Positions 1 to 35,899 of a stretch of 35,899 bases of DNA are shown here, piece by piece. The DNA is from Candidatus Omnitrophica bacterium CG22_combo_CG10-13_8_21_14_all_43_16 (GTDB lineage Bacteria > Omnitrophota > Gorgyraeia > Gorgyraeales > Gorgyraeaceae), in NCBI GenBank assembly GCA_002771475.1, contig PCTH01000031.1, positions 1 to 35,899 of the forward strand. The letters run 5' to 3'. The number at the start of each line of letters is the position of its first letter. Position 1 is the first letter of the stretch. A program made the position numbers and the translations under genes. Under the pieces are notes generated by a model, which was given only the letters and a program-made list of their open reading frames with translations, ran no database searches and was not told where the DNA came from.

Positions 1-135
1 CCCCCCCTAAGATAAAATATCCCTCCGCCTCAGGCGGATAAGGCAACTTGTAGACTACGAGTTTGATAGGCCAGGTGTGTAAGGCCCGTAAGGGTTTCAG
101 CTGACTGGTACTAATCTGCCGAATGGCTTGACCAC
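1..135 (+). rRNA. 23S ribosomal RNA, 3' end (partial)
   Basis: The stretch ends with the conserved tail of large-subunit rRNA. The block GATAGGCCAGGTGTGTAAG is followed by GGTACTAAT and then GGCTTGACC near 125-133, matching the last helices of bacterial 23S rRNA. Only this 3' fragment is in the window; the rest lies upstream. The exact 3' end is uncertain by a few bases. A short AT-rich spacer without a tRNA separates it from 5S. Confidence 0.93.
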
Positions 136-188
136 TTATTAATTTAGTAGTTTAGCTGCATTGCTGATTTTTGAAATACGAAGAAATT

Positions 189-306
189 CCGGAGTGATAA
201 TACTGGAGGGGACACACCCGTTCCCATTCCGAATACGGAAGTTAAGCCCTCCAAGGCCGATGGTACTATACTGGCAACGGTATGGGAGAGTAGGTAGTTG
301 CTCTGG
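189..306 (+). rRNA. 5S ribosomal RNA
   Basis: A 118-base gene with the usual 5S landmarks: CCCGTTCCCATTCCGAATACG in loops B/C, GAAGTTAAGC, and GGGAGAGTAGG towards the 3' end. The closing helix is visible as CCGGAG (189-194) pairing with CTCTGG (301-306) with one G-U pair. It lies about 53 bases after the 23S end and is followed at once by a strong terminator, so it closes the rRNA operon. Ends may shift by two or three bases. Confidence 0.95.
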
Positions 307-314
307 TTAATTTT

Positions 315-352
315 AAGGGGCGCAGTGATTTTTCATTGCGCCCCTTTTTATT
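315..352 (+). terminator. Rho-independent terminator of the rRNA operon
   Basis: A 14-bp stem (315-328 with 333-346, one G-T pair) carries the core GGGGCGCAGTGA, has a TTTT loop and is followed by a T-rich tail. Its place just after 5S makes it the end of the rRNA transcript. Confidence 0.93.
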
Positions 353-364
353 TTATGTTATAAT
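336..364 (+). promoter_or_regulatory. Probable sigma70-type promoter of the EF-G2 gene
   Basis: A perfect -10 box TATAAT lies at 359-364. Seventeen bases upstream is a weak -35, TTGCGC (336-341), inside the 3' arm of the rRNA terminator. Transcription would start near 371, just before the AAGGAGG ribosome site at 377-383. The -35 matches consensus at only three positions, so the call rests mainly on the -10 and the context. Confidence 0.5.
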
Positions 365-388
365 CTTGCGAAAATAAGGAGGCTTACC

Positions 389-2449
389 TTGGCGGATTAT
401 ACTATTAAGGATATAAGGAATATAGCTTTAATATCCCATGCTGGGAGCGGAAAAACGAGTTTTGCAGAGGCGATTGTTTATAACGCAGGCGCGTCTAACA
501 GGTTTGGGAAGGTAGATGACGGCACAAGCGTCAGCGATTACAGCGAAGATGAAATAGAGAGAAAGGTCTCTATAAGCGCCAGCATCCTTAGTTTTAAATA
601 CGCCAATAAGCGGATTAATATAATAGATGCCCCGGGTTACGCGGATTTCATAGGAGAGATGCTGTCCAGCCTGAACGCGGTTGACAGCGCAATGCTCTTA
701 ATAGACGCCCATGACGGTATCCGGGTAGGGACAGAGAAGACCTGGTCAATGGCAAACGAGATGGACCTTGCCAGGGCCATTTTCTTGAATAAATTTGACA
801 AGGAAAATATAAATTTTCACGGCGTGGTGAATGCCATTAAAGAAAGACTAGATAAAAATTGTGTCCTTGTTAATGTACCTATAGGCACAGGGCCTGATTT
901 CAAAGGGGTAGCGGATCTTCTGGATAAATCAGCTTTAGATGCGCTCAATGGGGAAGATAAACAAAATGCCCTGAAACTGAAGAATGTTTTGATTGAGGCG
1001 ATAGCTGAAGCAAATGATGAGCTTTTGGAAAAATATCTGGAAGGAAAAGAATTGACCCCGGAAGAGATAAAACTGGGATTTAAAAAAGCTGTTTCAAACA
1101 AGGAGCTGTTTCCGATTTATTGCGGCTCAGCTACTTTGAATATAGGCATAAAAGAACTTATGGCAAGCCTGTTTGACATATTGCCTTCTCCTTTAGACTC
1201 AAAACTGAGAAATGCCAAGGACCCGAATACGAATCAGGATAAGGATCTGAAGCCTGATGGCGCCGGGAATTTCAGCGGGTTTGTGTTTAAAACAGTCTCT
1301 GACCCGTACGTGGGACAGCTTACTATTTTCAGGGTGTATACGGGCAGCATTAAAACAGACACATCTTTTTATAATTCCACAAAAAGGACCACTGAAAGGA
1401 TAGGCCATCTTCTGAGCGTGTTTGGAAAAGAGCAGAGGCCCGTGACTGAGGCGATAGCGGGAGATATCGTGGCTGTCGCAAAATTAAAAGAAACATCCAC
1501 GGGCGACTCATTGTGCATTGAAAAGGATCCGGTGGTTTTCAGCCCTATTGAATTTCCCGAGCCCGCGATTTCATTTTCAATAAAGCCGAAGACCAGGGCA
1601 GACGAGGATAAGATTTCCATAGCGCTGCATAAACTTGTCAACGAAGATCAGACGTTTAAAACAAAAAGAGAAGAGCAGACAAAAGAACTTATCATATCAG
1701 GCATGGGAGATCTGCATCTGGATATCATGATCAACCGCCTTAAAAAAAGATTCGGCGTGGATGTGGAAAAAGGCACGCCCAAGGTAGCGTATAAAGAAAC
1801 TATCAAGAAAATGACAAAGCTGCAGGGTAAATATAAAAGGCAGACGGGCGGCCATGGCCAATACGGAGATTGCTGGCTTCAATTAGACCCTTTGGAAAGA
1901 GGCAAGGGTTTTGAATTTGTGGATAAAGTAGTGGGAGGAGTAATTCCGAAAAATTACATACCGTCTATTCAAAAAGGCGTGGTGGAGGCAATGTCCAAGG
2001 GGGCGCTTGCCGGGCATCAAATAGTCGATATGAGGGTTACTGTATATGACGGCTCTTATCACGAGGTGGATTCTTCCGATATGGCGTTTAAGATCGCGGG
2101 GTCGCTGGCGCTGCGAAAAGGAGTGCTTGAGGCTAATCCCGTATTATTGGAACCCATAATGGACGTGGATGTTATTGTGCCTGAAGAATTTATGGGGGAT
2201 ATAACAGGGGATTTGAACTCAAGGCGAGGCAGGATCGCAGGCATGGATGTGCAGGGCAAATATCAGGTCATAAAGGCAAAGGTGCCCATAGCTGAAATGT
2301 CAAAATACGCGTCAGAGCTCAAGTCAATAACAGGCGGCAGGGGTTCGTATTCGATGAGATTTTCGCATTACGATGAAGTGCCTGCGAAATCGGCGCAGAT
2401 TATTATTGCAAAATACCAGGAGACGAAGAAAGAAGAACAGGAAGGTTAA
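389..2449 (+). CDS. Elongation factor G-like GTPase, EF-G2/FusA2 type
   Basis: A translational GTPase of 686 residues with the EF-G domain order: G domain (about 1-260), domain II (about 295-380), and domains III to V to the C-terminus. The P-loop is HAGSGKT (17-23), the G3 box is DAPGYADF (80-87) and the G4 box is NKFD (134-137). Canonical EF-G has AHIDAGKTT and DTPGH; the tyrosine at position 84 in place of the catalytic histidine and the short P-loop are typical of the EF-G2/FusA2 group. The true translocase EF-G should therefore be encoded elsewhere, and the precise role of EF-G2 is not settled. Translation starts at TTG (389), supported by AAGGAGG at 377-383. It opens the run that continues into yebC 17 bases later. 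Confidence 0.9.
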   Translation: MADYTIKDIRNIALISHAGSGKTSFAEAIVYNAGASNRFGKVDDGTSVSDYSEDEIERKVSISASILSFKYANKRINIIDAPGYADFIGEMLSSLNAVDSAMLLIDAHDGIRVGTEKTWSMANEMDLARAIFLNKFDKENINFHGVVNAIKERLDKNCVLVNVPIGTGPDFKGVADLLDKSALDALNGEDKQNALKLKNVLIEAIAEANDELLEKYLEGKELTPEEIKLGFKKAVSNKELFPIYCGSATLNIGIKELMASLFDILPSPLDSKLRNAKDPNTNQDKDLKPDGAGNFSGFVFKTVSDPYVGQLTIFRVYTGSIKTDTSFYNSTKRTTERIGHLLSVFGKEQRPVTEAIAGDIVAVAKLKETSTGDSLCIEKDPVVFSPIEFPEPAISFSIKPKTRADEDKISIALHKLVNEDQTFKTKREEQTKELIISGMGDLHLDIMINRLKKRFGVDVEKGTPKVAYKETIKKMTKLQGKYKRQTGGHGQYGDCWLQLDPLERGKGFEFVDKVVGGVIPKNYIPSIQKGVVEAMSKGALAGHQIVDMRVTVYDGSYHEVDSSDMAFKIAGSLALRKGVLEANPVLLEPIMDVDVIVPEEFMGDITGDLNSRRGRIAGMDVQGKYQVIKAKVPIAEMSKYASELKSITGGRGSYSMRFSHYDEVPAKSAQIIIAKYQETKKEEQEG

Positions 2450-2466
2450 CAAGGGGGTTTGAAAAT

Positions 2467-3207
2467 ATGTCAGGTCATTCAAAATGGGCCACCATTAAAC
2501 ACAAAAAAGCCGCTACGGACGCAAAAAGAGGAAATCTTTTTACAAAGCTTATCAGGGAAATAACAGTCGCTGCTAAAAACGGCGGCGGGGACATCGTTAC
2601 AAACGTAAGGCTCAGGACAGCTGTTGACAGGGCGAAACAATCCAGCATGCCCCAGAATAATATTGACCGCGCCATTAAAAAAGGCATAGGAGATCTGGAA
2701 GGCGTTATATATGAGGAATTTAATATAGAAGGCTATGGCGTGGGAGGGGTTGCGATAATAGCGGAGATCCTGACTGACAATAAGAACAGGAGCACAGCTG
2801 AGATAAGGAATATATTTTCCAAGAAGAACGGAAATGTGGCAGGGGCAGGTTCAGTGGGATGGATGTTCCAGAAAAAAGGGTATATAGAAATAGATAAAAA
2901 AGCTTATCCTGACGAGGATAAAATAATGGGCATAGTTCTTGACGCGGGCGCTCAGGATATGCAGACAGAAGAAGATGCATACGAAGTCGTGACAGATACA
3001 AAGGACCTGGAAAATATAAAAAAAGCACTGGAAGCCAATAGTATCAAAACAAAATCCGCCGAGATTACCATGATACCGTCTACGACAGTCAAGCTGGAAG
3101 GCGAAGCGGCAAAGCAGGTTCTGGGATTGGTAGAAGCGCTTGAAGAGCACGATGACGTCCAGAACGTGTATGCCAATTTTGACATCCCGGATGAATTGCT
3201 ACAGTAA
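2467..3207 (+). CDS. yebC: YebC/TACO1-family protein
   Basis: The protein has 246 residues, the normal YebC length, and the family's unmistakable N-terminus MSGHSKWATIKHKK followed by ATDAKRGNLFTKLIREI. Further family signatures are the MPQNNIDRAIKKG segment and the alternating acidic C-terminal half ending in DDVQNVYANFDIP. Members were first described as DNA-binding regulators; more recent work links the family, including mitochondrial TACO1, to helping ribosomes through difficult motifs. The neighbouring EF-G2 gene agrees with a translation role but does not prove it. AAGGGGG lies just before the ATG. In many bacteria yebC is followed by ruvC; here it is followed by queH. Confidence 0.95.
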   Translation: MSGHSKWATIKHKKAATDAKRGNLFTKLIREITVAAKNGGGDIVTNVRLRTAVDRAKQSSMPQNNIDRAIKKGIGDLEGVIYEEFNIEGYGVGGVAIIAEILTDNKNRSTAEIRNIFSKKNGNVAGAGSVGWMFQKKGYIEIDKKAYPDEDKIMGIVLDAGAQDMQTEEDAYEVVTDTKDLENIKKALEANSIKTKSAEITMIPSTTVKLEGEAAKQVLGLVEALEEHDDVQNVYANFDIPDELLQ

Positions 3208-3214
3208 CGTGGTA

Positions 3215-3239
3215 ATGAGGGGAGTGCGACTCCCATCAT
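3215..3239 (+). repeat. Short intergenic hairpin, copy A (GGGAGTGCG family)
   Basis: An 11-bp stem (3215-3225 with 3229-3239, one mismatch) closes on a GCG loop in the gap between yebC and queH. No T-run follows, so it is a poor intrinsic terminator. Its core closely resembles the hairpin after gpsA at 31511-31543. Confidence 0.7.
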
Positions 3240-3254
3240 GATAAATGATTATTT

Positions 3255-3791
3255 ATGAAATTGTTACTGCATATCTGCTGCGGGCCTTGCGCGCTCTATC
3301 CTGTCAAAGAACTTCTGAGTAAAAAATTCGATAAAATCACAGGATTTTTTTATAATCCGAACATACATCCGCCCAGCGAATATAAAAGGCGTAAAGATGC
3401 CTTGTCAGAAGCTGCTTCAAAAATAAGCATTGAAGTTGTGATACCGGAATATAAAATGGAGGAATATTTCAGAAAGACCCTGTCAAAAGAAGATTCTCCT
3501 GAGAGATGCCAGCTTTGCTGGGAATTGAGGCTTTCCGAGACAGCGGATTTTGCAAAGGCTAATGGTTTTGATGCCTTTACAACCACGCTTCTTGTAAGCC
3601 CTTATCAGGACCATGAAAAGATTAAAAAGATAGGAGAAAGAATAGCGGATGAAAAGAGAATTAAATTTTACTATCTGGATTTCAGGCCGGGTTTCAAGGA
3701 TGGCCAGGAGCAGGCTAAGAAAGAAAATCTATACAGGCAGAAATATTGCGGATGCGTATTTTCAGAGCTGGAGAGGGTGAAGGTAAAATAA
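3255..3791 (+). CDS. queH: Epoxyqueuosine reductase QueH
   Basis: The protein has 178 residues of the former DUF208 family, now known as QueH, which reduces epoxyqueuosine to queuosine in tRNA anticodons and is unrelated in sequence to QueG. Visible signatures are the N-terminal HICCGPC cysteine motif (residues 6-12), the CQLCWELRL segment in the middle, TTTLLVSPYQDHEKI, and the C-terminal KYCGCVFSE; these cysteines bind the iron-sulfur and metal centres. It is directly followed by queA and tgt, so the window holds both tRNA-base exchange and the last two modification steps. The ATG has no clear Shine-Dalgarno sequence. Confidence 0.93.
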   Translation: MKLLLHICCGPCALYPVKELLSKKFDKITGFFYNPNIHPPSEYKRRKDALSEAASKISIEVVIPEYKMEEYFRKTLSKEDSPERCQLCWELRLSETADFAKANGFDAFTTTLLVSPYQDHEKIKKIGERIADEKRIKFYYLDFRPGFKDGQEQAKKENLYRQKYCGCVFSELERVKVK

Positions 3792-3797
3792 ACGGAC

Positions 3798-4835
3798 ATG
3801 AAACTATCTGATTTTGATTACAATCTTCCAAAGGAATTGATTGCCCAGTATCCTGCCGAAAAACGGGATGAATCAAGGCTTTTGGTTTTACATAAAGATA
3901 CAGGAGAAATAGAGCACAGGGTTTTCAGGGATATAATAGAATATTTCAATCCGGGGGATTTGGCGGTATTAAACAATACAAAAGTTCTGCCGGCGCAAAT
4001 TGTCGGCAGGAAAGAGACTGGCGGCAAGGTGGAGACGCTGGTATTAAATGCTGGTGAAGGGTCAGGGACAAAAGGCGAATATGAGGTTTTATTGAAACCG
4101 GCAAGAGGATGCAATATCGGGGCCAGGATTATATTCGGCAACGGAGAATTAAACGCTGAAGTTATAAGGATAGAGAATGGCAGGAGGTTTTTAAAATTTG
4201 ACTGTAACGGTAACCTGGAAAAGGTATTGGATAGATTAGGCGAGATGCCCCTGCCGCCGTATATAAAACGAGAAGCGACTGGTTTTGATTCAGAAAGATA
4301 TCAGACAGTCTATGCGGTTAAGAGCGGGGCTGTGGCAGCGCCTACAGCAGGCCTGCATTTTACAAAGCAGCTTTTAGCGGATATCGCTAAAAAAGGAGCG
4401 GGCATAGAATATGTTACGCTTCACGTAGGGTATGGGACATTTAAGCCTGTCAGCAGTGAGCAGATAGAAGAACATAAGATGGAAAAAGAATATTTTGAGA
4501 TAGAACAAGATGTTGTTAAAAGTATAAAAAATAGAAAAGGCAGAATAATAGCTGTCGGGACAACGAGCGCAAGGGTACTGGAATCGGTTTATGCATGCGT
4601 AGGAGAGGGTTTTAAATCCTCTCCTATGGCAGGCTGGACGGAGTTGTTTATATATCCGGGATATAAATTCAAGGTAGCCTCCGCGCTTCTGACTAATTTC
4701 CACCTGCCAAAGACCACGCTTTTAATGCTGGTAGCCGCATTTTGCGGAAGAGGACTTTTATTTAAGGCATACGAGGAAGCTATAAAGGAAAAATACAGAT
4801 TTTATTCGTATGGGGATGCGATGTTGATTATTTAA
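3798..4835 (+). CDS. queA: S-adenosylmethionine:tRNA ribosyltransferase-isomerase QueA
   Basis: The protein has 345 residues, the usual QueA length. It transfers and isomerises the ribosyl part of S-adenosylmethionine onto 7-aminomethyl-7-deazaguanine in tRNA, forming epoxyqueuosine. Family blocks seen are MKLSDFDYNLPKELIAQYP at the N-terminus, RDESRLLVL, the PLPPYIKR segment, GAVAAPTAGLHFT, the THVGYGTF-like HVGYGTFKPV, and TNFHLPKTTLLMLV near the end. It sits six bases after queH and three before tgt, so the three queuosine genes form one unit. Confidence 0.97.
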   Translation: MKLSDFDYNLPKELIAQYPAEKRDESRLLVLHKDTGEIEHRVFRDIIEYFNPGDLAVLNNTKVLPAQIVGRKETGGKVETLVLNAGEGSGTKGEYEVLLKPARGCNIGARIIFGNGELNAEVIRIENGRRFLKFDCNGNLEKVLDRLGEMPLPPYIKREATGFDSERYQTVYAVKSGAVAAPTAGLHFTKQLLADIAKKGAGIEYVTLHVGYGTFKPVSSEQIEEHKMEKEYFEIEQDVVKSIKNRKGRIIAVGTTSARVLESVYACVGEGFKSSPMAGWTELFIYPGYKFKVASALLTNFHLPKTTLLMLVAAFCGRGLLFKAYEEAIKEKYRFYSYGDAMLII

Positions 4836-5945
<1,110 letters not shown>

Positions 5946-5959
5946 AAAAAGGAGGATGT

Positions 5960-6265
5960 ATGCAGGGAACTACAGGAGCGTCAGGAGCAGCTATGATGGC
6001 GAATTTTTTACCGATAATATTGATATTTGTAATATTCTATTTTATGCTGATAAGGCCTCAGCAGAAAAAACAGAAGGATTTCGAAAAGATGCTGTCGGAA
6101 CTTAAGAAGAATGACGAGGTTGTGACTAACGGCGGTATTCACGGGACTATATTAAATGTAAAAGACGCAACATTGACTCTTAAGATAGATGATAATGTAA
6201 AGGTAGAGATAAACAAAAGCGCGATCGGATATGTAAAAAAGAGCCGTGGAGGTTCAAATGACTAA
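5960..6265 (+). CDS. yajC: Preprotein translocase subunit YajC
   Basis: A small membrane protein of 101 residues with one N-terminal transmembrane helix (about residues 12-32, FLPIILIFVIFYFMLI) followed at once by RPQQKKQKDF, the hallmark of YajC. The rest is a cytoplasmic domain with the NDEVVTNGGIHGTI segment. YajC associates with SecDF at the SecYEG channel. A strong GGAGG at 5951-5955 marks the ATG. Its last eight bases overlap the start of secDF. Confidence 0.96.
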   Translation: MQGTTGASGAAMMANFLPIILIFVIFYFMLIRPQQKKQKDFEKMLSELKKNDEVVTNGGIHGTILNVKDATLTLKIDDNVKVEINKSAIGYVKKSRGGSND

Positions 6266-8429
6266 GAATTTACAAGGGAGGATAGCTTTAGCTCTCGGCG
6301 TTCTGGTGTTTGCGCTGGTGGGCATGCTCCCTTTAAAAGAGAAAATTAACCTTGGCCTTGATCTACAAGGGGGCATGCATCTTTTGCTTAAGGTGGATAC
6401 TTCAGGACTGCCGGAAGAAGCAAAAGAAGATGCGCCTCTTAAAGCCCTGGAAATTATACGCAATAGGATTGATGAGTTCGGCGTAAAGGAACTTTCTGTG
6501 TACAGGCAGGGAACGGATGAAATAGTTGTCCAGCTTCCGGGCGTTACAGACAGGGATAGGGCAAGAGAACTGATAGGCAAGACAGCTCTTTTAGAGTTTA
6601 AACTTGTAGAGGATAGTCAGGATTTATACGCCAAGGCCCTGGAAGGCCAGGTGCCGGATGGCTATGAACTTAAAGATGTGGATAAAGAAAAAATATTATT
6701 GAACCAAAAAACCCTGCTTACCGGGGACACGCTTGTCAACGCAGAAGTGAAATTTGACCAGTCCCGCTTCAATGAGCCTTACGTGGCCATTGAATTCAAC
6801 GCAAAAGGCTCAAGCGTATTTTCTGAAATAACAGGCGCAAATACAGGAAAGAGATTGGCGATTGTCCTGGATGGCAAAGTCCATTCAGCCCCCAGGATAA
6901 ACGAGAGGATACCTTCCGGGAAGGCGAGCATCACAGGAAGATTTACAGTGGAAGAGGCAAGCGACCTGGCTATAATTTTACGCGCAGGTACTCTGCCTGC
7001 CCCGATTTACATAGAAGAGGAAAGGACAGTGGGGCCTTTACTGGGCCGGGATTCCATAAATAGCGGGATACGCGCTTCTCTTATAGGCCTTATTTTAATC
7101 TTTATATTCATGGTGGTATATTATTTATTCGCAGGGATGATCGCAAGCTTTGCAATGCTTCTGAACTTTGTGATAATCCTCGGAACACTCGGGTGGATAC
7201 ATACTACTTTGACTTTACCCGGTATCGCGGGCATGATCCTGACTATAGGCATGGCAGTTGACGCGAATGTCCTTATATTTGAGCGCATGCGCGAAGAAAT
7301 GGCTACAGGAAAACACATGAGGAGCGTTATATCTTTTGGATACGATAAGGCATACAGCGCCATATTGGACTCAAATATAACAACGCTGATCGCCGCAGCG
7401 CTTTTATTTCAGTTCGGGTCAGGGCCTATAAAAGGTTTTGGCGTAACCCTTAGCATAGGTTTGATGGCTAGCATGTTCACAGGCATATTTGTAACGCGCA
7501 TCATATTTGAACTGATTTCCACAAATAAAAATTTTACAAAACTGCCTATGCTGAAATTGTTTCCAAAGACAAACATCGATTTTATAGCCAAGCGCTGGAT
7601 TGCTTATACGCTTTCAATAATCGTGCTTCTGGCAGGACTTGGGACGTTTATCATGCGCGGTGAAAAGATGTACGGCATTGACTTTACAGGCGGCCAGATA
7701 CAGGAATATTCTTTTTCAAAGCATGTCAGCACGGAAGATGTAAGAAAGATTATTGACGGCATTGGAGTCAAAGATGCGACAATACAGCAGTTCGTGAATA
7801 AAAACCAGGTGCTGATCAAGACATCCCTGGATGAGGCGGATAAAATAGGCGATGCGCTTAAAACAGGTTTTCAGGATAATCCTTATGAGCTTCTCCGCGT
7901 TGAAAAGGTAGGGCCTTCAGTAGGGAAACTTTTGAAGAAAAACGCGCTTCTGGCGCTCATATGGAGTTTAGCCGGTATATTGATCTACGTGGGCATAAGG
8001 TTTAAAAATATGGCATTTGCGGCCGCGGGCGTACTAGCGCTGTTCCATGACGTTTTTATAGGAATGGGCGCATTGGCCATGGCAGGCGGAGAAATGGATT
8101 TAAACATCATAGCAGCGCTTTTGACAATAGCCGGTTATTCCGTAAACGACACAATTGTAATATATGACAGGATCAGGGAAAATTTAAAACTCTACCGCAA
8201 GGCGTCCATGAAAGAGATTGTGAACATGAGCGTCAATCAGACTCTCTCTCGCACAGTGATTACCACTTTTATGACATTATTAGCGGTTGTGTCTATTTTT
8301 CTTTTCGGAGGAGAGGTTTTAAGGCCGTTTTCTTTTGTGCTTCTGGCCGGCATGATATCAGGAGTTTATTCAACAGTATTTATTGCGTCTCCTTTGCTCA
8401 TATCCTGGCATTCGAGACAGACGAAATAA
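6258..8429 (+). CDS. secDF: Fused protein translocase subunit SecDF
   Basis: The best start is ATG 6258, five bases after GGAGG (6248-6252); a GTG at 6246 would overlap that site. The 723-residue product joins SecD and SecF, which are separate proteins in many bacteria. It uses the proton gradient to pull translocated chains out of SecYEG. SecD signatures are INLGLDLQGGMHLLL near the N-terminus, the large periplasmic P1 region, and TIGMAVDANVLIFERMREE. SecF begins around residue 440, with YGIDFTGGQIQEYSF near 471 and GYSVNDTIVIYDRIREN near 630. Two sets of six predicted membrane helices frame the two periplasmic parts. The ATG overlaps the yajC stop by eight bases, so the two are translationally coupled. 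Confidence 0.96.
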   Translation: MTKNLQGRIALALGVLVFALVGMLPLKEKINLGLDLQGGMHLLLKVDTSGLPEEAKEDAPLKALEIIRNRIDEFGVKELSVYRQGTDEIVVQLPGVTDRDRARELIGKTALLEFKLVEDSQDLYAKALEGQVPDGYELKDVDKEKILLNQKTLLTGDTLVNAEVKFDQSRFNEPYVAIEFNAKGSSVFSEITGANTGKRLAIVLDGKVHSAPRINERIPSGKASITGRFTVEEASDLAIILRAGTLPAPIYIEEERTVGPLLGRDSINSGIRASLIGLILIFIFMVVYYLFAGMIASFAMLLNFVIILGTLGWIHTTLTLPGIAGMILTIGMAVDANVLIFERMREEMATGKHMRSVISFGYDKAYSAILDSNITTLIAAALLFQFGSGPIKGFGVTLSIGLMASMFTGIFVTRIIFELISTNKNFTKLPMLKLFPKTNIDFIAKRWIAYTLSIIVLLAGLGTFIMRGEKMYGIDFTGGQIQEYSFSKHVSTEDVRKIIDGIGVKDATIQQFVNKNQVLIKTSLDEADKIGDALKTGFQDNPYELLRVEKVGPSVGKLLKKNALLALIWSLAGILIYVGIRFKNMAFAAAGVLALFHDVFIGMGALAMAGGEMDLNIIAALLTIAGYSVNDTIVIYDRIRENLKLYRKASMKEIVNMSVNQTLSRTVITTFMTLLAVVSIFLFGGEVLRPFSFVLLAGMISGVYSTVFIASPLLISWHSRQTK

Positions 8430-8441
8430 TAATGTTGGCGT

Positions 8442-9308
8442 ATGGATAAATTTAAAGAAATCAAACGAATACTGATAGTCATCCTTTTTTTTAACTGGCT
8501 CGTGGCTTTCTCTAAGCTCATATACGGGCTCATCACAAAATCTGCCGCAATGACTGCGGACGGGGTGCATTCTTTTGCAGACGGCGCTTCTAATATCATA
8601 GGCCTTGTGGGCATATGGGCCGCTTCCAAGCCGGTTGATAAAGACCATCCGTACGGCCATAAAAAATATGAGACTATTGCCACGCTGGGAATAGCTGTCA
8701 TGCTGTTCCTGGCAAGTTTTGATATTATAAAAGATTCATTTTTGAGGCTATCCCATCCCGTGGTTCCGGATGTAAATATTTTCAGTTTCGGCTTAATAAT
8801 TATAGGTTTTCTGATAAATGCGGTGGTTATGACATATGAGCGCAAAAAAGGCATAGAGTTGTCCAGCGATATATTGGTCTGCGACTCGATACATACAAAA
8901 AGCGACATGTTTGTCTCAGGCGCGGTTATTGTAACGCTTATATCCACAAAATTAGGTTTTCCCATGCTTGATACGCTGGTTGCGCTTATTATAGGCGTAT
9001 TGATTGCCAAGGCAGGATTTGAAATATTAAAGAAAAGCTCCGATGTATTATGCGACAGAGAAGCTATTGAAAAAGCCAGGATAGCCAGGGTGGTAAACAG
9101 CATATCCGGGGTAAAGTCCGCGCATAAGATAAGGACGAGAGGCAGGGAAGACGATGTGCATGTGGACCTTCACGTGACAGTCAATACAAAGATGCACGTT
9201 GATGATGCGCACGCCCTCAGCCACAGGATAAGCGATATCCTAAAAGAAAAGATACCGGGAATCACGGATGTGATTGTGCACGTAGAGCCTTTCGAATCTA
9301 AATCATGA
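8442..9308 (+). CDS. Cation diffusion facilitator (CDF) family metal transporter
   Basis: The protein has 288 residues and the CDF plan: six hydrophobic helices over about 1-200 and a cytoplasmic dimerisation domain after about 205. Metal-site motifs are HSFAD (H43 and D47, with D40 before them) and HTKSD (H151 and D155), together with DHPYGHKKYE after helix 2. The C-terminal domain has several histidines (VHVDLHVTV, HVDDAHALSHR). Such proteins export divalent metals, usually zinc, iron, cobalt or manganese, in exchange for protons; the substrate cannot be named from sequence alone. The ATG lacks a clear ribosome site but lies 12 bases after secDF. It overlaps recJ by four bases. Confidence 0.92.
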   Translation: MDKFKEIKRILIVILFFNWLVAFSKLIYGLITKSAAMTADGVHSFADGASNIIGLVGIWAASKPVDKDHPYGHKKYETIATLGIAVMLFLASFDIIKDSFLRLSHPVVPDVNIFSFGLIIIGFLINAVVMTYERKKGIELSSDILVCDSIHTKSDMFVSGAVIVTLISTKLGFPMLDTLVALIIGVLIAKAGFEILKKSSDVLCDREAIEKARIARVVNSISGVKSAHKIRTRGREDDVHVDLHVTVNTKMHVDDAHALSHRISDILKEKIPGITDVIVHVEPFESKS

Positions 9309-11005
9309 AAAAATGGAGAATCTCTCCTTCTGATGCAAATCTGCAGAAATATTTAAGCGGCAGCCTTTCGATCTCTCCTGTAATAGCCCAGCTCCTCATA
9401 AATCGCGGCATGGCAGACATTGACAAAATAAAGTCATTTCTTAAAAGCGATGTGTCGGAACTTTACAATCCGTTTTTAATGAAAGGCATGTCTGAGGCGG
9501 TTTCGCGCATAAAAAGAGCCCTGGCTAAAAAAGAAAAGATACTTATACATGGAGACTATGATGTGGACGGGGTGACAGCCACCGCGCTTTTATTTTTTGG
9601 TTTGAAGGAATTCGGGGCGGAGCCTGTTTATTTTATACCTGACAGGCTTACCGAAGGTTATGGATTGGGTTCAAACGGGGTGGAAGAGGCTGTAAAAATA
9701 AAAGCAAGCCTGGTTATAACAGTTGATTGCGGGATTTCAAGCCATGAAGAGGTGGAAGCCTTGAATAAACATGGCATAGACGTTGTGGTTACAGACCACC
9801 ATGAACCTCCCAGGATATTACCCGATGCGCATGCGGTAATAAACCCTCATCAAAAAGGATGCGCTTATCCTGATAAATTTCTTTCAGGGGTAAGCATAGC
9901 GTTTAAATTATGCCAGGCACTCGGCGCAGAGCTTAATAGCAGGAATTTCTGGAAGCATCTGGACCTGGTAGCGCTCGGCACTGTTTCAGACATGGCGCCC
10001 ATATTGGGAGAAAACAGGATCCTTGTCAAAGAGGGTTTGAAATTGCTTAAAAATGGTGGTTCTAATAAAGGGGTAAAAGCGCTTATTGAGGTGAGCGGCA
10101 TAAAAAAAGATAAAATCGGCGCTTTTGAAATAGGGTTTATTTTAGGGCCGAGGATAAATGCTGCCGGAAGGCTTGGGTATGCCGGGATCGCGGTAGAGCT
10201 TTTATTGACGGAAGACGATACCAGGGCCAGGGAACTTGCAAAAAAATTAAATGAGGCTAACCAGGAAAGGCAAAAAATAGAAAAAAATACATTAAAAGAA
10301 GCCTTATCTAAAATGGAAAAGGATATAAATTTTAAAGACCACAGGGTTATAGTGCTTCATAATGAAGACTGGCACGCAGGGGTGATGGGGATTGTCGCTT
10401 CCAGGATATCGGATAGATTCAACCGCCCCGCGATCCTTATCTCAACCAAAGACGGGGTTGGAAGGGGCTCGGGCAGGTCTATTGAAAATTTTCATTTATT
10501 TGAAGCGCTTGCCAGCTGCGAAGGATTTTTGAAAGAATACGGAGGCCATCAATACGCTTGCGGCCTGACTATCCTGGAAGAAAATCTGCCGGGATTTATA
10601 AAATTGATAAACGAATTGGCCAAAGACACAATGAAAACAGAAGACCTGACGCAGTCGCTTTCTATTGACATGGAAACAGGGCTTGACGCCCTTGACCGCA
10701 AGACTATAGAAGACATAGAGGCGCTTGAGCCTTTCGGAGAGGGGAATCCGGAGCCTGTATTTTGTTCCAGAAATCTCAGGTTAGCCCAGCCGGTCAGGGT
10801 GCTGAAGGGAGAGCATTTAAAATTTCAGGTCACAGACGGCAAAAAAAAGTTTGATGCAATAGGCTTTGGCATGGCCAAGGATGGCGACATAGAACTTGCG
10901 CTCAAAGATTGCGGCAGTTTTGATATGGCTTATACTGTTTCAATTAATAATTGGCAGGGAATAAATACTATCCAGCTGAAAATAGAGGATATCAAGCCTT
11001 CTTGA
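9305..11005 (+). CDS. recJ: Single-stranded-DNA-specific exonuclease RecJ
   Basis: The protein has 566 residues, the standard RecJ length, and degrades single-stranded DNA 5'-to-3' in recombination and mismatch repair. DHH-superfamily motifs are present: DYDVDGV with D84, D86 and D88; VDCGIS; the DHH triad at 164-166; and GPRINAAGR. The DHHA1 part shows SDRFNRPAILIS, GSGRSI and YGGHQYACGLTI, and the C-terminal OB-like domain follows. The ATG overlaps the upstream stop in an ATGA. Its last 14 bases overlap the end of rpmB on the other strand. Confidence 0.96.
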   Translation: MKKWRISPSDANLQKYLSGSLSISPVIAQLLINRGMADIDKIKSFLKSDVSELYNPFLMKGMSEAVSRIKRALAKKEKILIHGDYDVDGVTATALLFFGLKEFGAEPVYFIPDRLTEGYGLGSNGVEEAVKIKASLVITVDCGISSHEEVEALNKHGIDVVVTDHHEPPRILPDAHAVINPHQKGCAYPDKFLSGVSIAFKLCQALGAELNSRNFWKHLDLVALGTVSDMAPILGENRILVKEGLKLLKNGGSNKGVKALIEVSGIKKDKIGAFEIGFILGPRINAAGRLGYAGIAVELLLTEDDTRARELAKKLNEANQERQKIEKNTLKEALSKMEKDINFKDHRVIVLHNEDWHAGVMGIVASRISDRFNRPAILISTKDGVGRGSGRSIENFHLFEALASCEGFLKEYGGHQYACGLTILEENLPGFIKLINELAKDTMKTEDLTQSLSIDMETGLDALDRKTIEDIEALEPFGEGNPEPVFCSRNLRLAQPVRVLKGEHLKFQVTDGKKKFDAIGFGMAKDGDIELALKDCGSFDMAYTVSINNWQGINTIQLKIEDIKPS

Positions 11006-11219
11006 CTTTTCCGGCCCTGAGACAGCCGGTGCATATCTTTATTCTTTTTACAGTGCCTTTTTCTATAATCTTCGCAACCTGCAGATTCGGCATAAACCTT
11101 CTTCGGTTAACGCCCGTTATTTTTAAGCCTACCCCGCCTTTTGCTTTGGCCAGACCTCTTCGCGCAATAGTCCTTCCCGCAACAGGCCCTTTTCCGCATA
11201 TTTCGCAAAATTTCGACAT
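10992..11219 (-). CDS. rpmB: 50S ribosomal protein L28 (zinc-type)
   Basis: The protein has 75 residues and starts MSKFCEICGKGPVAG, with the L28 signature RRFMPNLQ near the middle. Two cysteine pairs, C5/C8 and C63/C66, make it the zinc-binding form of L28. It is the only minus-strand protein gene in the window. An AAAGGAG ribosome site lies six bases before the ATG, and a promoter lies just upstream. It converges on recJ and the two ends overlap by 14 bases. Confidence 0.97.
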   Translation of the reverse strand: MSKFCEICGKGPVAGRTIARRGLAKAKGGVGLKITGVNRRRFMPNLQVAKIIEKGTVKRIKICTGCLRAGKVKKA

Positions 11220-11258
11220 GTAAAACTCCTTTTATTTTTTTAAGTTATTGAGGTTAAA

Positions 11259-11287
11259 ATAATAGCATAGTATGATATAATATGCAA
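11259..11287 (-). promoter_or_regulatory. Sigma70-type promoter of rpmB
   Basis: Read on the minus strand: TTGCAT (11282-11287) as -35, a 17-base spacer, and TATTAT (11259-11264) as -10. Transcription would start about 35 bases before the rpmB ATG. The spacing is ideal and the -10 matches at five of six positions. Confidence 0.65.
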
Positions 11288-11307
11288 GGAAAATGATAGG
11301 AATAATT

Positions 11308-11671
11308 GTATTATTTGAATAGATAGATAACAGATGTTGCAATAGCCGGCCCTGGCAGGTTTTGAGAAAAGCTTCGGCGATTTGAGCGGGCAAGGTGCCC
11401 TGTCCAGACAGGCCGTTCGGCACTGAAACTGGTTTCGCCGTGCGCTACGGTTTGCGGCTCGTTTTTTATACTGAAGGCAGCCTTGACAGTATAAAAACCT
11501 CGCCCGCAATCCCTTGCGCACTTATATTTAATGTCCAGTGATGCCGAAACGTTTCTGATGTGCCTCAGGCCTGTCTGGACAGGGCGAGCGAAAATCGGCG
11601 CGGAGCGAAGTCCGCCACGCCGGGGCGGACGAGCATCTTTTCGAAAGCCTGCCAGGGCCGACAAAGGCAAT
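11308..11671 (-). repeat. Structured dispersed repeat, copy 1 (long form)
   Basis: This 364-base element fills most of the 487-base gap between rpmB and the radical SAM gene. Read on the minus strand it is homologous to 30257-30452. It shares a left arm of about 80 bases containing GCTCGTCCGCCCCGGCGTG and CGGACTTCGCTCCGCG, a right arm with GCCCGCTC and ATCGCCGA, and a 33-base AT-rich tail ending CAAATAATAC. Its ends pair (CCTGGCAGG with CCTGCCAGG), and an 18-base perfect inverted pair (11397-11414 with 11568-11585) encloses a copy-specific insert. Both strands are open over much of it, but codon-position changes against copy 2 do not look protein-coding. No transposase is present. It could be a mobile-element relic, a MITE-like element or a structured RNA. 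Confidence 0.85.
11415..11567. repeat. 153-base nested-hairpin insert inside repeat copy 1
   Basis: This segment is absent from the second copy, where the corresponding loop is five bases. It is itself largely self-complementary. TTTTTATACTG (11463-11473) pairs perfectly with CAGTATAAAAA (11487-11497), flanked by TTGCGG/CCGCAA and GTGCGC/GCGCAC pairs. GTTCGGCA and TGCCGAAAC near its ends also pair. It looks like a second palindromic unit nested in the apex of the first. Confidence 0.75.
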
Positions 11672-11706
11672 GAGCATTACTTACTATTGAAAGTATTGCA
11701 ACTTAT

Positions 11707-12630
11707 ATGAATAATAGGGTTAAAGAAGCTTATAAATTGATGGAAAAATGCCGTATTTGCCCCAGAAAATGCGGGGTAAACAGGCTTAAGGGCCAGGCAG
11801 GGTTTTGTAATGCCGGCTTATTGTCGATGATTTCAAGTTTTCACGCCCATTTCGGAGAAGAGCCGCCTATATCCGGCAGGAACGGCTCCGGCACAATATT
11901 TTTTACGCATTGCAGTCTCAGGTGCGTATTTTGCCAGAATCATCCCATAAGCCAGATCGGCCGGGGGAAAGAAGCGAGCGCAGAAGAGTTAGCCGGCATG
12001 ATGCTGAAACTGCAGGATGAAGGCTGCCACAATATAAATTTTGTAACGCCCACGCATTATATGCCTCAGATTTTAGAAGCAGTGTTTATAGCAAAAGAGA
12101 AGGGTTTAAAAGTGCCGCTGGTTTATAACTCGGGGGGATATGAATCAATAGAAGCTTTGGAGATTCTGGACGGGGTAATCGATATTTATATGCCTGATAT
12201 GAAGTATTCCGAAGATGAGCCTGCTAAAAAGTATTCAAACGCTTCTGATTATTTCGAGATTAATAAAGCTGCGGTAAAAGAGATGCATAGACAGGCAGGC
12301 GATTTAAAGATAGAAAAAGGCATTGCCGGAAAAGGGATTTTAATAAGACATCTTGTATTGCCTGAGAATTTAGCGGGCAGCCGGAAGATATTTGAATTTA
12401 TAGCGTCTGAATTATCGCCTCAGGCTTATGTGAATATAATGGCGCAGTATTATCCCTGCCATTTGGCAAATAGATTCCCGGAAATAGACCGCGGGATTAC
12501 AGCCAGGGAATATATGGAGGCAATAAAAGAGGCTGAAAAAGCAGGGCTTAAAAACGGATTCAGGCAGGTTATGAGCACTATAAAGCGCAAGCGCATACCG
12601 GAATGGACAGATAATTTAAAGGGCGCATGA
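11707..12630 (+). CDS. Radical SAM protein of the PflX family (COG1313 type)
   Basis: The protein has 307 residues. The radical SAM cluster motif is CSLRCVFC inside THCSLRCVFCQN, close to that of pyruvate formate-lyase activating enzymes. Ahead of it is a second cysteine set, CRICPRKCGVNRLKGQAGFC, characteristic of PflX-like proteins. Later blocks are NINFVTPTHYMPQI, VYNSGGYES and DIYMPDMKYS. Family members are thought to generate a glycyl or other substrate radical, but the target is unknown and no glycyl-radical enzyme is nearby, so I give no specific function. The start at 11707 has no clear Shine-Dalgarno sequence; an internal Met at residue 12 would also keep the cysteines. It overlaps recG by four bases. 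Confidence 0.88.
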   Translation: MNNRVKEAYKLMEKCRICPRKCGVNRLKGQAGFCNAGLLSMISSFHAHFGEEPPISGRNGSGTIFFTHCSLRCVFCQNHPISQIGRGKEASAEELAGMMLKLQDEGCHNINFVTPTHYMPQILEAVFIAKEKGLKVPLVYNSGGYESIEALEILDGVIDIYMPDMKYSEDEPAKKYSNASDYFEINKAAVKEMHRQAGDLKIEKGIAGKGILIRHLVLPENLAGSRKIFEFIASELSPQAYVNIMAQYYPCHLANRFPEIDRGITAREYMEAIKEAEKAGLKNGFRQVMSTIKRKRIPEWTDNLKGA

Positions 12631-14696
12631 AAGATCTGAATATTTCCGCAAGGTTTATTAAGGGTGTAGGGCCTTCCAGGCTGAGCACATTGAACAAGCT
12701 GGGCATAGAGACTATCCATGACCTTCTTTGTTGTTTTCCCAGAAGGTACGAGGACAGAAGCAGGATAAAAAAAATAAGAGAGATAAGATCGGGTAATTTT
12801 GAAACAATAAAAGCAAAGGTCATTACTTTCGGGGACCACATGTCAAAGAAAGGCATGAATATATTTCAGGTAGCTGTGGGGGATTCTACGGGAGTGATTC
12901 ACGCGACCTGGTTTAATAAGCCGTACATGAAAGACAAATTTAAAATAGGCCAGGAGCTGATTCTATACGGAAAGGCGGAAAGATATAATTATCTTCAGAT
13001 GAACAATCCTGAATACGAAGTCCTGACCGGCACCCAAGAGGATTTTGTCCATATAGGAAGGATTGTCCCCATATATCCGCTTACCGAGAGCCTGAATCAA
13101 CGGTGGTTCAGAAATATTATAAAATTTACAGTGGATAATTACGCAGACGGGATAAGCGAGATACTGCCTTTTGAGATACGCAAAAGAAATGATCTGATGA
13201 TCCTGAAAGAGGCTGTGAGGAATATTCATTTTCCTGTCAGCGATCTGGTCCTGAAAAAAGCCAGAAAGAGGATTATATTTGATGAATTTTTAATATTACA
13301 GACAGGGATTGCGTTAAAAAGGGCTAGTATAAAAATTGACCTGACAGGCTACGGCCATAAAATGGAAGGGGATTTGATGGGCAGGTTTAAAGCCAACCTG
13401 CCTTTCGAATTTACAAAAAGCCAGTCAAAGGTGATAAAAGAGATAGAAGACGACATGAAAAGCCTGGAACCGATGAACAGGCTTCTCCAGGGAGATGTAG
13501 GCAGCGGTAAAACAATAGTGGCTTTATACGCGCTTATGTTGACTGTTCAGAACGGCTATCAGGGCGGCCTTATGGTGCCTACGGAAATACTCGCGGAGCA
13601 GCATTATAGAAACATAAAGGAACTGGTAGAAAATCTTGGCGTGAAAGTAATGATTCTGTCAGGAGATTTAAAAGAAGAGGAGCGCAGGCGGCGGCGGCAT
13701 ATGATAGAAATAGGCGAGGTTGATATTGTTATAGGCACGCACGCGCTTATCCAGGAAGGAGTTAATTTTAAAAAATTAGGCCTTGCGGTAGTAGACGAAC
13801 AGCATAAATTCGGGGTGATGCAGAGGGCGATGTTAAAATCCAAAGCGCAAAATCCTGACATGCTAATAATGACAGCTACCCCTATACCAAGGACCCTGGC
13901 GCTGACTGTGTACGGAGATATGGATGTTTCAGTAATAGACGAATTGCCGCCCGGAAGAGGCGGGGTAAAGACATTTTTCTTTGAAGAAAAAAACAGGGAA
14001 AAGGCATACAGGATAGCGGAAGAAGAAATAAAGATAGGAAGGCAGGCCTACGTAGTCTATCCGATAATAGATGAATCGGAAAAATCAGATTTAAGGGCAG
14101 CCATAAAAATGCATAAAGAGCTCGCGGGCCTGTTTCCTGATTTAAAGATAGGGCTTTTGCACGGAAGGATGAAATCAAAAGAAAAAGAAGCCGTGATGCA
14201 TGATTTTAAAGACCAAAAAATAAACATGCTGGTTTCAACTATAGTCATAGAAGTGGGCGTGGATATCAGCAATGCATCGGTGATGATCATAGAACACGCC
14301 GAGAGGTTCGGGCTCAGCCAGCTGCATCAGCTGAGAGGCAGGATCGGCAGGGGCAAGCATATGTCTTATTGTATTTTAGTCAGCAAGCCCAAGACCGATG
14401 ATGCAAAGCAAAGGATAAGCGCAATGCTTAAGACCCAGGATGGATTCAGGATAGCGGAAGAGGACCTTGAAATCAGAGGGCCCGGAGAATTTTTCGGCAC
14501 AAGGCAGCACGGCCTTCCGGAATTAAAGATCGCAAATATAGTGAGGGACAGGGAAATATTGGAAGTCGCTAAAAAAGAAGCGTTTGATCTGGTTCAGAAA
14601 GACAGATTTTTGCGGTCTCCTGAAAACAGGCTGATTCGCGAAAGCCTTTTGAAGAAATTCAGCAGAGAAGACCTGGCATTGGCTAGCGTGGGGTAA
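12627..14696 (+). CDS. recG: ATP-dependent DNA helicase RecG
   Basis: The protein has 689 residues, typical for RecG, which remodels stalled replication forks and Holliday junctions. The N-terminal wedge region starts with FIKGVGPSRLSTLNKLGI and includes the OB fold that grips the junction. Helicase motifs follow: the Walker A LLQGDVGSGKT near 284-294, TATPIPRTLAL, the DEQH box at about 389-392, and the C-terminal motif VI region QLHQLRGRIGRG. The ATGA overlap with the upstream gene and the one-base gap to rsmD place it in a tight operon. Confidence 0.97.
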   Translation: MKDLNISARFIKGVGPSRLSTLNKLGIETIHDLLCCFPRRYEDRSRIKKIREIRSGNFETIKAKVITFGDHMSKKGMNIFQVAVGDSTGVIHATWFNKPYMKDKFKIGQELILYGKAERYNYLQMNNPEYEVLTGTQEDFVHIGRIVPIYPLTESLNQRWFRNIIKFTVDNYADGISEILPFEIRKRNDLMILKEAVRNIHFPVSDLVLKKARKRIIFDEFLILQTGIALKRASIKIDLTGYGHKMEGDLMGRFKANLPFEFTKSQSKVIKEIEDDMKSLEPMNRLLQGDVGSGKTIVALYALMLTVQNGYQGGLMVPTEILAEQHYRNIKELVENLGVKVMILSGDLKEEERRRRRHMIEIGEVDIVIGTHALIQEGVNFKKLGLAVVDEQHKFGVMQRAMLKSKAQNPDMLIMTATPIPRTLALTVYGDMDVSVIDELPPGRGGVKTFFFEEKNREKAYRIAEEEIKIGRQAYVVYPIIDESEKSDLRAAIKMHKELAGLFPDLKIGLLHGRMKSKEKEAVMHDFKDQKINMLVSTIVIEVGVDISNASVMIIEHAERFGLSQLHQLRGRIGRGKHMSYCILVSKPKTDDAKQRISAMLKTQDGFRIAEEDLEIRGPGEFFGTRQHGLPELKIANIVRDREILEVAKKEAFDLVQKDRFLRSPENRLIRESLLKKFSREDLALASVG

Positions 14697-14697
14697 T

Positions 14698-15243
14698 ATG
14701 AAAATAATAGCAGGCGGATATAAAGGCAGGATTATAGAGATGCCGGGCGGAATAAGGCCTACTTCTGACAAGGTCAGGGAGTCTTTGTTTGAGATACTGA
14801 AGAACCGCATAGAAGGGGCTAGCTTTCTGGACCTTTATTCCGGGAGCGGGGCTATTGGCATAGAGGCGTTGTCGCGCGGGGCAAAAAAGGTCGTTTTTAT
14901 TGATAATAACCGCAAATGCGCCTCTATTTTGAAAGCCAATCTTGCCAAGCTGGGGATACCCGGGAGTTCATATAATATATATATTAAGGATTGCATAGAT
15001 GGCATAAAGACACTTCAAAGGGCAGGAAGCTGTTTTGATATCGTGTTTCTTGACCCGCCTTACTATACGGGCCTGGCTAAAAATACCTTGATAGAGTTAT
15101 CCGGTTGTGATATACTAACGCCCAATGCTTTGGTTATAGCAGAGGTGTTTAAAAAAGAGGGCCTTCCTGAGGAATCCGGTATTTTCAAAAAAATCAGGTC
15201 TTCTAAATACGGCGATACTTTATTGGAGTTTTTCAGAAAATGA
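14698..15243 (+). CDS. rsmD: 16S rRNA (guanine966-N2)-methyltransferase RsmD
   Basis: The protein has 181 residues. It methylates the N2 of G966 in 16S rRNA using S-adenosylmethionine. Signatures are the N-terminal IIAGGYKGRII, RPTSDKVRESLFEIL, the SAM-binding LDLYSGSGAIGIEALSRGA, and the catalytic DPPY in DIVFLDPPYYTG. The pairing of rsmD with coaD, overlapping here by four bases, is one of the most conserved bacterial gene pairs and supports both calls. Confidence 0.96.
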   Translation: MKIIAGGYKGRIIEMPGGIRPTSDKVRESLFEILKNRIEGASFLDLYSGSGAIGIEALSRGAKKVVFIDNNRKCASILKANLAKLGIPGSSYNIYIKDCIDGIKTLQRAGSCFDIVFLDPPYYTGLAKNTLIELSGCDILTPNALVIAEVFKKEGLPEESGIFKKIRSSKYGDTLLEFFRK

Positions 15244-15764
15244 AAAATACAGCCATATATCCCGGCAGTTTTGATCCTATCACATATGGCCATCTTGATA
15301 TAATCAAGAGGGCTCTTAAGGTATTTGATAAGGTTATTGTGGCAGTTGCTCACACTAGCGAAAAAAAACCTCTTTTCAGCGTAGCTGAAAGAGCAGAGCT
15401 CTTAAAAAAAGCTACAAAAGGCATTAAAGGAGTGGAAGTGGATGATTTCAAGGGCCTTGTAGTAGATTATGTGAAAAGAAGAAAATTAAGAATTGTTATC
15501 AGGGGCCTCAGGATGATTTCAGATTTTGAATATGAGTTTCAGATGGCGCTTACCAACAGAAAGCTATCCAAGGACGTTGAGACAATTTTTATGATGCCCT
15601 CGGAGTCTTATTCTTACCTTTCATCAAAGTTGATTAAAGAGGCAGCCAGTCTTGGGGCAAATTTAAAAGGTTTTGTGCCTGGTTTTGTTGAAAAAGCGAT
15701 TAAAGCAAAATTAAAGCAGAGGACAGGGGAGCTGGGTTGTGGAATTTTTGGAAAAGATATATGA
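15240..15764 (+). CDS. coaD: Phosphopantetheine adenylyltransferase CoaD
   Basis: The protein has 174 residues and makes dephospho-CoA from 4'-phosphopantetheine and ATP, the penultimate CoA step. It starts with YPGSFDPITYGHLDII, where TYGH is the nucleotidyltransferase (T/H)xGH motif. The ISSKL-type motif appears as SYLSSKLIKEAASLG. IRGLR and FEYEFQMALTNRKL are also family blocks. The C-terminus is roughly ten residues longer than the usual 160 or so, and this tail overlaps the pta start. Having CoA synthesis next to phosphotransacetylase is metabolically sensible, but the overlap may be simple compaction. Confidence 0.96.
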   Translation: MKNTAIYPGSFDPITYGHLDIIKRALKVFDKVIVAVAHTSEKKPLFSVAERAELLKKATKGIKGVEVDDFKGLVVDYVKRRKLRIVIRGLRMISDFEYEFQMALTNRKLSKDVETIFMMPSESYSYLSSKLIKEAASLGANLKGFVPGFVEKAIKAKLKQRTGELGCGIFGKDI

Positions 15765-16752
15765 GCGGGCCGGAAAATCAAAGAAAAAGATTCTATTATC
15801 AGAGGCATCTGATGAAAGGGTCCTGAGGGCTATAGAGAGCATTTTAAAATCAGGCATTTGCGTGCCTGTTTTAATAGGCGATCCTGAGGAAGCCGGCGAA
15901 GCCGCTAAAAAATACGGCATAGATTTAAAGGGCCTTGAAATAATAGACAATAAAAAATCAAAAGACCTGGATAAATATGCGGCCATATATTGCGAAAAAC
16001 GCAAGAATAAAAAGGTAAGCCCGGAAGACGCTTTAAAGATAATAACAAAAAATCCTGTTTTTTACGCCAACCTCATGGTCAGCGCCGGAGACGCGGACGG
16101 GTCTGTGTCCGGGGCAGCCACCACTACGCGTGATGTGGCAAAGGCAGCTATATACTGCATAGGCCCTGCAGATAATATAAAAACAGTTTCAAGTTCAACG
16201 CTTTTAATATTGGGCGACAAGACACTGGGGTCTAACGGCGTATTTATTTATGCCGACGCAGGCATAGTGCCTGATCCGACTGCTGAGCAGTTGGCGGATA
16301 TTGCAATATCAAGCGGACGCATGGCAAAGATACTGCTTGAAGATAAGCCGAAAATTGCGATGCTGAGCTATTCAACCAAAGGCAGCGGCGGCTCCGGTAA
16401 AAGCATAGAAAAGGTGCAGGAAGCTGTAAAGATTGTCATGCAGAGAGAGCCGGATTTATTGATAGACGGGGAGATACAGGTTGATTGCGCGGTAGTGCCT
16501 GAAGTCGCGCAGAGAAAAGACCCTGCTTCCAAAATTAAAGGCAGGGCGAATGTCTTTATATTCCCGAATCTGGATGCCGGTAATATCTCTTATAAATTGA
16601 CGCAGCGCCTGGCAAGGGCGCGCGCCATAGGCCCGCTTTTGCAGGGCCTTAAAAAACCAGCCAGCGATTTATCGCGCGGCTGCGACACGCAGGATATTAT
16701 AGACGCGGTAGCAATAACAGCTGTCAGGGCCCAGGGCGGGCTGCTGATTTAA
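15739..16752 (+). CDS. pta: Phosphate acetyltransferase
   Basis: The protein has 337 residues, the length of the short single-domain phosphotransacetylases, and interconverts acetyl-CoA and acetyl phosphate. The PTA domain covers nearly the whole chain, with SGAATTTRDV, NGVFIYADAGIVPDPTAEQLA, MLSYSTKGSG and ANVFIFPNLDAGNISYK as clear signatures. The GTG start (15739) is preceded by AGGGGAGC and lies inside the end of coaD, overlapping it by 26 bases. The adjacent ackA completes the acetate pathway. Confidence 0.95.
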   Translation: MEFLEKIYERAGKSKKKILLSEASDERVLRAIESILKSGICVPVLIGDPEEAGEAAKKYGIDLKGLEIIDNKKSKDLDKYAAIYCEKRKNKKVSPEDALKIITKNPVFYANLMVSAGDADGSVSGAATTTRDVAKAAIYCIGPADNIKTVSSSTLLILGDKTLGSNGVFIYADAGIVPDPTAEQLADIAISSGRMAKILLEDKPKIAMLSYSTKGSGGSGKSIEKVQEAVKIVMQREPDLLIDGEIQVDCAVVPEVAQRKDPASKIKGRANVFIFPNLDAGNISYKLTQRLARARAIGPLLQGLKKPASDLSRGCDTQDIIDAVAITAVRAQGGLLI

Positions 16753-16763
16753 AAACCATAAAG

Positions 16764-17807
16764 ATGTTAATCCTTGTTTTAAATAGCGGAAGCTCTTCGA
16801 TAAAATACAAGCTTTTTGATGCAGAGGAGCGGTCAGAAAAGCTTTTGGATAAAGGCCTTGTGGAAAAGATAGGAGGAAGGATCCCCGGCCATAAAGAGGC
16901 AATCAGTTTTATATTAAATAAAATAGGGGCTAAAATAGAAGCTGTGGGGCACAGGGTTGTCCATGGCGGAGACAGGTTCAGCAGATCTGTTTTAATAGAT
17001 AATGATGTCATAAAGGCAATAGAGGATTTTACTGAACTGGCGCCGCTGCATAATCCGCCAAGCTTATTAACGATAAATGAATCAAGAAAAATACTTTCAA
17101 ACATACCTCACGTGGCAGTATTTGATACAGCATTTTATTATGATATGCCTGAATGCGCGTACATGTATGCAATCCCATATAAGTTTTATGAAAAATATAA
17201 AATTCGCAAATACGGTTTCCACGGCACCAGCCACAGGTATATGTCTGGTCAGGCGGCCAGCCTGCTGAAAAGGCCTTTGAATAAACTAAAACTTATTACA
17301 TGCCATCTTGGAAACGGCTGCAGCATAACCGCTGTAAATAAGGGCAAGGCAATTGATACAAGCATGGGTTTTACCCCGCTGGAAGGGCTTGTAATGGGCA
17401 CTCGTTCAGGCGACCTGGATCCGGCAATTATACCCTACATAATGGAGAAGGAAAATATAGACGCGAATGCGGTCATGGAGATGCTCAATAAAAAAAGCGG
17501 GCTTTTGGGGGTTTCCGGGTTAAGCAATGATATGCGCGAGCTTATGAAAGAAAAGGCAGGCAATAAAAAAGTAAAATTGGCGCTGGATATTTTTATTTAC
17601 AGGATAAAAAAATATATAGGTTCTTATACAGGCGTGATGTCAGGATGCGACGCAGTGATTTTTACGGGCGGCATAGGCGAAAATCACCCGGGCCTTATCA
17701 GGGAGATATGCAAGGGAGTTATTAAAAAAGGCGTAAAAACGCTGGTAATCCCTACTGACGAGGAATTAATGATTGCCCGCGATACTTATCGCATTGCAAG
17801 CAATTAG
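16764..17807 (+). CDS. ackA: Acetate kinase (short form)
   Basis: Acetate kinase moves phosphate from acetyl phosphate to ADP, yielding acetate and ATP. Family motifs are all in place: NSGSSSIK at the start, GHRVVHGGDRF, the VAVFDTAF segment, YGFHGTSH, CHLGNGCS, the DTSMGFTPLEGLVMGTRSGDLDP run, and FTGGIGEN. At 347 residues it is about 50 shorter than the usual 400 or so. The missing parts are an N-terminal segment between about residues 35 and 45 and a stretch before the C-terminal VIPTDEELMIARD. Since all active-site blocks remain, it is probably functional. It lies 11 bases after pta with only a weak ribosome site. Confidence 0.94.
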   Translation: MLILVLNSGSSSIKYKLFDAEERSEKLLDKGLVEKIGGRIPGHKEAISFILNKIGAKIEAVGHRVVHGGDRFSRSVLIDNDVIKAIEDFTELAPLHNPPSLLTINESRKILSNIPHVAVFDTAFYYDMPECAYMYAIPYKFYEKYKIRKYGFHGTSHRYMSGQAASLLKRPLNKLKLITCHLGNGCSITAVNKGKAIDTSMGFTPLEGLVMGTRSGDLDPAIIPYIMEKENIDANAVMEMLNKKSGLLGVSGLSNDMRELMKEKAGNKKVKLALDIFIYRIKKYIGSYTGVMSGCDAVIFTGGIGENHPGLIREICKGVIKKGVKTLVIPTDEELMIARDTYRIASN

Positions 17808-17833
17808 AAAATCGGCTTTGTTGAATTTATAAT

Positions 17834-18238
17834 ATGAAGATATACGTAGACAAGATACCGGAAGGCGGGATTGAATTAACCGAAAAGATCCAGCCTGGGG
17901 CGATTTCAATAGATACAGAAGGCATAAGTTTTATCCAGCCTGTGGATGTGAAGGCGAATGTCTTGAAAACCGGGGCTGAGATGTTCGCGGATATCCTGCT
18001 GGAGTCTCCCGTGGAATACACATGCAGCAAATGCCTCAGTAAATTCGAGGGGATTTTTAAAAAGAAGTTCAACCTGATCCGGGAGGTAAAGCCAGCCGAA
18101 GTAGTGGAGCTGGACGATGAGATAAGGCAGGAGATAATAGTGGATTATCCGATGAAGATTGTATGTAAGGAAGACTGTAAAGGGCTTTGCCCTAATTGCG
18201 GGCAAAATCTTAACGTAGGGGAATGTGATTGTAAATAG
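17834..18238 (+). CDS. DUF177 / YceD-family protein
   Basis: The protein has 134 residues and is related to E. coli YceD, linked to 23S rRNA accumulation. The pattern CSKCLSKFEG in the middle is followed by an acidic stretch and a cysteine-rich C-terminus, CKGLCPNCGQNLNVGECDC, as expected for the DUF177 family. The gene is very often found directly before rpmF, as here (12 bases). Its molecular function is not established. The ATG has no evident Shine-Dalgarno sequence. Confidence 0.9.
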   Translation: MKIYVDKIPEGGIELTEKIQPGAISIDTEGISFIQPVDVKANVLKTGAEMFADILLESPVEYTCSKCLSKFEGIFKKKFNLIREVKPAEVVELDDEIRQEIIVDYPMKIVCKEDCKGLCPNCGQNLNVGECDCK

Positions 18239-18250
18239 AGGAGGGGTTAA

Positions 18251-18451
18251 ATGGCTTTACCAAAACGAAGACATTCAAGTTCAAGGCAGGGAAAAAGGCG
18301 CGGTTCTCAAAAAATTCACGTGCAGAGCATCGCTGTGTGCCCGAACTGCAAAGCGCCCAAGCTGCCGCACCGCGTGTGCAGCGTATGCGGGTACTATAAA
18401 GGCAGGCAGGTAATACAGATTAAAGAGAAAAAGAAAAGAGAAAAAAAATAG
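18251..18451 (+). CDS. rpmF: 50S ribosomal protein L32 (zinc-type)
   Basis: The protein has 66 residues and starts MALPKRRHSSSRQGKRR, the typical basic L32 N-terminus. Two cysteine pairs, C30/C33 and C43/C46, form a zinc ribbon. GGAGG precedes the ATG. The order DUF177-rpmF-plsX-fab is a well-known arrangement linking ribosome and lipid synthesis. Confidence 0.97.
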   Translation: MALPKRRHSSSRQGKRRGSQKIHVQSIAVCPNCKAPKLPHRVCSVCGYYKGRQVIQIKEKKKREKK

Positions 18452-18458
18452 GGCCTAT

Positions 18459-18473
18459 GGGAGCCGGGCTCCC
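18459..18473 (+). repeat. Short intergenic hairpin, copy B (GGGAG...CTCCC)
   Basis: GGGAGC (18459-18464) pairs with GCTCCC (18468-18473) over a CGG loop in the rpmF-plsX gap. No T-run follows. It resembles the hairpins at 3215 and 31511 but is shorter and less similar in the flanks. Confidence 0.55.
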
Positions 18474-18494
18474 GCAACCCTGAGGATTATATAA

Positions 18495-19496
18495 ATGATT
18501 AGGATAGCCTTAGACGCGATGGGTTCTGATAATGCTCCGTTTGCAGATGTGGAAGGAGCTGTATTAGCGGCCCGCGAATTTGATTACGAGATTATATTGG
18601 TCGGGAACGAGGGCCTTATAAAGAAAGAACTCGAAAAACACAAGCCTGTCCCTTCGAATATATCAGTGCACCATGCCTCTGAAGTCATAGGCATGCACGA
18701 GCAGCCTGTTTTGAGCGTCAGAAGGAAAAAAGACGCCTCGATAGTGGTGCTCGGGAATCTCGCGAAAGAAAAAAAGGCGGATGCCATAGTCAGCGCAGGC
18801 AATACCGGAGCAATGGTGTGCGCCGCTACCCTTAAATGCAGGCTTCTTAAGGGAATAGAAAGGGCAGGCATAGGTATTGTCATGCCCACGCTTAAAGGCC
18901 CCATGGTGATGATAGACGCGGGCGCAAATATAGACGCCAAGTCATCGCATCTTTTGCAATACGGGATTATGGCCAGCGCCTATTCAGAGTATATTCTAAA
19001 TAAAAAATCTCCAAGGGTAGGGCTTTTAAATGTAGGCGAAGAAGAATCAAAAGGAACCGGTTTTTTAAAAGAGGCTTACGGCCTTCTTGAGTCTTCAGGG
19101 CTTAATTTTATAGGCAATGTAGAAGGCAGGGATTTTTTTATAGGAGACTGCGATATAATTGTCTGTGACGGATTAGTGGGTAATGTGGCGCTAAAGGTTA
19201 CGGAAGCAGTTGCTTACGCATTCGGAGAAATGCTTAAAAAGGAATTAAAGAGAAGCCTTTTGTCCGCAGTAGGGGCTGTGCTGGCTAAAAACGCTTTCGC
19301 GTCAATGAAGAAAAAATTGGATTACACTGAATACGGCGGGGCCCCGCTTTTGGGCATAGACGGCGTATGTATAATAGGGCACGGCTCATCAAACTCCAAG
19401 GCAATAAAAAATGCCATAAGGGTCGCGGGGGAAGAGGTAGTCAAGAACGTAAATCAACACATCATGGAATCTATTACTGCAAGGAAGGAACAATAA
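18495..19496 (+). CDS. plsX: Phosphate acyltransferase PlsX
   Basis: The protein has 333 residues and makes acyl phosphate from acyl-ACP, feeding PlsY for phosphatidic acid synthesis. Signatures are IALDAMGSDNAP at the N-terminus, SAGNTGAMV, KGPMVMIDAGAN, LLNVGEEESKG and the C-terminal EYGGAPLLGIDG. GAGGA lies about ten bases before the ATG. Its stop overlaps the fabH start by one base (TAATG). GpsA, the source of glycerol 3-phosphate for the same pathway, is encoded 11 kb downstream. Confidence 0.97.
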   Translation: MIRIALDAMGSDNAPFADVEGAVLAAREFDYEIILVGNEGLIKKELEKHKPVPSNISVHHASEVIGMHEQPVLSVRRKKDASIVVLGNLAKEKKADAIVSAGNTGAMVCAATLKCRLLKGIERAGIGIVMPTLKGPMVMIDAGANIDAKSSHLLQYGIMASAYSEYILNKKSPRVGLLNVGEEESKGTGFLKEAYGLLESSGLNFIGNVEGRDFFIGDCDIIVCDGLVGNVALKVTEAVAYAFGEMLKKELKRSLLSAVGAVLAKNAFASMKKKLDYTEYGGAPLLGIDGVCIIGHGSSNSKAIKNAIRVAGEEVVKNVNQHIMESITARKEQ

Positions 19497-20473
19497 TGGA
19501 ACAGGCCGGCATACTTGGATTGGGTTGTTACCTGCCATCCAGGAAAATGACAAATAAGGATCTTGAAAAACTGGTCGATACTTCTGATGAATGGATAATG
19601 ACAAGGACCGGAATCAAGGAAAGAAGGATTGCCCCTAAGGAATCTGCAGCGAGCGATCTTGGGGTAGAGGCTGCCAAGCTGGCGATTAAAGACGCAAGGC
19701 TGAAACCTGAGGACATAGATTTGATTATCGTGGCTACGGTAACAGGAGACATGGCTTTTCCCTCAACCTCGTGTATTATACAGGATAAGATAGGAGCCAT
19801 AAACGCAGCCGCGTTTGATATAAATGCCGCATGTTCCGGCTTTGTATTCGGGATAACCATTGCCAAGCAATTCGTAGATTCAGGGCTTTATAAAAATATA
19901 CTGGTAATAGGAGCGGAAAAAATGACAAGCCTTGTGGATTGGACAGACCGCTCCACGTGCGTATTGTTCGGAGACGGATCCGGCGCGTGTATCGTAGGCA
20001 AAAGTAAAGACAGGCAGATTGCTTCTTATTTTATAGGCTGCGACGGTTCAGGCAGCAATCTTTTAAGGCTTCCGGCAGGGGGGTCCAGGATTCCCGCGAC
20101 AGAAGACACAGTTAAAAATAAACTGCATTTTTTGAAAATGGAAGGCAATGAAGTGTTCAAGCTTGCCGTAAAGGTAATGGCTGACGCTGCCAATAAGGCA
20201 ATTACAAAGGCAGGGCTTCTATGCAGCGATATAAACCTATTGATACCTCATCAGGCAAATATAAGGATATTATTGGCGGTCGCGAAAAAGCTGGGGCTTC
20301 CGGAAGAAAAGATTTTCCTTAATATAGAGAAATACGGCAATATGTCATCAGCTTCAACCGCGGTTGCGCTGGCAGAGGCGAATAAAGACGGAAGGATTAA
20401 AAAAGGCGACAATGTCTGCCTTGTTGCGTTCGGTTCAGGGCTTACCTATGGGGCAGTGGTAATCAAATGGTAA
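19496..20473 (+). CDS. fabH: 3-oxoacyl-ACP synthase III FabH
   Basis: I start the gene at ATG 19496, because AGGAAGGAA lies just before it and the product then begins MEQAGILGLGCYLPSRKMTN, as FabH should; longer reading frames run back into plsX. The 325-residue enzyme starts fatty-acid chains by condensing acetyl-CoA with malonyl-ACP. The catalytic triad is visible: C113 in AACSGF, H252 in LIPHQANIRI and N282 in YGNMSSAS. The RTGIKERR segment near 41 is also conserved. Confidence 0.97.
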   Translation: MEQAGILGLGCYLPSRKMTNKDLEKLVDTSDEWIMTRTGIKERRIAPKESAASDLGVEAAKLAIKDARLKPEDIDLIIVATVTGDMAFPSTSCIIQDKIGAINAAAFDINAACSGFVFGITIAKQFVDSGLYKNILVIGAEKMTSLVDWTDRSTCVLFGDGSGACIVGKSKDRQIASYFIGCDGSGSNLLRLPAGGSRIPATEDTVKNKLHFLKMEGNEVFKLAVKVMADAANKAITKAGLLCSDINLLIPHQANIRILLAVAKKLGLPEEKIFLNIEKYGNMSSASTAVALAEANKDGRIKKGDNVCLVAFGSGLTYGAVVIKW

Positions 20474-21381
20474 ATAAAATTTGTTATATTTTTCCGGGCC
20501 AGGGGTCGCAATATGCGGGCATGGGAAAAGATTTATACGATAACAACCCTGAAGCGAAAAATATCTTTGACCAGGCGGAGAAAATCCTGCCGGGTTTGAA
20601 TTTAAAGAAATTATGTTTTGAAGGCCCGATAGAGGAGTTGACGCAGACTGCCAATAGCCAGGTGGCGATTCTTGTAACAAGTATAGCGGCATTGCAGGCT
20701 ATAGGCCCCGGGCCCCAGGCTCCGGGATGCTGCGCAGGATTGAGCCTTGGGGAGTACAGCGCATTGGTCGCGGCCGGCTCGCTGGAATTTTTAGATGCGG
20801 TGAGGCTGGTGAGACGAAGAGGCGAGCTCATGGAGCAGGCAGCCAAGAATAATCCAGGCACCATGGCATCTATAATAGGGCTATCCGCAGAGGTTTTAAG
20901 AGAGGTTTGCAAAGAAACAAAAGCAGAAATAGCTAATTTAAATTCTCCCGGTCAGATAGTCATATCGGGTAAAATTGAATCTGTCCAAAATGCCATGGCC
21001 CTGGCTGAAACAAAGGGCGCAAAAAAGGCGATTCTATTAAATGTAAGCGGGCCTTTTCATTCTTCGTTCATGAAAGAGGCCGCGGAGGAATTTAGAAAAG
21101 AGCTCGATAAGACAAAGGTTTCAGCCCCAAAGATCGCTATTGTCAGCAACGTAACAGCTGATTATGAAAAGACGCCTGAAGAAATAAAGGAAAACCTCGT
21201 ACAGCAGTTATACAGCACTGTAAGATGGGAAGAATCTGTTATAAAAATCAGCAGGGAAGGCTGCGGTACATTTTTTGAGATAGGGCCGGGAAAGGTGCTT
21301 AAAGGATTACTGCGCAGGATAAACCCTGAATTGGCAGTGCAGAACATAGAAACTTCAGAGGATATCAAGAAACTTCAATAG
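20467..21381 (+). CDS. fabD: Malonyl-CoA:ACP transacylase FabD
   Basis: The protein has 304 residues and loads malonyl groups onto ACP. It begins with CYIFPGQGSQYAGMG. The nucleophile S93 lies in GLSLGEYSAL, and GPFHSSFM holds the catalytic histidine. The ISGKIESV and ISREGCGTFFEIGPGKVL blocks near the end also fit. Its ATG overlaps fabH by seven bases, so expression is likely coupled. Confidence 0.96.
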   Translation: MVNKICYIFPGQGSQYAGMGKDLYDNNPEAKNIFDQAEKILPGLNLKKLCFEGPIEELTQTANSQVAILVTSIAALQAIGPGPQAPGCCAGLSLGEYSALVAAGSLEFLDAVRLVRRRGELMEQAAKNNPGTMASIIGLSAEVLREVCKETKAEIANLNSPGQIVISGKIESVQNAMALAETKGAKKAILLNVSGPFHSSFMKEAAEEFRKELDKTKVSAPKIAIVSNVTADYEKTPEEIKENLVQQLYSTVRWEESVIKISREGCGTFFEIGPGKVLKGLLRRINPELAVQNIETSEDIKKLQ

Positions 21382-21390
21382 GAGGAATAT

Positions 21391-22140
21391 ATGTGTGAAT
21401 CAGCTTTGGAAGGCAGAGTCAGCCTTATAACAGGAGGCGCCAGGGGCATCGGCAAGGAAATAGCAATGCTTTTTGCCAGAAACGGCTCCGATATAGCCAT
21501 ATGCGACGTGAATCTGGAAGAGGCTGAAAAAACAGCTCAGGAAATCCGGGATTTAGGACGCGAGAGCCTTGCCTTCAAGGCAGATGTCACTGATTCAAGC
21601 CAGGTTCAGGCAATGGTGGATAAAATTCTTGACAAATTTAATAAAGTAGATATACTTATTAACAACGCAGGCATAACAAAAGACAATCTGCTTTTAAGGA
21701 TGTCGGAAGATGAGTGGGATAAGGTAATAGCTGTAAACCTTAAAGGCACTTTTGTATGCACCAAGCTTGTCTCAAAGGTTATGCTTAAGCAGCGTTTTGG
21801 CAAGATAGTTAATCTTGCCTCGATCATTGGAATAATGGGGAATGCGGGCCAGGCGAATTACGCGGCCTCAAAGGCAGGCATAATAGGCCTTACAAAAAGC
21901 GTGGCAAAAGAATTGGCTTCGCGCAATATCTGCGTAAACGCAATAGCCCCCGGTTTTATAAAAACAGACATGACAGCCAGATTGCCTGAAGAGGTCCAGA
22001 AAAAAATGCTTTCTGTTATACCTCTCGGGAGGTTCGGCGAAGCAAAGGATGTGGCTGATTTAGCGCTATTTCTTTCGAGCGAAAGCTCTTCATATATAAC
22101 AGGCCAGGTGATGCAGGTAGACGGCGGAATGGTAATGTAG
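21391..22140 (+). CDS. fabG: 3-oxoacyl-ACP reductase FabG
   Basis: The protein has 249 residues of the short-chain dehydrogenase family and reduces 3-oxoacyl-ACP with NADPH. Visible motifs are the nucleotide-binding TGGARGIG, NNAGITKDNLLLRM with the family's NNAG, the catalytic serine in NLASIIG, and YAASKAG with the Tyr-Lys pair. The C-terminal ITGQVMQVDGGM is characteristic. AGGAGG precedes the ATG by about five bases. Confidence 0.96.
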   Translation: MCESALEGRVSLITGGARGIGKEIAMLFARNGSDIAICDVNLEEAEKTAQEIRDLGRESLAFKADVTDSSQVQAMVDKILDKFNKVDILINNAGITKDNLLLRMSEDEWDKVIAVNLKGTFVCTKLVSKVMLKQRFGKIVNLASIIGIMGNAGQANYAASKAGIIGLTKSVAKELASRNICVNAIAPGFIKTDMTARLPEEVQKKMLSVIPLGRFGEAKDVADLALFLSSESSSYITGQVMQVDGGMVM

Positions 22141-22174
22141 TTAAAAAAAAGCAAATAACAAGGAGGATTATCAT

Positions 22175-22414
22175 ATGGCAGTTGCTGAAAAAGTGAAATC
22201 AATAATAGCAGAACAGCTCGGAGTGAAGGCAGAAGAAGTGACTCCTGAGGCGTCTTTCATAGACGATCTGGGAGCGGATTCTCTTGATACAGTAGAGCTT
22301 GTAATGGCTCTGGAAGAGGAATTCGGCATAGAGATCCCGGATGAAGACGCCGAGAAGATCACTACTGTTGGCGATGCTGTTAAGTACATAGAAGAAAAAG
22401 GCACCAAAAAGTAA
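22175..22414 (+). CDS. acpP: Acyl carrier protein
   Basis: The protein has 79 acidic residues. S36 in the [12 protein letters not shown] motif is where 4'-phosphopantetheine is attached. A strong AAGGAGG precedes the ATG. It lies in the middle of the fab run and is followed by a terminator-like hairpin, which would let ACP, needed in large amounts, be made in excess over FabF. Confidence 0.97.
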
Positions 22415-22429
22415 TATTTTGAACATAAC

Positions 22430-22485
22430 GGGGTTAGGAGAGCGATTAAATTAATTTTTAAGTCTCTTCTGACCCCCTTATTTTT
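22430..22485 (+). terminator. Terminator or attenuator between acpP and fabF
   Basis: A 13-bp stem, GGGGTTAGGAGAG (22430-22442) with CTCTTCTGACCCC (22464-22476), includes G-T pairs and one A-G mismatch or bulge, with a 21-base AT-rich loop. It is followed by CTTATTTTT. The stem and T-rich tail fit an intrinsic terminator. Because no clear promoter for fabF follows, partial read-through is likely. Confidence 0.75.
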
Positions 22486-22496
22486 AAGGACTATTT

Positions 22497-23732
22497 ATGA
22501 AACGAAGAGTTGTCGTTACGGGGCTTGGGATAGTTTCTCCTATAGGATGCGTCAAGGATATCTTTTGGGATAACCTTGTAAAAGGCAAGAGCGGCATAGG
22601 CCCTTTGACTCATTTTGACGCCACCCAATACGATTCCCGCATCGCAGGAGAGGTAAAGGAATTCGCGCCTCATCCTTCTATTTCCACTAAAGAGCTCAGG
22701 AGGATGGAGAGATTCGTGCAGTTTGGCGTGACAGCTGCCAAAAATGCAATGGAAGATTCCGGCATTGATATGTCCAGGGAAGATCCGTATAGAATAGGCG
22801 TACTTGTCGGTTCAGGCATAGGAAGCCTCAGGATAATAGAGGAAGAACATAAAGTGATACTTGAAAAGGGCCCGTCCCGCGTAACGCCTTTTCTTATACC
22901 CATGCTTATTGTAAATATGGCTTCAGGCCATATTTCTATTATGACGGGTGTTAAAGGCCCGAATCTCTGCACCACGACCGCCTGCGCATCAGGTTCGCAT
23001 GCCATGGGCGAGGCAATGAGGATTATCCAGTACGGGGACGCAGATATCATGATAGCAGGCGGCACTGAAAGCTGCATTTCCGCTCTTGGTATCGGAGGGT
23101 TCTGCGCATTAAAAGCCCTTTCCACCAGGAATGACGAGCCCCAGAAGGCATCAAGGCCTTTTGATAAGGATAGAGACGGTTTTGTAATGTCAGAAGGCTG
23201 CGGCATTGCTATTTTAGAAGAACTGGAACACGCCAAAAAAAGAAATGCCAAAATATACGGGGAGATAGTCGGCTATGGCATGACAGGAGACGCATATCAT
23301 ATGACAGCGCCTGATCCGGAAGGAGAAGGGGCCACGAGATGCATGGTGAATGCGCTGAAAGACGGAAATCTGAAACCCGAAGACATCTCCTATATAAATG
23401 CGCATGGCACATCCACTTCGCTTAATGATAAGATAGAGACTCTTGCTATAAAGAAGGCCTTCGGGAGCTCTGCTAAAAAAATACCCGTTTCTTCCACAAA
23501 GTCAATGCTGGGCCATCAGCTGGGCGCAGCAGGGGCAATAGAGTTTATCATCTGCTGCCTCGCCATGGAAAAAAGCATCATTCCACCCACAATAAACTAC
23601 GAAACACCTGACCCTGACTGCGACCTGGACTACGTGCCCAATAAAGCGCGCCAGGCAAAGGTCAATGCCTGCTTATCCAATTCCCTCGGCTTCGGCGGCC
23701 ACAACGCCACTCTCTGCGTAAAAAAGTTCTAG
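22497..23732 (+). CDS. fabF: 3-oxoacyl-ACP synthase II FabF
   Basis: The protein has 411 residues, the usual FabF size, and elongates acyl-ACP with malonyl-ACP. The N-terminus RRVVVTGLGIVSPIG is diagnostic. The catalytic triad is C163 in TTACASGSHAM, H303 in NAHGTSTSLND and H340 in MLGHQLGAAG. TAAGGA lies seven bases before the ATG and directly after the T-rich end of the upstream terminator. It closes the fatty acid cluster. Confidence 0.97.
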   Translation: MKRRVVVTGLGIVSPIGCVKDIFWDNLVKGKSGIGPLTHFDATQYDSRIAGEVKEFAPHPSISTKELRRMERFVQFGVTAAKNAMEDSGIDMSREDPYRIGVLVGSGIGSLRIIEEEHKVILEKGPSRVTPFLIPMLIVNMASGHISIMTGVKGPNLCTTTACASGSHAMGEAMRIIQYGDADIMIAGGTESCISALGIGGFCALKALSTRNDEPQKASRPFDKDRDGFVMSEGCGIAILEELEHAKKRNAKIYGEIVGYGMTGDAYHMTAPDPEGEGATRCMVNALKDGNLKPEDISYINAHGTSTSLNDKIETLAIKKAFGSSAKKIPVSSTKSMLGHQLGAAGAIEFIICCLAMEKSIIPPTINYETPDPDCDLDYVPNKARQAKVNACLSNSLGFGGHNATLCVKKF

Positions 23733-23757
23733 GCATTATAATCTGACCTTTTTTGAA

Positions 23758-23787
23758 TTGATTTAGCGATTTATATGGAATTATACT
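23758..23787 (+). promoter_or_regulatory. Possible promoter of the gsp cluster, leaderless
   Basis: TTGATT (23758-23763) and TATACT (23782-23787) are separated by 18 bases. The expected start point, about seven bases after the -10, falls on the A of the gspE ATG (23794). No ribosome site precedes that ATG. If real, the message would be leaderless. Confidence 0.4.
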
Positions 23788-23793
23788 GCATTA

Positions 23794-25236
23794 ATGCCTG
23801 CCTCAGGATCTACGCTTTCTATTAGACTGAAAAATCTCAAAATAAACCCGGATATTCTCAAGAAAATCCCTGCAAAATTCGCATGCCATTATAAGGTCAT
23901 GCCTATAAGATTTGAAAAAGATATTCTCACGCTTGCCATAGAAGACCCTTTGAATCTAAATATTTTGGATGAAATCAGTTTATTTCTGGGATTTAAGATA
24001 GAGCCTGCGCAGGCAAGCCTTGCCGATATATCAGAGGCTATTAAAGAATATTATGGCCTGGGAGCTGAGACCATAGAAGAGATCATGGCTCAAGGTTCCG
24101 GGCTCGAGGCTCAAGGGACAGGGATGGAAGATATAGATGATTTAGCCCAGGATGCTTCTATAGTGAAGTTTGTAAATCAAATGCTCAGCCAGGCTGTAAA
24201 CGATAATGCCACGGATGTGCACATAGAGCCGTATGAGGATGATGTCAGAATCAGATATCGGATGGACGGCATTTTATATGATGTGCCCATACCCAGGAAC
24301 ATAGCGTATTTTAAATCAGCCATAGTTTCCAGGATAAAAATCATGGCTAATCTGGATATCGCGGAGCGCCGCCTTCCACAGGACGGCAGGATAAAAATTA
24401 AAGTCAGCGGGCAAGAGCTGGATCTGAGGGTGTCTATATTGCCTACGCAATTCGGGGAGAGCGTGGATATCAGGATCCTTATCAGCTCCATGCTTCACAG
24501 CCTGGAGAACCTGGGACTGGCAGCTTGCGATCTTTGTGAACTGGAGAAACTTATAAAGAAACCGCACGGGATAATCTTTGTTACAGGCCCTACGGGCAGC
24601 GGCAAGACCACAACGCTCTACGCATGTTTATCCAAGATAAACGATAAGGATAGAAAGATTATAACCATAGAAGATCCCGTAGAGTACCAGTTAAAAGGCA
24701 TCACTCAGATGCAGGTTCATCCAAAGATAGGGTTTGATTTTGCCGCAGGTTTAAGGTCTATGTTGAGGCATGACCCTGATATTATGATGCTGGGGGAGGT
24801 CAGGGATTTTGAGACAGCTGAAATAACCATAAGAGTAGCTTTGACAGGCCATCTGGTTTTCAGCACCCTTCACACAAATGATGCCGCGGGCGGCATAGCC
24901 AGGCTTTTGGATATAGGAATTGAGCCGTATCTTATAGCGAGTTCAGTGGAATGCTTTATCGCGCAAAGGCTCGTCAGGGTTGTCTGTATTGATTGCAGAG
25001 GCAAAGGCTGCGAACCCTGCAAATTTACAGGATATAAAGGCAGGACAGCGATATATGAATTTTTAATCATGAAAGACGAGATCCGGGAAATGATTTTAAG
25101 ACGCCTGCCGTCAGGACAAATAAAAAATAAGGCATTGGAATCAGGTATGCGCACTCTCAGGATGGACGGCATGGAAAAGATAAAAAAAGGCATAACGACT
25201 ATCAGCGAAGTCAGCAGGGTGACAAAAGAGGACTAG
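23794..25236 (+). CDS. gspE: Type II secretion system ATPase GspE
   Basis: The protein has 480 residues. An N-terminal MshEN-like domain (about 15-90) precedes the secretion ATPase core. Walker A is GPTGSGKTT (K271) and Walker B lies around LGEVRD (E335). The aspartate and histidine boxes, VEYQLKGITQMQV and FSTLHTNDAAGGIARL, fit GspE/PilB proteins. A zinc-binding four-cysteine motif (C398, C401, C406, C409) is typical of GspE. It powers pseudopilus assembly at the inner membrane. The order E-F-G, plus the calcium-site style of GspG, favours type II secretion over type IV pili. An upstream in-frame TAG excludes a longer start. Confidence 0.93.
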   Translation: MPASGSTLSIRLKNLKINPDILKKIPAKFACHYKVMPIRFEKDILTLAIEDPLNLNILDEISLFLGFKIEPAQASLADISEAIKEYYGLGAETIEEIMAQGSGLEAQGTGMEDIDDLAQDASIVKFVNQMLSQAVNDNATDVHIEPYEDDVRIRYRMDGILYDVPIPRNIAYFKSAIVSRIKIMANLDIAERRLPQDGRIKIKVSGQELDLRVSILPTQFGESVDIRILISSMLHSLENLGLAACDLCELEKLIKKPHGIIFVTGPTGSGKTTTLYACLSKINDKDRKIITIEDPVEYQLKGITQMQVHPKIGFDFAAGLRSMLRHDPDIMMLGEVRDFETAEITIRVALTGHLVFSTLHTNDAAGGIARLLDIGIEPYLIASSVECFIAQRLVRVVCIDCRGKGCEPCKFTGYKGRTAIYEFLIMKDEIREMILRRLPSGQIKNKALESGMRTLRMDGMEKIKKGITTISEVSRVTKED

Positions 25237-25237
25237 T

Positions 25238-26437
25238 ATGCCTAAGTTTTTATACAGGGTAAAAAACGGGCCGCTGGAGGTTTTGGAAGGCATTATCGAG
25301 GCTGATTCAGAGAGGGCAGTCATCAACAAGCTAGCCCGGCAAGGGTATTGTCCCATATCAGTCAAAGAGGGATCAGCAGATGCTGAGAAGGCGGAAATTT
25401 ACAGGATCAGCGCGAAGCGCCTGGCTAATTTTACAAGGCATTTGTCAGAACTTTTAAACGCAAGCCTTACGCTTTATAATTCGTTGAGCGTGATAGAAAA
25501 CCAATCTGAAAATAAGAATTTAAAAACAATAATCAAGGCGCTGAAAGGCCATATAAAAGACGGGAAAAAATTTTCAGAGGCATTGAAAAATTATCCGGGA
25601 ATTTTTTCAGAATTATATGTAAATATTGCGCGTTCAGGGGAGGAATCAGGTTCGCTGGATGAGGCCTTGTCGAATATAGCTGATTTACTGGATAAGGATG
25701 AGGATATGCGCTCCAAGATCATAGCGGCATCGGCATATCCCATGCTGATGGCGGCAGTAGGACTAGGCACAATATTTATTTTAGTCACGTTTATCGTGCC
25801 CAGGCTGGTAAATATGTTTGTGGAGATGGAGGCGAAATTACCCTTGCCTACAAGGATGCTTATAGCCATAAGCGGTTTCGCAAGGGATTACTGGATTTGG
25901 ATGATTTTTTTCACAGGCAGCGCGATTGTTTTATTCAGGAAAAGCAGTTTGAATCCCGGCGTAAAGATCAAACTGGACAGGATAAAATTGGGGATCCCTG
26001 TTTTCGGGGCTCTTATAAAGGATGCGGAACTGGCGAGGTTCTCCAGGACTTTTTCCATGCTCCTTAAAAACGGAGTCCCTATGCTGGATTCTCTGAAGAT
26101 AGTTTCCGGCGTGATAACAAATAGCGCAATAAAAGAAGATGCGGGATTGATCTATGAAGATATCAAGGCAGGCTCCAGCCTTAGCAATGCGGTAAAGAAA
26201 AGTAGATCTTTTCCTTTATTGGCTGGGAACATGATAGTGGTAGGCGAGGAAGGCGGTTTTCTGGATAAGGCGCTATTAAATGTCGCCAGGAATTATGAAA
26301 AATCCCTGGAACTGGGAGTGAAAGTAATAACCAGCCTTTTGGAACCGGCTTTTATTTTGATAATGGGCCTTGTGATAGGCTTTATAGTAGTGGCGATGCT
26401 TTTGCCTGTATTTCAGATATCGCTGATTTCGCATTAA
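25238..26437 (+). CDS. gspF: Type II secretion inner-membrane platform protein GspF
   Basis: The protein has 399 residues and two related T2SSF domains (about 60-190 and 265-390) joined by membrane helices. Helices are seen near 165-190, 215-235 and 370-395, the last as FILIMGLVIGFIVVAMLLPVF. The signature ARSGEESGSLDEAL occurs in the first repeat, mirrored by VVGEEGGFLDKAL in the second. It couples GspE to the growing pseudopilus. The gap to gspE is one base. Confidence 0.94.
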   Translation: MPKFLYRVKNGPLEVLEGIIEADSERAVINKLARQGYCPISVKEGSADAEKAEIYRISAKRLANFTRHLSELLNASLTLYNSLSVIENQSENKNLKTIIKALKGHIKDGKKFSEALKNYPGIFSELYVNIARSGEESGSLDEALSNIADLLDKDEDMRSKIIAASAYPMLMAAVGLGTIFILVTFIVPRLVNMFVEMEAKLPLPTRMLIAISGFARDYWIWMIFFTGSAIVLFRKSSLNPGVKIKLDRIKLGIPVFGALIKDAELARFSRTFSMLLKNGVPMLDSLKIVSGVITNSAIKEDAGLIYEDIKAGSSLSNAVKKSRSFPLLAGNMIVVGEEGGFLDKALLNVARNYEKSLELGVKVITSLLEPAFILIMGLVIGFIVVAMLLPVFQISLISH

Positions 26438-26449
26438 AACGGAGGAAAG

Positions 26450-26872
26450 ATGAGAAATGGAAAAGGTTTTACTTTGATTGAATTGATGCTTGTGGTGGTT
26501 ATTATAGGCGTTCTTGTTTCAATGGTCGCGCCAAGGCTTGCCGGCCGCTCAGAAGAAGCCAGGATAGCCGCGGCCAGGGCAGATATAAACGCGAATATCT
26601 CCATAGCGCTTGATTTATATGAACTGGATAACGGAAAATATCCTGAGACTGAAGAGGGGCTGGCCGCTTTATTGTCAAAACCAGGCTCCAGCGCAAAATG
26701 GAAAGGGCCTTATATTAAAAAGGTGCCGCTTGATCCGTGGGGCAGGAATTACGCTTATAGATCGCCGGGGGACCATAATATTGATTATGACTTATATTCT
26801 TACGGCCCTGACGGGCAAGAAGGCGGGGATGATAATGTCTCTAACTGGGAGACAGAAGATGCCCGGAAGTAA
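26450..26872 (+). CDS. gspG: Major pseudopilin GspG
   Basis: The precursor has 140 residues. The prepilin site is KG|FTLIELMLVVVIIGVL, with the required glutamate at mature position 5. GNYAYRSPGDH and a C-terminal GPDGQEGGDDNVSNW stretch match the GspG calcium-binding loop, which points to type II secretion rather than type IV pili. It forms the pseudopilus shaft that pushes substrates through the secretin. GGAGG lies just before the ATG. A prepilin peptidase must process it, but none is in the window. Confidence 0.94.
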   Translation: MRNGKGFTLIELMLVVVIIGVLVSMVAPRLAGRSEEARIAAARADINANISIALDLYELDNGKYPETEEGLAALLSKPGSSAKWKGPYIKKVPLDPWGRNYAYRSPGDHNIDYDLYSYGPDGQEGGDDNVSNWETEDARK

Positions 26873-27209
26873 AGGCTTCCTGCTGCTCGAGATAATAATA
26901 AGCGTTTCCATATTGTCTTTTGGAATTTTATTGATTTTGAACTCTTTCTTAATGCCTATAAGAGCGGCGGAACTGTCCATGGATTATTTCAGGGCAGGAC
27001 TTTTAGTTGAAGAAAAGATGGCGGAGCTTTATAATAGCGGTGTGAAAGACGGGGCAGCGAGAGGGGGATTCAGCGGCTTTGACGGCAGATTTTTCTGGGA
27101 GCTGGACGCCGGTTATTTGGAAGGCCATTTTTGCCGGGAAATCAAACTTAAGGTTTATTGGCGCAATAAAGACAAAGAAGAAGATCTATCCGTCTCAACT
27201 TATATATGA
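26859..27209 (+). CDS. gspI: Minor pseudopilin, GspI-like
   Basis: The start is chosen at ATG 26859 because GGGAGA lies eight bases upstream and the short leader MPGSKG then ends at the prepilin cleavage site; longer frames run through gspG. The 116-residue precursor has KG|FLLLEIIISVSILSFGI with Glu5 present. The EEKMAELYNSG segment and a small beta domain fit GspI, as does its place between G and J. It would form the pseudopilus tip with J and K. The gene overlaps gspG by 14 bases. Confidence 0.8.
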   Translation: MPGSKGFLLLEIIISVSILSFGILLILNSFLMPIRAAELSMDYFRAGLLVEEKMAELYNSGVKDGAARGGFSGFDGRFFWELDAGYLEGHFCREIKLKVYWRNKDKEEDLSVSTYI

Positions 27210-27775
27210 CACGCAAAGCCTTTACTCTTATCGAGCTTATTATCGCAACTTTAATACTTTCAGTAGTGATTGTTTCAATATACGGTGTTTTCAGCGCAGG
27301 CACAAAGGCATGGAACAGGAATGCCGAAGCCAAGAATTTTCAAAAAATCAGAATAGCGCTTTTAAAGATCCAGAAGGAACTGCGCAGTTCCTTCTTTTTT
27401 TCCGGCATACCCTTCAACGGAACTTCCCTGGGTATTACATTTCCGGTTGCAGGAGAAAAAGGTAAAATCTACGCGGTTAATTATTATATACTGGAAGACA
27501 GGAATAAAGGCCGCGAGGTTCTCATGAAAAGAAAATCTGTTTTTACGGACGGCAGGATTCTTGAAAAACAGGCGATGGATGAATTTATATTTTCGGCAGA
27601 TTCGATAAGTTTTGAATACGCGCATAAGTCAAAAGACGGGCTAGAAGGCCTTGAATGGAAAGGCGCATGGGAGAAGTCCCAGGAAAAAATCCCATCGCTG
27701 GTTAAGATTAATTTTAAACTCGGGCCTGACAAAGAGATTTACCATAAGATAATAGTTATTCCTCATGAAAAATAA
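27206..27775 (+). CDS. gspJ: Minor pseudopilin GspJ
   Basis: The precursor has 189 residues, starting MTRKA|FTLIELIIATLILSVVI. Alanine replaces the usual glycine before the cleavage site, which prepilin peptidases tolerate. The length, position and the conserved region IALLKIQKELRSSFF agree with GspJ. The ATGA overlap with the previous gene suggests coupled translation. It is part of the tip complex I-J-K. Confidence 0.87.
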   Translation: MTRKAFTLIELIIATLILSVVIVSIYGVFSAGTKAWNRNAEAKNFQKIRIALLKIQKELRSSFFFSGIPFNGTSLGITFPVAGEKGKIYAVNYYILEDRNKGREVLMKRKSVFTDGRILEKQAMDEFIFSADSISFEYAHKSKDGLEGLEWKGAWEKSQEKIPSLVKINFKLGPDKEIYHKIIVIPHEK

Positions 27776-28604
27776 AAAAGCCAGTATATTGATATTTGTG
27801 ATGTGGGTGCTGATTATTTTATCTTTATTCAGCATAGCCGTATCCCGCAATTCCGAGTCTAACATAAAACTTGCAAGGCAGGAATCCATAGGCATAAGGT
27901 CATTGTATCTCGCGAAGGCCGGTATCGCAAAAGCCATACTTGATCTTAATGAAGATAAAAATAATTACGACAGCCTTAATGAAGACTGGAATAAAGAAAA
28001 AGAATTCAAATTAGGGGGAGGCAGTGTTTTATATGTTTCTTATGATGAAGGCGCAAGATTTAATCTGAATGGCTCCAGCCTGAGCAAAAGGCATTTGATA
28101 AGGCTTGGACTGGATGATGACGCGAGCCAGAGGCTGGTGGATTACAAGGCTAAGAAAGGGGAAAAGGGTTTCGAGTTCCCGGAGGAATTATTTTTGATAG
28201 AAGGCATGACGGCTGATATGTATTCAAAGATAAAAGATTATGTAACAATCTATAGAGGCGCAGATCCCAGGATTAATATAAATACATCCGGTGAATTTGT
28301 ATTAAAAGTAGTCCTTGGAGATGATCCGATGATAACGAGGATTATTAAATTCAAGCTGGGAGAAGACGATAAGGCCGGCACAGATGATGACGGGGTATTT
28401 ACCGAAGATAATTTCAGCAGAGTATTCGGGGATTTCGGAGCCCGGCCGGAAGATGCTTTAAATTACAGGCTATTATTCAATATAAAATCAGAATTTTTCA
28501 GGATACTGACGGAAACATCTTTTTCAGAGGATAAAAATAGCATAAAGCGTATCACAGCAGTAGCGGGCAGGTCAGGGAAAATTTATTGGTGGAAAGAGGA
28601 ATAA
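27765..28604 (+). CDS. gspK: Minor pseudopilin GspK
   Basis: The precursor has 279 residues. Its N-terminus MKNKKA|SILIFVMWVLIILSLFS lacks glutamate at mature position 5, a known feature of GspK, the protein at the very tip. The large middle domain contains the GspK-like LNLN/RFNLNGSSLSKRHLIRLG and DYVTIYRGADPRININTSG segments, where tip placement and DNA-free helix-hairpin folds are known. An acidic DDKAGTDDDG loop could bind calcium. It overlaps gspJ by 11 bases. Confidence 0.88.
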   Translation: MKNKKASILIFVMWVLIILSLFSIAVSRNSESNIKLARQESIGIRSLYLAKAGIAKAILDLNEDKNNYDSLNEDWNKEKEFKLGGGSVLYVSYDEGARFNLNGSSLSKRHLIRLGLDDDASQRLVDYKAKKGEKGFEFPEELFLIEGMTADMYSKIKDYVTIYRGADPRININTSGEFVLKVVLGDDPMITRIIKFKLGEDDKAGTDDDGVFTEDNFSRVFGDFGARPEDALNYRLLFNIKSEFFRILTETSFSEDKNSIKRITAVAGRSGKIYWWKEE

Positions 28605-29741
28605 GTGAACAGGCCGGAAGACATCCTTATTATCCCGAGAAATAAGACGGCTTTGAGATTTATAGAACTGCCCTCCGTGGATTTTTCTGAAATTAAGGGC
28701 ATGGCAGAGCTAGAGGCAATCAAAGAATTCCCTTATCCGAAAGAAGAATTAATAGTAAGTTTCAGGAACCTGGGGTCATACAAAAAAGGATTTTCTTCTA
28801 TATTGCTTGTTGTTGCAAAAAAGCAGTATGTAAAAGAGATGCTGGCGGCCAGAGTCGCTGCGCCTAGCAGTGTAAGGCTGGAGACAGAATTATTGTATTT
28901 ATATCTTTTAACAAAAGGCATGATTAAACAGGATAAGGTAAGCCTGGTTATGAATATAGGGATAGATCATTCAGAGATTATGATAGTGGACGGGCTAAAG
29001 CCTGTTTTTTCCAGAGGCATGAGCTATCATGAGGGGTGGCTGGGCGAAATCAATAGGACGCTTCTTTCGTATAAAAGAGACAAAGGTAACAGGGATGTAG
29101 AAGAGTTAATTGTCATGCACGGCCCAAATCTTAATACGGAAAATATGAAATCCGAGATAGAAAAAGCCTTTTCAATCCCCGCGGATTTTTATAAACATAA
29201 TGGGGATTTGATGAGTCCTGGCATGAGCCTGGAGATAGACCTTTTGCCCAAAGAACATATAGATAAAAGGTTGAATATGGAAAATGCGAAACAGGTTTTG
29301 GTGACTTTTTTTCTTCTGCTGGCCGCTCTCAGCATGATGGCAGGTTTTTTTGTTTTCAAAACCCGGGAAAAAACCAGGGAAGTCCTGATGCTTTCCGAAG
29401 AAACAGATAAGATGCAGAAAGACGTGAATCAGCTGAGCAGTTTTATGAAAAAGACAGAGCTTTTAAAATATCAGAAAGAAAGGGGCGGCCGCATCATTGG
29501 TATTTTAAAGGAATGCTATGCCCTTGCGTCTAAAGACATATTCCTGGAAGGATTTGATTACGAGGGCAGGGATGTCCTTTATTGCAAGGGCAGGGTCAGG
29601 GAGATGGCCGGCGTATTTAATTTTATCAAGGCCCTTGAAAAATCAGAATATTTTAAAAAGGTAGAAGTAAAATATGCCGCTAAAAAAGAAATAGCAAATC
29701 AAAAATTTACTGATTTCAGCATAGCGTGCTTCGCGTTTTAA
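28605..29741 (+). CDS. gspL: GspL-like assembly protein (PilM-like plus PilN-like parts)
   Basis: The product has 378 residues from a GTG start directly after the gspK stop. The cytoplasmic part (about 1-225) resembles the actin-like PilM/GspL fold, with VMNIGIDHSEIMIVDG and PVFSRGM in the second half. The usual N-terminal nucleotide loop (DIGSSS type) is not evident, so ATP binding is doubtful. One membrane helix spans about 230-251 (VLVTFFLLLAALSMMAG). A coiled-coil and PilN-like periplasmic domain follow, as in GspL. It would anchor GspE to the membrane. Confidence 0.82.
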   Translation: MNRPEDILIIPRNKTALRFIELPSVDFSEIKGMAELEAIKEFPYPKEELIVSFRNLGSYKKGFSSILLVVAKKQYVKEMLAARVAAPSSVRLETELLYLYLLTKGMIKQDKVSLVMNIGIDHSEIMIVDGLKPVFSRGMSYHEGWLGEINRTLLSYKRDKGNRDVEELIVMHGPNLNTENMKSEIEKAFSIPADFYKHNGDLMSPGMSLEIDLLPKEHIDKRLNMENAKQVLVTFFLLLAALSMMAGFFVFKTREKTREVLMLSEETDKMQKDVNQLSSFMKKTELLKYQKERGGRIIGILKECYALASKDIFLEGFDYEGRDVLYCKGRVREMAGVFNFIKALEKSEYFKKVEVKYAAKKEIANQKFTDFSIACFAF

Positions 29742-29742
29742 T

Positions 29743-30252
29743 ATGATACTTTCAAATATTTCAAAAAGAGAAAGATATGTTTTTAGCATAACCATAATAA
29801 TTATTGCCGCAGCGTTATTGTATAATTTCGTAATAGAAGCAGGATTTAAAAAGTGGCGGATTTTGAATAACGAAATAGCGGTTAAAAGGGCCAGGATGGC
29901 TAAAGGCATCAGATTGATCAAGAGACGGGATTCTATTATCCGGGAATACGACGAATATGTGAAATCCGCTAAAAATATATCCAATATTTTAAATGATATG
30001 GAACGCCAGGCAGATATGCTGGGCATAAAAACCAGTAATATAAAACCCGGCCAGGAAATTGAAAAAGATTTTTATAAAGAGCGCGCCATAGAACTTCAGA
30101 TAGAAGGGGAGATGGCGGATATTATTAAATTTGTTTCGCAGATAGCAAAACCGCCTATCCTGGCGATATTAAAGAAATTTGATTTCAGCCTCATCTCGCA
30201 AAACCCGTCAGTTTTCAAAGGCACGATAATCCTTTCCAAACTCATTATCTGA
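29743..30252 (+). CDS. gspM: GspM-like (PilO-like) assembly protein
   Basis: The protein has 169 residues with one N-terminal membrane helix (about 12-30, ending in LLYNFVIEAGF) and a helical then ferredoxin-like periplasmic domain. Position after gspL and this architecture support GspM; sequence conservation in this family is low, so PilO-like is equally fair. The cluster ends here: no gspD, gspC or gspN follows. The start has no Shine-Dalgarno sequence (TTTTAATATG). Confidence 0.72.
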   Translation: MILSNISKRERYVFSITIIIIAAALLYNFVIEAGFKKWRILNNEIAVKRARMAKGIRLIKRRDSIIREYDEYVKSAKNISNILNDMERQADMLGIKTSNIKPGQEIEKDFYKERAIELQIEGEMADIIKFVSQIAKPPILAILKKFDFSLISQNPSVFKGTIILSKLII

Positions 30253-30256
30253 TTCC

Positions 30257-30452
30257 ATTGCCAGCCCTGGCAGGCCTACGAAAAGACGCTCGTCCGCCCC
30301 GGCGTGACGGACTTCGCTCCGCGTCGATTCTCGCTCGTCCCGACACCTTTTCGGTGTCGGGACACCATGCCCGCTCGAATCGCCGAGGCTTTTCTTTAGG
30401 CCAGCCAGGGCTGGCTATCGCAATATTTGTAATCCAGATATTCAAATAATAC
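30257..30452 (+). repeat. Structured dispersed repeat, copy 2 (short form)
   Basis: This 196-base element sits between gspM and gpsA and is homologous to the reverse complement of 11308-11671. The outer stem is GCCAGCCCTGGC (30260-30271) with GCCAGGGCTGGC (30404-30415), a perfect 12 bp. Inside it is an 11-bp perfect hairpin (30337-30347 with 30353-30363) with a TTTTC loop. GTCCG/CGGAC makes a side hairpin in the left arm. A 63-codon open frame runs through it but shows no protein-like constraint against copy 1. Confidence 0.87.
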
Positions 30453-30473
30453 TGAATCCCAGGGAATCATGTA

Positions 30474-30502
30474 TTGACTACATTGTTGGCGTATGCTAAA
30501 CT
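30474..30502 (+). promoter_or_regulatory. Sigma70-type promoter of gpsA
   Basis: TTGACT (30474-30479), a 17-base spacer and TAAACT (30497-30502) lie just after repeat copy 2. The start point would be about 15 bases before the GTG, leaving AGGAGG (30514-30519) on the transcript. Confidence 0.6.
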
Positions 30503-30523
30503 TGAATAAATTCAGGAGGTTAT

Positions 30524-31513
30524 GTGAAAATATCGGTTTTAGGGGATGGCGGATGGGGCACGACGCTGGCCATTTTATTGAAAAATAAAGGGTTTGACGT
30601 ATCGCTCTGGAGCGCCTTTAAAGAAGATATAGAAGCTATAAAAAAGCACGGGGAGAATAAAAAATTCCTGCCCGGATTCAGGATCCAGAAGACTGTCCAG
30701 CTTACAGACGATATGTATGCCGCGTGCGATGGTTCCAACCTGATAGTTCTGGCTATACCGTCCAGGTTTTTGCGGGATGTAGTTACAAAAAATAAAAAGA
30801 TTCTCAGGGAGTTGCAGGCTGGTTTCGTGAGCGTCGCAAAGGGCATAGAAGTGAAAACCCTCAAGAGAATGAGCGAGGTGGCTAAAGAGGCCCTGGGAGA
30901 CAGGGATATAGCGGTATTGTCAGGCCCCAGCATAGCGCCTGAAGTGGCAAGGGGGATCCCTACGGCTGTGGTGGTGGCGTCAGAGGATGAGATTTTCGCG
31001 AGGAAGGTCAGCGATGTATTCAGGGCGGAGCATTTCAGGGTTTATACAAATAAAGATGTGGTAGGCGTGGAGCTTGGCGGTGCTTTTAAAAATGTAATAG
31101 CGATTGCCTCGGGTATTTCAGACGGCCTTGGGTTCGGGGCAAATACAAAAGCCGCGATACTTACCAGGGGCCTGGCAGAGATGACGCGCCTCGGCCTGGT
31201 GATGGGCGCCAACAAAGAGACCTTTCAGGGTTTGAGCGGGCTTGGGGATATGATTACCACGTGCATCAGCCCTGAAGGAAGAAATCACAAGTTCGGCGAG
31301 CAGATCGGAAAAGGCAATAAACCCGAACTTCTTCTCAGTAAAAGTGTCATGGAGATAGAAGGCGCATGGACTTCAGCCGCAGCAGTGGAACTCGGTAAAA
31401 AATATAATATAGAGCTGCCCATCACCCAGCAGGTGCATGCGGTTTTATTTGAGAATAAATCGCCCTTGGCGGCTGTCAATGAATTGATGACCCGGGAGCC
31501 GAAAGCCGAATAG
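30524..31513 (+). CDS. gpsA: Glycerol-3-phosphate dehydrogenase [NAD(P)+]
   Basis: The 329-residue enzyme reduces dihydroxyacetone phosphate to glycerol 3-phosphate for phospholipids. The start is GTG, because the ATG two bases upstream runs at once into a stop; AGGAGG lies four bases before it. The nucleotide-binding GDGGWGTTLA, LSGPSIAPEVA, ELGGAFKNVIAIASGI and LSGLGDMITTC blocks are diagnostic. It has its own promoter after the repeat and supplies the acceptor for the PlsX pathway. Confidence 0.96.
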   Translation: MKISVLGDGGWGTTLAILLKNKGFDVSLWSAFKEDIEAIKKHGENKKFLPGFRIQKTVQLTDDMYAACDGSNLIVLAIPSRFLRDVVTKNKKILRELQAGFVSVAKGIEVKTLKRMSEVAKEALGDRDIAVLSGPSIAPEVARGIPTAVVVASEDEIFARKVSDVFRAEHFRVYTNKDVVGVELGGAFKNVIAIASGISDGLGFGANTKAAILTRGLAEMTRLGLVMGANKETFQGLSGLGDMITTCISPEGRNHKFGEQIGKGNKPELLLSKSVMEIEGAWTSAAAVELGKKYNIELPITQQVHAVLFENKSPLAAVNELMTREPKAE

Positions 31514-31543
31514 ACTGATGGGAGTGCGGTTCCCATCAGTCTA
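31511..31543 (+). repeat. Short hairpin at the gpsA 3' end, copy C (GGGAGTGCG family)
   Basis: A perfect 13-bp stem (31511-31523 with 31531-31543), extended by G-T pairs to a GCG loop, begins on the gpsA stop codon. There is no T-run after it. It may end or stabilise the gpsA message. Confidence 0.75.
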
Positions 31544-31558
31544 CGCCCGTGATATGAT

Positions 31559-31587
31559 TTGAAACCTTCCTATATATATGGTATACT
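31559..31587 (+). promoter_or_regulatory. Sigma70-type promoter of the tRNA-Pro unit
   Basis: TTGAAA (31559-31564), 17 bases, and TATACT (31582-31587). Both boxes match well and the expected start lies about 13 bases before the tRNA. Confidence 0.72.
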
Positions 31588-31606
31588 TTAAAACACTTAA
31601 AAACAA

Positions 31607-31683
31607 CGGGGCGTGGCGCAGTTGGCTAGCGCACTTGAATGGGGTTCAAGGGGTCGCTGGTTCGAATCCAGCCGTCCCGACCA
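31607..31683 (+). tRNA. tRNA-Pro (anticodon GGG)
   Basis: A 77-base cloverleaf. The acceptor stem is CGGGGCG (31607-31613) with CGTCCCG (31673-31679), followed by A and an encoded CCA. The D stem is GCGC/GCGC, the anticodon stem CTTGA/TCAAG and the T arm GCTGG-TTCGAAT-CCAGC. The anticodon loop ATGGGGT gives anticodon GGG with G37, reading CCC and CCU proline codons. C1-G72 at the acceptor end is typical of bacterial tRNA-Pro. Confidence 0.95.
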
Positions 31684-31704
31684 TTTTAAATAAAAGGCTA
31701 TTTT

Positions 31705-32073
31705 ATGGAAAACGAAGAAGATTCCCAGCCTGATGACATTAAACTTGAAAAAAGGAAATTTAAAAGAATAGACGGAAACTATGTCGTTTCGTATGCGCCT
31801 ATAAAAGGCGAGGATTTGAAATCTGACGTATCCCAGACTAAAAATCTGAGCGAAGGGGGATTGTTATTTATCTCTGACAGGAAATTCGAAAAAGGCACTA
31901 TTTTAAAAATCAAGCTCAGGCTGCCTGAATTTTCAGACTATGTTATAGTCAAGGCGCAGGTTATTGACTCGATACAGCGGGCAAAAGGTATTATGAATGA
32001 AACCAGAGTAATGTTTGTAGATATAGATAAGAATGTAAGAGAGGCTATAAGAAGGCTGGCGGAACATGAATAA
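31705..32073 (+). CDS. PilZ-domain protein (probable c-di-GMP binder)
   Basis: The protein has 122 residues, almost all of it a PilZ domain. The binding motifs are visible: an arginine-rich RKFKR near residues 17-21 and NLSEGGLLF near 48-56, matching RxxxR and (D/N)xSxxG. A charged N-terminal tail of about 15 residues precedes it. It would respond to cyclic di-GMP; the target is unknown. It lies 21 bases after the tRNA with no terminator between, and its end overlaps hom by eight bases. Confidence 0.87.
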   Translation: MENEEDSQPDDIKLEKRKFKRIDGNYVVSYAPIKGEDLKSDVSQTKNLSEGGLLFISDRKFEKGTILKIKLRLPEFSDYVIVKAQVIDSIQRAKGIMNETRVMFVDIDKNVREAIRRLAEHE

Positions 32074-33373
32074 AAAATTTAAAAATCAAATAAATATCGG
32101 ATTGATAGGTTTCGGCACCATAGGATCCGGGGTGGCGAAGTTTCTTATGGAGAGGAGAAGCTTATTATTAAAACGCACCGGGATAGGATTTAATCTTTCA
32201 TTGGTTTGCGATAAGGACCTGTCTTCAAAAAGAGATGCGAATATCCCTAAAAAGATGCTTACCAGGGATTTCAATAGGGTGATAAATGATCCGGATATAC
32301 ACATTGTTGTTGAACTGGTAGGCGGGATTCATCCTGCAAAAGAGATCGTGATGAAGGCATTGTCAAAGGGCAAGCATGTAGTTACCGCGAATAAATTATT
32401 GCTGGCAGCTGAGGGCGGGGCAATTTTTCAGAAAGCCAAAGACTCTAACAGGGAGATATACTTTGAAGCCAGCGTGGGAGGCGGGATCCCTATTATAAAG
32501 GCAATAAGAGAAGGCATGGTGGGCAATAGATTTTCCGGCATATTCGGGATTCTTAACGGCACTTCGAATTATATACTATCAAGCATGTCAAGCCAGGGTT
32601 CCAGCTTTAAAGCCGCGCTTAAAGAGGCGCAGTCAAAAGGTTATGCTGAAAAAGACCCTTCTTTGGATATAAAAGGCCTGGATTCCAGCCACAAGCTGGC
32701 TATACTTTCACTTCTGGCCTTCGGGAAGAAAGTGGATATAAATAATATTTTTGTAGAAGGCATTGAAGATATCTCTAACCTTGATATTCAGTACGCTAAG
32801 GAGCTCGGGTATGTGGTAAAGCTTTTAGCGATAGCAAAGCGCTATGGCAATGAATTAGAAGTCAGGGTGCATCCGACTCTTTTGCCTTCAGAATACCTGC
32901 TTTCATCTGTTTCAGGCGTGTATAATGCGATATTTATAGACGCTGATTTAGTAGGCAAGCAATTGTTCTATGGCCAGGGCGCGGGTAAACTGCCTACTGC
33001 AAGCGCTGTATTGAGCGACATAGTGGATATAGGCCACAAGATCGCATGCGGAAAAAATTCAGCAAAATCCGTCATACCTGAAAATACCGAAATTAGAAAA
33101 TTTAGAAAAATGGACGACGTGGTTACCAGGTATTACGCGCATTTTTCCGCGATAGATAAGCCCGGCGTTCTCGCGAATATAGCGGATCTTTTGGGCAGGC
33201 ATAATATCAGCATCGCAAGCGTTGTGCAGAAGGAAAGGCGCGAGGCGCATATCGTCCCCATAGTCATGCTTACCCATGAGGCAAAAGAATCGGACATGCA
33301 GGCCGCATTGCGCAAGATAAACAAACTGCCCGCTATAAAGAAAAAAAGCGTTGTTATAAGGCTGGAGAAATAA
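32066..33373 (+). CDS. hom: Homoserine dehydrogenase
   Basis: The 435-residue enzyme reduces aspartate semialdehyde to homoserine. Features: nucleotide-binding [20 protein letters not shown] near 110, [24 protein letters not shown], the substrate-binding [19 protein letters not shown], and a C-terminal ACT domain (about 350-425, beginning [19 protein letters not shown]) for feedback control, most likely by threonine. The ATG lies in the end of the PilZ gene (ATGAATAA overlap). The gap to thrC is four bases. Confidence 0.95.
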
Positions 33374-33377
33374 TTTT

Positions 33378-34427
33378 ATGTGGAAAGGCATCATAGATAA
33401 ATACAGGGAATTTTTACCGGTTACTGAAAATACGCCTGTGGTTACGCTTAACGAAGGCAATACCCCGCTTGTGTATTCACGCCATCTTTCGGAATTGATC
33501 GACGGAGAGGTTTATTTAAAGTACGAAGGCCTTAATCCGACCGGTTCTTTCAAAGACAGGGGCATGACTATGGCGATTTCAAAGTCTTTGGAAGAGAACC
33601 ATGCGGCAGTGATGTGCGCCTCTACCGGCAATACCTCTGCTTCAGCAGCTGCGTATTCGGCAAGGGCGGGGATCAAATGCATTGTCCTGATCCCTAAAGG
33701 CGCCATAGCCCTGGGTAAACTCGCCCAGGCGCTTATACACGGGGCGCAGGTTATCGCGGTGGACGGGAATTTTGACGATGCGCTTAACCTGGCAAAAGAA
33801 ATCACCGCGAAGCACCATATACAGCTGGTGAATTCAATAAATCCTTACAGGATAGAAGGCCAGAAGACCGGCTCGTTCGAGATATGCGATCAACTGGGTT
33901 TTGCCCCTGATTTCCACGCGATCCCTGTAGGGAACGCGGGCAATATTACTGCCTACTGGAAAGGCTATAAAGAATATAAAGAGAAAGGCAAAATAAAAAA
34001 TCTTCCTGTTATGCTGGGTTTTCAGGCAGAAGGCGCTGCGCCTATAGTGAGAGGCAGTATTGTAGAAAAACCCGAAACTATCGCTACTGCTATCCGCATA
34101 GGAAACCCTGCCAGCTGGAAAATGGCTGAAGCTGCAAGGGATGAATCCAAGGGCCTCATTGACATGGTTAGCGATGATGAGATTTTGGACGCGTATAAAT
34201 TTCTGGCGGCTAAAGAGGGTGTATTTGTGGAGCCCGCGTCGGCTGCTTCAGTAGCGGGCGTGATAAAATTAAATAAAAAAGGGTGTTTCAAAAAATTCCA
34301 AAAGCCAAAACTCGTCTGCATACTTACCGGCCATGGCCTCAAAGACCCTGACCGCGCCATAAAGTCCATCAAAGAACCAAAAGTCGTCCCGGCGAACCTC
34401 CAGTCTGTCCTCAAAGAAATCCTTTAA
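33378..34427 (+). CDS. thrC: Threonine synthase
   Basis: The 349-residue pyridoxal phosphate enzyme converts O-phosphohomoserine to threonine. The PLP lysine is K59 in [11 protein letters not shown]. The phosphate-binding glycines are in [14 protein letters not shown], and [14 protein letters not shown] and [11 protein letters not shown] are further family blocks. It follows hom directly, but no homoserine kinase is nearby, so that step must be encoded elsewhere or by an alternative enzyme. No terminator is seen before the next promoter. Confidence 0.95.
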
Positions 34428-34444
34428 TTGTTGGGAAAAAGGGG

Positions 34445-34472
34445 TTGACAAGAAAATATAAGTTGGTATAAT
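34445..34472 (+). promoter_or_regulatory. Sigma70-type promoter of ribBA
   Basis: Consensus boxes TTGACA (34445-34450) and TATAAT (34467-34472) with a 16-base spacer. The expected start, near 34479, coincides with the 5' end of the FMN riboswitch. Confidence 0.88.
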
Positions 34473-34479
34473 ATTTGAC

Positions 34480-34592
34480 ATCTTCGGGAGAGGGTGAAAT
34501 TCCCCACCGGCGGTAAAGTCCGCGAGCTCTCATGAGAGGGCAGACCTGGCGCGATTCCAGGACCGATTGTTAAAGGCTAGATGATAGAAGAA
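34480..34592 (+). promoter_or_regulatory. FMN riboswitch (RFN element) aptamer
   Basis: The element carries the conserved RFN blocks: GAGGGTGAAATTCCCCACCG, GGCGGTAAAGTCCGCGAGC, GGCAGACCTGG, ATTCCAGGACCGA, and the closing AGATGATAGAAGA. Paired end P1 is TCTTC (34481-34485) with GAAGA (34587-34591). It senses flavin mononucleotide and here controls ribBA. Confidence 0.95.
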
Positions 34593-34613
34593 AGCTTATA
34601 GTTGTATTTTATT

Positions 34614-34645
34614 GCCCGAAGACTCTCTTCGGGCTTTTATTTTAA
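34614..34645 (+). terminator. FMN-controlled terminator of the riboswitch
   Basis: GCCCGAAGA (34614-34622) pairs perfectly with TCTTCGGGC (34626-34634) over a CTC loop, followed by TTTTATTTT. The 5' arm is also perfectly complementary, over eight bases, to the 5' strand of the aptamer (34481-34488). The two foldings exclude each other, which explains the switch. Confidence 0.9.
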
Positions 34646-34653
34646 GGAGCGAC

Positions 34654-35874
34654 ATGAGATTTAACACAATACCGGAAATAATCAAAGATCTGCGAAAAGG
34701 CAGGATGGTCATCGTGGTGGATGATGAAGACCGCGAAAACGAGGGGGACCTGGTTATCGCGGCTGATTTTGCCTCGTCTTCAGCCATTAATTTTATAATA
34801 AAGCACGCGAGGGGCCTTGTCTGCATGCCGATGGAAGGCGAAAGGCTTGACCAGCTAGGCTTGCACCCGATGTTTGAGGATAACCAGGATACGTTTAAGA
34901 CTGCGTGGGCTATTTCCGTAGACGCCAAGAAAGAAACATCCACCGGCATATCCAGCCATGACAGGTCTATTACGGTAAAGGCGCTTATAAATCCCAAAAC
35001 AAAACCGGATGACCTGGCAAGGCCGGGCCATGTGTTTCCTTTAAGGGCAAAAGACGGCAGGGTATTAACCCGGGCAGGCCACACAGAGGCTTGCGTGGAT
35101 TTAATGAAATTGTCAGGCCTGTATCCTGCAGGCGTCATATGCGAGATTATAAATGACGACGGCACAATGGCCAGGCAAAAAGACCTGATAAAGTTTTCAA
35201 AGAAGCACAAACTGAAGATATGCACGATAGCTGAACTGATAAATTACAGGCGTAAGTCTGAAAAACTTGTGACCTGCGTTGCCTCCAGCAAGATCCCTAC
35301 GGATTACGGGGTGTTTAAATTATACCTTTATGAGTCGAGCATTGATAAGTATCAGCACGTCGCGCTTGTAAAAGGCGATGTCAAAGGCAAAAAAGACGTT
35401 TTGGTGCGCGTTCATTCAGAATGCCTCACAGGCGATATATTTGGTTCCAGAAGGTGCGATTGCGGGGAACAGCTTCACAGGACAATGAAGCTTATCGGAG
35501 AAAAACAAAGAGGCGTTCTTTTATATATGAGGCAGGAAGGCCGGGGCATAGGTCTTGGGAACAAGATAAAGGCATATGCGCTACAGGATAAAGGCTTTGA
35601 TACAGTAGAGGCAAATGAGCAGCTGGGGTTCAAGCCGGACCTGAGGGATTATGGCATAGGCGCGCAGATACTCTCAGACCTGGGACTAAAAACAATACAG
35701 CTTATTACGAATAATCCGCGTAAGATAGTGGGTTTATCCGGTTACGGTTTGGAGGTGGTGAAAAGAGTGCCAATGGAGGTGAAGCCTAACTGCGCTAACA
35801 TGAAGTATCTGGAAACGAAAAGGAAAAAAATGGGGCATAAGTTAAAATTAATAAAGACATCCTATAAAGAGTAA
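34654..35874 (+). CDS. ribBA: Bifunctional 3,4-dihydroxy-2-butanone 4-phosphate synthase / GTP cyclohydrolase II
   Basis: The start at ATG 34654 follows AAGGAG (34644-34649); a longer frame would begin inside the terminator. The 406-residue protein makes both precursors of riboflavin. The RibB half (about 1-200) shows [19 protein letters not shown] and the catalytic GHVFPLRA and GHTEACVDL segments. The RibA half has the zinc site [20 protein letters not shown], then [12 protein letters not shown] and the [17 protein letters not shown] block. It is preceded by an FMN riboswitch, so it is repressed when FMN is plentiful. The other riboflavin genes presumably continue past the window end, where only 25 AT-rich bases remain. 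Confidence 0.96.
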
Positions 35875-35899
35875 AGATAAATTTTAATAGATTTTCAAA

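Follow-up and report, generated by a model that had tools for sequence, protein, structure and literature searches.

The DNA considered here (the window) is the whole stretch of 35,899 nucleotides of contig PCTH01000031.1 from Candidatus Omnitrophica bacterium CG22_combo_CG10-13_8_21_14_all_43_16. It contains two intergenic copies of a structured repeat, located on opposite strands. Copy 2 lies between an ORF at 29743-30252 and a gpsA-like ORF at 30524-31513, and copy 1 between an ORF at 11707-12630 and the start, near 11219 (-), of an rpmB-like gene, with a decayed target duplication outside; both gene names are our assumptions from reading the sequence. An FMN riboswitch is also present at 34476-34596 (+, 93.7 bits). 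The repeats are composites of T, an element with terminal inverted repeats, X, a module with several helices (P1 to P5), and B, a separate structured repeat, and their features are as follows.

30257-30452 (+): copy 2, X with a bare P5 hairpin and the right terminal inverted repeat of T; the left T end is missing
30260-30278 (+): 5' arm of P1 in copy 2, GCCAGCCCTGGCAGGCCTA
30282-30391 (+): X core of copy 2, 102.5 bits with covariance model R1, this copy being one of the 25 sequences from which the model was built
30292-30312 (+): P3 hairpin of copy 2, GTCCG..CGGAC with the conserved loop CCCC(A/G)GCG(T/A)G
30325-30330 (+): 5' arm of P4 in copy 2, CGATTC, partner of 30377-30382
30337-30363 (+): P5 hairpin of copy 2, GTCCCGACACC-TTTTC-GGTGTCGGGAC, 11 bp
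30377-30382 (+): 3' arm of P4 in copy 2, GAATCG
30397-30415 (+): 3' arm of P1 in copy 2, TAGGCCAGCCAGGGCTGGC
30429-30452 (+): right terminal inverted repeat of T in copy 2, the reverse complement of the GTATTATTTGAATA.. end
11308-11699 (-): copy 1, a complete T of 392 bp with both ends, holding X, which in turn holds B
11345-11356 (-): 3' arm of P1 in copy 1, GCCAGGGCCGGC
11411-11570 (-): B at the P5 tip of copy 1, coordinates by sequence reading
11541-11640 (-): X module of copy 1, 49.7 bits with R1, its P5 interrupted by B
11651-11662 (-): 5' arm of P1 in copy 1, GTCGGCCCTGGC

The original prediction described two structured repeats that align along their paired arms, and both were found in place: 86 nt could be aligned at 88% and 93 nt at 82%, and both copies folded more stably than shuffled sequences (z = -7.3 for copy 2 and -8.6 for copy 1). 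Its examples of co-varying stems fared differently. The change from GATTC/GAATC to GATTT/AAATC is a genuine compensatory change. In the outer stem, GCCAGCCCTGGC/GCCAGGGCTGGC in copy 2 and GTCGGCCCTGGC/GCCAGGGCCGGC in copy 1, the replacement of A-T by G-C is compensatory, whereas that of C-G by T-G yields only a wobble pair; the letters given for copy 1 had been quoted from the other strand. The central stem does differ between the copies as claimed, the reason being that P5 is a bare 11-bp hairpin in copy 2, while copy 1 carries a B of ~160 nt at the P5 tip. Thus, because the repeats are composite, a part of the difference between them is nested insertion.

The X core is approximately 110 nt long and comprises the three helices P3, P4, and P5, arranged in the order CGCTCG, hairpin P3, CTTCGCT, stem P4, CTCGCTCG, hairpin P5, GGACACCRTGCCCGC, and the second strand of P4. 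P2 (GAAAAG/CTTTTC in the source genus) and P1 lie outside the core. The consensus of the P3 loop in the core is CCCAGCGWG, the segment between P5 and the second strand of P4 reads GGACACC(A/G)TGCCCGC in the 25-module alignment, and each of the four junction strands in the window copy contains CGCTC. These unpaired junction words are near-invariant between families, while the stems vary up to a complete turnover of P4, as in GAAAATTTTTTC/GAAAAAATTTTC of G048 (L057) and GGAATCTTGCGC/GCGCAAGATTCC of L256. Since the 25 core modules were collected with patterns fixed in the junction words, the search itself accounts in part for the strict invariance of these words, but not for their presence in other families.

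The significance of the covariation, which is beyond the reach of two copies alone, was obtained from many. In the 25-sequence core alignment, the covariation score was 0.649 versus 0.182 (sd 0.016) after shuffling, a value reached in 0 of 500 shuffles, which ignore kinship among the sequences. In the same alignment, 88.0% of the cells were paired (62.3% in shuffled data), both sides had changed in 20 of 23 pairs, and a shift of the partner by 1-3 columns reduced the covariation to 0.26 or less. A set of 100 distinct modules gave 0.686 versus 0.180 (sd 0.008) in an alignment that was itself fitted to the structure. Arms also matched their own partners better than swapped ones, with P3 pairing of 92.7% versus 66.3% (sd 1.8) among 66 modules and a P1 arm score of 34.6 versus 17.5 (sd 0.85) among 38 elements. 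The additional copies hold the pairing through change and do not break it as often as they keep it, in line with the earlier proposal that structure is kept over sequence.

X was detected by the covariance model in 83 of 193 Omnitrophota genomes (43%), reaching at least 20 copies per genome, with at most 20 matches scored in each. By BLAST, the source genome (G000; 1.23 Mb in 92 contigs, ~91% complete) showed 49 matches to copy 2 in about 30 places, many of them at contig ends, and its copy number is given as these BLAST places. X was present in 10 of 11 congeners, and weaker BLAST matches occurred in other genera and families. A gapped-pattern scan of named genomes returned 46 stretches, about half of them from Candidatus Omnitrophota. 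Among the remaining stretches, the contigs L221 (Wolfebacteria), L218 (Paceibacterota), and L253 (unclassified) scored 42-56 bits with the covariance model, and many of the others resemble chance matches; the cases in CPR could be explained by binning errors. One exact pattern had 0 hits among the viral contigs of IMG/VR, and viral carriage was rejected on this result. An assembly or amplification artefact of palindromes was also rejected because X is conserved in 83 genomes of many families. X represents small mobile DNA repeats across the Omnitrophota, whose fold seems to be kept while the stem sequence varies.

Mobility was examined by comparing sites with and without an element. In G008, the closest congener, the site of copy 2 is empty and ATCTGATCCTCGGGAATC replaces the element. 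The site of copy 1 is filled in G000, G001, and G007 (in G007 by the B and T parts only) and lacks the element in the remaining congeners where it is readable. At this same intergenic spot, three congeners (L160, L161, L162) without X have a hairpin repeat, GTAGGGGACGGT..ACCGTCCCCTAC, and variants of it, which starts with GTAG, like REPs. Relatives also lack the element at further sites of the source genus and at three sites of a second family (in G178, three sites only were compared at both flanks). Remnants were observed as well: G003 retains just a P1 remnant at the L014 site and G109 a core-deleted one at the L337 site, and both look like internal deletion or excision. The insertions are thus real. 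T leaves a clear target duplication; no clear one was seen at the empty sites of X elements without T ends, for which terminal inverted repeats and insertion were observed. Insertion of X into a pre-existing hairpin, with P1 as the target stem, was considered and found unsupported at L030 and L005; as the empty relatives show no such hairpin there, P1 seems to come with the insertion.

T displays the features of a miniature inverted-repeat element (MITE). Its imperfect 24-bp terminal inverted repeats have the ends GTATTATTTGAATAGNTAGGTAAC and GTAATACTTTCAATGNNAGGTAAC, and it is flanked by 16-17 bp target duplications, of which several are perfect (e.g., ATAATGTTTAAATGTCT and AAATTCTTGAGATTGCT). 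Duplications of this size, unusually long for a bacterial element, were noted at L004, L042, L049, L056, L078, and L116. Among the matches in the genus, whose genomes are incomplete, no pair of terminal inverted repeats was spaced for a transposase gene, and an autonomous partner of T was not found. Many X copies in the source genus lie inside T. T elements without X also exist; they are ~86 bp long, and their centre is a palindrome that reads GCCAGCCCTGGC or the reverse complement of this. Such a palindrome would be a hairpin already in place for X to insert into, but these elements could also be deletion products.

Nesting continues within X. In the source genus, the P5 tip is often occupied by B (GTCTGAGGCGCATTAGAAA..GCCGAATGGCCCC), of which 58 distinct copies were found in the loci (e.g., L004, L021, and L019), and short hairpins of the CCCTTCGTC.. 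and CCCTCGAC.. types occur within X junctions. In G015, an opposite-strand variant of X (E) encloses a second X, the whole set lying between T ends. By eye, the stems of B also seem to covary (GTCCGC/GCGGAC, GCGCGC/GCGCGC), and its central hairpin is wholly replaced in some copies. A B-like sequence, GCCGTGTGCTGCGGCTTACGGC..GCCGTAACTCCTTGCACAC.., upstream of X in L328 (G178, family f3) suggests that B extends beyond the family of the window, and a structured-looking repeat, TTTCGCAGCGAATGTCGATTTTAGCCAATGGAGCTTGAG.., adjoins several X copies of f3 (L331, L332, L336, G178).

Based on these data, we consider it somewhat more probable than the alternatives combined (roughly 0.55) that X forms the conserved portion of a mobile repeat that is non-autonomous, that its folded strand is the substrate for mobility, and that other repeats nest in it. 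The family itself, its covariation, the insertions, the nesting, and the exchange or inversion of internal blocks were observed directly, whereas the role of the fold in mobility, its action as DNA, and the existence of a trans-acting enzyme are inferences. In the folded strand, P1/P2 would form the closing stem, P3 a hairpin, and P4-P5 a long arm; the junction words CGCTC, CCCAGCGWG, CTTCGCT, and CACCRTGCCCGC are conserved, and the stems would need only to pair. The folded strand, most likely single-stranded or extruded DNA, would probably be recognised by a putative trans-acting enzyme that copies or moves X. Palindromic repeats (B and the short C/D hairpins) insert into unpaired tips and junctions of X, and the frequent carriage of X in T, with its terminal inverted repeats and 16-17 bp duplications, generates the nested palindromes of the source genus. 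A wider version, in which a phylum-wide mobile class has a three-dimensional single-strand fold that is recognised by a putative enzyme and its members insert into each other's unpaired loops, is possible but doubtful.

The way in which the stems change bears on a different origin of the pairing. Stems are often exchanged in entire blocks and not one substitution at a time; near-identical elements in one genus have one of a few discrete versions of P3 or P5, indels are coordinated on both arms within one genus, and at one orthologous site two species have entirely different P5 sequences. At several orthologous sites, the interior lies in the reverse orientation between its flanks, namely in L268 versus L021 and, by flank reading, in L106 versus L082, L087, L068, and L102 and in L074 versus L044. 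Such inversions and block differences imply that recombination between copies or arms contributes. The two arms change jointly with few intermediates, as would be expected if arm-to-arm copying (template switching or inverted-arm recombination) in an ordinary MITE produced the pairing without selection, and templated repair of this kind could be a partial source of the perfect pairing. As the full explanation it is improbable: the junction words remain conserved and asymmetric from one family to another and in CPR contigs, next to stems that are wholly variable, for which random arm correction offers no reason, and the P1 arms covary though they are 100-300 nt apart. Asymmetric unpaired words common to several families, being unexplained by recombination, point to a functional fold. 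Where the original prediction left the choice between selection and recombination, probably both act.

Selection could also act on a transcript, X being a regulatory or catalytic structured RNA spread by a transposon. This is a serious rival, if an unlikely one. Conserved junction words with freely covarying stems, as in X, are typical of structured RNAs, and X is mostly located between tandem genes, where co-transcription is possible; BOX (PMC3049150) and bcr (PMC3446304) repeats are transcribed. However, the orientation of X to genes is not fixed (16 in the same and 33 in the opposite orientation relative to tandem genes, a mild bias), and inverted inserts are found at orthologous loci. A cis-regulatory element of fixed orientation was rejected for the same lack of a fixed orientation. 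G.T pairs are rare, with no clear excess over A.C in P3 of the MAFFT core alignment (4 versus 7), though P4 has 9 versus 4, and P5 has none; wobble pairs make up 89 of 1774 paired cells in the structure-fitted alignment of 100 modules. The few wobble pairs and the unfixed orientation lean, indirectly and not decisively, towards DNA rather than RNA as the folding molecule. Finally, an Rfam search at gathering and E-value thresholds found zero families resembling X, by which a known RNA family was excluded. This agrees with the earlier statement that no named family fits, as does the fact that no described transposon was found to fit; searches of open-access papers turned up no earlier description of X. 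X is apparently a fold-conserved, nested, and mobile repeat family without prior description.

As for a possible enzyme, GTAG/CGTC REPs are palindromes of 20-40 bp with an unpaired GTAG or CGTC at one end, and those of the GTAG class flank a Y1 tyrosine transposase gene (PMC3733652). Like REP/REPIN sequences with their RAYTs, X consists of dispersed extragenic hairpins beside a short conserved word, recalling tagged REPs, and Y1_Tnp genes are present in 12 of 12 genomes of the genus. That X is a large REP-like hairpin moved by Y1 (HUH) transposases is nevertheless very improbable, as 0 X matches were found near the 31 Y1_Tnp loci and two X-rich genomes that are at least 95% complete (G105 and G035) had no PF01797 match; mobilisation by a RAYT was rejected on these grounds. 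In addition, the size and architecture of X (a core of ~110 nt with three helices and the conserved word CGCTC) are unlike those of REPs and outside the GTAG/CGTC definition (PMC3733652).

The best-known small dispersed repeats of bacteria are defined by sequence and have been described from one species group. In X, a multi-helix fold is kept phylum-wide while the stems are turned over completely, so that selection on the fold could be tested by stem swaps. X is also located where many contigs of these metagenome-assembled genomes end, and through it a new transposase or nuclease that recognises structure may be found. Recognition of the attC sites of integrons depends on a folded single strand in which few bases are conserved, which offers an analogy for a possible mode of action of X and not a membership, since X is branched and occurs as dispersed single copies, with no cassette array seen. 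Short length, lack of coding capacity, and terminal inverted repeats (24 bp in T; the terminal stem GCGGGT../..ACCCGC of X in family f3) are shared with MITEs, and X behaves like a MITE in which a folded strand may be what is recognised. BOX and RUP of Streptococcus pneumoniae are small, dispersed, intergenic, MITE-like repeats that are modular, tightly folded, and sometimes inserted into each other (PMC3049150). In these respects BOX resembles X; it differs in that its description covers S. pneumoniae and S. mitis, related elements being present in S. suis, whereas X is phylum-wide with sequence-free stems. Similarly, bcr1-bcr18 of the Bacillus cereus group are interspersed MITE-like repeats, some with a conserved secondary structure (PMC3446304), and differ by description in belonging to one species group, whereas X is distributed over many families and shows whole-stem replacement and nesting.
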